A stretch of 64,000 bases of DNA. Source: Candidatus Puniceispirillum sp. (lineage in GTDB: Bacteria > Pseudomonadota > Alphaproteobacteria > Caedimonadales > UBA1908). Both the position numbers and the translations under genes were made by a program. This document shows, piece by piece, positions 1 through 64,000 of this stretch (its first letter is position 1; every line of letters begins with the position of its first letter). The notes beneath the pieces were generated by a model. It was not told the DNA's origin. It made no database searches and saw only the letters and a program-made list of their open reading frames with translations. The DNA lies in the NCBI GenBank assembly GCA_013822015.1, contig PNJU01000003.1:1-64000 (forward strand), read 5' to 3'.

Positions 1-278
1 TTTTTCCTTTTTCAAAATAATTGCATCCAACGATCATCCCACATTACTCCAACTTGAAATGACACAAAACACAGGCATGCGTAAAACGAAGCGCTCTGTT
101 TGCCTGTTAACGCAGCTCGGGCCCCAACTAATAAGTATCACTCATTCTTTGAGTATGCGCCGATCCCACCGCGGAATTCGCCGGCAACGTCATTATAAAT
201 CCAAACAACAGATGTTTCACTGACATCTCCATCATTTTTCAACATCTATAAATTAAAGTCCAAAATCAATAGATTATT

Positions 279-316
279 CTAACAACGTAGCCTTGTCTCC
301 TAACAGCGTAGCCTTG
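279..316. repeat. Tandem 17-nt direct repeats, 21-bp period
   Basis: The 17-mer CTAACAACGTAGCCTTG (279-295) recurs at 300-316 with one change (A to G at its 7th base). The two copies start 21 bp apart, two helical turns, so a protein could bind both on the same DNA face. They lie about 110-145 bp upstream of the first gene's ATG. Operator function is inference only. Confidence 0.5.
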
Positions 317-359
317 AAAGAAGATGCATTGTAGATCAAAAGTCATTATCCAAAAAACG

Positions 360-415
360 TTGTCTTTTTGAAAAAAAGTCTTATTTGAAAAAAGTAAGAC
401 TTGAAAAAAGGACAA
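360..415 (+). promoter_or_regulatory. 5' leader hairpin enclosing the ribosome site
   Basis: An inner perfect 8-bp inverted repeat (AAGTCTTA 376-383 with TAAGACTT 395-402) is enclosed by an outer stem pairing 360-369 with 406-415, ten base pairs including one U-G. The outer stem contains the AAGGA (408-412) that would serve the ATG at 424. The stretch is also a degenerate tandem repeat of TTGAAAAAA units starting at 368, 385 and 401. Translational control is an inference from the predicted fold. Confidence 0.4.
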
Positions 416-423
416 ACTCTACA

Positions 424-1362
424 ATGAAAAAAACATTTAGTATCGCTGCCATGGCAATCATGACAAATGGCGCTCTTTTGGCAAGCGCGGTCGCAGATGA
501 TGATCAGCCTCCATCATCTTCAACTCTGCCAATATCCCAGGTGCTCGCGCCTGAGAAGGCTCTCTTTGTTGAAAAGTTGCGCGCATGTGATGTAGCGCCT
601 CTCCTGAGCCACAATGCGACGCATCTGACTGCAATAGGTGCGCGTCTCAATTTTTTTGAAGACTATAGCGGTCTTCTTGATTATATTTCGAAGAACAAAT
701 CACTAAGGTCCGTTACCTTTCCGGGGCGATCAAATTTCCATGAAAAGAAGTGGTTAGCGTTACACAATCACATCTCAGAAAATACTGCGATCAAAACTGT
801 TTACTTTGAGCATGTTACACTGAATGTGCACATCAATAACCCAAATCCAAGAGTCAAAAAAGTACTTTCTAGAGAGTTGCTAGACGCATTAAGCAAAGAG
901 TATGAAGAAGGTGGGACACGTAAGAGTGCGGCCCCACTCGCCCCACCAGCTGCCCCCGTCACTGCCTCAGAAAGAGCGAGTAAGAGAACGAGAGCGTTGC
1001 AGTCGGTCTCACCAGCTCAATCACTGAACATAGGGATGGCACCTCTTCGCAGTGAGCATTTTACCTTTTCTGGAGAACGTCAAATGATCGTTTCACCACA
1101 CTTTCCTGTGGTCCATGAGCACCCTGCACAAGCCTCTTCCACAAGACTTGTGGCACGCACAGCTGTGACGCGTGTGTGGGATGGTTCAGAAGATGAGTCA
1201 TTTTTGGATGTGCACACTGCCCAAAGCTCGTCCTCGATGGAACCCACTGCCCTTGCAGTGAGCACGGTCGATACTGCAATCTGCGATGATGATGATGCGG
1301 CAGAGAAGCTGCTTGTCCTTAAGCACACGGGCCGAACAGATTTTAAGAAGCCGCGACACTAA
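424..1362 (+). CDS. Exported orphan protein, possible LRR-like segment
   Basis: About 312 residues. The N-terminus, MKKTFSIAAMAIMTNGALLA followed by an acidic stretch, looks like a Sec signal peptide, so the product is probably exported. ATG 424 is chosen over an upstream in-frame TTG at 385 because AAGGA at 408-412 precedes it by 11 nt and the signal peptide then starts cleanly. The first half of the mature protein contains two similar segments, around LLDYISKNKSLRSVTF and HNHISENTAIKTVYFEH, spaced like degenerate leucine-rich repeats. The second half is Ser/Ala/Pro-rich and low in complexity. I recognise no family. The leader may control its translation. The coding call is solid; the LRR idea is weak. 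Confidence 0.75.
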   Translation: MKKTFSIAAMAIMTNGALLASAVADDDQPPSSSTLPISQVLAPEKALFVEKLRACDVAPLLSHNATHLTAIGARLNFFEDYSGLLDYISKNKSLRSVTFPGRSNFHEKKWLALHNHISENTAIKTVYFEHVTLNVHINNPNPRVKKVLSRELLDALSKEYEEGGTRKSAAPLAPPAAPVTASERASKRTRALQSVSPAQSLNIGMAPLRSEHFTFSGERQMIVSPHFPVVHEHPAQASSTRLVARTAVTRVWDGSEDESFLDVHTAQSSSSMEPTALAVSTVDTAICDDDDAAEKLLVLKHTGRTDFKKPRH

Positions 1363-1434
1363 AAATTTACAGCCCACGAAACGGGACGGATTCTCAATGT
1401 AAGCAGAGGCCGTCTCGTAAGCGTGCTGTGGGTA

Positions 1435-1446
1435 TGCTCTAGAGCA
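1435..1446. repeat. 12-bp perfect palindrome
   Basis: TGCTCTAGAGCA is a perfect palindrome about 120 bp upstream of the chemotaxis transducer gene. The surrounding 1363-1566 interval is otherwise non-coding; CCCAC (1373-1377)/GTGGG (1428-1432) and GGGACGG (1383-1389)/CCGTCTC (1410-1416) could form an imperfect hairpin there, possibly a terminator for the preceding gene. Function unknown. Confidence 0.3.
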
Positions 1447-1566
1447 GGCACACTCTCACATTTTTATCCTGACCTGAATGCTCCTTAACCATTTGTTTAG
1501 GAACTCCGATTACAATTCCGAAAGTGCCACAGGCAAACAGATTTTTTGGATTGGAGGTCAACACAA

Positions 1567-3264
1567 ATGGCGACGCAAAAAACGGTTGTACAACCACAGT
1601 TCGAACTTAAGGCTTTAGAGCGTACACTTGCAATCATACGGTTCAAGGTAGATGGCACAATTGTTGACGCAAATGAGAACTTTTTAAAAGTCATGGGGTA
1701 CACCCTTGATGAAATTAAAGGATCCCATCACCGCATTTTTATGCCAGGACAGGAGGCTAATACCCATTCCTACGAAGACTTTTGGCAGAGACTGGCTCGG
1801 GGAGAATACATTGCAAGCAGATTCAAGCGCACCGCCAAGGGCGGGAAGGTAGTTTGGATTGAAGCGGCCTACAACCCTGTTAAAGATGACAGAGGCGCCG
1901 TTCTATACGTTGTCAAGAGCGCCATTGACGTCACCAAACGGCACGAGGACACGCTTTATTATCAGGGCCAACTTGAAGCCATTCGCAGATCACAGGCTGT
2001 CATTGAATTTAATAGTGATGGAACAATTATTACAGCAAACGATAAGTTCTTGCACTTCATGGGATATGCACTTGACGATATTGAAGGAAAACACCATCAA
2101 ATATTTGTCGATCATGATTACGCCAAAACAATTGATTATCAAAAGTTTTGGAAAGCGCTTCGCGAGGGTGAATACAAAGCAGGGGAGTTCAAGCGCTTCA
2201 CAAAAACAGGCCGAGAGGTTTGGATTCAGGCATCATACAATCCAATTCTAGATGCTGATGGAAAAGTTACAAGCATTGTGAAGTTTGCCACCGATGTTAC
2301 TGCTCAGAAACTGCAATATGCTGATTATAAAGGGCAAATTGATGCAATTAGCAAAGCACAAGCTGTCATTGAGTTTGAAATGGACGGAACAATCATTACA
2401 GCAAATCCCAACTTCTTACATGTGATGGGGTACACCCTTGATGAAGTTAAGGGACAGTACCACCGCATATTTGTTGATCCAGCGGAAGCACTCAGTCCGG
2501 AATATGAAGAGTTTTGGCGCCAACTGCGCTCCGGCAAATTTGACGCACGTGTATACAGGCGCATTGCTAAAGATGGACACAGCGTTTGGATCCAGGCGTC
2601 ATACAATCCAATTCTGGACATGAACGGCAAGCCATTCAAGGTCGTGAAGTTTGCAACAGACTTGTCCAGCGTCATGGAAATTTCCACCATGGCCGACAGT
2701 ACGTCGAGCAACACACAAACAGTTGCAGCAGCCATCGAAGAGATGTCGGCTTCAATTAATGAAATCAGCCAAAACATGACAAGAACCACAGATGCGACCG
2801 CAGAAATCACGCATGCAACAGAAAAGGTCGGATCTTCTGCCGAGCACCTCATTAGTACTACAATGGCTATGGAGAGCATCATCCGTATTATTGAGGAAAT
2901 TGCTCGGCAAACAAACTTACTTGCTCTAAACGCAACAATTGAAGCGGCAAGGGCAGGGGAGGCAGGCAAGGGATTTGCTGTTGTTGCGGCAGAAGTAAAA
3001 AGTCTATCAAGCCAAACAGCGCAAGCCACAGAAGATGTCGCAAAGGAAATTAAAACGGTGCAGCAGGCTTCAAAGTCTCTTCGTGAATCACTGGAGCAGA
3101 TTGCAGGCCTTGTAGATACAGTCAATAAGTATACCTCCAGCATTGCTGGCGCCATTGAAGAGCAAAGTGCTGTCACGCACGAGATATCAGCCAACACAGC
3201 CCATATCTCAACGCTCGTTGACCAGATGAATAACCGCGTCAGACAGCTTGCAAAACAGGCCTAG
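1567..3264 (+). CDS. Soluble triple-PAS methyl-accepting chemotaxis protein
   Basis: About 565 residues without a signal peptide or membrane segment, so a cytoplasmic transducer. Three PAS domains (about residues 17-121, 138-244, 260-364) share the pattern DGTI..AN..FL..MGY..D and repeat every ~122 residues, indicating internal duplication. Each ends in a PAC-like segment ([23 protein letters not shown]). The C-terminus is an MCP signalling domain with the conserved hairpin tip [20 protein letters not shown]. Start ATG 1567 has GGAGG at 1553-1557; the upstream in-frame TTG at 1546 has no such support. By family, the ligand is likely bound by PAS (heme, flavin or a small molecule), and output goes to CheA/CheW. 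No che genes are in the window. HAMP is absent. Family assignment is firm; the signal is unknown. Confidence 0.93.
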
Positions 3265-3300
3265 CACAAATAGGCCCGTCACAAAGCTGGATACTGTAGT

Positions 3301-3331
3301 GAATCCCCAGTCCCAAAGGCACTGGGGATTC
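3301..3331 (+). terminator. Hairpin terminator after MCP gene
   Basis: GAATCCCCAGT (3301-3311) and ACTGGGGATTC (3321-3331) form a perfect 11-bp stem with a 9-nt loop, 36 nt after the MCP stop codon. The following T-run is poor (TTCACC), so it may be a weak intrinsic terminator or an RNA 3'-end stabiliser. Confidence 0.55.
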
Positions 3332-3744
3332 TTCACCATCTCGCCCATTTATCCTTCAGTTGCGAACCACTTATGTAAGAAATTAGGGGGGAAGCAATGG
3401 TGTCAGGTATCTGTCATAACTGCTTCATACAAATGCCCTATAATCCGTATTATGGAAAATGATATTATTTAGCAATCGTATGATTTTTTTCCATTGGCTA
3501 CAAATGCGTTTGCCGGCGGCCATAAAAACGGTAACAGCTTACATCTAAAACTAAATCCTGAATTCCGTGTGAACAAGCATTCAACCTTTGTCAGCAGTTA
3601 ACCTTATGAAAAACATGCACGGTTATTCACTGACGTGTCTGCTCAAACTCTTACTATGCATTTCCTATTATAAACTTACTCTGACACAACGCCTTACTCT
3701 TGCTGCAAATTGCATGCAAGTATGCCCATATTTTCTGATACCCC
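3332..3744. other. Non-coding region upstream of groES promoter
   Basis: About 410 bp with only short open frames that lack ribosome sites or recognisable protein. I see a TATAAT at 3439-3444 without a matching -35 box, an inverted repeat ATAAT-CCGT-ATTAT around 3440-3453, and a 10-bp palindrome TTGCATGCAA at 3710-3719. None is clearly functional. Confidence 0.5.
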
Positions 3745-3774
3745 TTGACCGCGTTCAGACATTTAAGGTACAAA
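3745..3774 (+). promoter_or_regulatory. Sigma-70-type promoter of groESL
   Basis: TTGACC at 3745-3750 and TACAAA at 3769-3774 are separated by 18 bp. Transcription would start near 3781, inside the CIRCE element that follows, the usual arrangement for HrcA-repressed groESL operons. Confidence 0.65.
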
Positions 3775-3775
3775 T

Positions 3776-3802
3776 TTAGCACTCGCCTCTTATGAGTGCT
3801 AA
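3776..3802. promoter_or_regulatory. CIRCE element (HrcA operator)
   Basis: TTAGCACTC (3776-3784), nine spacer bases, then GAGTGCTAA (3794-3802): a perfect match to the CIRCE consensus. CIRCE is bound by the heat-shock repressor HrcA, whose activity depends on GroEL. Its place over the predicted start of groESL transcription implies HrcA-type heat regulation. hrcA itself is not in the window. Confidence 0.96.
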
Positions 3803-3858
3803 CTAGGGCCATAAGGCGCGCGAGCGTTCTTTGGTTGGTCTAACGATGGAGAATGATC

Positions 3859-4155
3859 ATGAAATTTCGACCTTTACACGACCGTGTTCTTGTCAAGCGC
3901 ATTGAACAAGAAACGAAAACAGCAAGCGGCATTATTATCCCTGACTCTGCCCAGGAAAAGCCTATCCAAGGAGAGGTCATTTCTGTAGGTGAAGGCGTAC
4001 GCGATGAAAAAGGCGCCCTGCGTCCTCTGGATGTGAAGCCAGGTGATCGCATTATCTTTGGCAAGTGGTCAGGTACTGAGGTCAAAATTGGCGCGGAGGA
4101 TCTCCTGATTATGAAAGAATCCGATATCTTTGGCATTCTGACAAACGCTGCTTAA
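3859..4155 (+). CDS. groES: Co-chaperonin GroES
   Basis: About 98 residues, normal GroES length. It begins [20 protein letters not shown], continues with GGIIIPD-type mobile loop ([14 protein letters not shown]) and ends in the [11 protein letters not shown]-type strand. GroES forms the heptameric lid that closes the GroEL cage during ATP-driven protein folding in the cytoplasm. ATG 3859 is preferred over ATG 3853 because GGAGA at 3848-3852 then sits at a proper distance. It is first in a two-gene operon with groEL (28-nt gap) under CIRCE control. Confidence 0.98.
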
Positions 4156-4183
4156 CACTTAACCTTGTAAAGGAGTCAAATAA

Positions 4184-5830
<1,647 letters not shown>

Positions 5831-5856
5831 AGCCCCCTGCCCTTGTGGTTACAAAG

Positions 5857-5882
5857 AGGGAGCCTTTTTGGCTCCCTTTTTT
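5857..5882 (+). terminator. Intrinsic terminator of groESL
   Basis: AGGGAGCC (5857-5864), a five-T loop, then GGCTCCCT (5870-5877) followed directly by a run of T residues: a classical Rho-independent terminator 27 nt after groEL. Confidence 0.92.
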
Positions 5883-5942
5883 ATTGCATAGCTCTGGCAT
5901 ATATCTTATAAAAACCCAACTCAATTGGATCTTATATATGAC

Positions 5943-6326
5943 ATGCGCCTTGTTTTAATTATTTCTCTTTTTTTGTCCTTAGCGTGCAATGCACGAAGCG
6001 TTCAGGATGAAGAGTTTGGCGTCATGCCGCCCGCACCGGCACATCTGTGCCTTATAAAGCTCCCCCTTTCACTCGAGGAGCTCCCCCAGTTTGTTGGTCA
6101 GCTCTTTGACCAGCAAAGCGATGAGCACGAGATCCACCTTGCCACACAGCTCTTTGATCAATCAGCTCCCTTAGCGGAAAGTAAAACTTTCTACGACACA
6201 TATTTTGCCCAGACACAAGCCGCAATGCATGGCAAATTTAACTTGGTGCAACAGTCTGTCTACTCCTACCCAGGCTTGGATATGGGCTTCATTTATATTC
6301 GCTGCACAAAAACACAAGAATATTGA
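5943..6326 (+). CDS. Small exported orphan protein
   Basis: About 127 residues. MRLVLIISLFLSLACNARSV is a hydrophobic signal sequence; cleavage after a small residue before the mature SVQDEEFG is likely. The Cys after LSLA is not a clean lipobox. ATG 5943 is chosen rather than an upstream in-frame TTG at 5925, since it places the signal peptide at the very start. I see no clear Shine-Dalgarno. The mature part has no family I recognise. It lies between the groEL terminator and another exported orphan, whose promoter overlaps its stop codon. Confidence 0.6.
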   Translation: MRLVLIISLFLSLACNARSVQDEEFGVMPPAPAHLCLIKLPLSLEELPQFVGQLFDQQSDEHEIHLATQLFDQSAPLAESKTFYDTYFAQTQAAMHGKFNLVQQSVYSYPGLDMGFIYIRCTKTQEY

Positions 6327-6352
6327 CATTTTGTCATATTAAATCCTATGTT
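6323..6352 (+). promoter_or_regulatory. Putative promoter of the 6383 gene
   Basis: TTGACA at 6323-6328 and TATGTT at 6347-6352, 18 bp apart, about 30 nt before the start codon and overlapping the stop of the preceding gene. The -35 box and the TTTT run after it resemble promoters before the paralogous genes at 57564 and 58671. Confidence 0.45.
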
Positions 6353-6382
6353 CTTACAAATTCACTTGCTAAGGACACATCA

Positions 6383-7903
6383 ATGAAAAATCTTTCTTTA
6401 ACCACTCTTTCTCTATGCTTTCTTTCCGCAAATCATCTCTTAGCGAGCGCCTCTGGTGGCACTTTTGATGATCTTGCCGCCAGCCTTTCGCAGACGCGAG
6501 GGATTACGCTCCCAAGTGACTGGTCCCTTCATCAAGATGCGGATCTTGACGCGTTGCTAACAAAACAAATTGGCGCCCTACAATCAGAGGATGCACGCAA
6601 ATACGCGAACGTTATGCGTATGGTTTTTGAGCAACAAATCAATGCGTTAAAAAAAGCTGCAGACTCAGAAGATCCATTTGTCGAAGTCGGCGATAAAGTC
6701 GATAAGACCCTGACATTGATGGAAGCAGAGCACAAGAAGTATTTAAACACCACCGACACAAGCGAGATCGAAAAAAAGTGGATTTTCTCCACCATTTCAT
6801 ATAAGGCTGCCCAGGCAATGGCGCGCCTACTTCCACGTATTGCGGCGCATGCGTTTTCCTGTGTCCAAGCAATCAAAGGCGACGAATCACGCACGTTTGA
6901 GTTTTCAAATGCGCGTGACTTCAAGCGCGCGCAAGATCACTTAGAGCGTCGAATTGCTTACGTCGCTTTTAAGGCTGCAGTCAGGGCAACGCCCTACAAA
7001 GACGGAATCTTAAACCTTGCCTCTACTCTCGCGAAAAAGCTTCCCCATGACCCCATTTTGTTAACTGACCTGCAAGGCCAGGATTTCATGAAAATCTGTG
7101 ACGAGCTCTTTTTTGACCAAGACATTTGGTGTCATCCTGTCATGTCACTCTTGGGTCAATTCGTAGACGATAAGAAGACTACTGAATTTGATGCGCATAT
7201 TGGAGGCGCTTTGCCAGAGGAACGGGAGCTCATTGAACTAAACTACCGAAAGACTGCCCAGTTGCTACGTGCTCAAGCGGGCTTTTATGGGGAAGATGTC
7301 ACAAAGGCCTCTCCTCTCATGAATACACTAGGTTTTCTGATGCAAACCTACGCAGACCGCATTGCCGCAGAATTTGGTCCGCGCGTAACCCCAAGCACAA
7401 GCAGTGCGGGCCGCCTGGAATCCCCATCTTTGCGCAGGTCGCCCATCTCACAAAAGCGTCAAAATGGTCAGCACCCGCGCCACGTTCAAGAGACCCTCAA
7501 AGCACGGCACGAGAAGCGTGTGGCCAATATTCTTGAGACAAGTCCAAAAAAGTACGCCCTTCTTGGTGAGGGTGCAACAAGCGAGCTTGACATGATTGCA
7601 GCCAGGCTCGTGCATAACCCGGGCGTTGCTGAGCTTGCCAAAATGATTGAGGAAATGAACGCAATCACCAAAACTCTGGATACGCGCCTTGCTCAGAAAA
7701 CCCGTGAGCTAAAGGCGAGTGAGTCGGCCTCACGTGCTTCATCCTCAGTGCAGGAATTGCCTCCCGTCAGCTCGTCTTCAAGCTCCTCAAATGTGCGCCG
7801 CGAGGTCATCGATGCCCACATCAAGGCAGGTCATCTGAGCGCAAGCGACCTGAAAAAGAAAAAGAACAGCCGCGGCGGAAAAGGTGGGAAAAAGCGCCGC
7901 TAA
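6383..7903 (+). CDS. Exported orphan protein with basic C-terminal tail
   Basis: About 506 residues. The N-terminus MKNLSLTTLSLCFLSANHLL is a signal peptide. ATG 6383 has AAGGA at 6371-6375; the longer frame from 6323 would overlap the preceding gene and is rejected. Residues ~30-350 look largely helical. The C-terminal third is disordered-looking, with a Ser-rich tract (SSSSSSSN) and a very basic end, KKKKNSRGGKGGKKRR, resembling a nucleic-acid or polyanion-binding tail. No domain is recognised. The next gene, dnaE, starts 58 nt downstream but is functionally unrelated. The coding call is firm; function unknown. Confidence 0.75.
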   Translation: MKNLSLTTLSLCFLSANHLLASASGGTFDDLAASLSQTRGITLPSDWSLHQDADLDALLTKQIGALQSEDARKYANVMRMVFEQQINALKKAADSEDPFVEVGDKVDKTLTLMEAEHKKYLNTTDTSEIEKKWIFSTISYKAAQAMARLLPRIAAHAFSCVQAIKGDESRTFEFSNARDFKRAQDHLERRIAYVAFKAAVRATPYKDGILNLASTLAKKLPHDPILLTDLQGQDFMKICDELFFDQDIWCHPVMSLLGQFVDDKKTTEFDAHIGGALPEERELIELNYRKTAQLLRAQAGFYGEDVTKASPLMNTLGFLMQTYADRIAAEFGPRVTPSTSSAGRLESPSLRRSPISQKRQNGQHPRHVQETLKARHEKRVANILETSPKKYALLGEGATSELDMIAARLVHNPGVAELAKMIEEMNAITKTLDTRLAQKTRELKASESASRASSSVQELPPVSSSSSSSNVRREVIDAHIKAGHLSASDLKKKKNSRGGKGGKKRR

Positions 7904-7961
7904 GCGCACCGCCATTGGCAGGGGGAGAGAAATCCATTATAACCAAACTTATTGGTGATAA

Positions 7962-10900
7962 ATGGAGCCAAACGTGGCGCTTTCCCCCTATGTTCCTTTG
8001 CGACTTCACTCGCCCTTTTCTTTGGCGGAAGGGGCTCTACGCATCCCTGCCTTGGTCGAGCTATGCAAGAAGTACGGGATTCCGGCAGCCGCTTTAACGG
8101 ACACCAATAACCTTTTCGGCGCCATGGAGTTTTCCTTATACTGCGCCAAGGCAGGCGTCCAACCCATCATTGGGTGTCAGATAAGCCTTACCCCACGCCC
8201 AGGCGACCCAAGACTGGAGACGCGGCGCAAAATGGGGGATGAGCTCACTGACCACATTATTCTCCTTGTCCAAAATGAGGTCGGGTATAAAAATCTTCTC
8301 AAACTTGTCAGCCGTTTATACGTGGACAAAGAGGCGCCAGACCTTGGGAGCCCTCAAATCTCCTATGAGCTTCTCGCACGTCACAGTGAGGGCCTCATAG
8401 CCTTGTCGGGTGGCACCAAAGGCGCTATCCACGAGCTTCTTCTTAAAAACCAGAAGGACGAAGCCCACGCCTTTGCCGCGCATCTCGCAAGCCTTTTTCC
8501 TGGGCGTTTTTACCTTGAAATTTCCCGCCACGGCCTTCCCCAAGAAGAAGAGATCGAGGAAGATCTCCTTGATCTTGCCAAAACCCAGGGACTGCCCCTT
8601 GTTGCCACCAATGAGATCTTCTTTGAGAGTGAGGCGGACTACGAAGCCCACGACGCCCTTTTGTGTATCGCTCAGGGTGCTTACGTGTCCCAAGAGGACA
8701 GGCGCCGGGTCACACTCCACCACCGATTTAAAAGCCCTGACGAAATGGTCGCCCTTTTTGAGGACCTGCCCGAGGCCATCACCAACACCCGACTTATCGC
8801 CCAGCGCTGCGCCTTTATGGTGGAGATTAAAGATCCCATGCTCCCCCCCTTCCCCACCCCTCGTGGTGAGAAAGAGGAAATTCGCCACCAGGCAAAAACC
8901 GGGCTGGAGGCACGCCTAACCCACGAGGTGTTCCCACGCCTGCCTGAAGACACCCACGAAACAACGCGCGCCCAGTATTTTGACAGACTCGAGTTCGAGC
9001 TGGGTGTCATTGAACAAATGGGCTTTTCTGGGTACTTCCTTATCGTCGGTGACTTTATCCAGTGGGCCAAGTCCCAGAATATCCCCGTGGGGCCTGGGCG
9101 TGGCTCAGGTGCCGGCTCCCTCGTTGCCTGGGCACTGACCATCACCGACGTCGACCCCATCCGTTTTCAGCTTATCTTTGAGCGCTTCTTGAACCCCGAA
9201 CGCGTCTCCATGCCTGACTTTGACGTGGACTTTTGCCAGGACCGCCGGGACGAGGTCATCGCGTATGTACGAGAGAGGTACGGCGCCGACCGCGTGGCCC
9301 ACATCATCACCTTTGGAAAGCTGCAGGCACGCGCGGTCGTGCGTGACGTGGGGCGTGTCCTTGGCATGCCCTACGGCCAGGTTGACCGCCTATCAAAAAT
9401 GATCCCCTCCAACCCAGCCAATCCGATCACCTTGGCCGACGCCCTTATCCAGGAGCCTGATCTGGGCCGCGCCAGCGCCGAGGACCCCGCCGTTGCCAAA
9501 CTCCTCGATATCGGGATGAAGCTTGAGGGGCTCTACCGCCACGCCTCAACCCACGCGGCCGGTGTTGTGATTGGAGGTGAGCCCATTGATAACATTGTGC
9601 CGCTCTACCACGATCAGAAGGGCTTGCTGCCCGCGACCCAGTTCCATATGAAGCATGTGGAGATGGCGGGCCTGGTGAAGTTTGACTTCTTGGGGCTTAA
9701 AACTCTTTCTGTGATTCAGCGCGCCGTGGATTTTGTCAATGAAAGCGGTACGCCCCTCAACATCTCGACCATTTCACTGGAAGACGCGCCCACCTTTTCC
9801 CTTCTTCAGCGCGTTGAAACCGTGGGCATCTTCCAGCTTGAAGGTGCGGGCATGCGCGACGTTCTCAAGAAACTTCGCCCCACAAACTTTGAAGAAATTA
9901 TTGCCCTGATCTCCCTGTACCGTCCCGGTCCCAGGGACGACATCCCCCGCTATCTTGCCTGTAAGCATGGTCATGAAGAGGTGCACTTCGCCCATCCTCT
10001 GTTGGAGGGTATCCTGAAAGAAACCTACGGTGTCATGGTTTACCAAGAACAGGTCATGCAGATCGCCCAGGTCTTGGCCGGGTACACCTTAGGCGGCGCG
10101 GACATGCTGCGCCGCGCCATGGGTAAGAAAATTAAAAGTGAGATGGACACCCAAAAGGACATCTTCCTCAAGGGCACCAAAGAAAAAGGCATTGACGCAA
10201 AAGTGGCGGAGGGCATTTTCGAGCAAGCCGCCAAGTTTGCGGGATACGGCTTTAACAAATGCCACGCAACGCCCTACGCGCTGATTGCCTATCAAACAGC
10301 ATATCTGAAAGCCAACTTCCCCGTTGCCTTCATGGCGGCCTCCATGACCTTTGATATGCACAACACAGATAAGCTTATGATCTTCAAGGCAGATCTTGTG
10401 CGCATGGGTATTGAGGTCTTGCCACCTGATATTAACAAGAGCTTTGCTGATTTTCGTGGCGAGGCTCTTCCAAACGGACAAGAGGGCGTGCGCTATGCCC
10501 TCGGCGCCATTAAAAGTGTGGGGGCGGCTGCCATGGAGGAAGTGGTCGCCGAGCGTGAGGCGCGCGGCCTCTTCAAGGACATCTTTGACTTCGCCAAGCG
10601 CTTAGACAGCAAAATTGTGAACAAGCGATTCATGGAGAAGCTCATAGCAGCCGGCGCCTTTGATACCCTTGAGCCAAACCGCGCCAGGCTCATGGCGGGC
10701 TTAGAGATGATTTTGCGTCAGGCGGGTGAGCTTAAAAACCAGCGCACCAGCGCACAGAGCTCCCTTTTTGGGGCAGGCGTCACCATCAGCACCCCCGAGC
10801 TACCCAAAGCGCAGCCCTGGGACCGCTTTGAGACCCTCTCCCAGGAGTTTGATGCCATTGGATTTTATCTCTCCTCTCACCCCCTGGACGCGTACGCGAG

Positions 10901-11447
10901 CATGATCGCGGGACTCAACCTCACCCCATCTCGGGCCCTTGAGGAGCTTGTACCCTCGGGCGAAGCGTTAGGCTTTAAAATGGCCGGCGTTGTCCTGGCT
11001 AAAAAAGAGCGCATCAGCAAGAAAGGCTCCCGCTACGCCTTCGTCCAGTTCTCTGACATGTCTGGCACCTATGAAGTCACCTTCTTTTCAGAAACCTACG
11101 CACGCCTTCGCGAGGCCCTGGAGCCGGGCGCACTGTTTTTTCTTTCCATGGCGGGGCGCTTTGAAGACGACAACCTGCGCCTGACCGTCCAGGACGCACG
11201 CCTTCTTGACGAAATGTTGGACACAGTCCCGACCTCTTTTGAGCTTCTTATTGAAAACGCTGAAAGTTTCACCCAACTCCAGCAGATCCTGCACGCAGCC
11301 CCCAAGGGCAAGTGCCAGGTGCGTTTTGTGGTGCGCCCCCAAGGAGGCGGCGAGGTGCGCCTGGGAGCGCCTCATTCATACGCCATGAGCCCGGTCATTC
11401 GTGAGAAGATACTTATGCTGCCGGGCGTACGTGTGTGCGCTGAGTAA
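7962..11447 (+). CDS. dnaE: DNA polymerase III alpha subunit
   Basis: 1161 residues, the size of proteobacterial DnaE1. It is the catalytic subunit of the replicative polymerase holoenzyme. The N-terminal PHP domain begins YVPLRLHSPFSLAEGALRI; the first metal-binding His of active PHP domains is replaced (R-L-H-S), as in proteobacterial DnaE that relies on a separate epsilon exonuclease. Catalytic aspartates are in PDFDVDF (residues 418-424), with a third in KFDFLGLKT near 576. A clamp-binding motif QSSLF lies at 932-936, followed by an OB-fold region near 990-1070. The reading frame is intact throughout. It converges on the next gene with a one-base gap. Confidence 0.98.
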   Translation: MEPNVALSPYVPLRLHSPFSLAEGALRIPALVELCKKYGIPAAALTDTNNLFGAMEFSLYCAKAGVQPIIGCQISLTPRPGDPRLETRRKMGDELTDHIILLVQNEVGYKNLLKLVSRLYVDKEAPDLGSPQISYELLARHSEGLIALSGGTKGAIHELLLKNQKDEAHAFAAHLASLFPGRFYLEISRHGLPQEEEIEEDLLDLAKTQGLPLVATNEIFFESEADYEAHDALLCIAQGAYVSQEDRRRVTLHHRFKSPDEMVALFEDLPEAITNTRLIAQRCAFMVEIKDPMLPPFPTPRGEKEEIRHQAKTGLEARLTHEVFPRLPEDTHETTRAQYFDRLEFELGVIEQMGFSGYFLIVGDFIQWAKSQNIPVGPGRGSGAGSLVAWALTITDVDPIRFQLIFERFLNPERVSMPDFDVDFCQDRRDEVIAYVRERYGADRVAHIITFGKLQARAVVRDVGRVLGMPYGQVDRLSKMIPSNPANPITLADALIQEPDLGRASAEDPAVAKLLDIGMKLEGLYRHASTHAAGVVIGGEPIDNIVPLYHDQKGLLPATQFHMKHVEMAGLVKFDFLGLKTLSVIQRAVDFVNESGTPLNISTISLEDAPTFSLLQRVETVGIFQLEGAGMRDVLKKLRPTNFEEIIALISLYRPGPRDDIPRYLACKHGHEEVHFAHPLLEGILKETYGVMVYQEQVMQIAQVLAGYTLGGADMLRRAMGKKIKSEMDTQKDIFLKGTKEKGIDAKVAEGIFEQAAKFAGYGFNKCHATPYALIAYQTAYLKANFPVAFMAASMTFDMHNTDKLMIFKADLVRMGIEVLPPDINKSFADFRGEALPNGQEGVRYALGAIKSVGAAAMEEVVAEREARGLFKDIFDFAKRLDSKIVNKRFMEKLIAAGAFDTLEPNRARLMAGLEMILRQAGELKNQRTSAQSSLFGAGVTISTPELPKAQPWDRFETLSQEFDAIGFYLSSHPLDAYASMIAGLNLTPSRALEELVPSGEALGFKMAGVVLAKKERISKKGSRYAFVQFSDMSGTYEVTFFSETYARLREALEPGALFFLSMAGRFEDDNLRLTVQDARLLDEMLDTVPTSFELLIENAESFTQLQQILHAAPKGKCQVRFVVRPQGGGEVRLGAPHSYAMSPVIREKILMLPGVRVCAE

Positions 11448-11448
11448 T

Positions 11449-11955
11449 TTACGGCGCTTTAAAACCTTTTGCTTTTTCAAGGCCGATGGCACTTTCCACA
11501 TTCCGTGCGCCTTCAAAAGAAGCGCCCGTTACGTCGGCGCCTTCAAAAATCGCGCCTTGAAGATCGGCACCTGAAAAAAGGGCGCCCCTGAGGTTGGCGT
11601 GGGTAAAATCCGCATCGGTGAGCGTTGCCCCGCCCATATTTGCCTTCTCTAAATCCGCGCGCATGAAAACCGTCTTGGCACAGTTGGCCTGTGTCAGGTT
11701 TGCCCCGCCCATCTGGGCACCCGTTAAGTCAGAACCTGAAAGGTTTGCATTCTCAAGGTTTGCGCCGCGTGCGCCCAAATCGCTGAGGGCTTGATAGCTC
11801 AGATTTAAGCCGCTCAGGTTGGCGCCTTGAAAATCTGCCTCGCCGTCCCTTACCTTCTTCAAAACGGACTGAGCCGTTAGGGGGCCGTCCATGGCCCATG
11901 GGGTCATCGGCGTGAGCGTAGTCAAAGCAATGAGGGCTAATATTTTGTATTTCAT
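11449..11955 (-). CDS. Exported pentapeptide-repeat protein
   Basis: About 168 residues. A signal peptide (MKYKILALIALTTLTPMTPW) precedes roughly twenty A(D/N)LxG-type pentapeptides such as ANLSG, ADLEK, ANLRG and ADLQG. These form a right-handed quadrilateral beta-helix. ATG 11955 is chosen because GGGAG at 11964-11968 precedes it by 8 nt and the signal peptide starts there; a longer in-frame extension to 12096 has no support. The fold assignment is certain from the repeats. Function is open: members range from gyrase-protecting DNA mimics to structural envelope proteins, and export argues against the former. It converges on dnaE. Confidence 0.88.
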   Translation of the reverse strand: MKYKILALIALTTLTPMTPWAMDGPLTAQSVLKKVRDGEADFQGANLSGLNLSYQALSDLGARGANLENANLSGSDLTGAQMGGANLTQANCAKTVFMRADLEKANMGGATLTDADFTHANLRGALFSGADLQGAIFEGADVTGASFEGARNVESAIGLEKAKGFKAP

Positions 11956-12113
11956 AAATTTTTCTCCCATGTTTTTCCCACATTTTAGACAAGACGTAAA
12001 GCGCTCGCAACCACTCGTCTCATCAAAAATGAAAAGACGTAATAATAACTCCTTGAACCTTTCACAAAAGACGCCACATAAGAACCATAACCACACAACA
12101 AAAAGCTTCTTTT

Positions 12114-13136
12114 ATGAAACTAGCTCAGCTGATTCTCCTTCTTGGTTTTCTTGCCACGAATGTGTTTTCCAGCGTCAGTGAACGCACATTCGAACCTTTT
12201 TTGGCCACCAACACCCGCACGTATACAAAAGATGAGATATACTTTGTCTCCCAAAAGTTAACGACCTCCAATTTAACTTATTGGAGAGACTTCATCGAAA
12301 AGGCTCATGACGTTTTGCGCGGACATAACGAGGGCACATCTGCCTTTGCTGAGAATTTAGATATTTGGGAAAAATACCCGGAGACAGATGTGCGAGTGAC
12401 CTATGCTTGCTCAGTGCCTCCCCATGAAGACCCACTTCCTTACCAGGTCATTGAAATGTTCTTTGGTGTCTTTACCCATGACAAGATGCCATTTTCCACC
12501 CATATGGGAATTTCCAAAAACCCTTTATTCAAAGGGGATACGCACGGGCGTTTATCCATGGACCTCCATGCCTTTGCGGCGCGCACAACCCTTAAGTTTC
12601 ACCCGGGTGTTGAGTATATGCTGACCATGCCAGCCCAGCAGATGCTGCGCATTTTTCAAAGATCTGGGCTTTCCCTTTATCTGGGCGAGTACCGCACCAC
12701 GATTTTAATGACGCAAGATCTAGCCACCTCAAAAGACATACTCGCAAGAAGGGAAGCGGACTTAGAAACCCTCGATCATCTTTCCATCATCGGCACATAT
12801 GGGCACTCCTTCGCGCAAAATACCCTGCGCATGCGCGCCGATATCACGGCCCTTGAGGAAAAGCGCGATCGTTACAAATACATGTACAATCCGGCCGTTG
12901 GACTAGAGTTCCCACACAGCGCCGCTTATGCGTGTGCTCCCAACAACTTCTATGTCTATCTCCCCTCATTTGAAGAAGGGCCAAGATTTGTGCGCGAAGA
13001 GGATTCCCACACAAAGTGGTTTTTTGAGCATCTCAATATCAGCCCCCTTCACAACTACAAAAGAAATTTTTGTGACATGTTCCCCATGCACTACGTTCTT
13101 GTCTCACAAGTGGAGCTAGCTGCCTATAAAGGTTAG
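12114..13136 (+). CDS. Exported orphan protein
   Basis: 340 residues. MKLAQLILLLGFLATNVFSS is a signal peptide, so the product is probably exported. The mature region is a mixed alpha/beta globular sequence with several aromatic-rich stretches and four Cys, but no motif I can name. No clear Shine-Dalgarno precedes ATG 12114. It is transcribed away from the pentapeptide gene (158 nt between the starts) and converges on the minus-strand block that starts at 13143. Function unknown. Confidence 0.75.
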   Translation: MKLAQLILLLGFLATNVFSSVSERTFEPFLATNTRTYTKDEIYFVSQKLTTSNLTYWRDFIEKAHDVLRGHNEGTSAFAENLDIWEKYPETDVRVTYACSVPPHEDPLPYQVIEMFFGVFTHDKMPFSTHMGISKNPLFKGDTHGRLSMDLHAFAARTTLKFHPGVEYMLTMPAQQMLRIFQRSGLSLYLGEYRTTILMTQDLATSKDILARREADLETLDHLSIIGTYGHSFAQNTLRMRADITALEEKRDRYKYMYNPAVGLEFPHSAAYACAPNNFYVYLPSFEEGPRFVREEDSHTKWFFEHLNISPLHNYKRNFCDMFPMHYVLVSQVELAAYKG

Positions 13137-13142
13137 GACGCC

Positions 13143-13724
13143 TCAAAGGTGCGCGCTGATTTTACAGCATCCCTCGGGGCAGCTTTCCTGTTCGTGACCG
13201 GCGTAAGCAAGCACCTCGTTATAGATATTTCCGTCAAGGGCATCAAAGTAATGGTCTTCGGGTGGCGCAGCAAGGGACGCCATCAGTGTGCTAAGGCTAT
13301 GCAAGTACGTGACGGGCGTCGGCGCATCACTGCGCACCACACTCACGCGCAGAAAAAGACTCCCTGCTCCGTGTGGAGAGAGAACACCCAGGAAAATATT
13401 GGCACACACCGTCACGGGGGCGCTTGGTACACCGGGCGCCGCGCGTGACATACACGGATACATGGCCGAAAAATCGTGTGTAATATCCGCTGTCGTCATA
13501 TGTTCATGGCGCAAGATTTTGACCTCCTCCCCATGCGCCTCAATAACATGGGTCACGTCCATTAGGATCTGCTCCCCATCCAAAATTTGGGCGCAGTAGC
13601 TGCCATGGCTTACATGTTTTAATCTGAGAGTAAGTGCCACGCCTGCCTGTTCGTCATGCTGGGTGTTGGCCACCAAAGGCGCACTAAACAAGACGCATAG
13701 TAAGGTATAGGCAGCCAGCCCCAT
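13143..13724 (-). CDS. Small exported orphan downstream of hemF
   Basis: About 193 residues. MGLAAYTLLCVLFSAPLVAN is a signal peptide; ATG 13724 is chosen over an upstream in-frame start (13790) that would overlap hemF by 56 nt. The C-terminus is Cys-rich (ESCPEGCCKIS). No family is recognised. It starts 10 nt after hemF stops and so is probably co-transcribed with it, although no functional link is evident. Confidence 0.65.
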   Translation of the reverse strand: MGLAAYTLLCVLFSAPLVANTQHDEQAGVALTLRLKHVSHGSYCAQILDGEQILMDVTHVIEAHGEEVKILRHEHMTTADITHDFSAMYPCMSRAAPGVPSAPVTVCANIFLGVLSPHGAGSLFLRVSVVRSDAPTPVTYLHSLSTLMASLAAPPEDHYFDALDGNIYNEVLAYAGHEQESCPEGCCKISAHL

Positions 13725-13734
13725 GGTGGGAACC

Positions 13735-14616
13735 TTACGGCCAGCGCGCTTCGGGGGGCAATGACATAAGAATCGCCTGGGTATTGCCACCTGTCTCTAG
13801 GCCAAACTTTGTCCCGCGATCATAAAGCAGATTAAACTCCACATAACGCCCACGGCGCACCAGTTGGTATTCCTTCTGCTCCTTTGTCCACGCGTCATAC
13901 ATGTGGCGGCGCACGAGTTGGTCATAGATGGCACGGAAAGACTCACCAACATCCTTTGTGAAAGCAAAGTCCGCGTCCCAACTTCCTGAGTCAAGATAAT
14001 CGTAGAAAATGCCGCCAATCCCGCGTGGCTCATTCCTGTGGGGCAGAAAGAAGTACTCATCGCACCACTTTTTGTACTTGGCGTAATACGCTGGGTCTGC
14101 CCGGTCGCAGGCGCCTTGAAGGGCCGCGTGAAAGTCCTTTGTATCCGCGTCCTGTGGATAGAAGGGTGTGAGATCCGCGCCTCCCCCAAACCAGTGCTTG
14201 CCTGTCACAATATGGCGTGTGTTCATGTGAACTGCTGGCACTAAAGGAGACATCATATGGGACACCAGGGAAATGCCTGAGGCCCAAAAGAACGGATCCT
14301 CGTCGGTGCCGGGAATCTGCCCACGGAATTTATCGGAGAAATCCCCGAAAACCGTTGAGACGTTCACGCCCACCTTTTCAAAGACTTGCCCCTTCATCAG
14401 GGACATGACCCCTGCCCCGCCAGCATCGCGCGCCCAAGGCGTGCGCTCAAATTTCCCGGGCGTGCCACCACGTTCTTTCGCAAAATCCTCTTCGATGGCC
14501 TCAAATGTCGCGCAAATGCGGTCTCGAAGGCCTTCAAACCAGAGTCTTGCTTCCTCTTGACGCGGCGTCGTTTCACGGGACACTGCCTGACTCATGTGCA
14601 TGGCGGCTTGGAACAT
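13735..14616 (-). CDS. hemF: Oxygen-dependent coproporphyrinogen III oxidase
   Basis: About 293 residues, normal HemF length. It converts coproporphyrinogen III to protoporphyrinogen IX with O2, a late step of heme biosynthesis in the cytoplasm. Recognisable segments are [50 protein letters not shown] and [18 protein letters not shown], the last containing the highly conserved C-terminal signature. ATG 14616 is preceded by AAGGAG (14624-14629). Presence of the O2-dependent form implies aerobic heme synthesis, consistent with the cytochrome c and globin-type sensor elsewhere in the window. Confidence 0.97.
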
Positions 14617-14691
14617 TATTATTCTCCTTGAATTCACCCACATAGCAATTCATGCGCCGCGAACCAACCCCGCGTCAAGGGGGTAATGACC

Positions 14692-15096
14692 TTATGCGGC
14701 TGGCACAGGTTCAATATGCAGCTGGGTGTTGTCACCGTCGAGATAAACCACCACGTCATGGGCCATGGAGACGATGTAACGTTGCACGCCAGCCTTGGCG
14801 ACCTCACCCATCCAGACGTCATAGGTGGTCTCTGCCCGTTGATGCCTTGCAATGGCGTCGCTGACGCCTTGCACGTTAAAGGCGCCAAAGGTAAAACCGT
14901 CCGTTGGAAACTCTTCCTTAAGAAGCACGTCACGGTGGCGAATAATGGCCAGGCCTGCCGCCATATCGACGCTGTAACTGACAATACCCAATTCCTTGAG
15001 GGCCTTATACACCCAAGGAAAAGCGTATGTGCGTCCTGATTCCATAGCTTCTTTGCGTATCGCACCGATCATAGTTTGCAGCGTTTGTTCGTTCAT
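14692..15096 (-). CDS. DUF1398-like protein
   Basis: About 134 residues, cytoplasmic. It resembles the DUF1398 (YbcV-type) family: an N-terminal helix pair with FPWVYKALKELGIVSY, then a segment in which AIARHQRAETTYDVWM precedes GVQRYIVSMAHDVVVYLDG. The family's function is unknown. ATG 15096 overlaps the marR stop codon (ATGA) and has GAAGGA eight nt upstream, so the two genes are translationally coupled; an earlier in-frame ATG at 15105 sits on the ribosome site. Coupling suggests MarR control of this protein. Confidence 0.65.
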   Translation of the reverse strand: MNEQTLQTMIGAIRKEAMESGRTYAFPWVYKALKELGIVSYSVDMAAGLAIIRHRDVLLKEEFPTDGFTFGAFNVQGVSDAIARHQRAETTYDVWMGEVAKAGVQRYIVSMAHDVVVYLDGDNTQLHIEPVPAA

Positions 15097-15539
15097 TTTA
15101 TCCATCCTTCTTTCTCTATATCTGTTTGGTTGAGCATGAGTTTTTTCCATATTCTTTGAAGTGTATTTTCTTCATCCGAAGACAAGCACCCAAAGAATTC
15201 GCGCTCATTTTCCTCGGCACAGGAGATGAGGCGTGGCACAAGCTCTTGCCCTTTTTGGGTCAGAACCAAAGACTCGCTGCGCCGGTCAAAGCCGGGCTGC
15301 CTTTTCACCAGCGCCATCTTCACAAGCCGCTCAACGGTTCGTGAGATGGTGGCTTTATCCACACCAATGTGTGCAGACAACTCCGTAATAGAGCTTGCAC
15401 ACTTCCCGTGCAGTGAGAGCAAAATGCACCACTGAGGAACTGTGATCTCAAAGGCCGCAAGCTTGCGCTCAAATTCACAGCGCACCTGGGCTGCAAAGCG
15501 AGAGATCCAATAGCCTATGTCTTGTTTTAAATCATGCAT
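15093..15539 (-). CDS. MarR-family transcriptional regulator
   Basis: About 148 residues. The winged helix-turn-helix is clear: ITELSAHIGVDKATISRTVE for the HTH, then LVKRQPGFDRRSESLVLTQK for the wing. MarR proteins are dimeric repressors relieved by small molecules or oxidants. ATG 15539 is chosen; the upstream TTG 15575 lies in the -35 box. A Cys at residue 21 is near where OhrR has its peroxide-sensing Cys, but the surrounding sequence does not match OhrR. A 13-bp perfect inverted repeat overlaps the promoter and probably mediates autoregulation. It is coupled to the DUF1398 gene; an OsmC gene lies 125 nt upstream. Confidence 0.9.
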   Translation of the reverse strand: MHDLKQDIGYWISRFAAQVRCEFERKLAAFEITVPQWCILLSLHGKCASSITELSAHIGVDKATISRTVERLVKMALVKRQPGFDRRSESLVLTQKGQELVPRLISCAEENEREFFGCLSSDEENTLQRIWKKLMLNQTDIEKEGWIK

Positions 15540-15546
15540 GAGCCAA

Positions 15547-15575
15547 TAGATAGATGATCGGACAACAGTTGTCAA
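15547..15575 (-). promoter_or_regulatory. marR promoter with inverted-repeat operator
   Basis: On the minus strand TTGACA (15575-15570) and TATCTA (15552-15547) are 17 bp apart. A perfect inverted repeat, GACAAC-T-GTTGTC (15561-15573), overlaps the -35 box, a typical place for an autoregulatory MarR operator. The -10 match is weak. Regulator binding is inferred. Confidence 0.5.
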
Positions 15576-15664
15576 GTCACTTTTTTTTGCAATGCGTGAG
15601 CCGGATAACCCCCACTGCCTTTTCTGCGTTTTTTGTAAAGGTTTGGCTGTGCACCCTAGTTACT

Positions 15665-16111
15665 TTATGAAACGGCGGCCTGGGTTGTAATGTTGATGGT
15701 ACCAAGAAGAGCGCGGTGCACAGGACACTTACCCGCAATCTCCAGCAGCTTTTCCTCGAGCTCCTTTGAAACGTCCCCTTCCAAGTGGAGCGTCACGCCA
15801 AGCTGCAGCACACTTTCTTGCGTTTCGGCTTTCACAACGTGCTTGTGGGTGACCTTCACCTGAAAGGGGGGAAGAATGAGACCTTTGTGCTGGGCGTAAA
15901 AACGAAGGGTGATGGCGGTGCAACTGGCAAGACTGGCCGCCAAAATCTCCATGGGCAGAGGGCCCACTCCCTGGCCACCAACCTTCTCCGGCTCGTCGGC
16001 CATAAAGTGATGGGAACGCGTATCAACGAAAAACCCAAAGGGCTCAGTTTTGGGGTCAGGCGTCACAAGCACCTCCCCTTCATTCAACGCCTTGCGATCG
16101 ATCATGGTCAT
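15665..16111 (-). CDS. OsmC-family protein
   Basis: About 148 residues. The OsmC fold is shown by GPLPMEILAASLASCTAITL around residues 50-70 with the first conserved Cys, and a second conserved Cys in KCPVHRALLGTINITT near the C-terminus. OsmC/Ohr proteins use this Cys pair to reduce organic hydroperoxides; this one is closest in feel to the YhfA-like branch, whose substrate is less certain. ATG 16111 overlaps the stop of the upstream histidine kinase (ATGA), with GAGGAG just before; ATG 16105 is an alternative start. The coupling to a sensor kinase is unusual. Confidence 0.85.
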   Translation of the reverse strand: MTMIDRKALNEGEVLVTPDPKTEPFGFFVDTRSHHFMADEPEKVGGQGVGPLPMEILAASLASCTAITLRFYAQHKGLILPPFQVKVTHKHVVKAETQESVLQLGVTLHLEGDVSKELEEKLLEIAGKCPVHRALLGTINITTQAAVS

Positions 16112-18822
16112 GCGCTCCTCTTCACCTCCGGGGCCTTTTCATCTTCCTTCTTGGTGAGGCGTTCTATAAGGGCGCTGGAGGCAATTCGCGGCAAAAGAAT
16201 GGAAAATGTCGATCCCACATCTTTCTCGCTTGTCACATCAACGCTGCCGCCTAACTCCTCACAAAAACGCTTCGTAATGGTCAACCCAAGACCTGTGCCA
16301 CCATACTGGCGTGTGGTGGAAGAGTCTGCTTGGGTGAAGGGCTGGAAGAGTTTTTTAAGCTGCTCCGGCGTAATGCCGCATCCTGTGTCCTGAACACTGA
16401 AGCTAAGCATTTCACGTCGGCCCAAGGTTTGTGTTGCCACACGCAGGGTCACGGTGCCTTCCTTCGTGAACTTAACGGCGTTACTCATCAAATTGAACAG
16501 ACCTTGCCTGACCTTTGTATAGTCACTGTACATCATCCCGATGTCATCGGGACACTCAAGGGCAATCTGGTTACTATTTTTGCTGGCCGACGGCATCATC
16601 AAGTCATAAATGCCCTGGGCCATCTTGCGGATATCAAATTCTTCGAAGTGATAGGTTGTCTTTCCCGCCTCAAGCTTTGACACATCGAGAATGTCGTTAA
16701 TGAGCTCCAAGAGATGCCGCCCTGCCCCGTTGATTTTCTTCAAATCCCCTGAGATCATCTCGTCTTTAAGATCTTCGACCTCCTCAAGAAGCATCTCACT
16801 GTAACCAATAATGGCATTGAGTGGCGTGCGCAGTTCATGACTCATGGTGGCCAGAAACTCCGATTTTGTTTTGTTGGCTTGCTTGGCTTCCTCGACGGCG
16901 CTGGCAAGGGCTTCCTCTTCTTTGATGCGCTGTGTCACGTCACGCACAAAGCAGTAATAACCTTCAACGTCGCCGTCCCCATCAAGAGCCGCGATCATGA
17001 CCACATGGAGATAAAGATGCCCCTCTTCATTATGAAGAATTCCTTTTAGGTCAATGGAGATGCGCTCATTGGGATCGGACGCGCGACAAGCGCTTGCGAT
17101 GCGCTCTTGGTCGTCTTCCCCAAATGTTTCAAGCCAACTCATGCCAACAAGCTGGTCCGCAGTTGTTTCAAAGAGTGACGCATAAGCGTCATTGACCGTA
17201 CGACACGTATAGTCCCTGTCGATAAACAGGATACCTTCAACGGCGTTCTGAAGGGCTGTTGTGAGGGAGCGCACATCCGCTTCCCTGCGCTTTCGCTCAG
17301 TGACATCAAAAAGGGTTCCTGTTAAAAAGTGCGTCTCGCTTTCAGGATCGCTCACAACGCGGCCGCGTTCAGAAACCCAGCGTAGGCCGCCGCTTTTATG
17401 GTGAATACGGTACTCCACATCGTAGGAATGGCCCGGAACCGGCACAAGCCCAACGGTTTGCTCCACGAGCCCAAGGTCAACCTCAAACAGAAGATCCGCG
17501 TAGGAAAGTTGCTGTGCCGTGAACACCTCTGCTCCGTATCCAGTGATATATTCTATGGCATCACTTACATACTCAAAGCGCCAGTTCACATCTTGGGAAC
17601 AGCGGAAAATGGCACCAGGCACGTTTTCAAGCAGAGTACGGTTTTTATGTTCACTTGCGCGCAGATCAGCGCTCATGGCCTCAGCCAGGGCTTCTGCGCG
17701 GCGCTGGGTGGTTTGCTGTGACCACAAAATGTATGCCATGGCGCAGGAAAACAAAAGACCGATAAAGGGAATCAGGATGAGGGAGAGCCTATAAAAAGGA
17801 TTCAGGGCCTTTTCTTGGACAGCCAAGGTGATAAGCCACGGACGCCCCCAAACATTGTAGGTTTGTGTATGGGTAAGGTCTGTCGCGGATTTATCATTAT
17901 CGGGGCTTTTATATAGGTTTTTCCCTGTGTCAGAAACATTCATTTTAAAGCCTTGCGGCGCTAAATGCTCGAAGAAATTAAGGGCGTCAATGGGCGCGCT
18001 CACCCACCCTTTTAAATACTTTTTCCGCTCTTCAACGTTGCGCGGCATGCGCTCGAGATCATATACGGGATAGTACAAGATCACAGTCAAGCGCGTTTTA
18101 TCAGGGTCTGTCACAAGGAATAAGGGGGGCGTTGCAACGGCCTGACCTGTGTCCCTTGCATTTTCAAGAGCCACTTTTGATGCCTCATTGGTTGCCACAT
18201 TAAATCCTTGGCCCGCAAATAAGCCCTCAAGTGCGCTCTTACGATTAAGGGTAGGGCAAACATATTTAAGAATATAGTATATGTCATCGAGGGTTTGTGG
18301 ATATATCTTGATGTCCCTTGTCATCTCGTTGCTTAGGGACTTCATAACGCTGTCGAGTTGATTTGGGGCCACTGCCTCAATGTAACTGAGCTCCCAAAAT
18401 CCAGGAAACAGGCGTGGGTTGATCACGGACATGACATAGCTGTACCAGCGGCTCCAGCCAATATCATGGTCCTTTTCTCCCAGTAAGCTGGCCGTTGCCT
18501 GTAACACATTTGTATACCTGGCCACACGTTCCTCCAAGGCCAAGCTAAAGTGCCTCACATCGTGGCCAAAATCTGTCTCGAGGCGGGCTTTGTGTGTATA
18601 ACTTGTATAAGATAACACCAGAAGGCTTGCCCCAAAGGTCAGAAAGAAACCCAGGTAAACTATCCAAGACGGTTTTGTGAGAGGGCTTGTAAAAAAGCGA
18701 CAAATGGGACCGTATACAGCGTACACAGGATCCTTTAGCAATCTCTCAAAGAACGATTTTTTTATCGTTTGAGGAGATTCTTCTCCTGCCTCAGGTGGTT
18801 GCGCACTTAATCCGGTTTCCAT
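16108..18822 (-). CDS. CHASE-PAS-PAS sensor histidine kinase
   Basis: 904 residues. A membrane segment (about 52-73) and a second (344-366) bracket a periplasmic domain of about 270 residues with CHASE-like content. Two PAS domains follow (about 393-510 and 520-632), then HisKA with phospho-acceptor His662 in SHELRTPLNAIIGYSEML, and an HATPase domain with NAVKFT, DTGCGI and GGTGLGL boxes. It would autophosphorylate on sensing an extracytoplasmic or PAS-bound signal. There is no receiver domain and no response regulator next to it, so its partner is elsewhere. Its stop overlaps the start of the OsmC gene. Confidence 0.95.
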   Translation of the reverse strand: METGLSAQPPEAGEESPQTIKKSFFERLLKDPVYAVYGPICRFFTSPLTKPSWIVYLGFFLTFGASLLVLSYTSYTHKARLETDFGHDVRHFSLALEERVARYTNVLQATASLLGEKDHDIGWSRWYSYVMSVINPRLFPGFWELSYIEAVAPNQLDSVMKSLSNEMTRDIKIYPQTLDDIYYILKYVCPTLNRKSALEGLFAGQGFNVATNEASKVALENARDTGQAVATPPLFLVTDPDKTRLTVILYYPVYDLERMPRNVEERKKYLKGWVSAPIDALNFFEHLAPQGFKMNVSDTGKNLYKSPDNDKSATDLTHTQTYNVWGRPWLITLAVQEKALNPFYRLSLILIPFIGLLFSCAMAYILWSQQTTQRRAEALAEAMSADLRASEHKNRTLLENVPGAIFRCSQDVNWRFEYVSDAIEYITGYGAEVFTAQQLSYADLLFEVDLGLVEQTVGLVPVPGHSYDVEYRIHHKSGGLRWVSERGRVVSDPESETHFLTGTLFDVTERKRREADVRSLTTALQNAVEGILFIDRDYTCRTVNDAYASLFETTADQLVGMSWLETFGEDDQERIASACRASDPNERISIDLKGILHNEEGHLYLHVVMIAALDGDGDVEGYYCFVRDVTQRIKEEEALASAVEEAKQANKTKSEFLATMSHELRTPLNAIIGYSEMLLEEVEDLKDEMISGDLKKINGAGRHLLELINDILDVSKLEAGKTTYHFEEFDIRKMAQGIYDLMMPSASKNSNQIALECPDDIGMMYSDYTKVRQGLFNLMSNAVKFTKEGTVTLRVATQTLGRREMLSFSVQDTGCGITPEQLKKLFQPFTQADSSTTRQYGGTGLGLTITKRFCEELGGSVDVTSEKDVGSTFSILLPRIASSALIERLTKKEDEKAPEVKRSA

Positions 18823-18881
18823 TCACGCATTCTAATAGACTGCTCGCAGTCTAATTTTCGAGAAAAAAACTTAATTTTCCC

Positions 18882-19592
18882 TTAACGTGTGGGGGTGATG
18901 CGAAAGCCTATGGCAACAACATACATTTCAGGTGACTCTTTACGACTGGCGGGAGGCTTGAAGTGCCGCACTTGAGAAAAATCTCGCTTAAGGGCGTTCA
19001 AAAGATCCTGATCTGTCCCGCCTTGAAAAACCTTCGCCACAAAGGAACCTCCTGGTCTTAGCACCTCCTTTGCAAAATGGTAAGCAATCTCGGCCAAGGC
19101 CACAGTGCGCAAATGATCTGTCCCCGCGTGACCTGTTGTGGACGCGGCCATATCACTTAGGACCACATCGGCCGCGCCCCCGCAGGCCTGACGCACGGCT
19201 TCGCGCTGATCCTCTTCCATAAAGTCGCCTTGAAAAATGGTCACATTGGGCAATGGATCAACGGGCAAAAGGTCAATGCCCACAACGTGACAGGCCTTGC
19301 CCGCAACTTGCGTGCGCTCAAGGGCCACTTGGGTCCACCCACCGGGCGCCATACCTAAGTCCACGACGCTGGCGCCTTTTTTGAGAAAGTGAAACTTATC
19401 ATCAAGCTGTTCAAGCTTGAAAGCCGCCCGGGATCGGTACCCAAGGGTTTTGGCTTGCAGCACGTAAGGATCGTTCAGCTGGCGTTGCAACCAACGTTGG
19501 GAAGAGACCTTGCGACCTCGTGCCGTTTTGACGCGTACGCTTGGCGTACGCAACGCTGGGCGTTTAGGAGAAAAAGTTGGGCGTTTTTGCAT
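18882..19592 (-). CDS. rlmE: 23S rRNA uridine-2552 2'-O-methyltransferase
   Basis: 236 residues. RlmE (FtsJ/RrmJ) methylates U2552 in the A-loop of 23S rRNA with S-adenosylmethionine. Seen are YRSRAAFKLEQLDDKFHFL with the catalytic Lys, the SAM motif VVDLGMAPGGWTQVAL, VLSDMAASTTGH with the catalytic Asp, GGSFVAKVFQGG with the second Lys and SRKESPEMYVVAIGF with the Glu: the complete K-D-K-E tetrad. A basic N-terminal extension of about 35 residues precedes the domain. It lies 4 nt after the ppx/gppA-family stop, so probably in one operon. Confidence 0.96.
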   Translation of the reverse strand: MQKRPTFSPKRPALRTPSVRVKTARGRKVSSQRWLQRQLNDPYVLQAKTLGYRSRAAFKLEQLDDKFHFLKKGASVVDLGMAPGGWTQVALERTQVAGKACHVVGIDLLPVDPLPNVTIFQGDFMEEDQREAVRQACGGAADVVLSDMAASTTGHAGTDHLRTVALAEIAYHFAKEVLRPGGSFVAKVFQGGTDQDLLNALKRDFSQVRHFKPPASRKESPEMYVVAIGFRITPTR

Positions 19593-19596
19593 TCAT

Positions 19597-20583
19597 TTAA
19601 GCTACCGAGGCGAGATCCATATTCTTCATGTCTTCATAGAGCTGAAAAACAACGCCGTCACGTACGCCTCTGTCTGCAACGGTGAGAAGTCCTACGGGCC
19701 ACGCTGAGGCAAGTCCCTCAAACACAGCCATGCCTGCCAGCACTAAATCACTTCGTTCAGAGCCAATGCAGGGATGCAGACTTCTCTCATGGTTTGACAT
19801 CATTTGCAAGTCTTTAATAACTTGTTCAATCTGATCAAAGGTTAAAACGATGCCATCAACGCGGTGTCGCGCGTAGTAGCGCAGTCCCAGGTGAAGCGCG
19901 GCTGCGGTAGTGGCTGTGCCGGAACTACCCACAAGCTGTACTTTGTTTTGTGCGATAAGGACGTCTAAATTATGGGGCGCACTGAACTGGCGCAGTGTAT
20001 CCCGGATGGACGCTGCCACCTGCAGATAGTTCTTAGCGCACTCCGGGTGGCCCGTCTCAGCAATGCTCACAACCCCAAGGGGAAGGGAAATCCAGTCGAT
20101 GATACGTGCGCCCTGCGGGTGCCCAGGGTCCTGTGACAACAGAACGACTTCCGTGCTCGCGCCTCCCACATCGAACACTAGGGCGTAAGGATATGATGGA
20201 TCCAAAAGACCCGAGATACCTTTTACAGCAAAGCTAGCCTCTTCCTTTTGTGAAAGCACTTTGAAGTCAAATCCCAGGGTCTGGCGCACATGCTTGAGGA
20301 ATGAGGGGGCATTTACGGCGCGGCGACACGCTTCCGTGGCCACGCACCGCAGTGTGATATTTTGGTATTTTTCAAGTTTTTTCGCGCATTGCTTGAGGGC
20401 GGCAAGGGCCCGTTCCTGAGCGTTTTCGCACAACGCATCGGACTCAGAAAGGCCCTCGCTGAGGCGCACAACCCGCGAGAATGCCTCTTCTAGAGCAAGT
20501 CCCTGGGGCGTCTCCTTCATTACAAGCAAACGGCAACTGTTGCTTCCCAGATCTATAGCTGCAAAATGGGAGGCCTGTAACAC
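19597..20583 (-). CDS. Ppx/GppA-family phosphatase
   Basis: About 328 residues with the GTG at 20583. The ASKHA ATPase fold is shown by AAIDLGSNSCRLLVMKETPQ at the N-terminus and VFDVGGASTEVVLL in the middle. The family degrades polyphosphate (Ppx) or pppGpp (GppA); at this length it is the short single-domain type, common in alphaproteobacteria next to rlmE. The frame extends to a GTG at 20643, but a TATAAT at 20617-20622 on the minus strand lies inside that extension and would start transcription near 20609, favouring the shorter start. Which substrate is used cannot be told. Confidence 0.88.
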   Translation of the reverse strand: MLQASHFAAIDLGSNSCRLLVMKETPQGLALEEAFSRVVRLSEGLSESDALCENAQERALAALKQCAKKLEKYQNITLRCVATEACRRAVNAPSFLKHVRQTLGFDFKVLSQKEEASFAVKGISGLLDPSYPYALVFDVGGASTEVVLLSQDPGHPQGARIIDWISLPLGVVSIAETGHPECAKNYLQVAASIRDTLRQFSAPHNLDVLIAQNKVQLVGSSGTATTAAALHLGLRYYARHRVDGIVLTFDQIEQVIKDLQMMSNHERSLHPCIGSERSDLVLAGMAVFEGLASAWPVGLLTVADRGVRDGVVFQLYEDMKNMDLASVA

Positions 20584-20660
20584 AATGACACCCGTATATC
20601 CTATGAGGCTACTTTCATTATAATACAGATATGGGGGCTGCACACCCCCTTTTCAAGAAA

Positions 20661-21329
20661 TTAAGCCTGCTCTTGGGAAAGTTTAACGGAGCCACTGCCC
20701 ATGCTTGTCACGTAGTCCTTGACTTTGCTCATCATTTCTTCCAATTGCTCCCCATAGAAATGGTCAGCATTGGCAATGATACTTTGTGTGATTTCGATAT
20801 TTTTCTGCATCGAAAGCTTCTCACACAGCTTTGACACACTGTCAATGGGCACAATCTGATCCTTTTCTCCGTGGATCATAAGGCCCGACACAGGGCATGG
20901 CGCCAGGAACGAGAAGTCGTACATATTGGCAGGAGGCGACACGGATACAAATCCTTCAACCTCAGGTCGGCGCATCAAAAGCTGCATGGAAATCCAAGCG
21001 CCAAACGAAAAACCTGCGATCCAGCAGCTTGAAGCCATGGGGTTATAGGTCTGCATCCAGTCCAAAACGCACGCGGCGTCGCTAAGTTCACCCTCTCCTT
21101 GGCCAAAACGACCTTCGGATTTACCCACGCCACGAAAGTTGAAGCGCATGGTGTTAAAACCCATCTCTACAAAGCTTTTGTAAAGGGCATAGGTCACCTT
21201 ATTGTTCATGGTGCCCCCATGCTCTGGGTGGGGATGAAGGATCAGGGCAATAGGTGCACCAGGTTCCTTGTGGTGATGGTAACGCCCCTCAAGGCGCCCT
21301 TCTGGTCCGTTGATGATGACCTCAGCCAT
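20661..21329 (-). CDS. Alpha/beta hydrolase (COG2945-like)
   Basis: About 222 residues. The serine hydrolase triad is visible: GFSFG nucleophile elbow, the Asp in HGEKDQIVP and the His in NADHFYGE. LHPHPEHGGTMNNKV near the N-terminus is typical of this small cytoplasmic hydrolase family. ATG 21329 has AAGGAG six nt upstream. Substrate unknown. It lies upstream of ppx/gppA, separated by a G-rich/C-rich inverted repeat (GGGGG...CCCCC around 20634-20650), which may attenuate read-through. Confidence 0.88.
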   Translation of the reverse strand: MAEVIINGPEGRLEGRYHHHKEPGAPIALILHPHPEHGGTMNNKVTYALYKSFVEMGFNTMRFNFRGVGKSEGRFGQGEGELSDAACVLDWMQTYNPMASSCWIAGFSFGAWISMQLLMRRPEVEGFVSVSPPANMYDFSFLAPCPVSGLMIHGEKDQIVPIDSVSKLCEKLSMQKNIEITQSIIANADHFYGEQLEEMMSKVKDYVTSMGSGSVKLSQEQA

Positions 21330-21742
21330 GTGCAACTCCTTAAGCATTCCTCATGGGGGATTAATAGCAAATTCGGATGTGACGTCAAGCTTTTATTACG
21401 GAACAAAGTGTAATCTATCCATTTGGTTGAAAAAAATTGACAGTTCGGGCAATTTAATATGCCAACAAGCAGCGCACATTTTTTTAGCAAGACTCTCAGA
21501 AACCAAGGCGCCTCATGGGAAAAATTGTCCTGCACGCACGTGAGGTATGTGGGCACTCATTCAGGTGCGCCTTGCATTTCTTGATTGCACATTTTGAAAA
21601 CGAAAGCAGCCTGAGGCTGGCGCACGCGCAAGAGTACTCACCAGATATTCCTTGCGGGATAAAAACTTATCGCACCTCTTTACGAAATTGAAAGTATTTA
21701 TGCTTTGAAATAGAAGGGTTGCGACTGAAGACGAGGTGTCAT
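21330..21742. other. Divergent intergenic region
   Basis: 413 bp between divergent genes. On the minus strand a promoter is likely at 21361-21388 (listed). On the plus strand a TTGACA at 21437-21442 lacks a good -10 partner. I see no RNA gene, repeat or further open frame with support. Confidence 0.5.
21361..21388 (-). promoter_or_regulatory. Putative promoter of hydrolase gene
   Basis: Minus strand TTGACG (21388-21383) and TATTAA (21366-21361) are 16 bp apart, ending about 30 nt before the ATG at 21329. Confidence 0.4.
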
Positions 21743-23329
21743 ATGGGCCGGTTCTACTTTTCCTTCATTGGTGTTTTTGGGTGCATGCTCCACACACCTC
21801 TTCCGGCAACACTGTTTGATGAGCTCTCAAAATTCGACACAACAAAGATGGCCCATGCGAGCAAATCCCATGGGGAGCCGTCCAGCGTTGTCTATGAAGC
21901 AAAGGACACCTCACCTACCCCCTTACGCCTGGTTGTCAACTTACAGGAGCTTCAAGCGGCCCAAGCAAAACTTAAGCAGGCCTCCCCGTCCAGCTCCCCT
22001 CCTGTTGCAGCGCACGCCTCTGCCACACGCACAGAACAGGGGCCGGCGCCAGAAGTTCGCGCTGTCTATAAACAGAGCGTCCTCTCCCTTATTAACCAGG
22101 ACGTTATGGGCACCCTAAAGCCGCCGACCTCACGAACCGCCCCACAACCCGAGCCTGAGCCGGACCAAAGTGCAACCCTTGCTGCCATAGCGCTCCAGGC
22201 AACAACCTCTATTCACTTTGGACTGGTGAAAGATTCTGAAAGACTTGATGCCTTGGAGGCTCAGGCAGCAAGAGAAAGAGGGGCTACAACGCCCCTCAAA
22301 CTCAAGAAGGGTAGACTTGAGGACCTTGACAAGATCATGTCAGACCCCCTGCTTGTTCCCCTACTGGAAAACCCAGAGCTTTTTGAGCGTCCCATGGGCT
22401 TTGCTTTAAGAGAGAAAGTCACAGCCCTCAAGGAGGCACAAAAGTACTTTGAGCCAGCTGAAATAGCCAACAGAACGCACATGAGCGCTCACCTCATCAA
22501 ACTGATTTCCCTCTATGAAAGGAACGTTGCGGTTCTCGCCGCAAAGATGGAGATAGTGCGCGCGAGGGTCAGGCGAGAACGACTCCGGTTGGAGCGCATT
22601 ACGCGCAACCCTCTTTCAGAAAAGCAAGACCTTCACGCATGTTTGATGTCCTACCCCAGGAGCAGTTTAAAGCCATCTTGGACAAGAGAGCCTCTTTCTC
22701 CCCATGGAATTGTCGTGGCATGGCAGGGTGAATGCTTGCGTGATGCCCAAGCTCGCCTCAAAAATGACACACCGGCCAGCATTCTCATCAAAAAACTCCT
22801 CTCCCAAGGATATACCTGGGACATTGACATCAAAACTGGCCTGAGTTTGCACCCTCCTCAACCAGGGGAAAGCGCCGCCGTTGCACATGAGGAAGCCGCC
22901 ACCAGTACACATGAAGAGAGCACTACCCTTTTCTACATAGAGCATCAGGAGGTAAGGCGTTTCCTAGCCGAACTATCCCAGGACTGGGGGTTTGTATCGG
23001 TGGATCAAAAACTCCCACAAAAGGAGACCCACCGCGCCACAAGTGAAGGGCCAACCGATTCTCTGGATATGGGAAGCATGATCAGCAGTATGATCTTTTT
23101 AGACCCATCAAGCTTCTACGCGAATGCTCAGGAAGCAGACGCTGTCCAGGAGAGCGCTGTCGCCTCGTCCTCAACACCTCCTGAAGCGGACACCCCTGTC
23201 AGCCAACCGCTCCTCACGACAAACGCCGAGGCACCAATTACACAGAAACTGACATGGGCCCAATACGTTACAAGCCTCATATCCACGGCCCTTTGGTTCA
23301 ACCGTGCGGGTACAACACAAACATCCTAA
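21743..23329 (+). CDS. Large exported orphan protein
   Basis: About 528 residues. MGRFYFSFIGVFGCMLHTPL looks like a signal peptide. ATG 21743 has GAGG at 21733-21736; the earlier TTG at 21719 is rejected. The N-terminal third is rich in Ala, Pro, Ser and Gln, suggesting disorder; a helical, charged centre (about residues 150-300) includes a run like RARVRRERLRLERITRN; the C-terminus is again Ser/Thr/Ala-rich with a short hydrophobic-amphipathic end. No family is recognised. It converges on the next gene with 24 nt between stops. Confidence 0.72.
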   Translation: MGRFYFSFIGVFGCMLHTPLPATLFDELSKFDTTKMAHASKSHGEPSSVVYEAKDTSPTPLRLVVNLQELQAAQAKLKQASPSSSPPVAAHASATRTEQGPAPEVRAVYKQSVLSLINQDVMGTLKPPTSRTAPQPEPEPDQSATLAAIALQATTSIHFGLVKDSERLDALEAQAARERGATTPLKLKKGRLEDLDKIMSDPLLVPLLENPELFERPMGFALREKVTALKEAQKYFEPAEIANRTHMSAHLIKLISLYERNVAVLAAKMEIVRARVRRERLRLERITRNPLSEKQDLHACLMSYPRSSLKPSWTREPLSPHGIVVAWQGECLRDAQARLKNDTPASILIKKLLSQGYTWDIDIKTGLSLHPPQPGESAAVAHEEAATSTHEESTTLFYIEHQEVRRFLAELSQDWGFVSVDQKLPQKETHRATSEGPTDSLDMGSMISSMIFLDPSSFYANAQEADAVQESAVASSSTPPEADTPVSQPLLTTNAEAPITQKLTWAQYVTSLISTALWFNRAGTTQTS

Positions 23330-23353
23330 ACCAAGAAGCCAACACCCGCCACT

Positions 23354-24259
23354 TCAAAGGGCGGGTTTGGCCTTATTGCGCTTTTGCATGTTTTGCACAA
23401 GATATTCGTACATGTTGCAAAGGGCGGCAAAGGGGGCAACCGAGAGAAATGCGATCACCGTTGTAATGGTGGCATTCAAAATAATATCCATAAAATCAAA
23501 GCCAGTCCCAAACATGGCTGGCTGAATTTGCTTTGTGATATTGGCAGATGTAGGAAACGACAGATTACCCGTTGTGAAGAAGGAAAAAATCATCACAGGC
23601 AGACCCGATATAAGGACTGCCACAAAGACTTTCCAAGCCTCACCCCTCGTCAGATCAAAAACACGCCCCAGATCTATGGGATTACCGATGGCCACATGTA
23701 CGTAAAGAGGGGTAAAGCGCGCCACAAAATACAAAACGACCCCAAAAAGAAGGGACAGAATCAACATATATGTCAAAGACATGAGTGCAAGGGCGGGCCC
23801 ATCCAGGGCAAGGGTCTCTGGTGTTTTATAAAAAAAAGTCATCATTAAGGATTCAAGGAGAATAAAGGAAGGTATACCGACCAGCACAAACAGAACGATA
23901 TGGGCAACGAAAAGCCGCCATGTCTCATACATATTAAAGTAGTGAAAATAACCCGTTGAATCTTCATAGGACAGGATACTCTTTGCAACAGCCACAAGGA
24001 TAGGAAGGCCAAACAAAAGGCTGAGAAAATGTTTAATAATCACCTTTGCATACATCCCAAAGCTCACCTCGGGCGTTTGTGGTGAAGGTTCTGCCAGGGG
24101 CAAATCTGCTGGCAAATAGCTCGCGCCATAGGTAAGAACAGCTTTCATGAGCAGGATAATAGTAAAATAATTCACAAATAGCCAAAATATGTTGGTTTTT
24201 GGATAAATAATATAGGAAAGCCCCTTTTGTGCACTATCCCTGACAATATTATCTGTCAT
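23354..24259 (-). CDS. Polytopic membrane protein, unknown
   Basis: 301 residues with about six hydrophobic segments, for example FWLFVNYFTIILLMKAVLTY, LFGLPILVAVAK, LFVAHIVLFVLVGIPSFILL, LTYMLILSLLFGVVLYFVA and FVAVLISGLPVMIF, plus a C-terminal one before the basic tail. This pattern resembles inner-membrane proteins of unknown function in alphaproteobacteria. No transporter motif is visible. It is divergent from the zinc-ribbon gene, with a hairpin in the shared upstream region. Confidence 0.78.
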   Translation of the reverse strand: MTDNIVRDSAQKGLSYIIYPKTNIFWLFVNYFTIILLMKAVLTYGASYLPADLPLAEPSPQTPEVSFGMYAKVIIKHFLSLLFGLPILVAVAKSILSYEDSTGYFHYFNMYETWRLFVAHIVLFVLVGIPSFILLESLMMTFFYKTPETLALDGPALALMSLTYMLILSLLFGVVLYFVARFTPLYVHVAIGNPIDLGRVFDLTRGEAWKVFVAVLISGLPVMIFSFFTTGNLSFPTSANITKQIQPAMFGTGFDFMDIILNATITTVIAFLSVAPFAALCNMYEYLVQNMQKRNKAKPAL

Positions 24260-24288
24260 AAAAGCCCCCTGTTAGAGCGTTGGTTTTA

Positions 24289-24327
24289 CTACAAGACTGT
24301 GTTTAACCAGCCTTCAACACATTGTAG
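24289..24327. promoter_or_regulatory. Interrupted inverted repeat between divergent genes
   Basis: CTACAA (24289-24294) and TGTGTT (24298-24303) pair with AACACA (24316-24321) and TTGTAG (24322-24327): two 6-bp stems with a 3-nt bulge and a 12-nt loop. It lies upstream of both flanking genes, so an operator or leader structure is possible. Confidence 0.3.
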
Positions 24328-24413
24328 AGGCAAAACAAAAGTGACACAACCCTTGCATAAGACCTAGAGAAGTTATATTGAAATAGTAGGTATAAATTTG
24401 TTGGAAGCACGAG

Positions 24414-25085
24414 ATGATCATTAGCTGTGAAGGGTGCTCTAAGCGTTATTTGATGGACGATGGCCTTATGGCGGGTGGATCTCAGATGCTGCGCTGCGCG
24501 GCGTGCGGACACGTGTGGACCTACACGCCCGCGCCAGCCTTTGAGCCACTTATGGCTTCACCAGACGCTCAAAATACTGGGGACATGACAGGCGTCGTAC
24601 GGCCTGCGCGCACCGCGACCCTTAGCCTTATCACTGGCACCCTTTTCCTTGTGACCCTCACCTGTGCTTTTTTGGCCAGAACAAGCATCGTGACCACATG
24701 GCCCAGTGTATCACCCCTTTTTGAGTTTCTGGGCCTGACATCTCAGCCCCTATCCCATAGCTTGAAAATCTCAAGCGTCAACACGATGGAAGATGCCCAC
24801 GGAGCTGTTGTGCTTACAGGTGAGATAGAAAATACGGCTCCCCACGCCATTTCCTTAAGCGCCCTTAAGATCTACGCCCTTGGACCTTGCGCTGATGCGC
24901 CCTTTTTGACGCGCGCAAAATCATGGGCTGCTGGAGTCATGACTGGTAAGAGTTCCTCCTGTCCCCTCACAACCTGGTCCCATACGATGACACAAACGAG
25001 GCTCCTACCACAAGAAAAGCTCTCTTTTCAAACACAGCCCCACGAAATCCCGAAACAGACCCAACGCCTTGCCATAGAGTTTTAA
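24414..25085 (+). CDS. Zinc-ribbon/DUF3426 membrane protein
   Basis: 223 residues. An N-terminal MJ0042-type zinc ribbon has CxxC pairs at Cys5/Cys8 and Cys28/Cys31. A single membrane segment follows (about 62-85), then a C-terminal beta-rich domain resembling DUF3426, with LTGEIENTAPHAISLSALKI and LLPQEKLSFQTQPHEIP. This architecture is common in alphaproteobacteria; function unknown, topology suggests a cytoplasmic ribbon and periplasmic domain. GGAAG at 24403-24407 supports the ATG. It is followed by gmhA with a 3-nt gap, so likely the same transcript. Confidence 0.85.
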   Translation: MIISCEGCSKRYLMDDGLMAGGSQMLRCAACGHVWTYTPAPAFEPLMASPDAQNTGDMTGVVRPARTATLSLITGTLFLVTLTCAFLARTSIVTTWPSVSPLFEFLGLTSQPLSHSLKISSVNTMEDAHGAVVLTGEIENTAPHAISLSALKIYALGPCADAPFLTRAKSWAAGVMTGKSSSCPLTTWSHTMTQTRLLPQEKLSFQTQPHEIPKQTQRLAIEF

Positions 25086-25088
25086 CCA

Positions 25089-25703
25089 ATGAGTTTACAC
25101 CACGCCCCTTCCCAAAGTTCAAACCTGGACCTTGGCGCCTTTTTTCACGCAACCATGGACGAGCACATGCGTGTTGCGCGTGCAACGAAAGAAGCGCTTG
25201 CCAACGACTTTGAACGACTTGTTGCCTGTTGTTTGGCAAGCCTCTCCAATGGCGGGAAACTCATCTTCTTTGGCAACGGTGGCAGCGCGGCAGACGCCCA
25301 ACATCTCGCCACGGAGTTCACAGTGCGCTTTAGCCAAAGCCGTGCCCCCATGGCGGCGCTGGCGCTCACCACAGATACCTCCACGCTCACAGCCATTGGC
25401 AACGATATGGGCTTTGAGCATCTCTATTCCCGCCAGATCGAGGCCATGGCACGTCCAGAAGACGTCATTATTGCCATCTCAACATCTGGCACCAGCCCCA
25501 ACATCATCAAAGCCCTTGAAAAAGCGCGTGAGATGGGACTGACTACAACGGCCCTTGGCGGCAAGGATGGCGGTCACATGAAGGGGCTTGCGGACATCCT
25601 TCTCATCGTCCCATGCATGACAACGGCCCACATTCAGGAAATGCACATCACCCTTGGGCAGATGCTGTGCGCTGCCCTTGAGACTTCCCTGGGCCTTGTG
25701 TAA
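25089..25703 (+). CDS. gmhA: Sedoheptulose-7-phosphate isomerase
   Basis: 204 residues, one SIS domain. GmhA converts sedoheptulose 7-phosphate to D-glycero-D-manno-heptose 7-phosphate, the first step to ADP-heptose for the LPS core. FFGNGGSAADAQHLATEF and ISTSGTSPNIIKALE are the sugar-phosphate-binding segments, and TTAHIQEMHITLGQML holds the conserved C-terminal Gln/His. A DiaA-like SIS protein is an alternative in general, but adjacency to hldE (11-nt gap) settles the role. Confidence 0.95.
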   Translation: MSLHHAPSQSSNLDLGAFFHATMDEHMRVARATKEALANDFERLVACCLASLSNGGKLIFFGNGGSAADAQHLATEFTVRFSQSRAPMAALALTTDTSTLTAIGNDMGFEHLYSRQIEAMARPEDVIIAISTSGTSPNIIKALEKAREMGLTTTALGGKDGGHMKGLADILLIVPCMTTAHIQEMHITLGQMLCAALETSLGLV

Positions 25704-25714
25704 GGAAGACAACC

Positions 25715-27184
25715 ATGCAACAACTCCCTTCCCTTTCCCATGTTTTATCCAACATGTCCTCCACGCGCATTCTGTGTGTCGGGGACGTGATGCTTGATCA
25801 TTTTTCCTATGGCCGCATTACGCGCATCTCCCCTGAAGCCCCTGTCCCCGTCTTTGCCAGCGAGAAAAAAACAACCGTCCTGGGAGGGGCCGGCAACGTG
25901 GTGCGTAACCTTGCGTCTCTAGGGGTTGCTTGTGACTTTGTGGGAGTTGTGGGCGATGATGGGGCTGGCGCGCAGATCACCCATCTCTTCAAAGACCTAC
26001 CCAGCGTCACATCGCAGTGTGTCACTGAAAAGGGTAGACGAACAACGGTGAAGACGCGTTTTGTCTCCCAGGGCCAGCAAGTCCTGCGCGTGGACGACGA
26101 GGATACCTTTGCCATCTCCCAAGACACGAGCGACATGCTTTTAAAAGAGGTGGGCGAGCGTCTGCCCCATGTTCAAGCGGTTATTCTTTCGGACTACAGC
26201 AAAGGGCTTTTTACACCTTCCCTTCTCAAGGGGCTCATCGATCTTTGTAACGCGCACGGTGTCCCTGTGATTGTCGATCCCAAGGCCCGTGACTACGCCG
26301 TTTATAAGGGCGCAACTTTTATCACGCCCAATGCCTCAGAGCTTCATCAGGCAACAAGCCTTCCCATTGGATCAGATGAAGAGGTCGAGGCGGCTATTGG
26401 GTACGTTCAAAAGACCTGGGGCATCACGGGGGTTCTGGCCACCCGCGGGAGCCGGGGCATGACACTCCACGTAGCCGGGGAAAACTCACTTCATCTGCCA
26501 ACACGCGCCCTAGAGGTTTATGACGTCTCCGGTGCGGGTGACACGGTCATTGCAACCTTTGCCGCAAGCCTTGCCGCAGGCGCCCTACCCTTTCAAGCAG
26601 CGCACATGGCCAATACAGCCGCCGGCATTGTCGTCGCCAAGGCGGGCACGGCCGTGACAACCCAAGAAGAGCTTGCCCACGCCCTTCATACGGGAGAGCA
26701 TGCCCTCAAGCACGAGAAGTTTGTCGCCAACTGGCAAAATGCGCACGCCAAGGTTGTTCAGTGGCACCGGGAAGGCTTTTCCATCGGCTTTACGAACGGC
26801 TGCTTTGACATTCTGCACCCAGGCCATATCAGCCTTTTGCGCCAAGCCAAAAACCATTGCGACAGACTTGTGCTAGGCCTTAACAGTGACGCTTCTGTCA
26901 AAAGACTCAAAGGGAGCGCCCGCCCCATCAATGATGAGACCTCCCGCGCCCAAGTCCTTGCTGCCCTAGAAGACATTGATCTCATTGTCATTTTTGATCA
27001 AGATACGCCTCTTGAGATCATCACTTACCTGCGTCCAGACGTGCTTGTGAAGGGGGCTGACTACACCATTGAGAATGTTGTGGGCGCCAAGGAGGTTTTG
27101 TCTTGGGGCGGCGAAGTCGTTTTGGCGGACCTTGAAATCGGCCACAGCACAACAAACATTATTGCGCGGGCAGACGCGGCATAA
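25715..27184 (+). CDS. hldE: Bifunctional heptose-7-P kinase / ADP-transferase
   Basis: 489 residues in two domains. The N-terminal PfkB-type kinase (about 1-320) has GDVMLDHFSYGRITRISPEA, the GGAGNVVRNLA substrate loop and the catalytic DVSGAGDTVIA. The C-terminal nucleotidyltransferase (about 345-489) has FTNGCFDILHPGHISLL with the HxGH signature and VKGADYTIENVVG. It makes heptose 1,7-bisphosphate and then ADP-heptose after GmhB. Kinase and transferase are fused as in E. coli. It is in an operon with gmhA. gmhB and hldD are not in the window. Confidence 0.96.
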   Translation: MQQLPSLSHVLSNMSSTRILCVGDVMLDHFSYGRITRISPEAPVPVFASEKKTTVLGGAGNVVRNLASLGVACDFVGVVGDDGAGAQITHLFKDLPSVTSQCVTEKGRRTTVKTRFVSQGQQVLRVDDEDTFAISQDTSDMLLKEVGERLPHVQAVILSDYSKGLFTPSLLKGLIDLCNAHGVPVIVDPKARDYAVYKGATFITPNASELHQATSLPIGSDEEVEAAIGYVQKTWGITGVLATRGSRGMTLHVAGENSLHLPTRALEVYDVSGAGDTVIATFAASLAAGALPFQAAHMANTAAGIVVAKAGTAVTTQEELAHALHTGEHALKHEKFVANWQNAHAKVVQWHREGFSIGFTNGCFDILHPGHISLLRQAKNHCDRLVLGLNSDASVKRLKGSARPINDETSRAQVLAALEDIDLIVIFDQDTPLEIITYLRPDVLVKGADYTIENVVGAKEVLSWGGEVVLADLEIGHSTTNIIARADAA

Positions 27185-27259
27185 AGTTCCTTTGCGCGTC
27201 TGGGGGGGCAGTGCTACTCTTTCTACACAGGGAGTTATAACAGAAAGAGGGACGCCACT

Positions 27260-28366
27260 ATGCCAGAGCTCGCAAACCAAGAACCGTGGGAGTTAATTGC
27301 CAAGGTTACCCTTGTTGTGATCGGATTTTATGCCTGTGAACGCATCATTTACTTGTTGCTGCGCCGTCATATTATCAAGAAGGCAGCAAAAGAAAACAGC
27401 CCCATTCGGATCCTCACAGACGTGATTATGGACGCGCTTTCCCCCCCCATGCGTGTGGTGCTCTTTGGCGCTATTATTTTTAGCATTGAGCATATCTTCC
27501 GGTTCTCTCTGTCCACAAAAATACACCTTAAATCCATCAATGATACCTGCATCACGATCCTTGTGTTTTGGGCTCTGTACCGTATGTGCGTACCCCTTTC
27601 CCATATTATGGACGGATGGGGCATGGACACGCTGGGCAAGCGTTTTACCGATGAGTTGCGCAAATTTCTGGTCAGCATCATGCGCGCGAGCCTCCTCGTA
27701 ATGGCAGCCATTGCTCTTTTAGACGTGTGGCATGTCAATGTGGGACCACTTTTGGCGGGCCTTGGCCTTTTGGGTGTTGCCATCTCTTTTGCCGCCCAAG
27801 AAACCATCAAACACTTCTTTGGGGGCATTACGCTCATTATGGATCGCCCTTTTCAAGAGGGAGACTGGATCCAGTGCGATACGGTGGAAGGCCTTGTGGA
27901 GCGCGTTGGCCTTCGCAGCACACGTGTGAGGCAACTGGACGACATGTTGGCGGTGATTCCCAACGCGGACCTTGCCAACGCCCGCATCCTAAACAAGTCA
28001 GCCATCCAAAACTGGCGCCTGAACACAACCATCTGGGTGTCATACAACACGCCCAATGATACCCTCATGCGCATTGAGAAAGCCATTCAAGACTACCTCA
28101 CAAACCACCCACGCGTGGACATGAGCGTGCGCCCGGCCTTTTCATTGGTAAATCTTGCAAACTTCGGAGGCTCTGCCTATGAGATTCTGTGTGATGTTTA
28201 CACACGTGAAACGGACTGGAAATCCTTCACAAAGCTGCGCGCGGAATTTCTCTTTGCGTTTTCAAAGATTGTAACGGATTTGGGTGCGACTATGCCTTAT
28301 TCAAGTCAGTCGATCTACATCGAAAAGGTACCAGCATCATTGGAGAATCTTTTGAAGGCTTCATAG
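27260..28366 (+). CDS. MscS-family mechanosensitive channel
   Basis: 368 residues. Four or so hydrophobic segments in the first 200 residues end with the pore-lining helix GPLLAGLGLLGVAISFAAQE, followed by the MscS beta domain (FGGITLIMDRPFQEGDWI, then LRSTRVRQLDDMLAVIPNA) and a C-terminal alpha/beta domain. The channel opens under membrane tension to release solutes during hypo-osmotic shock. The length is between E. coli MscS and its larger paralogues. Its stop codon abuts the 3' end of the tRNA gene on the other strand, with no spacer. Confidence 0.93.
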   Translation: MPELANQEPWELIAKVTLVVIGFYACERIIYLLLRRHIIKKAAKENSPIRILTDVIMDALSPPMRVVLFGAIIFSIEHIFRFSLSTKIHLKSINDTCITILVFWALYRMCVPLSHIMDGWGMDTLGKRFTDELRKFLVSIMRASLLVMAAIALLDVWHVNVGPLLAGLGLLGVAISFAAQETIKHFFGGITLIMDRPFQEGDWIQCDTVEGLVERVGLRSTRVRQLDDMLAVIPNADLANARILNKSAIQNWRLNTTIWVSYNTPNDTLMRIEKAIQDYLTNHPRVDMSVRPAFSLVNLANFGGSAYEILCDVYTRETDWKSFTKLRAEFLFAFSKIVTDLGATMPYSSQSIYIEKVPASLENLLKAS

Positions 28367-28443
28367 TGGTCGGGGTGGAGAGATTCGAACTCCCGACATC
28401 CTGCTCCCAAAGCAGGCGCGCTACCAGGCTGCGCTACACCCCG
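28367..28443 (-). tRNA. tRNA-Pro (anticodon UGG)
   Basis: 77 nt including an encoded CCA. Read on the minus strand, the acceptor stem is CGGGGTG/CACCCCG, the D stem GCGC/GCGC, the anticodon stem CCTGC/GCAGG with loop TTTGGGA (anticodon TGG), and the T arm GGGAG-TTCGAAT-CTCTC. All stems pair, with one G-T in the T stem. It reads CCN proline codons. It is convergent with and directly adjacent to the mscS-type gene. Confidence 0.97.
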
Positions 28444-28573
28444 TGAGTCTTTTGGTACACTATCTCTAGCCCTTATGCAAGGGGGTAGTGCGCCATTATA
28501 CGAGGAAAAAACGTCTTTTTTTGAAAGGGCACAATCATGTAAGGTTGGAGGGACAGAAAATGATAAGGTCCCC

Positions 28574-30745
28574 ATGACAACGCACGTTAATGTTTTGATC
28601 CCCAAGCGCTTAGACAGCGCCTTTACCTACGAGAGCGACGGGCCGTTTTCCCAAGGGGCCTTTGTGCAGGTGCCCCTTGGAAAGATCTTAAAACTTGGCG
28701 TTGTGTGGGACGTGGCCCCATCCTTGCCCGCTCACAAGATCAAGCTAAAGCGCGTTGAGGAGGTCCTTGATTTACCCCCCTTGCCCGGGGCGACCATTGC
28801 GTTTCTAAGGTGGGTTGCGTCCTATACCATGACCCCCCTTGGTCTTGTTTTGAAAATGGCCCTTTGGAGTGATGAGGCGCTCTCATACAAAGAAGACACG
28901 ACCTATCACTGGGAGACCCTCAAAACCCCGGATAAGATCACGCCACCGCGCCAGAAAGTTCTGGATAAAATTGCTCTCGACCCCGTGCATGGCAGTGCAG
29001 CAAGCCTGGCCGCTAGCTGCGGGGTCAGTGCAGGGGTCATTAAGGCCATGGAGGGGGCCGGCATCCTAACAAAGCGCGCCGTCACCCTTTCCTCAACGGT
29101 GGGCGCCAAGGATACGCCCCCTGTGACTTCCCCCGTTGCGCTCAGTCCCGCCCAACAAGAGGCGGCCAATGTCTTGTGCGACCATGTGGATGCAAGCGCC
29201 TTCTTTGTCACCCTCCTTGACGGTGTCACAGGGTCTGGAAAAACCCAGGTTTACTTAGAGGCTGTGGCAAGGGCCCTGGCCCTTGGCAAGCAGGTCCTGA
29301 TTCTTTTGCCTGAAATTTCCTTGACCCCCCAGACACTTGAGCGCTTTGAAACCCGCTTTGGTGTTGAGGCCCACCTGTGGCACTCTGGCACAAGCGCTGC
29401 GCGCAAGAGAAAGACCTGGTTTCGCGCCATAAAGGGCGAACCGTGTGTGGTGATCGGAGCAAGGTCAGCGCTGTTTCTGCCCTTTGCGAACTTGGGGCTC
29501 ATGGTTGTGGATGAGGAACACGAACACGCCTATAAGCAAGAGCAAGGCGTCATTTACCACGCGCGCGACATGGCCGTTGTGCGCGCAAAGCAGGAAAACA
29601 TCAGCCTCATTCTGGCTTCCGCCACCCCAAGCCTTGAAACCCTCGTGAACGCGCAAAAAGGACGCTATGGGCACATCAAGCTGCACGACCGCTTTGCTGG
29701 CGCCCTTATGCCCAGCATCACCCTTGTGGATATGCGCAGCAAAGAGGACGCCCCCCCAAGTGGTCAGTGGCTGTCGCGCCCCATGGTGGACAAGCTCACC
29801 CATGTGCTTGCCTCAAACAAGCAGAGCCTTTTGTATCTCAACAGACGCGGTTACGCGCCCCTCACCCTATGCCGCACCTGCGGACATCGCCTGTCGTGTG
29901 ACGATTGCCATAGCTGGCTTGTGGACCACAAATCTAAGAACATTTTCATGTGCCACCAGTGTGGCCACACGCGCCCACGTATACCTGACTGCACGGCATG
30001 TGGGGCCCAGGACGCCCTTGTCCCTTGTGGCCCAGGGGCCGAGCGCCTTTTTGAGGAGGTTGTGCGGCTTTTTCCCGAAGCGCGCGTGAGTCTCATCACA
30101 AGCGATCATGGCACCCTCCAGGAGCGACACGCCTTGCTATCCGACATGGAGGAAGGGCGTGTGGATATCCTCATCGGCACACAGATGATTGCCAAAGGGC
30201 ACCACTTTCCCCAGCTTGTCTTTGTGGGCATCGTGGACGCAGATTTAGGCCTTTCGGGGGGGGACATCCGGGCCAGTGAGCACACTTACCAGCTTCTGCA
30301 TCAGGTGTCAGGGCGCTGTGGACGCGAAGAGCACCCTGGAGAGGTCATGATTCAAACCTTTGACCCCACGCACCCAGTGCTCCAAGCCCTTGCCAGCGCA
30401 GACCGCGACGGCTTTTTTGAGGCAGAAGTTGCCGCACGTCAAGAATTTCTCATGCCGCCCTTTGCACGCCTTGTGTCTTTTATTCTCTCAGGAACTGACG
30501 AAACCCTTGTGGCGCGCGCCGCGCGTGACTTTGCAAAGGCCGCCCCTGTCCACGAGAGCGTTCAAATCCTTGGGCCCACCCCTGCCCCGCTCATGCGCCT
30601 GGCGGGCAAATGGCGCTGGCGCATTTTGATGAAGGCAGACGCTCACTTTCGCGTGCAGCCTTTCGTCCTTGCCTGGCAAAAGCGTATCAAGCTTCCAAGT
30701 GCGGTCACCCTCCACATTGATGTGGACCCTTACTCGTTTCTCTAG
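28574..30745 (+). CDS. priA: Primosomal helicase PriA
   Basis: About 723 residues. PriA restarts stalled replication forks. The N-terminal DNA-binding domain begins MTTHVNVLIPKRLDSAFTYE; the helicase has Walker [27 protein letters not shown] and the C-terminal motor. Eight zinc-binding cysteines lie in CRTCGHRLSCDDC, MCHQC, CTACG and the intervening segment, as expected. ATG 28574 (AAGG at 28565-28568) fits family alignments; the earlier in-frame ATG 28475 would add 33 residues without family support. It is the first of a plus-strand run to 35.4 kb. Confidence 0.97.
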   Translation: MTTHVNVLIPKRLDSAFTYESDGPFSQGAFVQVPLGKILKLGVVWDVAPSLPAHKIKLKRVEEVLDLPPLPGATIAFLRWVASYTMTPLGLVLKMALWSDEALSYKEDTTYHWETLKTPDKITPPRQKVLDKIALDPVHGSAASLAASCGVSAGVIKAMEGAGILTKRAVTLSSTVGAKDTPPVTSPVALSPAQQEAANVLCDHVDASAFFVTLLDGVTGSGKTQVYLEAVARALALGKQVLILLPEISLTPQTLERFETRFGVEAHLWHSGTSAARKRKTWFRAIKGEPCVVIGARSALFLPFANLGLMVVDEEHEHAYKQEQGVIYHARDMAVVRAKQENISLILASATPSLETLVNAQKGRYGHIKLHDRFAGALMPSITLVDMRSKEDAPPSGQWLSRPMVDKLTHVLASNKQSLLYLNRRGYAPLTLCRTCGHRLSCDDCHSWLVDHKSKNIFMCHQCGHTRPRIPDCTACGAQDALVPCGPGAERLFEEVVRLFPEARVSLITSDHGTLQERHALLSDMEEGRVDILIGTQMIAKGHHFPQLVFVGIVDADLGLSGGDIRASEHTYQLLHQVSGRCGREEHPGEVMIQTFDPTHPVLQALASADRDGFFEAEVAARQEFLMPPFARLVSFILSGTDETLVARAARDFAKAAPVHESVQILGPTPAPLMRLAGKWRWRILMKADAHFRVQPFVLAWQKRIKLPSAVTLHIDVDPYSFL

Positions 30746-30820
30746 CTTTTTTAATAGATAGAAGGGATTAATAGATTTTTAAGAATTCTCCCATACTATT
30801 TCAGCGCCTTGGGGGTGTAT

Positions 30821-33184
30821 GTGAAAGCCGGAACCGTGATCAAAAGTCAAATAGACGACACGCTTGATCCCTTTGAACGATTGGGATACGTGCAAAAGCC
30901 TGCACCCCACATTCTTAAGTTACTCCAAGAGACTTTGCGTACCCAGCTTCCCGATATTTTAGACGTATTTTACGCAGATATTGAAAAGATCCCATCCCTT
31001 TCTCCCTTTGTCGAGGGGAAAATCCAAAAACTCAAGGACGCACAAATCGCCCACTGGTCTAAGGTCATGACCTTCTCTTTCGACCAAGATTACTTAAGTC
31101 GCGTCAAGAATGTAGGCATCGCACACGATAGACATAATATCCCCCCCGACATTTACGTTGCCTCCTACGGAAGATTTTGCACGTCATTTCAGGATATTAT
31201 TACAGCAAAAGGTCTCACAGAATCTGACCGCAGTGAGGCGCTTGTTGCCCTGACGAAAGCGTGCTTTCTGGATTTGGCCCTTTGTCTGCGCGAGTTCATC
31301 ACAGAGCGTGACAAAAACATTCAATTTCTCCTTTGGATGAATCAGCCCAGTGACGCGTCTTTTTCCTTGGAAGAGCGCGTCAAGACGGTGGTGCGAGAGG
31401 CGCTGCCTTTCTTGAAATTTGAGGTGGCGCAAGTCACGGCGGATCAAGACAGCGAGTTTATTAAGGCCTTTGTCCTGTGTGCTCAGTCTGACCGCACCCA
31501 AATTGATCAAGAAAATGCAGTACTGAGTGAGCGTGCCGCAGAGAAACTTAAGCTCCACGTCCAAGACAAAAAAACAATTTTGTGGGCAAGCGCCGAACAA
31601 CTAGAGGAAATTACAGGCGAGCCCCTCCAAGGGAATGCAACCTTTAAAAGCTGCGCTGTTATTCCTCTCAAATTTCATGAGATTGTGTTTGGCACCATCA
31701 CCCTCTTTTCCCATTACCCACGCGCTCAGGAGAACCAAACTCTTCAGGTTCTGGAAGGGATGTCCCTTTTGTTTTCCTCCCTTGTAGAAAAATATAGCAC
31801 ACAGAGCTTTTACCATCACAATTTGCGCCGCCTGTCCTTTTATGATGGTCTGACGGGGTTGCCCAACCGCGCCCTTTTCATGGACAGGCTCGAGCAAGTC
31901 ATGAAACGACCAAGGCGCTTAGAGGGCATGCTGACCGCCATCTACTTCGTGGACATTGATAACTTCAAGGACATTAACGACACTTTGGGGCACGGATGTG
32001 GGGACGCACTTTTAAAGGCGTTTGCACGCAATCTGACGACATCCATGCGCTCGGAAGATACAGCCGCCCGGGTCGGCGGAGACGAGTTTTTAATCATGGC
32101 CTGCGACCTAGAGGATGAAGCCCACGCGGAGGAAATGTCAAAGCGTCTCATGTCCATTTGTGGTGGCGTTTATAAAATCGGCGATACGGAAGTACAGATC
32201 TCCGTCAGTATCGGCGGCCTGATTTTGTCGGAGCCTAATCACGACCTCCAACAACTTCTTCAAAAGGTTGATATTGCAGCGCTCCAAGCCAAAAAGCAGG
32301 GTAAAAACCGCGTGGTGCTCTTTAATCCTCAGTTTCAAGAACAATTTTTGGAGGAGAAAAAACTGGTTCAGGAAATGGAAAAGGCCCTGCGCAAACACCA
32401 GTTTCGCCTTTACTACCAACCCGTTGTTGATATTGTCAAGCAAACAGCCGTTTCCTTTGAAGGACTTGTGAGGTGGATGCATCCCGAGCACGGCTTCATG
32501 ATGCCAGGACGCTTTGTCCCCATTGCCGAGGGGCTCCCTTTGATCCTTGATTTAGGGCTTGAGGTGCTTGAGATGGCACTGCAAGATATCCAAGCCTTTA
32601 CCAAGGGGTTTCCGGATCACCCGGGCCTGAATATTTCCATCAACCTTTCACCCAGACAGCTCTCCCACGAGGATCACTTCACCAAATTCCTCCACCTCAT
32701 CGATAGCGTGCCGGGTGCAGCGCAGCACCTGCGCATCGAGGTGACAGAGAGCAGCTTTGAAAACAATGTGGATCTGATGCGCTTACGCCTTAAAGCCTTT
32801 AAGGACCGGGGCATTAAAACACTCATTGATGACTTTGGGACGGGATATTCTTCCTTGAGTTATCTCAGGCAATTCGAATTTGATTACCTCAAGATTGACG
32901 GGTCTTTCGTCAAAGACGTCCCCACCTGTGATAAGTCGTTGCGTCTTCTCAAAGGGGTCATCGACATTGCCCAAGGACAAGGCATTCAAATTATTGCAGA
33001 AGGTGTTGAAACAAAACGCCAACTTGACCTTCTCATTGAAAACGGGTGCCACTTGATCCAGGGGTATTATTTCTCCAAACCCCTGCCCTTCCAGGAAACC
33101 AACGCCCTCCTTGGCAAATGTCTACTCACGCCCAATATCTTCATGGATAAGATTATCCATGAAGAGCGCTCTCTCATCGCATAA
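30821..33184 (+). CDS. Globin-GAF-GGDEF-EAL c-di-GMP signalling protein
   Basis: About 787 residues, no membrane segment. Residues ~5-160 look like a globin-coupled-sensor (protoglobin) domain: DAQIAHWSKVMTFSFDQDYL and VGIAHDRHNIPPDIYVASYG, where His102 is the likely proximal heme ligand. A GAF-like domain follows (about 180-325). GGDEF (about 335-500) has RVGGDEF at 417-423 with an RxxD inhibitory site (RSED) five residues before. The EAL domain (about 530-770) has EGL for EAL but keeps IDDFGTGYSS, LKIDGSFV and IAEGVET, so both active sites look intact. GTG 30821 has GGGGG at 30811-30815; TTG 30809 is an alternative. By family, it makes and degrades c-di-GMP under O2 or gas control. Confidence 0.9.
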   Translation: MKAGTVIKSQIDDTLDPFERLGYVQKPAPHILKLLQETLRTQLPDILDVFYADIEKIPSLSPFVEGKIQKLKDAQIAHWSKVMTFSFDQDYLSRVKNVGIAHDRHNIPPDIYVASYGRFCTSFQDIITAKGLTESDRSEALVALTKACFLDLALCLREFITERDKNIQFLLWMNQPSDASFSLEERVKTVVREALPFLKFEVAQVTADQDSEFIKAFVLCAQSDRTQIDQENAVLSERAAEKLKLHVQDKKTILWASAEQLEEITGEPLQGNATFKSCAVIPLKFHEIVFGTITLFSHYPRAQENQTLQVLEGMSLLFSSLVEKYSTQSFYHHNLRRLSFYDGLTGLPNRALFMDRLEQVMKRPRRLEGMLTAIYFVDIDNFKDINDTLGHGCGDALLKAFARNLTTSMRSEDTAARVGGDEFLIMACDLEDEAHAEEMSKRLMSICGGVYKIGDTEVQISVSIGGLILSEPNHDLQQLLQKVDIAALQAKKQGKNRVVLFNPQFQEQFLEEKKLVQEMEKALRKHQFRLYYQPVVDIVKQTAVSFEGLVRWMHPEHGFMMPGRFVPIAEGLPLILDLGLEVLEMALQDIQAFTKGFPDHPGLNISINLSPRQLSHEDHFTKFLHLIDSVPGAAQHLRIEVTESSFENNVDLMRLRLKAFKDRGIKTLIDDFGTGYSSLSYLRQFEFDYLKIDGSFVKDVPTCDKSLRLLKGVIDIAQGQGIQIIAEGVETKRQLDLLIENGCHLIQGYYFSKPLPFQETNALLGKCLLTPNIFMDKIIHEERSLIA

Positions 33185-33274
33185 GGCAACAACTCCCAAG
33201 CAGGACCCCACTAGATCTTTTCCTCATTTAGAGGTATGAAAGAAGAGACTGTATTTTTGTGGAACTCACTCAAG

Positions 33275-34033
33275 ATGATGAAGACTTTTTTAAGCGCGAG
33301 CACATTGACTCTCCTACTAACCCTTGGTGCACCTGCCTCCTTCGCCCAAGACACAAACCTCGAAGACCGTGTGGCCTTCCTTGAAGACCAGGTGCGTGAG
33401 CTCACAGGACGCTTAGAAGAATCCCAGCACACCATCAAGCAGCTCAAGCAAGGGGCTCAAATGGGTGCCCATGACGCGGAACCCGTCCTTGAGAAGGATA
33501 AGCCCCTGTCTGCTGTAAAGGCTGAAAAAGAGCGTGATCCCGATGACACCACACTCGACACGGCCATGGCTGATGAAAAGGATGACGATGATGAGGCCGC
33601 CCTTGACGCGCCCGCCAAAAGCCCCCAAGAGGCTTATGACTACGCTCTGGCTCTTTTGAACGAGAAAGAGTACGCCCGGGCCGACGCGGCACTCACCAAG
33701 TTCATCAAGGCCCATCCTAACCACGCCCTTGTTGTCAACGCCCAGTACTGGATTGGTGAGACCCACCTTTTGCGCAAAGAATATAAGCAAGCCGCCCTCC
33801 ACTTTGCCAAGGCCTATAAAACCTACAAGACAACAAAGGCTGACGTGAAAACCGCCAAGGGCAAGCAAGCCACCGCAAAGGCGCCAGAAGCCCTCGTAAA
33901 GCTTGCCATTTCCCTCAAGGCTTTGGGAAAGAAGAAAGAAGCATCAGCAACCCTAGCCCAGCTCCACAAAGAGTTTCCACAGTTGCCTAAGAATATCCAG
34001 CGTATGGCCGAGCGTGCCCAAGCTGGTATGTAA
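33275..34033 (+). CDS. cpoB: Cell-division coordinator CpoB (YbgF)
   Basis: About 252 residues. A signal peptide (MMKTFLSASTLTLLLTLGAP) leads into a coiled-coil segment (LEDRVAFLEDQVRELTGRLE) that trimerises CpoB, an acidic linker rich in Asp/Glu, and a TPR domain (SPQEAYDYALALLNEKEYAR onward). A Lys-rich insert KTTKADVKTAKGKQATAKAP interrupts the TPR region. CpoB coordinates peptidoglycan synthesis with Tol-Pal constriction in the periplasm. ATG 33275 begins the signal peptide; ATG 33236 would leave the ribosome site too close. tol-pal genes are not adjacent here, but tilS is, as in many alphaproteobacteria. Confidence 0.88.
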   Translation: MMKTFLSASTLTLLLTLGAPASFAQDTNLEDRVAFLEDQVRELTGRLEESQHTIKQLKQGAQMGAHDAEPVLEKDKPLSAVKAEKERDPDDTTLDTAMADEKDDDDEAALDAPAKSPQEAYDYALALLNEKEYARADAALTKFIKAHPNHALVVNAQYWIGETHLLRKEYKQAALHFAKAYKTYKTTKADVKTAKGKQATAKAPEALVKLAISLKALGKKKEASATLAQLHKEFPQLPKNIQRMAERAQAGM

Positions 34034-34051
34034 TTTAACGTGGGTGCATGG

Positions 34052-35401
34052 ATGAATCCCTTGCACCCTTTCTCTCCTCCCATGACCATTGATTCTCTTG
34101 ATTCTCTTTTCTCAACCTTTAGCGCCACCATGGACGCCCTGTGTTCATCTGACATGCCCACGCGCATCGCCGTCGCGGTTTCTGGCGGCGCCGATAGTAT
34201 GGCGGCGTGTCTGCTGGCCAAAGAGTGGGCAAGCGCGCGCGGCACAAGCCTTCTCGCCCTCACCGTTGATCACGGCCTGCGCCCTGAATCACGCGTTGAA
34301 GCAGAAAGTGTCCACACGCTTTTAACCTCCTTGGGCGTCACGCACAAAATCCTCACCTGGGAAGGCGAAAAACCCCGCGCGCGCGTCCAGGAGCGGGCAA
34401 GAGAGGCAAGATTGGCGCTCCTGACCAAAGAGTGCCAAAACGAGTGTATTCAACATCTTATTCTTGCCCATCACCGGGATGACCAGGATGAAACGCGCAT
34501 CATGCGCCTGGCGCGTGGCACAACACTCCTGGGTCTTGCGGGTATGTCCGCCGTTCGAGAAAACGACGGCGTTTGTCTCCTTCGGCCCCTCCTGACAACC
34601 CCAAAAAGCGCCCTTGTCGCTTATCTTGAAGAGACCCACGTCCCCTGGATCGAGGATCCGTCTAACCACAAGGACATCTTCACCCGTGTCTTGGTGCGAA
34701 GAGCTTTAGGAAGCGGCCGCCTTCTGCACGTGGTTGAGGACGCGCGGCTCACGTCTTTTCGGCACTTGTGGGAAAAGCATCTGATTTTTCTCCTGGACCG
34801 TCTGGGCGGACTTGAAAACGGCGCCTACGCTCACATAGATCTTGAAGCCTTCCGTCTGCTCCCGGACGTGTGGCAGGAAGGACTTCTTGCCCGTCTTATT
34901 CCTATGATTGGCGCAGGCTTTTACCCCGTGCGTCGGGAATCTATCGCGCGCATCTTGAATAAGATCGCCTCAGGCAAAGGCTTCACGGGGGGCGGATGCC
35001 TCTTTCGCACAAAAGGAAAAACCCTGTGGATCATGCGCGAGCCCTCCCTCATTAAGGATTCAAGTCCACTGATTAAAAGTCAGAGTGTCACGTGGGATAG
35101 GCGTTTTTCCTATTTTGGCCCAAGTGAACCGGGGACCCTGGAAAAATTGGGGGAAAGCGGCGTGCGGCTATTAAAGGAGATGGGCATCAAAATAAACGCC
35201 CCCCGAGAGGCGGTTGAAGGACTGCCCGCCTTATGGCAAGGGGAGCGCCTTGTGTGGACGCCAGGCTTCATCCCCCACCCCGTTCTTGACGTGGGATGCA
35301 AAAGCCTTGTGACAAAGAGGTGGCATGAGGTCTTTGTGCCTAGCCCTCTTGTGGCGCCTCGCCTCCATGAAACACCAAATCCTCTTGCTGGAGCGCCTTA
35401 A
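34052..35401 (+). CDS. tilS: tRNA(Ile)-lysidine synthase
   Basis: About 449 residues. TilS adds lysine to C34 of tRNA-Ile(CAU), changing its codon reading to AUA. The N-type ATP-pyrophosphatase PP-loop [15 protein letters not shown] is near residue 45, followed by [11 protein letters not shown] and [18 protein letters not shown]; the C-terminal domains are present but diverged. ATG 34052 has GGGTG before it; in-frame GTG 34040 and ATG 34082 are alternatives. It starts 18 nt after cpoB. Its last 62 bp overlap the 3' end of uvrB on the other strand, so the two C-termini are encoded on the same DNA. Confidence 0.93.
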
Positions 35402-37343
35402 GCTCATCGCGCAACCTGGCTGCTTCTTCAAACTCAAGGTGCTCTGCGGCCGCCAGCATCTCTTTTTCAAGCTGCTTCATTTTACGCGCCCGCTCTTTCT
35501 CGCTCATGCCCTTGGCGGCACTTGGCAGACGCGTATGATCCTTTTCGTACACGCTCTCCAAAATATCCGTGATCTTGCGCTGAACACTTTCGGGTGTGAT
35601 GCCATGAAGGGCGTTGTATTCCTCCTGGCGGGTGCGGCGCCTGGCGCTTTCCTGGAGCGCCTCTTGCATGGAGCGCGTCATGGTGTCGGCGTAGAGCACA
35701 ACCTGACCGTTCACATGGCGCGCTGCGCGGCCAATGGTCTGGATGAGTGAGGTGCGTGAGCGCAAAAACCCTTCCTTATCGGCGTCTAAAATGGCTACCA
35801 TCTGGCACTCCGGGATATCAAGGCCCTCGCGCAGCAAGTTGATGCCGATGAGGACTTCGTAAATACCGCGCCTTAAATCTTGAATGATCTGGAGGCGCTC
35901 AAGGGTTTCAACGTCGGAGTGGAGATATTGGGTTTTAAGGCCGGCTTCCGAAAGATAGCGGCTCAAGGCTTCGGCCATTTTCTTGGTGAGGGTCGTGACA
36001 AGGACGCGTCCGCCTTCCGCCACGACCTTTTGGCACGAGGCAATGAGATCATCCACCTGGTGGGTTGTGGGGCGCACCTCACACACGGGATCAAGTAAAC
36101 CCGTGGGGCGGATCACCTGCTCCACAAAGGCGCCATGGGTGCGCTCAAGCTCCCAGGGACCAGGGGTGGCGGACACAAAGACGCTTTGGGGGCGAAGCGC
36201 GTCCCACTCGGCAAAGGTGAGAGGCCTGTTGTCCTTACACGCCGGCAAGCGAAACCCGTACTCGGAAAGGGTTGTCTTGCGCACTGCGTCCCCGGCGGAC
36301 ATACCACGCACCTGGGGCACACTCACGTGGCTTTCATCCACAATCAACAAGGCGTCCTTGGGTAGGTACTCGAAGAGCGTTGGCGGCGGCTCACCGGGGG
36401 CGCGCCCTGTCAAATAGCGCGAATAGTTCTCAATGCCCGGACAGTATCCAAGGGTCTCCAACATCTCGATGTCAAAACGCGTGCGTTGGTCGATACGCTG
36501 GGCCTCCACAAGCTTGCCCTGGGACTCAAACTCCCGCACGCGCTCGCCCAAATCATGCTTGATCTGCTTGAGCATGCGCTGGATGGAAACCCGCGGAGTC
36601 ACATAGTGGTTGTTGGCGTAAAGTTTTAGGCTCGTTGGCCGCTCAAAGACCTCCCGGGTCAGGGCGTCCACGACGGTCAGACTCTCAATCTCGTCCCCAA
36701 AAAAGGACACGCGCCACGCTTGGTCCTCCAGGTGGGAGGGGAAAATGTCCATCACATCCCCGTGGAGGCGAAAGGTCCCGCGCACAAGGTGCATATCGTT
36801 TCGCTTGTAAAGAAGCTCCACGAGGCGCTTGGCCAGGGTTTGCGGCGCACACACCGCGCCTACCTCCAAGGGGAGTGTCATCTGTTGATAGCTCTCCACA
36901 GAGCCAATACCGTAAATGCACGACACGCTGGCCACCACAATGACGTCGCGCCGCTCCAGAAGCGCCTGGGTTGCGCTGTGGCGCATGCGGTCAATCTGCT
37001 CGTTGACGGAGGACTCCTTCTCCACATAGGTGTCCGAGCGCGGGATATAGGCCTCTGGCTGGTAATAGTCATAGTAGGAGACGAAATACTCAACGGCATT
37101 GTTGGGGAAAAATTCCCGCATTTCGCTATAGAGCTGAGCGGCGAGCGTCTTGTTGGGCGCCATAATGATGGCCGGGCGCCCAAGGGTCGCGATCACATGG
37201 GCCATGGTGAAGGTTTTACCCGACCCGGTTACACCCAAAAGCACCTGGTCCTTTTCGCCACTAAGGGCCCCCTTCACAAGGGCTTCGATGGCGCCAGGCT
37301 GGTCCCCCGCGGGTTGAAAGGGAGAGACAAGATCAAAGCTCAT
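35340..37343 (-). CDS. uvrB: Excinuclease ABC subunit B
   Basis: About 667 residues. UvrB loads at damaged DNA with UvrA and recruits UvrC for nucleotide excision repair. Seen are [12 protein letters not shown] (Walker A), the beta-hairpin [20 protein letters not shown], helicase motif [13 protein letters not shown] and the C-terminal UVR motif [23 protein letters not shown] 37343 has GGAGG five nt upstream and overlaps the yejF stop (ATGA), so uvrB is translationally coupled to a peptide transporter operon. Its last 20 residues, after the UVR motif, are encoded opposite tilS. Confidence 0.98.
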
Positions 37344-38947
37344 GCCCGCCTCCAATCAAGGCTAGCTGCCAGTAAGCTCTGGGTATAGGGATCGCGGGGC
37401 TGCTCAAAAACGTCGCTGGCCGTGCCTCTTTCAACGATGCGGCCGCTCTTCATCACCAAGACCTCGTGGGCAATGGCGCGCACCACCTTCAAATCGTGGC
37501 TGATAAAGACGTAGGCCATGTGCTCTTCTTCCTGGAGTTTTTTAAGAAGCTGCAGGACTTCTTTTTGTAAAATACGGTCAAGGGCAGAGGTGGGCTCGTC
37601 CAAAATCAAAAGCTTAGGTTTTAAGACAATGGCACGCGCCAGGGCAATACGCTGGCGCTGGCCGCCCGAGAACTCGTGGGGGTAGCGCTCCATCACCTCC
37701 CTGTCAAGCCCCACCTTTAAAAGGGCTTCCTCAATGCGCGCGTTTAGATCTTCGCGCGTCTTAGTCAGCCCGTGATAGGCGAGCCCCTCCCCCACGATCT
37801 GGGCAATACTCATGCGCGGGCTTAAGGAGGAGAAGGGATCCTGAAACACGATCTGCATGTGGGGACGCAGCCGTCGCATGTCTTTGTTTGAAAGGGCGTG
37901 CAGATCTTGGCCGTCAAAGGTTAAAGCGCCCACTGACGCCTGCAAACGCAAAAGGGCCATGGCCAGGGTCGTCTTACCGGAACCGCTTTCGCCCACAATG
38001 CCCAGGGTATGGCCCGCGCGCAGCTCAAAGGAGGCACTCTCCACCGCGTGGACATGGGATTTCACCCGGCGAAGAATTCCCCCATAAATGGGGAAAGAGA
38101 CACTCAGATTCTGGCAAGATACAACTTGGGGGCTGTCTTGGATGATGCGTGCCGGCGGCCCTTCAGGCTCCGCGCCCAAAAGGCGCTGGGTATAGGGATG
38201 CTGGGGAGATGCAAAAAGTGTCTCCACGGGCGCGTTTTCAACCACCTGCCCTTTTTCCATCACCACCACATGGTCGGCCATATGGCGCACAATGCCAAGA
38301 TCATGGCTGATAAGCAGAAGGGTCAGCTTTAAGCGCTTTTGAAGATCCTTTAAAAGGGCCAGTATCTGGGCCTGAATGGTCACGTCCAAGGCCGTTGTGG
38401 GCTCGTCGGCGATCAGGAGATCAGGCTCCCCTGCCAGCGCCATGGCGATCATGACGCGCTGGCGTTGGCCCCCTGAAAGCTCATGGGGAAAGGCACCCAG
38501 CCGCGCGGCTGGGTTTTCAAAGCCCACAAGCTCTAAAAGCGATAAAATACGCGCGCGCAGGGCGTCTTTTTTGAGCTGGAAATGTAAGTCCAGCGCCTCA
38601 CCAATTTGCTTTTCTATTGTATGGAGAGGATTAAGGGCCGTCATGGGCTCTTGAAAAATCATGGCCATACGTCGTCCACGAAGGGCGCGTCTGTCATTGG
38701 ACGACATCCCCAAAAGGGGTTTGCCCTCAAAGAAGATTTCTCCCTCCGGGTGAAAGGCTTGCGGGTGTGGCAAAAGACCCATGATGGCAAGGGAGGTCAC
38801 GGACTTACCCGATCCACTTTCGCCCACAATGGCCAGGGTCTTTCCTTGCTCAAGGGAAAAGGATGCGCGGCTCACCGCAAGGGTTTCGTCACGCACGCCC
38901 TTAAAAGCAATACTGAGATTTTCGACGCGCAGCAAAGGAGTCGTCAT
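37340..38947 (-). CDS. yejF: Peptide ABC transporter ATP-binding protein YejF
   Basis: 535 residues with two fused nucleotide-binding domains. Walker A motifs are [13 protein letters not shown] and [13 protein letters not shown]; signature motifs are [15 protein letters not shown] and [15 protein letters not shown]. Each half ends in an OppD/F-type peptide-transporter extension. It powers import of oligopeptides (and, in E. coli, microcin C) through YejBE. Its ATG shares one base with the yejE stop (TGATG), and its stop overlaps the uvrB start. Confidence 0.96.
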
Positions 38948-39984
38948 CAGATGTCTCCTCCCTTTTGCAGTTTTCTGGGGTCAAGGGCGTCTCTTGCTGC
39001 CTCCCCAATAAAGATCAAAAGGGACAAGGTCACGGCCACAGCCAAAAAGGCCGTCAGCCCCAGCCAAGGTGCGTGAAGATTGTTTTTACCCTGGGCCAGC
39101 ATTTCACCCAAGGAAGGCGAGCCGATGGGCAGACCAAATCCTAAGAAGTCGAGGGAGGTCAGGGTCGAGATGGCACCGCTTAAGATAAAGGGCAAGAAGG
39201 TGATGGTGGCGACCATGGCATTGGGCAGCACATGGCGCACCATGATGCGCGGTGTGGACAGCCCCAGCGCCTTGGCGGCCCTCACGTAATCAAGGCTCCG
39301 CGCGCGCAAAAACTCCGCGCGCACAACTCCCACAAGAGTCATCCAGTTAAAAAGCAGCATCAGTCCCAAAAGCCACCAAAAGTTGGGCGAGACCAAACTT
39401 GCCAAGATAATCAGAAGGTAAAGGACAGGAAGTCCCGCCCATATCTCGATAATACGTTGAAAAATAAGATCGACGATCCCACCGAAGTACCCCTGCACCC
39501 CGCCAGCCACAAGGCCGAGCACAGAGCTTGACAGCGTCAGAATAAGCCCAAAGAGCACACTGATACGAAAACCGTAAATCAGGCGTGCCAATACGTCCCT
39601 GCCCTGGTCATCGGTGCCCAGTAAGTTTTCACGACTTGGAGGAGAAGGCGCTGGCTGGTCAAGGGCATAGTTGACGGTGTCATAGGAATAACGCAAGGGC
39701 GGCCACACCATCCAGCCTTTTTTCTCAATGAGCTCCTGCACCACGGCGTCCTTATAGTCGGTCTCTGTCTCAAAGTCTCCCCCAAAGGTAGTCTCCGGGT
39801 AACTGACAAGGACGGGACAAAAGTAATGCCCATCGTACTTCACAAGAAGGGGCTTGTTGTTGGCGATAAACTCCGCCCCCGCCGTGATGACAAACAAAGC
39901 GCAGAAAATGACGAAGGACCAGTACCCGCGCTTGTTGGCGCGAAAGTAGTGAAGGCGGCGCTGGGTCAGTGGTGTCAGTTGCAT
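38947..39984 (-). CDS. yejE: Peptide ABC transporter permease YejE
   Basis: About 345 residues. The N-terminal segment YWSFVIFCALFVITAGAEFI is a membrane anchor followed by a large periplasmic loop containing PPLRYSYDTVNYAL, typical of YejE; the permease core has LLGTDDQGRDVLARLIYGFR and the EAA loop RAAKALGLSTPRIMVRHVLP. ATG 39984 with GGGGAA upstream replaces a longer in-frame start at 40032 that would run into yejB. It forms the inner-membrane channel with YejB. Confidence 0.95.
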   Translation of the reverse strand: MQLTPLTQRRLHYFRANKRGYWSFVIFCALFVITAGAEFIANNKPLLVKYDGHYFCPVLVSYPETTFGGDFETETDYKDAVVQELIEKKGWMVWPPLRYSYDTVNYALDQPAPSPPSRENLLGTDDQGRDVLARLIYGFRISVLFGLILTLSSSVLGLVAGGVQGYFGGIVDLIFQRIIEIWAGLPVLYLLIILASLVSPNFWWLLGLMLLFNWMTLVGVVRAEFLRARSLDYVRAAKALGLSTPRIMVRHVLPNAMVATITFLPFILSGAISTLTSLDFLGFGLPIGSPSLGEMLAQGKNNLHAPWLGLTAFLAVAVTLSLLIFIGEAARDALDPRKLQKGGDI

Positions 39985-39994
39985 GATTCTTCCC

Positions 39995-41137
39995 CTAGCC
40001 CAAACGCTTTTCAAAATCAATACGCGGGTCAACCAGAGTATAGGTGATGTCCGCCATCAAATGGGTGGCAAGACCCACGAGTGTAAAGATATAAAGGGTT
40101 GCAAACACAATGGGGTAGTCGCGTCCCATGGCAGCTTCAAAGCTGAGAAGCCCCATACCGTCCAGGGAGAAAATCACCTCAATCAAAAGGGATCCCGTGA
40201 AGAAAACATGCATGAACGCGGCGGGAAGCCCCGCCACCACCACAAGCATGGCGTTGCGAAACACATGTCCGTAAAGCACGCGCTTGGCGCTGAGCCCCTT
40301 GGAGCGCGCGGTCAAAACATACTGCTTGCCAATCTCCTCCAAGAATGCATTTTTTGTCAGCAGTGTCAGGGACGCAAAGCCGCTAATCACGAGGGCAAAG
40401 ATGGGCAGGGCCATGTGCCACACGTAGTCGGTGACCCTGTGCCACAGGGAAAAGGTCTCCCACCCTTCCGACACAATACCGCGCAGGGGAAAAAGATTCC
40501 AAAAGCTGCCCCCAGCAAAAAGCACCACAAGCAAAATCGCAAACAAAAAGCTGGGGATCGCGTATCCAATCACCACCACGGCGCTGGTCCACAGGTCAAA
40601 GGCCTGCCCGTCCTCCACGGCCTTGCGAATGCCAAGGGGAATGGAAATCATATAAATGAGTAAGGTCGACCATAGCCCCAAAGAGATCGACACGGGCAAT
40701 TTTTCTTTGATGAGCTGGATGACTTTCGTGTCACGAAAATAGCTCTCCCCAAAATCAAAGGTCAGGTAGTTCTTGATCATAATCCAAAAACGCTCTGGCG
40801 CCGGCTTGTCAAAACCGTACATTTTCTCCAGCTGTTTGATGAACTCAGGATCTAGGCCGCGTGATCCTTGATATTTACTCTCCATGCCGTGGGAAGTGAC
40901 ATCGGAAAAGGCATTGGTGTCCGCTCCTCCTCCTGCAAAACGCGCCGTTGCATCAACGGCCGTGCCGCGAATCTTGGCAATCATTTGCTCCACGGGGCCA
41001 CCAGGCGCTGCCTGGATAATGATAAAGTTGACAAGCAAGATCCCGAACAAAGTCGGGATCATCAAAAGGAGACGACGACAGATATAAGCCAGCAATGAAA
41101 GCGCCCTCTTAGTTTTCTTCTTTATATCGCTAAACAC
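39995..41137 (-). CDS. yejB: Peptide ABC transporter permease YejB
   Basis: Up to 380 residues. The family's N-terminus AYICRRLLLMIPTLFGILLV is preceded here by about 16 extra residues from a GTG at 41137; a TTG at 41095, with AAGAGGG upstream, is an equally plausible start. The permease core has the EAA loop RSKGLSAKRVLYGHVFRNAM and several membrane segments to the C-terminal DPRIDFEKRLG. It pairs with YejE. yejA lies 122 nt upstream of it. Confidence 0.93.
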   Translation of the reverse strand: MFSDIKKKTKRALSLLAYICRRLLLMIPTLFGILLVNFIIIQAAPGGPVEQMIAKIRGTAVDATARFAGGGADTNAFSDVTSHGMESKYQGSRGLDPEFIKQLEKMYGFDKPAPERFWIMIKNYLTFDFGESYFRDTKVIQLIKEKLPVSISLGLWSTLLIYMISIPLGIRKAVEDGQAFDLWTSAVVVIGYAIPSFLFAILLVVLFAGGSFWNLFPLRGIVSEGWETFSLWHRVTDYVWHMALPIFALVISGFASLTLLTKNAFLEEIGKQYVLTARSKGLSAKRVLYGHVFRNAMLVVVAGLPAAFMHVFFTGSLLIEVIFSLDGMGLLSFEAAMGRDYPIVFATLYIFTLVGLATHLMADITYTLVDPRIDFEKRLG

Positions 41138-41259
41138 CTACCACAGGATAGCGCAAAAGCATTTTAAATCGCGTCACAAGGAAGGCAAGGGTCAGGCGCG
41201 CGCAGCTTATAAAGATATAAGTGAGCACGCCTTATCCCGACGCCTGACGATGTCATCAT

Positions 41260-43059
41260 TTAAAAAGGCGCGCGCTTGTGCCACCATGAATCTAACGCAA
41301 GGTTATACTCAGGGGAAGTCTTAGGACGCTCAAGATGGGTCCAATACGCAATCTTAAAGGTGGGTGAGCTATAAAGGGGCACCATGTAGAAATTCCACAA
41401 AAGCACCCGGTCAAGAGCCCGCACTGCCGTTTCAAGCTGGGCGCGAGTGTCGACCTTCAAAAGATGCTCCACAAGGGCGTCAACGGCCGGGTTTTTGATG
41501 CCCGCGTAGTTACGCGCGCCCGTCAAATCCGCGCGCGACGAGGACCAGAACTCAAGCTGTTCATTGCCCGGCGAGATAGACTCCATGATCAGGGCAAAAA
41601 TCACATCAAAATCAAAGGTATTCACGCGGTTTTCATACTGGGCAGGATCCACAAGACGTAAGTTTGCCGTGACCCCTATCTTCTTCAAGGTCGTTACGTA
41701 GTTTTGCAGCGCCTTGGCCGTTTGGTCCTGGGAAAGGATAATCTCAAAGGTCAAGGGCTTTTTGGTTTTCGGATCCACAAGAAGACCGCCCTCATAGGTG
41801 TAGCCCGCCTCTTTTAACAGGGCCTTGGCGCGCTCAAGAACCGCCCGTTCCTCCTTAGGATTGCGCTGCTGGGGCAACGTAAAGGCGCTTGTAAAAACCC
41901 GCGCGGGCACCTTATCCTTCACCGTTTCCAAAAGGGCAAGCTCATCACCCTGGGGCACGCCTTTTGCCTCCATGGGAGATCCTTGGAAATAGCTTTGAAG
42001 ACGCGTGTACTGACCGTAAAAGAGGTTCTTATTCACCCAGTCAAAGTTATAGACAATGGTGAGCGCCTCGCGCAGCTTAGGATTTTGGAATATGGGGCGA
42101 CGTGTGTTAAAAGCAAGCCCTTGGAAGAACTGTGGGTTTTTGAAGGCAAGCGCGACACGGGCGATTTTACCCTCTTTAACCGCGGCAATGTCATAGCCCT
42201 TGGCCCAGTTGGAGGCAACGCTTTCAAGGCGAAAATCGTAGGATCCATTTTTGAAGGCCTCAAACAGAACTGTCTGATCCCGGTAATAATCGTAGATCAC
42301 GCGCTCAAAGTTATATTGCCCCTTGCACACAGGGATGTTGGCGCCCCACCAGTTCTTGACCTTCGTGTACACAAGGCGCCGGGGCGCAGACACTTCTGAG
42401 ATCGTATAGGGTCCACTGCCAACGGGCACCGTCAAATCAGCCTTTTCAAGGCCATGCTTTGAGAAATAAGCCTGGCTCAAGATGGGCATCTCGCCAATGA
42501 TCAGGGGCAACTCCCTGTTGGTCTTTGTGGCAAAGTCAAAACGCACCGTGTGGGCGTCGACGGCCACAGCCTTTGTAATATCCTTGTAATAAGCTTTATA
42601 AAGGGGATGCCCTTTTTCCTTCAGGGTATCAAAAGTCCACACAACGTCACTTGCCAAAATAGGCGTACCGTCGTGAAAGCGCGCCTCTTTGCGCAGGCGA
42701 AAGGTCACCGCCGAATGATCCTCATTCACGCTCACATCCTCGGCCACATAGCCATAGCGTGAGAACGGCTCATCCCAAGAAGAAGCCATAAGGGTTGCGT
42801 GCAAGTAAGACGCGTAAAGAGGTGTGAGCCCCGCCGCCGGCGTTCCCTTGATTACAAAAGGGTTGAGGCTATCAAAGGTGCCCATGGTCCCCATGCGCAG
42901 ATCGCCCCCCTTGGGCGCGTCAGGATTCACATAATCAAAGTGCGTGAAGGTTGCTGGGTACTTGAGTTGCGCGCCCAAAGCAATACCGTGGGCGCCGTAA
43001 CTTGATGTTGCACAACCCAAAAACATTCCGAGTACAATACCAACGCATCCTTTTCCCAT
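41260..43059 (-). CDS. yejA: Periplasmic peptide-binding protein YejA
   Basis: About 599 residues, the size of YejA-type family 5 solute-binding proteins. The signal peptide starts MGKGCVGIVLGMFLGCATSS; a Cys in FLGC could give a lipoprotein, but the box is poor. Family marks are FTHFDYVNPDAPKGGDLRMG, RYGYVAEDVSVNEDHSAVTF and NFDWVNKNLFYGQYTRLQSY. ATG 43059 has AAGGA six nt upstream. It delivers peptides to YejBEF and heads the operon yejA-B-E-F-uvrB. It is divergent from the hip operon, sharing about 260 bp of upstream DNA. Confidence 0.95.
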   Translation of the reverse strand: MGKGCVGIVLGMFLGCATSSYGAHGIALGAQLKYPATFTHFDYVNPDAPKGGDLRMGTMGTFDSLNPFVIKGTPAAGLTPLYASYLHATLMASSWDEPFSRYGYVAEDVSVNEDHSAVTFRLRKEARFHDGTPILASDVVWTFDTLKEKGHPLYKAYYKDITKAVAVDAHTVRFDFATKTNRELPLIIGEMPILSQAYFSKHGLEKADLTVPVGSGPYTISEVSAPRRLVYTKVKNWWGANIPVCKGQYNFERVIYDYYRDQTVLFEAFKNGSYDFRLESVASNWAKGYDIAAVKEGKIARVALAFKNPQFFQGLAFNTRRPIFQNPKLREALTIVYNFDWVNKNLFYGQYTRLQSYFQGSPMEAKGVPQGDELALLETVKDKVPARVFTSAFTLPQQRNPKEERAVLERAKALLKEAGYTYEGGLLVDPKTKKPLTFEIILSQDQTAKALQNYVTTLKKIGVTANLRLVDPAQYENRVNTFDFDVIFALIMESISPGNEQLEFWSSSRADLTGARNYAGIKNPAVDALVEHLLKVDTRAQLETAVRALDRVLLWNFYMVPLYSSPTFKIAYWTHLERPKTSPEYNLALDSWWHKRAPF

Positions 43060-43142
43060 GTGATTCCTTTTTTTGTGAAAATACCTGCAACTCATGCCGT
43101 GGAATTTAGACCCCTTATGGTGAATCTTCAATGTGATAAATA

Positions 43143-43169
43143 TGCAAAACGCTATTAATGACTTTTGCA
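43143..43169. promoter_or_regulatory. Inverted repeat upstream of hip operon
   Basis: TGCAAAA (43143-43149) and TTTTGCA (43163-43169) form a perfect inverted repeat, 13-bp spacer. Related half-sites GCAAAATG occur at 43245-43252 and 43265-43272 around the hip promoter, 20 bp apart, and TGCAAA at 43185-43190. They are candidate binding sites for the HipB-like regulator or for a yejA regulator; the function is inferred. Confidence 0.4.
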
Positions 43170-43254
43170 GAAATCAATTCAGCCTGCAAATACCCTACAA
43201 TGCCAAGAACGAGTATAAAATCACCCATTTTGATTTTTACAGAATGCAAAATGC

Positions 43255-43283
43255 TTGTTTTAAGGCAAAATGGTGTTTAGAAT
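43255..43283 (+). promoter_or_regulatory. Putative promoter of hipBST
   Basis: TTGTTT (43255-43260) and TAGAAT (43278-43283) are 17 bp apart. One GCAAAATG copy (43265-43272) lies between the boxes and another ends just before the -35 box, consistent with repression by the operon's own HTH protein. Confidence 0.5.
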
Positions 43284-43322
43284 GATCCTCAAGGAGTGAG
43301 TTTGATTTCCGTGGAAGGCAAA

Positions 43323-43559
43323 ATGATCGCACTTGACCATATGGACGCCCTCAAAGAGACCTTGCGTTTACTGCGCAAAAAAGCGGGCCTATCCCAAAGT
43401 GAGCTGGCCGAATTGGCGGGTTTGTCACGCACGGCCATTCAAGCTTTAGAGGACGGGAAACAAACATGCAAGCTCATCACGCTTTTTAAAGTGATGCAGG
43501 TGCTGAACCTCAAGCTTTTTGCAGATCACGCCCTCTTAAAAGATGAGCCACGCTCATGA
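43323..43559 (+). CDS. hipB: HipB-like HTH antitoxin
   Basis: About 78 residues, a single XRE-type helix-turn-helix domain: LRLLRKKAGLSQSELAELAG, then LSRTAIQALEDGKQTCKLIT. In HipB families this protein binds the operator and the toxin. ATG 43323 is favoured (GGAAGG at 43313-43318); a TTG at 43302 behind AAGGAG (43291-43296) or the GTG at 43296 would add 7-9 residues. Its stop overlaps the next start (ATGA at 43556-43559), so the three genes are translationally coupled. Called HipB from the HTH plus the two HipA-related genes that follow. Confidence 0.85.
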   Translation: MIALDHMDALKETLRLLRKKAGLSQSELAELAGLSRTAIQALEDGKQTCKLITLFKVMQVLNLKLFADHALLKDEPRS

Positions 43560-43870
43560 GCATGCGCGCCGCCATCTTTTTTCAAAAACAGCGCTGCGGC
43601 GTCCTTGAAGAGGAGATGCGCGGCAAAGCCTACCGCTTCACCTATGATCCCTCTTACCAAGGCCCCATGATTTCCTTAACCCTACCCGTGCGAGGGGAGC
43701 CTTACACGTGGAACGCGTTCCCCCCCTTTTTTGATGGCTTGCTGCCAGAGGGTATGCAGCTGGAGGCGCTCCTACGTATCCACAAGATTGACAAGGATGA
43801 TCTCATGTCCCAGCTTATTACAGTGGGCGAGGATCTGGTGGGCGCCGTCAGCGTGAGAGGTGACATATGA
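43556..43870 (+). CDS. hipS: HipS-like antitoxin (HipA N-terminal domain alone)
   Basis: 104 residues corresponding to subdomain 1 of HipA (the Couple_hipA domain): GVLEEEMRGKAYRFTYDPSY, then NAFPPFFDGLLPEGMQLEAL. In HipBST systems described in E. coli O127, this domain is a separate protein, HipS, and is the true antitoxin that blocks the HipT active site. A second ATG at 43562 is an alternative start. Its start overlaps the hipB stop and its stop overlaps the hipT start, both as ATGA. A frameshifted hipA is the alternative, but the neat overlaps argue against decay. Confidence 0.82.
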   Translation: MSMRAAIFFQKQRCGVLEEEMRGKAYRFTYDPSYQGPMISLTLPVRGEPYTWNAFPPFFDGLLPEGMQLEALLRIHKIDKDDLMSQLITVGEDLVGAVSVRGDI

Positions 43871-44814
43871 CACCGCGCTGTCCCCTCACCTACGACCTTT
43901 TGACGCCTGAAGAGACGCGCTATAGCGTGCGTGGCATGCGCTTGCTCGCGAAAGGCCTCACGCACCTTGAGGATTTTCCCTATACCCAGGCGGAGCAACA
44001 AGAAGAGGCGCGCACGCTTGCTGGCAAGCTGTCCATCCAGGGGGTTCAACCCAAGCTGAGCGCAACCTTGGAGATCGCCCACGGGCGTGGCACCTTCAAG
44101 CCCACGGAAAAAGGGGGCCGCTTCATCATTAAAATGCAAAGCTCCTGGCCCCATTTACCTGAAAATGAGGACCTAACCATGGGTCTTGCGACTCTATCGG
44201 GCATTGAGGTCCCTAAGCACGGCCTGATCTTTTGCAAAGACAACACCTTGAGTTTCTGGATTGCCCGTTTTGACAGGCCCAGCACGCGCACAAAGCTCCC
44301 GCTTGAGGACTTTGCGCAGCTGAGCCAACATACCCGCCAAACCAAATACGACGCCTCCATGGAGCAAGTGGTGCGCATCATTGACACCTACGCCACATTT
44401 CCCATACTGGAGAAAGAAAAACTTCTGCGCCTGACCCTGTTCAACTTCCTTGTGGGAAATGAGGACATGCATCTGAAGAACTTTTCGTTGCTACGTGAGG
44501 GGGACTTGGTGAAGCTCTCCCCCGCCTATGATCTTGTGAACACGACCCTTGCCCTGGGACGCGCCGCGCGCGAAGAGCTTGCCCTGCCCCTTCTTGGAAA
44601 AAAGAATAAGCTCACCTCCCAGGACTTCCTTGGGTATTTCGCCAAAGACCGCTTGGGGCTTACAGCGGCCCGCATTGACCACATCGCAGGACACCTCAAA
44701 AACAGTGTCAGCACATGGGGCACCCGCATTGAAGCGTCTTTCTTGCCTGAAAAAGAAATCTCTACTTACAAAAAGGTAATAGATGACAGATTTTCTATAT
44801 TATTTCAGAATTGA
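43867..44814 (+). CDS. hipT: HipT-like Ser/Thr kinase toxin
   Basis: 315 residues, the HipA kinase core without its N-terminal subdomain. Seen are SIQGVQPKLS (Ser56, Gly-rich loop with likely autophosphorylation site), FIIK (Lys89, ATP-binding), VGNEDMHLKNFSLL (catalytic Asp200) and LSPAYDLVNT (Asp222, metal). All catalytic residues look intact. In E. coli HipT two Ser form an SIS motif; here the second is Gln (SIQ), so one phospho-acceptor appears lost. HipA-type toxins phosphorylate aminoacyl-tRNA synthetases (GltX for HipA, TrpS for HipT) and stop translation. The target here is unknown. The N-terminus (CPLTYDLL...YSVRG) matches stand-alone HipT rather than an interrupted HipA. Confidence 0.87.
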   Translation: MTPRCPLTYDLLTPEETRYSVRGMRLLAKGLTHLEDFPYTQAEQQEEARTLAGKLSIQGVQPKLSATLEIAHGRGTFKPTEKGGRFIIKMQSSWPHLPENEDLTMGLATLSGIEVPKHGLIFCKDNTLSFWIARFDRPSTRTKLPLEDFAQLSQHTRQTKYDASMEQVVRIIDTYATFPILEKEKLLRLTLFNFLVGNEDMHLKNFSLLREGDLVKLSPAYDLVNTTLALGRAAREELALPLLGKKNKLTSQDFLGYFAKDRLGLTAARIDHIAGHLKNSVSTWGTRIEASFLPEKEISTYKKVIDDRFSILFQN

Positions 44815-44874
44815 CATAAAAAAAGATATATGTGATGTTCATTTTATTTTTTGAACTTCAACAAAGCAAATCCC

Positions 44875-46062
44875 ATGAAAACACTCACCTTCCTTGGCTC
44901 TTTTTTATGCATCTCTTCCCTATTTGCCAGCGCTTGCCCGGATCTTGAGGATTCAAAGATCTTGTATGGCGGCGCCCAAGGCAAAGCCCTCTTTGATAGT
45001 GGAAAAGAAAAAATTGTCGCCCTCCTTTGCGACCGCGTCAAGAAGCTCGGCACAGGGGAGCCTAGTAACGCCTGGATCAAAGGCTTTGTCGAAGAGGCCA
45101 TCGCCATGCGCGCAGGGATCGCGCAACTCTCCAAGAGCGACGACGCCCACGCCTTTGGGATGCTTCGCGCGCGCGCACCCGATGAGCACCTTGTGACCCC
45201 TTTGCACGAAGCGCGCTACCTCCCCTTCAAAAAGGAGGTTTTGAAAGATATGTACGCACGTCTCAGCATATCGGGGGAATGGACACAGACGGGCAGCACA
45301 CGCACGCGCCTTCGCGTACTGGCCCCCAAAGACTGGATCCTGGCGGCCCCTGAAGGGACAGTCAGTGACTTTACCCGCTTCAACGAAATTCTCGACGTCG
45401 ACTATCTGCATGAATTCATCAGCCGCGGCGCTTTTGGGACCATCGGGGACAAGAGTGTATCCGCTTATGGACTCGCCATGACCGTACAAGCCCGTATGCA
45501 TCAACCGGGCGTTCCTTTCTCCCCGTCCATTGATCCGGCGCACCTGAAGCCTGGGCTTTTTGTTCAAGCAAGGCTTACCCCAGCATGCCGCCTTCTGCGC
45601 CTAGATGTGGAACACCAAGTTGCAGTCCATGACAAGCAAGTTTGGATCCCAGGACACGGTTTCATGTCCCTTTTACCCGATGAAGCCTCTACGGGCGAAG
45701 AAGCTTCCCTCAGCTTGCCCCTCATGCTTTTGCACACCCACTCGTACTTTCTGCCCTATCTTGAGCCTAATTATGTTGAGGCACTGAAAAGCGCCGCACA
45801 AGGAACGCCCGACAACCAAGACGACCTCATCACGCGTGTGGGACGCTTCGTGCGCCTGTGGAATTTGAATACGCCCGTTGCCCGCGGGAGCGCCGCGTGC
45901 GCTGACTTCATGATGGAAGGGCTTTTTGCAGGCAAAGGGTACAAAGCAACCTTTCAGGACAAGCAAGGCCTGAGCCTTGATCACTTGTGCTATGCAACAA
46001 ACAGCGAAGACACCTTTCTTGCGCGCTTTAAAGAAGCCATCACCCTAACTCCCCATCCTTAA
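44875..46062 (+). CDS. Exported orphan protein
   Basis: About 395 residues. MKTLTFLGSFLCISSLFASA is a signal peptide. ATG 44875 is preferred to an upstream in-frame ATG at 44851, which would delay the signal peptide by 8 residues. The mature protein is a mixed alpha/beta sequence with no motif I can name; an HxxE-like LDVDYLHEFISR and WIPGHGFMSLLPDE stand out but suggest no enzyme. A TTGACA at 44811-44816, overlapping the hipT stop, may be its -35 box. It is followed at 55 nt by another exported protein. Function unknown. Confidence 0.72.
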   Translation: MKTLTFLGSFLCISSLFASACPDLEDSKILYGGAQGKALFDSGKEKIVALLCDRVKKLGTGEPSNAWIKGFVEEAIAMRAGIAQLSKSDDAHAFGMLRARAPDEHLVTPLHEARYLPFKKEVLKDMYARLSISGEWTQTGSTRTRLRVLAPKDWILAAPEGTVSDFTRFNEILDVDYLHEFISRGAFGTIGDKSVSAYGLAMTVQARMHQPGVPFSPSIDPAHLKPGLFVQARLTPACRLLRLDVEHQVAVHDKQVWIPGHGFMSLLPDEASTGEEASLSLPLMLLHTHSYFLPYLEPNYVEALKSAAQGTPDNQDDLITRVGRFVRLWNLNTPVARGSAACADFMMEGLFAGKGYKATFQDKQGLSLDHLCYATNSEDTFLARFKEAITLTPHP

Positions 46063-46117
46063 GCGTTCGTTAGGAAGATTTGCGCACACTGAAGTAGAGA
46101 ACATAAGGACAAAAAAA

Positions 46118-47026
46118 ATGAAGAAAACCATCCCTCTCTTTTTTGTGTTACTGGGCGCGTGCAGCGCCCATGCCAGCGAGTTTGGGCCAGACGATATAAA
46201 ATTATCCCCTGCAAGGGCGGCGCAAAAAGAGCTTCAAGATCAGCTCGTCAAACAGAGCGTGCGCGAAACTTACGCCCGCATGAACAGCGCCTGGTCCTAT
46301 CCTGAGGGTGAGGATAGCGATAAAGACGATAAGATGGTCACCCATGCTAAGGTCTGGACCATCGACACGATTTCCCACACCTTCCAAAAAGACGGACAAA
46401 CAATCGTCGCACGCATGCGCACTTTTGTTTTGAAAGAGGAGCCCCATACAATCCTCGAGGCCCTTGATGAACTCGTGGCGTCCCCAGCCCAGGTTGATTG
46501 TACCTTGGCCCTTATGACCGCACAGGCTTTTGCCCTGCGCGCCCTGATGGGGGACACACTTTTTCGCAAGTACGCCGTTTTGCTGCACGGCTCCCTAAGC
46601 AACAAAACCACATTTTTTTCAGCACTTCCCAGGCATTTTCTGCGCTTAAGCCACACCCCCATCAGGGGAGGGCATTTTTACCATATTACAAATGTTCCCC
46701 AGTACGGCGCCCTTAACCCCTATGGGTATGATGCGGGGCACAACGTTTTTTGCCTTGGGGAGAACCTCCACATTGGTTTTGGCCCCTTTTTTAGAGATGG
46801 CCCAAAGCGCGAGCAAGACATCGCTGAACACTTAAGGGAAAACTATAGGCACGAGGTTTTAAAACATAAGGGGCTGAACGCAATGAGCAAGCACAGTTAT
46901 CACAAGCACCGTACTGAGCATCAAAAACTAAGTACGGCCCGCATATCTTTCCGCTTCACGGAGTATACAGAAGAAGGCCTTGCCTACCACTTCGGCAACC
47001 TCATGCTGGAAGCTCTTGATTTTTAA
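46118..47026 (+). CDS. Exported protein, possible transglutaminase-like fold
   Basis: 302 residues. MKKTIPLFFVLLGACSAHAS is a signal peptide; LLGAC could act as a lipobox, or cleavage may follow AHA. AAGGA sits about 10 nt before the ATG. Residues ~125-225 recall bacterial protein-glutamine gamma-glutamyltransferases (Tgl-type): a Cys128 at the start of a helix (VDCTLALMTAQAFALRALMG), then GGHFYHITNVPQYGALNPYG and GHNVFCLGENLHIGFGPFF, parallel to the Tgl pattern of N-P-x-Y followed by GENVIxLG and a GFG/GHG element. This is a remembered pattern, not an alignment. If right, it would be a secreted protein-crosslinking or deamidating enzyme. Otherwise an orphan. Confidence 0.7.
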   Translation: MKKTIPLFFVLLGACSAHASEFGPDDIKLSPARAAQKELQDQLVKQSVRETYARMNSAWSYPEGEDSDKDDKMVTHAKVWTIDTISHTFQKDGQTIVARMRTFVLKEEPHTILEALDELVASPAQVDCTLALMTAQAFALRALMGDTLFRKYAVLLHGSLSNKTTFFSALPRHFLRLSHTPIRGGHFYHITNVPQYGALNPYGYDAGHNVFCLGENLHIGFGPFFRDGPKREQDIAEHLRENYRHEVLKHKGLNAMSKHSYHKHRTEHQKLSTARISFRFTEYTEEGLAYHFGNLMLEALDF

Positions 47027-47045
47027 GGGAGTCCGCAAATAGAGG

Positions 47046-47717
47046 TTAAGCCGCCTTGGGAGACTGTGCAGCGGGCGCTGGTGCAGGCGTGGCAGGACTT
47101 GCTGGTGCCGCCCCACTCCCTGTGTTAGGTGCAGCGGGGGGCGTCGTAGCTGGAGCCGCGGCCCCAGCGGGAGGCAGCGGTGTTGGACTATCACTCAGGG
47201 TGCGCAAGTACGCAATCAGATCCGCGCGCTCTTGGGTTTTGCTTACACCCACGAAGGACATCTTTGTGCCCTTAATAAAATTCCGTGGCTTGTGGAGGAA
47301 AGCGTTCAGGTTCGCGTAGTCCCACTTCTTGCCCTCTTTCCCAAGGGCCATGGCGCCGTCTGAGTAAGTAAAGGTTGTATCGTGGGCGATGGGCCGATTG
47401 ACCACGTCCCACAAGTGGGGCCCCTGCTTATTGGCGCCACCCTTTTCAAGGACGTGACACTGGAGGCACTTTTTGGCGATTTTTTCGCCTTCTTGAACAT
47501 TTGCGCTGGCAAGAAGGGGTTCAATGGGCTCAAGCACATCTTCGGCTGCAGGGGCTGCGCCCCCTTTTGTGCCTTGATCCGCATCGCCGTGCGAGTACAC
47601 ATTGGGCGCGCTCAGATCTGGATGAACAAGTAGCTCAGCCACTTTACCGCTGACCTTGCCGATTAAGAGCGCCAGAATGAGGCCCATCAGCACCTTGTTC
47701 CACTCAAATCCGTCCAT
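47046..47717 (-). CDS. Membrane-anchored cytochrome c (CycM-like)
   Basis: 223 residues. An uncleaved N-terminal anchor (LMGLILALLIGKVSGKVAEL) holds a class I cytochrome c domain with heme-binding C84LQC87H88 and likely axial Met153 in FIKGTKMSFVGV. The C-terminal 45 residues are an Ala/Pro-rich tail of low complexity. By family it carries electrons between the bc1 complex and a terminal oxidase on the periplasmic side of the inner membrane, supporting an aerobic respiratory chain. It starts 36 nt after rmuC stops; both are on the minus strand. Confidence 0.92.
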   Translation of the reverse strand: MDGFEWNKVLMGLILALLIGKVSGKVAELLVHPDLSAPNVYSHGDADQGTKGGAAPAAEDVLEPIEPLLASANVQEGEKIAKKCLQCHVLEKGGANKQGPHLWDVVNRPIAHDTTFTYSDGAMALGKEGKKWDYANLNAFLHKPRNFIKGTKMSFVGVSKTQERADLIAYLRTLSDSPTPLPPAGAAAPATTPPAAPNTGSGAAPASPATPAPAPAAQSPKAA

Positions 47718-47753
47718 AAAGCGTCCTACCCTTTTGCAGAATTTTCTTAAACT

Positions 47754-49148
47754 TTAAACAGATTTTATCAAGTGTAGCGCCTCTTGACTACTCTCCTGTT
47801 CACTTTTTGTGTGAAGTTCTGTTGCCTGGGGGAGTTTTGCCACATTTTCCACGAAGGCCGGCGCCTGTGGCACCTCCTCGCTGGGCACGGGATTGAGCTC
47901 TCGAAAGCGCCTGGCGCTAGGCAGTAACCTTGCCTCAAAGGAGCGCACGGTTTTGTTGTAAGAACTCACACAGCGGTCTAAATCCTGACCAAGCTTTGTC
48001 ATATGGGCGCCCACATCGGCCAACCTTTTGTAAAGCTCTTTCCCAAGCTGGCTGATTTCCTGGGCGTTTTGGGTGAGGGCCTCTTGGCGCCAGCCATATG
48101 CGACGGCGTGAAGAAGGGCAATCAGTGTTGCAGGCGTTGCCAGAATCACTTTCTTTTCAACGCCCAACTCAATAAGGGATGGGTCTTGCTCGAGAGCCGC
48201 GGAAAAAAATGTCTCACCTGGCAAGAAAAGAACCACGAATTCAGGCGTTTGCGTTGCGCTTAAACGGTCCCAGTAGCTGCGTGAGGCAAGCTGCATGATG
48301 TGGGTGCGCACGTGACGCGCATGGGTCTTCAGGTGCTCTTGGCGCTGGATATCATCGGGTGCCTCCAGTGCGTCCAGGTAGCCCGCAAGGGGCGCCTTTG
48401 CGTCAATGACAAGGGACTTGCCGCCAGGCAGGCGCACCACCATATCAGGACGCACGGGCCCTTCCCCATCTTCCCGTCCGATGGTCACCTGTTCAAGAAA
48501 GTCGCAGTGCGCACTCATGCCGCTCATCTCCACGACGCGCCTGAGTTGCATTTCCCCCCAGCGTCCGCGCACATGGGGGGCGCGAAGGGCCTTCACGAGA
48601 TTGGCTGTTTCCTGCCTCAGCTCCTTTTGACCCATCACCAACTCTCCCACTTGATGGCGCAGGACGCTGTAAGCGCTTTGGCGCTCCTTTTCAAGCTGAC
48701 CTAGTTTTTGGTCCACAAGCCCCAAGGTTTCCTTGAGGGGCGCGACCATGGCGGCCACCGCTTGCTCTTTTAAGGTCAGGTCGGACTTTGACTTTTCATG
48801 GAGCTTTGAGAAATTCCCTTGAGCCAATTCCAAAAAGACGCGGTTGTTTTGCTCCAGGGCCTGGGCGCACAGGGCTTGGAAACTCTGTCCCATCTGATTT
48901 TTGGCTTCCGTCAGTGAGGCAAGTTGAGCGCCAAAGGTTGCTTTTTCACGCTCGAAGGCAAGGGCCTGGGCATGGAGCTTACCTTGTGCGTCTTCAAAGG
49001 CGTGCTTGTAGGGCTCTAAAAAGGTGACTTGCGCCGCAAGCTCTCCCGCGCGTCCATTCATGACAAGAAAAGTAATGAGCCCACCCAAACCAAGGGCAAA
49101 CACCGCGCTCGCAGCCATGACCCATTGAATTTCCGTTCCTATATCCAT
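47754..49148 (-). CDS. rmuC: DNA recombination protein RmuC
   Basis: About 464 residues. An N-terminal membrane segment (WVMAASAVFALGLGGLITFL) is followed by a long coiled coil and the RmuC nuclease-like domain with GRWGEMQLRRVVEMSGM and RPDMVVRLPGGKSLVIDAKA, the latter a PD-(D/E)xK-type core. RmuC limits DNA inversions at short repeats; its exact activity is uncertain. ATG 49148 has AAGGA seven nt upstream, better than the in-frame start at 49181. It is divergent from nupC. Confidence 0.92.
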   Translation of the reverse strand: MDIGTEIQWVMAASAVFALGLGGLITFLVMNGRAGELAAQVTFLEPYKHAFEDAQGKLHAQALAFEREKATFGAQLASLTEAKNQMGQSFQALCAQALEQNNRVFLELAQGNFSKLHEKSKSDLTLKEQAVAAMVAPLKETLGLVDQKLGQLEKERQSAYSVLRHQVGELVMGQKELRQETANLVKALRAPHVRGRWGEMQLRRVVEMSGMSAHCDFLEQVTIGREDGEGPVRPDMVVRLPGGKSLVIDAKAPLAGYLDALEAPDDIQRQEHLKTHARHVRTHIMQLASRSYWDRLSATQTPEFVVLFLPGETFFSAALEQDPSLIELGVEKKVILATPATLIALLHAVAYGWRQEALTQNAQEISQLGKELYKRLADVGAHMTKLGQDLDRCVSSYNKTVRSFEARLLPSARRFRELNPVPSEEVPQAPAFVENVAKLPQATELHTKSEQESSQEALHLIKSV

Positions 49149-49315
49149 CGCCACATCCTTGAAGAAGAGGTTAAACACCATTGCATGGCCGCGTCTTTTT
49201 CGCTAAGACCGACTCCAGACCCCGCGACGCAGTGTGCCTTGCGGGGGGACAAAAGTCAAAGCTTGGAGGCACGCGTACGTCTTTGCTTTCAAGGATTAAT
49301 GTGGAGGAATAAAGT

Positions 49316-50584
49316 ATGAGCGCAACACTTCCCGTTGCCCAGGCCCTTTTAGGGCTTGTTGTTTTCCTAGGAATTGCATGGGCCGTCAGTGAGAACAGAC
49401 GCGCTTTCGATGGTCGCACCGTCCTCATGGGCCTTGCCCTTCAGGTCATCCTTGCAACCATTATCTTAAAGGTAGGTTTTGTACAAAGCGCCTTTTTGTG
49501 GATCGCCCAGGGCATTGGCTCTTTGAAAGATGCCACCTGCGAGGGTACAAAATTTGTGTTTGGTTACCTAGGCGGCGGCGAGTGCCCCTTTGAACTTAAG
49601 CATGAAACATCACCCTTTATCTTCGCCTTCCAAGCCCTTCCCATGGTGATCGTCATCAGCGCCATTTCCATGCTCCTTTTCCACTGGAAAGTGCTTCCCT
49701 ATCTGGTGCGCAGCTTCTCCCATGTCCTTCGCAAGACCCTACGCATTGGCGGCGCGCTGGGTGTGTGCTGTGCGGCCAAGGTGTTCCTGGGCCAAACCGA
49801 GGCGCCCCTTCTGATTCGCCCCTATCTGGGCAAAGTCTCGCGCAGTGAGCTCTTCACGGTCATGACCGCAGGTATGGCCACCACATCCGCCTCCCTCATG
49901 GTGCTCTACGGCTCCATTTTGGAAAATACCATCGCCTCTCCCATTAGCCACATCCTGACAGCCTCCATCATCAGCATTCCTGCCGCCATCGTGATCTCAC
50001 GCATCATGGTGCCACAGACAAAGGGCGATGATACCTCCGGCGAGATGGTCGTGCCCTACGAGTTTTCCGGCTCCATGGACGCGGTTTCCAGAGGCGCACA
50101 GGACGGCCTACAGCTTTTCTTGGCCGTCATTGCCATGCTCATTACAATGCTGGCACTTGTGAAGCTTCTCAACATCTTCCTAGCCATTTTTCCTCCAGTG
50201 GGCGGCGAAGCGTTGTCCCTTCAGCGCATCTTTGGTTACGTCTTTGCCCCCATCACGTGGCTCATGGGCATTGACTGGAAAGAAGCGATCCCTGCGGGAA
50301 ATCTTCTTGGTACAAAAACAGCGCTCAATGAGGTTTTGGCCTTTGTGGGATTGTCAGAGCTACCGGCTGGGACTTTGAGTGACCACACCAAGACCATCAT
50401 GACCTATGCCCTGTGCGGTTTTGCCAACCTGGGAAGCATCGGCATCCAGATCGGCACCATGGGGACACTTGCGCCCGAGCGCCGTACGGAAATCATTTCC
50501 CTTGGCTTCAAGGCGCTCCTGGCTGGCACCATTGCCAGCTGCATGAGCGGTACCCTTGTGGGCATGCTCCACTGGTTAGGCTAA
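49316..50584 (+). CDS. nupC: NupC-type nucleoside transporter
   Basis: 422 residues, about ten membrane segments, concentrative nucleoside transporter (CNT) family. GQTEAPLLIRPYL and GSIGIQIGTMGTLAP mark the substrate and ion sites of the two inverted repeats. It imports nucleosides with H+ or Na+. GGAGG at about 49302 precedes the ATG. Nucleoside uptake fits a host-associated lifestyle but is common in free-living bacteria too. A strong hairpin follows the stop. Confidence 0.94.
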   Translation: MSATLPVAQALLGLVVFLGIAWAVSENRRAFDGRTVLMGLALQVILATIILKVGFVQSAFLWIAQGIGSLKDATCEGTKFVFGYLGGGECPFELKHETSPFIFAFQALPMVIVISAISMLLFHWKVLPYLVRSFSHVLRKTLRIGGALGVCCAAKVFLGQTEAPLLIRPYLGKVSRSELFTVMTAGMATTSASLMVLYGSILENTIASPISHILTASIISIPAAIVISRIMVPQTKGDDTSGEMVVPYEFSGSMDAVSRGAQDGLQLFLAVIAMLITMLALVKLLNIFLAIFPPVGGEALSLQRIFGYVFAPITWLMGIDWKEAIPAGNLLGTKTALNEVLAFVGLSELPAGTLSDHTKTIMTYALCGFANLGSIGIQIGTMGTLAPERRTEIISLGFKALLAGTIASCMSGTLVGMLHWLG

Positions 50585-50594
50585 TCAAAGCACG

Positions 50595-50624
50595 CCCCCT
50601 CCTGTGGCACCTCACAGGAGGGGG
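50595..50624 (+). terminator. Hairpin after nupC
   Basis: CCCCCTCCTGTG (50595-50606) and CACAGGAGGGGG (50613-50624) form a perfect 12-bp stem with a 6-nt loop, 10 nt after the stop. No T-run follows, so it may stop transcription inefficiently or protect the 3' end. Confidence 0.65.
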
Positions 50625-50743
50625 ACTCTCAATAACAAGTAACATCTCCACTCTCTAAAGCATCCCCTTGTGAAGCAGCTTGCATCTTGCCTCGTTTCAA
50701 CCAGTTGAGTATGCTTTCCTAAAATATGTTCCGGGGGCACAGA

Positions 50744-52222
50744 ATGAAGTTTTCAAAACACGTTCTATGGTTTTGTGTACAGCTTGCAAATACGTGCGTT
50801 TGGGCCTCAAGTTCAAGCGCACCCGTTGATATTTCTTTCTCCATCGACCATTTTGACCACGCGGACATGGTCGAGGTTTCAAAACTCTGTAGCGTTGCCT
50901 ACGGCAAAGACAGCCCTTATACAACTGGCCTTGAATCCGCCGGGTGGGATATCACGGATCTCGTCACACCAAATGGCTACCGCTATGGTGTACGCGCCCA
51001 AAATGGCCCCCTCAGTGTCCTCTCCTTTAAAGGGACAGATGACGGATATTCAATGCTCCAGGATGCAAAGATGGCGCGCATGTCAAGCGCTGGTGTCTTT
51101 CCAAGACTTCCCCATGACGATATGCATACGGGTTTTCACACGTACTATTCAAACCTTGATGTGAGGCCTCATTTGAGGAAAGTGGCGCACGATGAATTTT
51201 TGATCCTAGCTGGACATAGCTTGGGCGGGGCCATGTGCTACTTTTCTGGCCTTGAGATGCTTTCAATGCAGCAAGAAGACCCCCACCTCTATCCGAGCCA
51301 TTTTTGTTCCCTTTTCACGCTGGGGGCGCCGGCGGCTGTTGGCCCTGGGCTGTGCACACCCCTATCCCGCATTGCGCACTTGCGTATCGCTTTTGATAAT
51401 GATCCCGTCACGAGCTTGACGAGAGGGCCCGTCACGCTTCACCAGCCGGCTTGTCGTGCCGACAGTGGGACCTGCTATTTTAACCACACAGGTGCGAAAG
51501 TGACCCTCACCGGGAGCGGCCTGGCCTCACACACCTGTGATCAGTATATCGAGGCCCTCGTCACCACGCCGCCACACGAGATCGCGCCCATTTGGGGTAG
51601 ACCTCACCCTATCTCCCTGGCGCCGTATGTGAGTGCAGTGCCCAAACCAAGCAATATATCCCAATTATTGTGCCGCTTCCGATCTCCTTGCTTTTTGGAA
51701 ACAGACCATCAACACCTCATGCAACATCTCATAAGCGGTGCTTGGAACGGGACATTCTTACGCAACGAGCTTCACAGAGCTTTCTATCCCAGTAGAGCAG
51801 CCGACACCCTTTTTTATCAGTTATGGCGCAAACATCATCTTTACGATGCGCACCTCGTGTCCCCGCAAGATTATGTAGATCTCTTAAGCGATCTGCATGA
51901 AAAGTACGACTTTCTCAATCCCTTGTATGCGCAGCGCACCCTTGGCTTTTTTGATCGTATTGCAAAGAAACATGGCCTGTCCCGTGAAACCCTTGAAGGT
52001 GTGATCGATATCTCTAGAGAGCATACCCTGCCAACCTCCCTCTATCATTCACCCCTCAATGATTATCTTTTTACTCTATTTCAAATGAGCACGGCGCACT
52101 ACTTAGGCCAACAAAGTGTACCCCCCGCGCCCACAACAACCGAGAATCATCTCACGCGCTTTCTTTTGTCTTATAAAAAAATGAAGGTAATTAATGAGAC
52201 GCTATTGTTAGAGCTTGATTAG
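50744..52222 (+). CDS. Secreted class-3 lipase
   Basis: About 492 residues. A signal peptide (MKFSKHVLWFCVQLANTCVW) precedes a class-3 (fungal-type) lipase domain: nucleophile elbow GHSLGGA with Ser159, likely Asp220 in AFDNDPVTSL and His263 in LASHTCDQYI. The lipase part ends near residue 275; the remaining ~215 residues match nothing I know. ATG 50744 has GGGGG about seven nt upstream. By family it hydrolyses glycerolipids outside the cytoplasm. In a host-associated bacterium this would be a candidate effector or nutrient enzyme; that is inference. Confidence 0.9.
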   Translation: MKFSKHVLWFCVQLANTCVWASSSSAPVDISFSIDHFDHADMVEVSKLCSVAYGKDSPYTTGLESAGWDITDLVTPNGYRYGVRAQNGPLSVLSFKGTDDGYSMLQDAKMARMSSAGVFPRLPHDDMHTGFHTYYSNLDVRPHLRKVAHDEFLILAGHSLGGAMCYFSGLEMLSMQQEDPHLYPSHFCSLFTLGAPAAVGPGLCTPLSRIAHLRIAFDNDPVTSLTRGPVTLHQPACRADSGTCYFNHTGAKVTLTGSGLASHTCDQYIEALVTTPPHEIAPIWGRPHPISLAPYVSAVPKPSNISQLLCRFRSPCFLETDHQHLMQHLISGAWNGTFLRNELHRAFYPSRAADTLFYQLWRKHHLYDAHLVSPQDYVDLLSDLHEKYDFLNPLYAQRTLGFFDRIAKKHGLSRETLEGVIDISREHTLPTSLYHSPLNDYLFTLFQMSTAHYLGQQSVPPAPTTTENHLTRFLLSYKKMKVINETLLLELD

Positions 52223-52264
52223 GCGCGCGCCCATGGAAAGCGCCTCTGGCTTGGATACCCTCCC

Positions 52265-52282
52265 CTTTTAACGTATTAAAAG
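52265..52282 (+). terminator. Weak hairpin between convergent genes
   Basis: CTTTTAA (52265-52271), loop CGTA, TTAAAAG (52276-52282), flanked by CCC and AAGGG that could extend it. It lies between the lipase and the convergent 52316 gene, and may terminate one or both. Confidence 0.35.
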
Positions 52283-52315
52283 AGAAGGGCTTTCTCATCA
52301 CCATTTCAAAGGGTG

Positions 52316-52756
52316 TCACTTTTCCTTCGTCAACACGATGATTTTTGTTTGTGGCAGGTCATGACCCGCGATTTTCTCCAGTGCGTTGTAGAAATATGTG
52401 CATTTTCCAGCGGCACTGCCATTTTGAAAACGCAACTCTGCTGCACCTGACGCGGATATCTTTGGCGCCGCCATCTGCAACTCATCTCTGGCATCGCGCG
52501 ACACCAGCCACGTCTCATGATTGAGGCGCGCTTTAAAGGGAACACGCGCGGTTTCTGGCAAAATGGCCCTCAAAACGACAGGGTCAGCAGACACGAGATT
52601 AGGACACCCTGAGCCCGGACCAAAAAGAGCTCTTGCCTCACCAACATCTCGGTTTACCATCATCCCATCTTGTGCAGCAGACGCAGCTGTGGCACTTGCG
52701 CTTGCATGTCCTGCCAACACAGCCGCACACGCTGCGATTAAAAAAACTTGTTTCAT
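52316..52756 (-). CDS. Small exported orphan protein
   Basis: 146 residues. MKQVFLIAACAAVLAGHASA is a signal peptide with SPI-type cleavage near ASA. The mature part contains two Cys that could form a disulphide (GPGSGCPNLV and AGKCTYFY), a pattern seen in small periplasmic proteins. No family is recognised. It converges on the lipase gene and lies 88 nt downstream of trmB on the same strand. Confidence 0.68.
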   Translation of the reverse strand: MKQVFLIAACAAVLAGHASASATAASAAQDGMMVNRDVGEARALFGPGSGCPNLVSADPVVLRAILPETARVPFKARLNHETWLVSRDARDELQMAAPKISASGAAELRFQNGSAAGKCTYFYNALEKIAGHDLPQTKIIVLTKEK

Positions 52757-52844
52757 ATAAGGTCTCCCGAAAAATATCGTCTTTCATGATCTTAACAAAG
52801 TTTTATTAACAATAAGTTAACAGGCAAAGGGATGAGAGATTAGC

Positions 52845-53540
52845 TCAAGACAACGCATCTTTCTCAAACATGAAGTACTGACAGACGCGACCAGCTTCTT
52901 TGGCTTTTGCTTCATAGCGTGTGGGGTATCGCCCCTCAAAAAAGGGCGTGCTCCATGTGCTCTCGTCTCCTAAAAGCGTCAAGGACTTGGCGGCACGGGC
53001 GTGCTCTAAAATATGTTCAACATAGTCCGCGTGGTCGCTGGCCACATGGAGGATGCCACCGGGGACAAGTAAGCGCGCAAGCTCCTCAAAAAACGGCGTT
53101 TGCAGAAGACGGCGTTTCGCGTGACGCGCCTTTGGCCAGGGGTCTGGAAACATCACAAAAATGCGTGTGAACGAGGCGGGGGCAAGAACCTCCACCATGG
53201 GGCGCACATCTTCGGGGTAGACACGCACCCGGGACACGTCCTCAGGCGCCACATAGGTCAAAAGACTGGCCACACCATTGATGAAGACTTCACTGCCCAC
53301 AAAGCACGTGTCCTTGTGATCACGCACAAGACCCGCCAGATGCTCTCCCCCACCAAAGCCAATTTCAAACCAAAGGGGCCCCTCGTGTCCGGGAAAAAGG
53401 GTGCGTGGATCAAGGGGGGTGCCCACACCTTCCAAGGCTATACGTAAGCCTGGGAGTAAAGTTTCCATCGCATGGGTTTTTGCAACACGCAGGGGCCTGC
53501 CGCGCCTGCGTCCATAGAACGTCTTGTGGTGTTCGCTCAT
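52845..53540 (-). CDS. trmB: tRNA (guanine-N7)-methyltransferase
   Basis: 231 residues. TrmB methylates G46 in the tRNA variable loop with S-adenosylmethionine. Seen are [16 protein letters not shown] (SAM site), [20 protein letters not shown] with the family's DPWPK signature, and [18 protein letters not shown]. Its ATG overlaps the metK stop (ATGA), so the SAM producer and a SAM user are translationally coupled. Confidence 0.97.
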
Positions 53541-54730
53541 CTCATATAGACAAATCGGTCCGCTTCTGTTTTGAACTCTTGAATGAGTGCGTCCATTAAG
53601 TCAAGTCTTTCCCACCCAAAAGCGCCGTCTTCGTCAGGAGAGCGTCCAAAGTGGCCGTAGGAAGCTGTACGCTCATAGATGGGACGGCGCAGATCAAGGG
53701 TGTCAATAATCCCCTGGGGCGTCATATCCACGCACGATTCGAGATAGGCCGCAACGTCTTGCCACGCGGCCATGCCAGAGCCGTGTAAATCAAGATACAA
53801 AGACACGGGTCTGGCCACACCAATGGCATAGGACAGTTGTAATGTGCAGCTGCGCGCAAGACCCGCCGCCACAATATTTTTGGCCAAGTAGCGCGCCATG
53901 TAAGCGCCAGACCGATCAACTTTCGTGGGGTCCTTTCCTGAGAAGGCCCCGCCGCCATGGGGGGCACGCCCGCCGTAGGTGTCCACAATAATCTTGCGCC
54001 CTGTCAGACCCGCGTCCCCCACAGGTCCGCCCACCACAAAGGCGCCAGTGGGGTTCACATAAAAGAGTGTGTCATCCTTCATCCATCCGGAAGGCAGTGC
54101 CTCCCTCACAATGGGTGTCACTAAGCGACGCACATCCTCTTGGGAAAGACTTGCTGCGTGTTGGGTTGACAGCACAACGCAATCTACACCCACAGGTACA
54201 GACTCCTCATAGCGCACGCTGAGCTGGGTTTTCGCGTCAGGCTCAATGCCAGGCAACAGCCCCGCCAAACGCGCGTCGCGCAGGGCTTCCAGAACGCGGT
54301 GGGCGTAATAAATGGGTGCTGGCATAAAAGCTGGTGTTTCAAGGCTGGCATAACCAAACATCATGCCTTGGTCCCCTGCCCCCAAAACCTTTCCAGCCTC
54401 GCCCGCAACACCCACAGCAATATCAGCGGACTGATCGTGAAGATAGTCCTCAATGATACATGTCTGCCAGTGAAATCCTTCTTGCGTGTAACCAATGCGA
54501 CGGATAACGCCGCGTACGATTTCCTCGCGCTTCGTCTTGCCAATAAGGGAAAGATGACTGACCTCGCCCACAAGAATCACGCGGTTTGTGGTCACAACGC
54601 TTTCAATGGCCACGCGCACATAAGGATTCAAGGTAAGATAAGCATCTAAAAGCGCATCGGAAATTTGATCGCACACTTTATCGGGGTGTCCTGCGGACAC
54701 GGATTCACTGGTAAAAACGTAAGAAGCCAT
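53537..54730 (-). CDS. metK: S-adenosylmethionine synthetase
   Basis: 397 residues. MetK makes SAM from methionine and ATP. Seen are [20 protein letters not shown], the [12 protein letters not shown] nucleotide-binding motif and [20 protein letters not shown]. The sequence is full length. Only 39 nt separate it from the preceding gene; I see no SAM riboswitch in that gap. metK-trmB is a common pairing in alphaproteobacteria. Confidence 0.98.
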
Positions 54731-54769
54731 GGGACCTGTCTCGTTTGTCTATTTTCTTACCAGTATAGC

Positions 54770-55540
54770 CTATTTTGCCGCGCCGTCCCCAGAAAAGATG
54801 CGCGCGATCACATCTGGGGCCATATGTTCACTTAACTCAGCCTGAAGATGGGCGCGGTTTGCCCTTGAAAGTGTTTGTATATACTTCGCGAGTACGCGCC
54901 CAGCTTGGACGCGTGTATATTTCTCAAGGAGCGCTGATCCGATCACCCCTTGCAGTTGCGCCTCAGGAGGCTTCGAGACACTTAAACAAAACGCCTTGTC
55001 TTCTTTTGTTTTATAGACGAGATCCCCCCCTTGGTTGCTTTCTTGAGTGCGCATACACTTGGTCACAACCTCAATGAAATGCTGGGCATGGGCCTCATCC
55101 ATATCTTTGTCTGCCACAAGGAAGGCTGCAATGGCACGTGCAGATAGCTCATTGGCTTCATCATGGTTAAAGGAGCGTACATATCCTGGCACCTCAATGG
55201 CATGCTCAATAAGAAAAAGCACCTGCGCTGGTGGCAGCAAACGATCAACGCCGCCCCTGGTTTGCGCCCCGAACCCAACACCCGAGGCTGCCGTGGCCAA
55301 ATGCAGCGGCCCCCACGCTGTTCCGTTTTGCCCTTTAAAGGTGAAGTTTGCGCCCGTGAGTGGCAGGACTGGCTGGAGGGCGATGGGTTGCTCAGCAAGA
55401 TCTTCCTTATACGGCATATCCAGGGATCTTCCGATCACTGTGCTTACAGAGGTTTGATGTTGGACATCCGCACTTGCGTACATAAGGGCGGGTAGACATA
55501 TGACAATACATGCGCAGACAATCTTTCCCATTTGCCCCAT
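54770..55540 (-). CDS. Exported orphan upstream of metK
   Basis: 256 residues. MGQMGKIVCACIVICLPALM is a signal peptide, and AGAGGA-like bases about seven nt before ATG 55540 support the start. The mature protein is helical in its second half, with no recognised motif. It may be co-transcribed with metK (39-nt gap), but no functional tie is evident. It is divergent from the 55699 gene. Confidence 0.7.
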   Translation of the reverse strand: MGQMGKIVCACIVICLPALMYASADVQHQTSVSTVIGRSLDMPYKEDLAEQPIALQPVLPLTGANFTFKGQNGTAWGPLHLATAASGVGFGAQTRGGVDRLLPPAQVLFLIEHAIEVPGYVRSFNHDEANELSARAIAAFLVADKDMDEAHAQHFIEVVTKCMRTQESNQGGDLVYKTKEDKAFCLSVSKPPEAQLQGVIGSALLEKYTRVQAGRVLAKYIQTLSRANRAHLQAELSEHMAPDVIARIFSGDGAAK

Positions 55541-55626
55541 GACAAATCCTCTCGTTCTTATCCACTTCTCATTGTACAGCTACTTTACTAAGAAAATCTT
55601 TCTTTTCGTTCTTGTTGTCAAAAATA

Positions 55627-55657
55627 TTGACAGGCTACTCAAATAAGCACATATGAT
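55627..55657 (+). promoter_or_regulatory. Putative promoter of the 55699 gene
   Basis: TTGACA (55627-55632) and TATGAT (55652-55657), 19 bp apart, about 40 nt before the start codon. The spacing is long, so confidence is low. Confidence 0.3.
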
Positions 55658-55698
55658 ACTGAGTACATTTGTACTCGCATTTGACCAAGGACCTTCCC

Positions 55699-56670
55699 AT
55701 GCAAAAAAAGACACTTCTTACACTCCTATTCTTGAGCACCCCTTCGCTGTGCTTTGCAACCGAGCATAGCCTAGAAGAGATTGAACAAGGACTTGCGCGC
55801 GCACTCAACACGGGGGATGAACAACAAGTTGAATTCTGGCTGATCCAACAAGGTATGGCCTCCCTTTACATTGCACAAACGAAACAAGAGGATGGGGCAC
55901 GCGCCCATGATGACGCAGAAGCCGAGCGCCTCACCATGGAGTTTCTCCAAAGGGAAGAAGATGAACACCACGCGCGCACAGCAAGCAACACACTAAATCG
56001 CCTTGCCCATGAGATTATGGACAGAGAACGCGCCCTTTCGGAAGAAGAGCGCTTAACACGTGCGTTTCTAGAAAATGAAGCAAGGGAACATGAGGCCCAA
56101 GAAGCAAGGGCACTTGTCCATGCTTTACAAGTGCGCGCTCTATTTGCCTCTCCTTTTAGCGAGGAAGATCGTTCTCTCCTCGCCTCCCTGAACAGCACCT
56201 CTTCAAGTTACAGCGATCTGAACGTGCACGACTTTAACAGGGCCGTTGTGGCACCCAACGCAGATGCTCTCTTAGCGTTAGGCAAGCGCATCTTGGCGCC
56301 CAATGAATCTACACCTGCCGCGACAGTCTTCTCGTCCATGAGGAGCGTCATTGACCAGGACGGTGACCACTCAGGTGCTGAGGCAGCGATTGCCAAGTTA
56401 GAGGCACATCTTTCACACACAGCAGTTGACGAGGAAACAGGCATCCATGTGCCACACCTCTTGTCAGCTCTTTGGGACGTGGCCACGCGTTTCCCTGACC
56501 ACCGCTTTGGCGTTGAGGGAGGCAGCTACGCAGCCAACAACACCCAGCAAATGATTGTGCACATCTCCATGCCAGAAGGGCTCGCCACTGAGGGCGGGTG
56601 CTTTCCTGGATACGCGGGGCGCTTCTTCAGGGATTATCTCCTTCTTTTGACACTTCTCTCAAAAATGTAA
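55699..56670 (+). CDS. Exported orphan with internal helical repeats
   Basis: About 323 residues. MQKKTLLTLLFLSTPSLCFA is a signal peptide; AAGGA at 55687-55691 fixes ATG 55699 over the upstream frame start at 55669. Two similar charged segments, ERLTMEFLQREEDEHHARTA (about residue 76) and ERLTRAFLENEAREHEAQEA (about residue 117), are 41 residues apart, suggesting a duplicated helical unit, possibly coiled coil. The C-terminal half is globular and ends with a hydrophobic stretch (RDYLLLLTLLSKM). No family is recognised. Confidence 0.72.
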   Translation: MQKKTLLTLLFLSTPSLCFATEHSLEEIEQGLARALNTGDEQQVEFWLIQQGMASLYIAQTKQEDGARAHDDAEAERLTMEFLQREEDEHHARTASNTLNRLAHEIMDRERALSEEERLTRAFLENEAREHEAQEARALVHALQVRALFASPFSEEDRSLLASLNSTSSSYSDLNVHDFNRAVVAPNADALLALGKRILAPNESTPAATVFSSMRSVIDQDGDHSGAEAAIAKLEAHLSHTAVDEETGIHVPHLLSALWDVATRFPDHRFGVEGGSYAANNTQQMIVHISMPEGLATEGGCFPGYAGRFFRDYLLLLTLLSKM

Positions 56671-56680
56671 AGTGAACCCT

Positions 56681-56723
56681 TGGCAGAGTGCTGGCGCCCC
56701 ATAAAGGCGCGGCAACTCTGCCA
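56681..56723 (+). terminator. Two-tier hairpin after 55699 gene
   Basis: TGGCAGAGT (56681-56689) pairs with ACTCTGCCA (56715-56723), a perfect 9-bp stem; inside it GCGCC (56694-56698) pairs with GGCGC (56706-56710) around a 7-nt loop. It begins 10 nt after the stop codon. There is no T-run, so it could be a terminator, a 3'-end stabiliser or an RNA element. Confidence 0.5.
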
Positions 56724-56827
56724 CCAGGCGCATCACTTCCACCATCACAAAATATCCAAAGGCCCTGCCCTGCCCCAGAGGAATGAGGTACCATGAGGGG
56801 TGAACCGCGGATAAAGGAAGGTGCCCT

Positions 56828-57379
56828 ATGAAAAACTTACTTGCAACGTCCCTCTTATTGACATGCCTTTGTCTAGTTATACCCCCCCTGTTTGCCTCAG
56901 ACCCATCTTCGGAAGAGGACAGCTCTTCGCCCTCTCCTGGCAGCTCAAGCCCTGCTTTACCTGAAGAAACACCTCTTACACTAAGAGAACTCACGCCTGA
57001 CCAGCAAACTCTCATACATGCCCTCTGCTTGGAATTGCCAGATCACGAGGAGTCAGGTGCTTACCTGCCAAGGGCGGCTCTTCTAGATGACATTTCTTTC
57101 CTAACCGATGCGCTTGCAAGTTCTGAGCGCACCAATGAGGTCCTAAGAGACATATGTAAGGCTCTGAGAGGGAAATTTAGCGACACCACGTGTAAAAATG
57201 ATTTTCTCCATGTGCAAATCACCCAAATGCACAACATTAATTCATCTCAGCACCAGGAAATTGAACGACTGACAAAGGAGCGCAATCATCAAGAAACCTT
57301 GCTGCAAGAACTTACCCAAGAAAATGTCCTTTTGCGGGAAAAACTCAGTGGCTTCTCTCTTCAAGGGGAGCAAGACTAA
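56828..57379 (+). CDS. Small exported coiled-coil orphan
   Basis: 183 residues. MKNLLATSLLLTCLCLVIPP is a signal peptide. An acidic Ser/Pro linker (SSEEDSSSPSPGSSSP) leads to a helical domain, and the C-terminal 45 residues (HQEIERLTKERNHQETLLQE onward) form a likely coiled coil. AAGGAAGG lies just upstream of the ATG. No family is recognised. It is followed by a clear terminator. Confidence 0.7.
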   Translation: MKNLLATSLLLTCLCLVIPPLFASDPSSEEDSSSPSPGSSSPALPEETPLTLRELTPDQQTLIHALCLELPDHEESGAYLPRAALLDDISFLTDALASSERTNEVLRDICKALRGKFSDTTCKNDFLHVQITQMHNINSSQHQEIERLTKERNHQETLLQELTQENVLLREKLSGFSLQGEQD

Positions 57380-57403
57380 GCGCTCCCATACCAGTAACAA
57401 AAA

Positions 57404-57427
57404 GGTGCCTTCCCAGGCGCCTTTTTT
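57404..57427 (+). terminator. Intrinsic terminator
   Basis: GGTGCCT (57404-57410), loop TCCC, AGGCGCC (57415-57421) with one G-T pair, followed by TTTTTT (57422-57427). Confidence 0.88.
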
Positions 57428-57498
57428 GTTTCGGCAATGCGTGATGCCCTAACTAAACTAAATAAAATTTTAAATATTTTTTACAAAATTAGTTTAAT

Positions 57499-57527
57499 TT
57501 GACATTTTTTGACAATTAACATATACA
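57499..57527 (+). promoter_or_regulatory. Promoter of TPR-like gene 1
   Basis: TTGACA (57499-57504) and TATACA (57522-57527) with 17-bp spacing, in a very AT-rich region 37 nt before the ATG. The spacer sequence closely matches the region before the paralogous gene at 58671. Confidence 0.6.
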
Positions 57528-57563
57528 TCCTTTCTGTTTACTTGTAATTTACAAAGGTGATAT

Positions 57564-58463
57564 ATGCGTCTATATGTTTTTTCAGGTCTTTTGTGCACCC
57601 TTGCACTGAACACACCTCACGTGTTGGCAACATCCCATGGTGACTATGATGATGTTCTTAAACCCCACGCACACTCCATTTCCGCTCTGTTTGCCGATGA
57701 GGAGCTAGATGCATCGTTCGAGAGGGAAGAAAATGCCATTTATGGTATTTGTGCTGAGTTAAGTTTCTCCCTGTCACATGGTCACCTTGATCGTTCAAGA
57801 CCCCATAAGCGCGTGCGAATGCTGCGAGAAGGCCTTGAGGAAGTCCGCTCTTCTTCACGCTATAAGCGCGTCAGAACTGCGCACGAGGAGGCCCTTGAGC
57901 TAGGTCACGGGATTCCCGCACTTCCAGGGCAAAACCCTTCCCCGCTTTTAAGTGCCAAGGATTGCCGCATCACGACCCAGCGTCTCTTGGAAGAAAGCCG
58001 AAACCCCAAGATCCCTACAGAAAAGGCGGTACAGCTTTTGGAAACAGCCAAAGCACATGCCCTCCATGTTCTTATCCGCGCATTTCCTGACGCAACGGCA
58101 CAGGATCATGTGATCGCCGCCGACATCCTTCATGATGCGTGTGACTATGAATGGGCGAAAAAGTTCTATGAGCACGCCATTAGGCGTGATGCCAACATCC
58201 CACGCGCCACCTATCTTCGCCTCCTGGGCATGTATGAGGATGACGCTGATCTTGAAGACGCTGAGCGTGTGCTGGGAATGCTTGTGAATCACCCCACGCA
58301 CGCAAAGCCAAAAGACCAGACGCGCCTTGACGCAATCAGGCAAATGATCCGTGAGGACGAAAGCCTTCACGCTCATGCCTTACAAAACGGCCTTTATGGT
58401 GGGCAACCGGCCAATTTAGAAGATGACTTTTCCACAACGGAAGATGACCTTTCTGAGCTTTAA
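57564..58463 (+). CDS. Exported TPR-like orphan, paralogue 1
   Basis: 299 residues. MRLYVFSGLLCTLALNTPHV is a signal peptide. The N-terminal part is charged; from residue ~115 it shares the segment GIPALPGQNPSPLLSAKDCR with GVPTLPGMAPSPLLCAAACY of the gene at 58671, and both continue with helical pairs resembling tetratricopeptide (Sel1/TPR-like) repeats, e.g. YEWAKKFYEHAIRRDANIPR and YLRLLGMYEDDADLEDAERV. The tail is acidic. TPR-like repeats usually bind proteins. The two genes are tandem paralogues. Function unknown. Confidence 0.8.
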   Translation: MRLYVFSGLLCTLALNTPHVLATSHGDYDDVLKPHAHSISALFADEELDASFEREENAIYGICAELSFSLSHGHLDRSRPHKRVRMLREGLEEVRSSSRYKRVRTAHEEALELGHGIPALPGQNPSPLLSAKDCRITTQRLLEESRNPKIPTEKAVQLLETAKAHALHVLIRAFPDATAQDHVIAADILHDACDYEWAKKFYEHAIRRDANIPRATYLRLLGMYEDDADLEDAERVLGMLVNHPTHAKPKDQTRLDAIRQMIREDESLHAHALQNGLYGGQPANLEDDFSTTEDDLSEL

Positions 58464-58471
58464 CACATGTG

Positions 58472-58500
58472 CGCAGGGCCCAAACCCTGCGCGCTTTTTC
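58472..58500 (+). terminator. Intrinsic terminator of TPR-like gene 1
   Basis: GCGCAGGG (58472-58479), loop CCCAAA, CCCTGCGC (58486-58493), then GCTTTTT: a perfect 8-bp stem with a T-run. Confidence 0.88.
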
Positions 58501-58603
58501 AAAGCCTTAGGTACATTTTTTCACCCACACTCACGTTCTTTCTAGCGCTCCCGATTTAAAATAAAATTAAATCAGTTTTTCTGTAAAAAATATTTTTTAT
58601 AAA

Positions 58604-58633
58604 TTGATGACATTTTTTGGACATTAAGATAAT
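58604..58633 (+). promoter_or_regulatory. Promoter of TPR-like gene 2
   Basis: TTGATG (58604-58609) and GATAAT (58628-58633) with an 18-bp spacer, about 37 nt before the ATG. The segment TGACATTTTTTGGACATTAA resembles TGACATTTTTTGACAATTAA before the first paralogue, so the promoters were probably duplicated with the genes. Confidence 0.5.
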
Positions 58634-58670
58634 ACTCCTATGCTTTGTTTAACTGCATAGGATTATTTGC

Positions 58671-59462
58671 ATGTATACTTCTCGTCTTTTTGGGGCAGTC
58701 ATTTGTCTTTTTGTAAACGCCGCGTGTCACGCCTCCCCTTCCTCATTTGAAACCCAATCCTCGTGTGATCAAGCGCGTAGTACGCGTGTGGGGCAAGAGC
58801 ACAAAGTGCGTGTCAGGGCGTCCACGCCCACAATCAGCAAGCGTATAGTTGTCTGTGAGTCTGAAGCGCTGCGGGCACTTCGCACGGGCAAGCGCAGCGC
58901 CATTAGCAGCAAGGACGGCGTGCCTACCCTCCCTGGGATGGCGCCTTCACCCTTGCTGTGTGCGGCAGCGTGCTATGAGCAATGTGTGCGTTTTGTGTCC
59001 CAAAGCCAAAGTCCAAATGCTTGTGCCGCCCTTAAGAAACAGTTATGGGAAAGCGCAAAGCTCCACGCGGTAGGCGCCGTTGAGCGCGACACATGTGGCG
59101 GCGCCTCCTGCGCCCTTGAAAGGCTTGCGGGCTTCTTTTTTGAAGAGGGAGACCTTGAGAACGCAAAAATCTATTATGAGCGGTTCTTACACAAAGGAGG
59201 GTGCGCAACCCTTGACGTATACAGGCGCCTCATCACCTGCTACGAGACGGCTAACGACTTTGTCAAAGCCGCGGACATTGCACGCAAGCTAGTCCAGGAG
59301 TGCCCGGACGCGACAAAGGAAGATTTACAAAAAGTTACCTCCCTCGAAAAAGTCTCCCAAGAGTTCCAAACCCTTGCAGGCGTTCTTTCCAGCTCTCGGT
59401 ATTTGAGTGGGTTCGGCGACTTTGGCATGAGCCGTAACGCCTTTGACTCATTCTATTCCTAA
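58671..59462 (+). CDS. Exported TPR-like orphan, paralogue 2
   Basis: 263 residues. MYTSRLFGAVICLFVNAACH starts a signal peptide. It is a diverged duplicate of the 57564 product: GVPTLPGMAPSPLL aligns with GIPALPGQNPSPLL, and the helical-repeat pairs ENAKIYYERFLHKGGCATLD and YRRLITCYETANDFVKAADI align with those of the first copy. It is much richer in Cys (about ten more), so disulphides are likely after export. Between residues 20 and 75 it does not align with its paralogue. It converges on the ETF-QO gene, 6 nt between stops. Confidence 0.8.
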   Translation: MYTSRLFGAVICLFVNAACHASPSSFETQSSCDQARSTRVGQEHKVRVRASTPTISKRIVVCESEALRALRTGKRSAISSKDGVPTLPGMAPSPLLCAAACYEQCVRFVSQSQSPNACAALKKQLWESAKLHAVGAVERDTCGGASCALERLAGFFFEEGDLENAKIYYERFLHKGGCATLDVYRRLITCYETANDFVKAADIARKLVQECPDATKEDLQKVTSLEKVSQEFQTLAGVLSSSRYLSGFGDFGMSRNAFDSFYS

Positions 59463-59468
59463 TACCTT

Positions 59469-61094
59469 CTACATATTGGGATAGTTCGGTCCACCTCCCC
59501 CTTCGGGCGTTGTCCACACAATGTTCTGGAGGGGGTCTTTGATGTCACATGTCTTACAGTGCACGCAGTTGGGTGCGTTAATTTGAAGACGGGGCTCAGC
59601 GCCCTCCTCCCGCACAATCTCATAAACGCCCGCCGGGCAGTAGCGCTGTTCAGGTGCGTCGAAAAGAGCCAGATTATGGGCGATGGGCACGCGCGCATCC
59701 TTCAGGGTCAGGTGACAGGGTTGGTCTTCCTCGTGATTGGTGTTGGAGAGAAAGACGCTGGACAGGCGATCAAAGGACACAACACCGTCCGGCTTAGGAT
59801 AATCGATGGGCGTGCACGCGGACGCTAACTTCAGGGACTCGTTGTCCTTATGAAGGGACAGGGTCCAGGGGGCCTTCCCACGAAAGATATAGGCCTCAAG
59901 CGCTGCGTTCACAAGGCCTGGCAAAAGTCCCCACTTGAAGCCGGGACGAATATTGCGCACGGTGGACAGCTCTTCCCAAATCCAACTGTTACGCACTTCG
60001 GCGTCCAGGGCCCCCACGGGAACGCCTTCGCCTTTTGTCAGGTGCTGTGCAATGAGGTTTGCCGCAATCATACCGGATTTCATGGACGTATGAATGCCCT
60101 TGATCTTGGCCACGTTCAAAAAACCCGCATCGCACCCGACTAAGCTTCCCCCAGGGAAGGATAGCTGCGGGATCGCCTGAAGTCCCCCTTCGTTGAGCGC
60201 GCGCGCACCATAAGTCAGGCGTTTGCCCCCCTCAAGAAGAGGCCGCACACTGGGATGGGTTTTAAAGCGTTGAAATTCCTCAAAGGGGCTCATGTAGGGG
60301 TTTTTATAATCAAGGCCCACAACAAAACCAACAGCCACCTTCTTGTCATCCAGGTGATAAATAAAGGAGCCGCCATAAGTGTCCTGGGTAAGGGGCCACC
60401 CAATGGTGTGTTCAACCTTGCCGGGCGTATGAAGGGGAGAGGTCACCTCCCAAATCTCCTTTATGCCTAAACCAAAGGTTTGGGGCTGGCAGTCCCTGCG
60501 CAGCTCATAATGCTCAAACAGTTCCCGCGCTAAGGATCCACGGCACCCTTCGGCAAAGATGACGTGCTTGGCGTAAATGTTCATGGAAGGGGTAAAGCCT
60601 GGCTTTTCTTCGCCTTTTTTATCAAGGCCCATGGGGGCAGTGGCAACGCCAATGACGGCGCCGTGATCCCCGTACAGGGTCTTGGCGACCGCAAACCCCG
60701 GATAAATCTCCGCGCCCAAGGACTCGGCTTGTTCGCCAAGCCAGCGGCATAGGTTACCTAAGCTGATGATATAATTGCCCTCATTGTGCATCTGGGGAGG
60801 GGTTGGCATGGGAATGGCGAGCTTTTTGGTCAGCATCACAAAGTGATCTTCGCTCACCTCTCGGGTGAGAGGTGCGCCCTTTTCACGCCAGTCTGGGATG
60901 AGCTCGTCCAGGGCACGGGTCTCCAGCACTGCACCGGACAAAATATGGGCGCCCACCTCGGAACCCTTATCCAGCACACACACGCTTAAGTCCTGGGAAC
61001 GCTTGCGCAGCTCAATGGCTGCACTCAGGCCCGCTGGCCCTGCCCCCACAATGACCACGTCAAAACTTAAGCTATCTGCCTCTTCCATGTGCAT
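59469..61094 (-). CDS. Electron-transfer flavoprotein:ubiquinone oxidoreductase
   Basis: 541 residues, full length. ETF-QO passes electrons from electron-transferring flavoprotein to ubiquinone in the inner membrane, linking fatty-acid and amino-acid oxidation to respiration. The N-terminal FAD motif is VVIVGAGPAGLSAAIELRKR; the C-terminal 4Fe-4S cluster is held by RYCPAGVYEI and INAPNCVHCKTCDIKDP. The end QNIVWTTPEGGGGPNYPNM is the family's usual finish. etfAB are not in the window. Confidence 0.97.
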   Translation of the reverse strand: MHMEEADSLSFDVVIVGAGPAGLSAAIELRKRSQDLSVCVLDKGSEVGAHILSGAVLETRALDELIPDWREKGAPLTREVSEDHFVMLTKKLAIPMPTPPQMHNEGNYIISLGNLCRWLGEQAESLGAEIYPGFAVAKTLYGDHGAVIGVATAPMGLDKKGEEKPGFTPSMNIYAKHVIFAEGCRGSLARELFEHYELRRDCQPQTFGLGIKEIWEVTSPLHTPGKVEHTIGWPLTQDTYGGSFIYHLDDKKVAVGFVVGLDYKNPYMSPFEEFQRFKTHPSVRPLLEGGKRLTYGARALNEGGLQAIPQLSFPGGSLVGCDAGFLNVAKIKGIHTSMKSGMIAANLIAQHLTKGEGVPVGALDAEVRNSWIWEELSTVRNIRPGFKWGLLPGLVNAALEAYIFRGKAPWTLSLHKDNESLKLASACTPIDYPKPDGVVSFDRLSSVFLSNTNHEEDQPCHLTLKDARVPIAHNLALFDAPEQRYCPAGVYEIVREEGAEPRLQINAPNCVHCKTCDIKDPLQNIVWTTPEGGGGPNYPNM

Positions 61095-61149
61095 CCCCTT
61101 ATAATTACGCTTAAGAGCTAGGGTAAGACGTCACTAGCTCAAATGCAAC

Positions 61150-64000
<2,851 letters not shown>

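Follow-up and report, generated by a model that had tools for sequence, protein, structure and literature searches.

The window, by which we mean the whole stretch of 64,000 nucleotides analysed here, carries three intact open reading frames, all on the plus strand, that encode in order an HTH protein (hipB), a stand-alone HipA N-subdomain (hipS) and a HipA-type kinase core (hipT; Table 1). The genes are joined by two ATGA overlaps, with the hipS ATG at 43556 and the end of hipB at 43559, and the hipT ATG at 43867 and the end of hipS at 43870, as an earlier sequence-only reading of this DNA had described. Comparison with Pfam matched HipB to HTH_3 (E 9e-12), HipS to Couple_hipA as a stand-alone domain (5e-25) and HipT to HipA_C (1.6e-44). 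These domains agree with the HipBST organisation proposed in that reading: the kinase core lacks the N-subdomain, a separate hipS lies directly upstream, and the HTH gene precedes hipS. The single protein with N-subdomain and kinase core that defines HipBA is not present at the locus. Given the E-values and the conservation across many phyla, the domain assignment is, as judged from sequence, far beyond chance. The start of hipB is uncertain, with TTG 43302, GTG 43296 (the longest ORF) and ATG 43323 all candidates; an AAGGAG at 43291-43296 lies 5 nt upstream of the TTG, and, numbered from this TTG, the recognition-helix residues of HipB are S42, R43, T44 and Q47. In the window genome (1.98 Mb in 18 contigs) HipA_C and Couple_hipA each match once, in both cases at hipBST. 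We consider it likely that the locus is a chromosomal toxin-antitoxin module belonging to the Legionella (SPsiQ) type of HipBST.

Table 1. Features of the hipBST locus and its upstream region (positions in the window).
Feature	Position	Strand	Details
Stretch of ~3.9 kb holding hipBST plus two other genes	43132..47045		junction of 216 and 222 bp in two congeners
Distal operator-like site	43159..43176		TGACTTTTGCAGAAATCA; 7/9 pairs palindromic; 125 nt before TTG 43302
Proximal operator-like site	43231..43248		TGATTTTTACAGAATGCA; 14/18 identical to distal site; 53 nt before TTG 43302
Candidate promoter, TTGTTT, 17 nt, TAGAAT	43255..43283	+	by eye; 3/6 and 5/6 consensus bases
hipB, HTH protein	43302..43559	+	85 aa from TTG; 87 aa from GTG 43296
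hipS, stand-alone HipA N-subdomain	43556..43870	+	104 aa; best solved match HipS(Lp)
HipS Met67 codon	43754..43756	+	aligned with Trp65 of HipS in E. coli O127
hipT, HipA-type Ser/Thr kinase core	43867..44814	+	315 aa; best solved match HipT(Lp)
Codons of HipT Gly-rich loop, S56-I57-Q58-G59	44032..44043	+	read from sequence

The conservation of the gene split was followed in 84 HipT rows: that of the window, 79 from the 80 loci found in a similarity search (L039, without a complete HipT ORF, was dropped) and four from further loci. HipS and HipT were separate ORFs in all 84 and fused in none. With the minus-strand loci L085 and L086 set aside, the two genes overlapped by 4 nt in 74 of 82 rows, the other eight reading -1 (five rows), -7, -8 and +29. 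Included in these rows are two short HipS ORFs (L045, 66 aa; L052, 63 aa) and one HipS without the PEG motif (L044). L083 and L002 are identical DNA, and L083 was kept in the counts of 84 and of 83; L084 was treated as a near copy of L003, with a 1-kb test stretch that was not letter-identical. The sequence-only reading had itself raised, as a case against its proposal, that HipT and HipS might be a recent frameshift of an intact hipA; the locus would then be a decaying hipBA module. With hipB followed by N-subdomain and kinase core, the order does match hipBA, and the N-subdomain directly adjoins the core. However, the split is present in every row, mostly with the same 4-nt overlap and in loci labelled with many phyla, it is shared by the nearest relative (a member of the same genus, 77-78% identical), and the fused HipAs lie outside the split group on the tree described below. 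We therefore rejected a recent frameshift as extremely improbable.

A search of 398 Pseudomonadota genomes returned no second close HipT, the best match beyond the window genome having an E-value of 2e-22 and 37% identity. This search yielded 28 new loci (L122-L149), of which 21 encode kinase and N-subdomain in one ORF and five (L125, L129, L133, L140 and L147) had no HipS match. L126 and L128 were the only E. coli-type split loci found, and both read SISG and PEGW, so that the pairing of the SIS loop with the HipS Trp is a sample of two.

Compared with solved structures, the window HipT was closest to HipT(Lp) (E 1e-85), with the HipT of E. coli O127 next (1e-19), and HipS to HipS(Lp) (4e-29), followed by Haemophilus HI_0666 (6e-14) and E. 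coli O127 (3e-11); the best solved match of HipB was HipB(Lp) (7e-11), an identity that rests on the general HTH domain. An AlphaFold model of HipT (mean pLDDT 86.5) matched the Legionella kinase structures 7vkc and 7wcf with a TM-score of 0.93, and E. coli O127 HipT with 0.76-0.81 normalised by query; the Gly-rich loop falls below a pLDDT of 50, and its position is thus not predicted. We also built a quick maximum-likelihood tree from 48 hand-picked HipT rows (32 split, two E. coli-type and 14 fused HipAs), which contains Legionella species but not L. pneumophila itself. The window HipT fell inside the split SPsiQ group (SH-aLRT 99), adjoining L002 and then Paracaedibacteraceae, with the two E. 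coli-type HipTs as sister to that group (95) and the 14 fused HipAs outside; many inner branches of this tree are weak, and 15 of 45 are starred. In sequence, fold and tree alike, then, the window kinase is closest to the HipT(Lp) type. HipT as such has been defined as clade III (PMC8262856).

The sequence-only reading had taken E. coli O127 as its point of reference, and one could see here an E. coli O127-kind HipBST from which the second serine and the Trp plug have disappeared and whose target is TrpS; its gene order and domain content would be the same. The E-values given above, the fold match and the tree favour the Legionella branch over such a derivation, and the toxicity of HipT(Lp) is reported not to be rescued by GltX or TrpS, nor with PheS, on which a phosphosite was found (PMC10653801). 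E. coli O127 was accordingly rejected as the closest relative, and we regard the lapsed E. coli-kind module as quite improbable.

The HipBST of L. pneumophila (Lpg2368-2370; PDB 7vkb, 7vkc, 7wcf, 8ezr, 8ezs and 8ezt) resembles the window operon in its three genes with N-subdomain and kinase core split, in a loop of one serine followed by Gln (SVQ there, SIQ in the window), in a HipS without Trp, in operators about 71-72 bp apart, and in about half of the HipT residues (48-51% identical in the fold match). It differs in that half-sites read TGAYTT in the window and are of TTACTG type in Legionellaceae loci, in the S-R-T..Q recognition helix of the window HipB, and in the number of sites, two operator-like sites in the window against three reported in Legionella. 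The HipBST of E. coli O127:H6 (PDB 7ab3, 7ab4 and 7ab5) shares gene order, the separate HipS N-subdomain and the kinase motifs, but it has an SIS loop with two phospho-serines, a HipS Trp65 plug and TrpS as its target, and its HipT is 24-26% identical to that of the window in the fold match. The HipBA systems of E. coli K-12 and Shewanella have the kinase fold and motifs and an HTH protein, whereas their kinase retains the N-subdomain in one chain and their antitoxin is HipB (PMC8262856). The present kind of hipBST is already known and solved, in Legionella, and the window operon adds one member to it.

The HipT of the window has the Gly-rich loop expected of a HipA kinase, along with its catalytic residues and those that bind Mg. 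Lys89, Asp200 and Asp222, which the sequence-only reading had picked out, are present at these numbers and are invariant in 83 of 83 aligned relatives, as are K63, R134, R137, D148, H202, K204 and N205. The loop itself reads S56-I57-Q58-G59, so that SIQ does stand where SIS had been expected. It is no oddity, however: among the 84 rows SIQ occurs in 76 and SVQ in six, together 82, with AIQ in one (L005) and SIP in one (L053). Because rows were picked by similarity to the window HipT, with search peptides that excluded the loop, these counts, like those for the HipS Trp below, describe this branch and not all HipTs. The SIQ or SPsiQ group has already been named in the literature, and SVQ or SIQ is reported throughout Legionella species (PMC10653801).

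Published work on HipT(Lp) suggests how such a loop may act. Ser54 of HipT(Lp) is autophosphorylated within SVQGVQK, and the phosphorylated kinase binds AMP-PNP; once HipS binds, the loop becomes helical and blocks ATP, and AMP-PNP binding is abolished (PMC9325769). In the same account Lys40, Arg131 and Arg134 hold the phosphoserine in place, and Asp145 and Lys201 do so for Gln56. By alignment, Arg134, Arg137, Asp148 and Lys204 of the window HipT are counterparts of HipT(Lp) contact residues. Since these are matched here and conserved in 83 of 83 relatives, the window loop is expected to act as in HipT(Lp). The S54A and S54D variants of HipT(Lp) are still toxic (PMC10653801). For the E. coli kinase published accounts conflict, S57A being toxic in PMC9325769 and non-toxic in PMC10627512. 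The suggestion that autophosphorylation may regulate this kinase differently agrees with the HipT(Lp) work, though it is not a new prediction. One row, from a Paracaedibacteraceae metagenome (L005:3001-3948), reads AIQ for SIQ and is without a serine at the autophosphorylation position. This single metagenome-assembled row fits the published view of a dispensable serine, and its kinase would offer a natural test of whether autophosphorylation matters in the SPsiQ branch.

A similar outcome applies to HipS. The segment LLPEGMQ lacks the Trp that plugs the E. coli HipT active site, as had been read, and Met67 aligns with the Trp of E. coli O127 HipS. This is no peculiarity of the window, since none of 83 aligned relatives has a Trp at the plug position or anywhere in columns 60-72. 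The plug column is variable (Ile, Val, Phe, Met, Gln, Pro and others), and Gly66 before it and Leu69 after it are invariant in 83 of 83. Trp65 is likewise absent from HipS(Lp), where neutralisation works without it (PMC10653801). An SIQ or SVQ loop together with a HipS without Trp is the rule in the Legionella branch, and already studied. Haemophilus HI_0666 and E. coli O127 HipS both carry Trp after PEG. In three fused HipAs (L088, L090 and L122) we observed a TISG, TVSG or TLSG loop while their own N-subdomain reads PEGW; undivided kinases can therefore carry, in cis, the same Trp as E. coli HipS.

Upstream of hipB lie two operator-like 18-mers, 72 bp apart from start to start with a gap of 54 bp, the proximal one with 5 of 9 palindromic pairs. 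In Legionella, HipB is reported to bind three operators of 18 nt, separated by gaps of 53 bp (PMC10653801); the window has two sites of this length with nearly this gap and with other half-sites. Binding of the pair by the window's own HipB would be expected by analogy, with half-sites that differ from those of Legionella. The candidate promoter is not listed by the promoter scan, and the scans for promoters (3 against a shuffle mean of 1.8) and terminators (3 against 2.6) found no more than in shuffles. CTTGTTTT, which follows the proximal site, recurs in the upstream DNA of several relatives. A 10-bp direct repeat of GCAAAAYGCT type upstream of hipB was rejected as an operator, as it had been picked from the window itself and relatives are without it, with one near match in L006 and weak ones on the other strand in L002 and L005.

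Six alphaproteobacterial relatives have similar sites, 71-72 bp apart in five (L002, L004, L005, L006 and L007) and 61 bp apart in L003; their consensus was drawn by eye from the same loci, the L006 sites are weak, and the shuffle values are descriptive. Legionellaceae have TTACTGCTATAACAGTAA-type sites 71 bp apart (L067 and L077; also L049), a spacing equal to the published 53-bp gap plus 18. After a first look at 76 loci, including L024 with its run of N, we applied a consensus-free test to 70 loci, omitting L024, three loci with too little upstream DNA (L028, L050 and L059), L083, L084 and four near-duplicates. Loci without a HipB match (L038, L070, L085 and L086) entered no operator count. 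Upstream of hipB, 35 of 70 loci had self-similar 18-mers that agree at 14 or more of their 18 positions and lie 70-73 bp apart. Among 66 downstream regions one had such a pair, and ten dinucleotide shuffles gave 0-2 of 70; the other half of the loci had no pair at this threshold. Pair distances outside 70-73 bp favour 41, 61, 82 and 122 bp, with a period near 10 (R 0.63 at 10.0 and 10.1, 0.11 at 11; n=39), a descriptive result to which one locus may contribute several distances.

The half-sites fall into classes that go with the HipB recognition helix. With three class strings drawn after seeing the data (shuffle false-positive rates 0, 0 and 0.0026 in 390 shuffles), 72 of 78 upstream regions belong to exactly one class, namely TTACYG (53), TTCCCT (13) or TGAYTT (6), and six to none. 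In the numbering from the window TTG, HipB has Gly42 and Asp48 in all 53 TTACYG loci and Ser42, Arg43, Thr44 and Gln47 in all six TGAYTT loci. Asn44 is found in every one of the 13 TTCCCT loci and in none of the 53 with TTACYG. Among the six unclassed loci, Asn44 is found in L018, L028 (with little upstream DNA) and L057, and the window-type helix in L006. On the HipT tree the Asn44 trait needs only two changes and the TTCCCT label five; few independent events therefore underlie the match of operator and helix, and common ancestry is a serious competing explanation. On balance we lean towards the view that the SPsiQ branch shares operator geometry more than operator sequence (mostly 71-72 bp, or seven helical turns, less often 41, 61 or 82 bp, and mostly one helix face), and that the half-site has switched together with the HipB helix, TTACYG going with Gly42 and Asp48, TTCCCT with Asn44, and TGAYTT with Ser42-Arg43-Thr44..Gln47.

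A further possibility is that the kinase is exported into a host cell and its toxin-antitoxin layout is secondary. One relative is Candidatus Odyssella (L004), whose family lives in amoebae. The Legionella relative Lpg2370 was moreover introduced as a Dot/Icm effector (PMC9325769). Against export stands the recurrence of operon and operators across genomes that are labelled as belonging to many phyla, and we judge it very improbable.

As to genomic place, hipBST and two further genes occupy a stretch that is absent at the corresponding position in two congeners (G001 and G002), where the gene for a peptide-transporter protein (41260-43131 in the window) adjoins a cytochrome c gene (47046-47717) with 216 and 222 bp between them. 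We found no HipT match in G001, and in G002 a hipBST (78%) lies on another contig, near a Fic gene. On that contig the Fic/DOC gene (DUF4172 and Fic; L120:1875-2651) is upstream of hipBST. The G+C contents of hipBST (0.533), the two downstream genes (0.528) and the window (0.524) are alike. The pattern looks like patchy gain or loss of a module. The two downstream genes (44875-46062 and 46118-47026) are without Pfam match and have, by eye, signal-peptide-like beginnings; the first had no match in four relatives (G001, G002, G005 and G009).

Reasoning from the published HipBST(Lp) work, we propose that HipT would be the toxin and HipS its antitoxin. The detached N-subdomain, HipS, would bind HipT and, needing no Trp plug, displace the Gly-rich loop from the ATP site. 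Autophosphorylation of Ser56 may occur, but would neither switch the kinase off nor be required for it, and Gln58, held by Asp148 and Lys204, would take the place of the second serine of E. coli HipT. HipB would bind the two 18-bp operators, which are separated by about seven turns of the helix, and would repress the hipBST operon either by itself or together with HipS-HipT.

The SIQ loop and the missing Trp thus mark a widespread branch of HipBST and no local oddity, and the Legionella system, rather than that of E. coli, becomes the model to reason from. The paired, evenly spaced operator-like sites upstream of hipB are the new element here; in the open-access literature searched we found neither this operator geometry outside Legionella nor its link to the HipB helix, though both may already be in print. 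If this view of the operators is true, it would point to operators being bridged by a HipBST assembly of fixed size, as well as to a readable HipB-operator code, so that the operator bound by a given HipB could be predicted from how recognition helix and half-site pair. The operator spacing common to this alphaproteobacterium, the Legionellaceae and other phyla provides a testable handle on tripartite self-repression.
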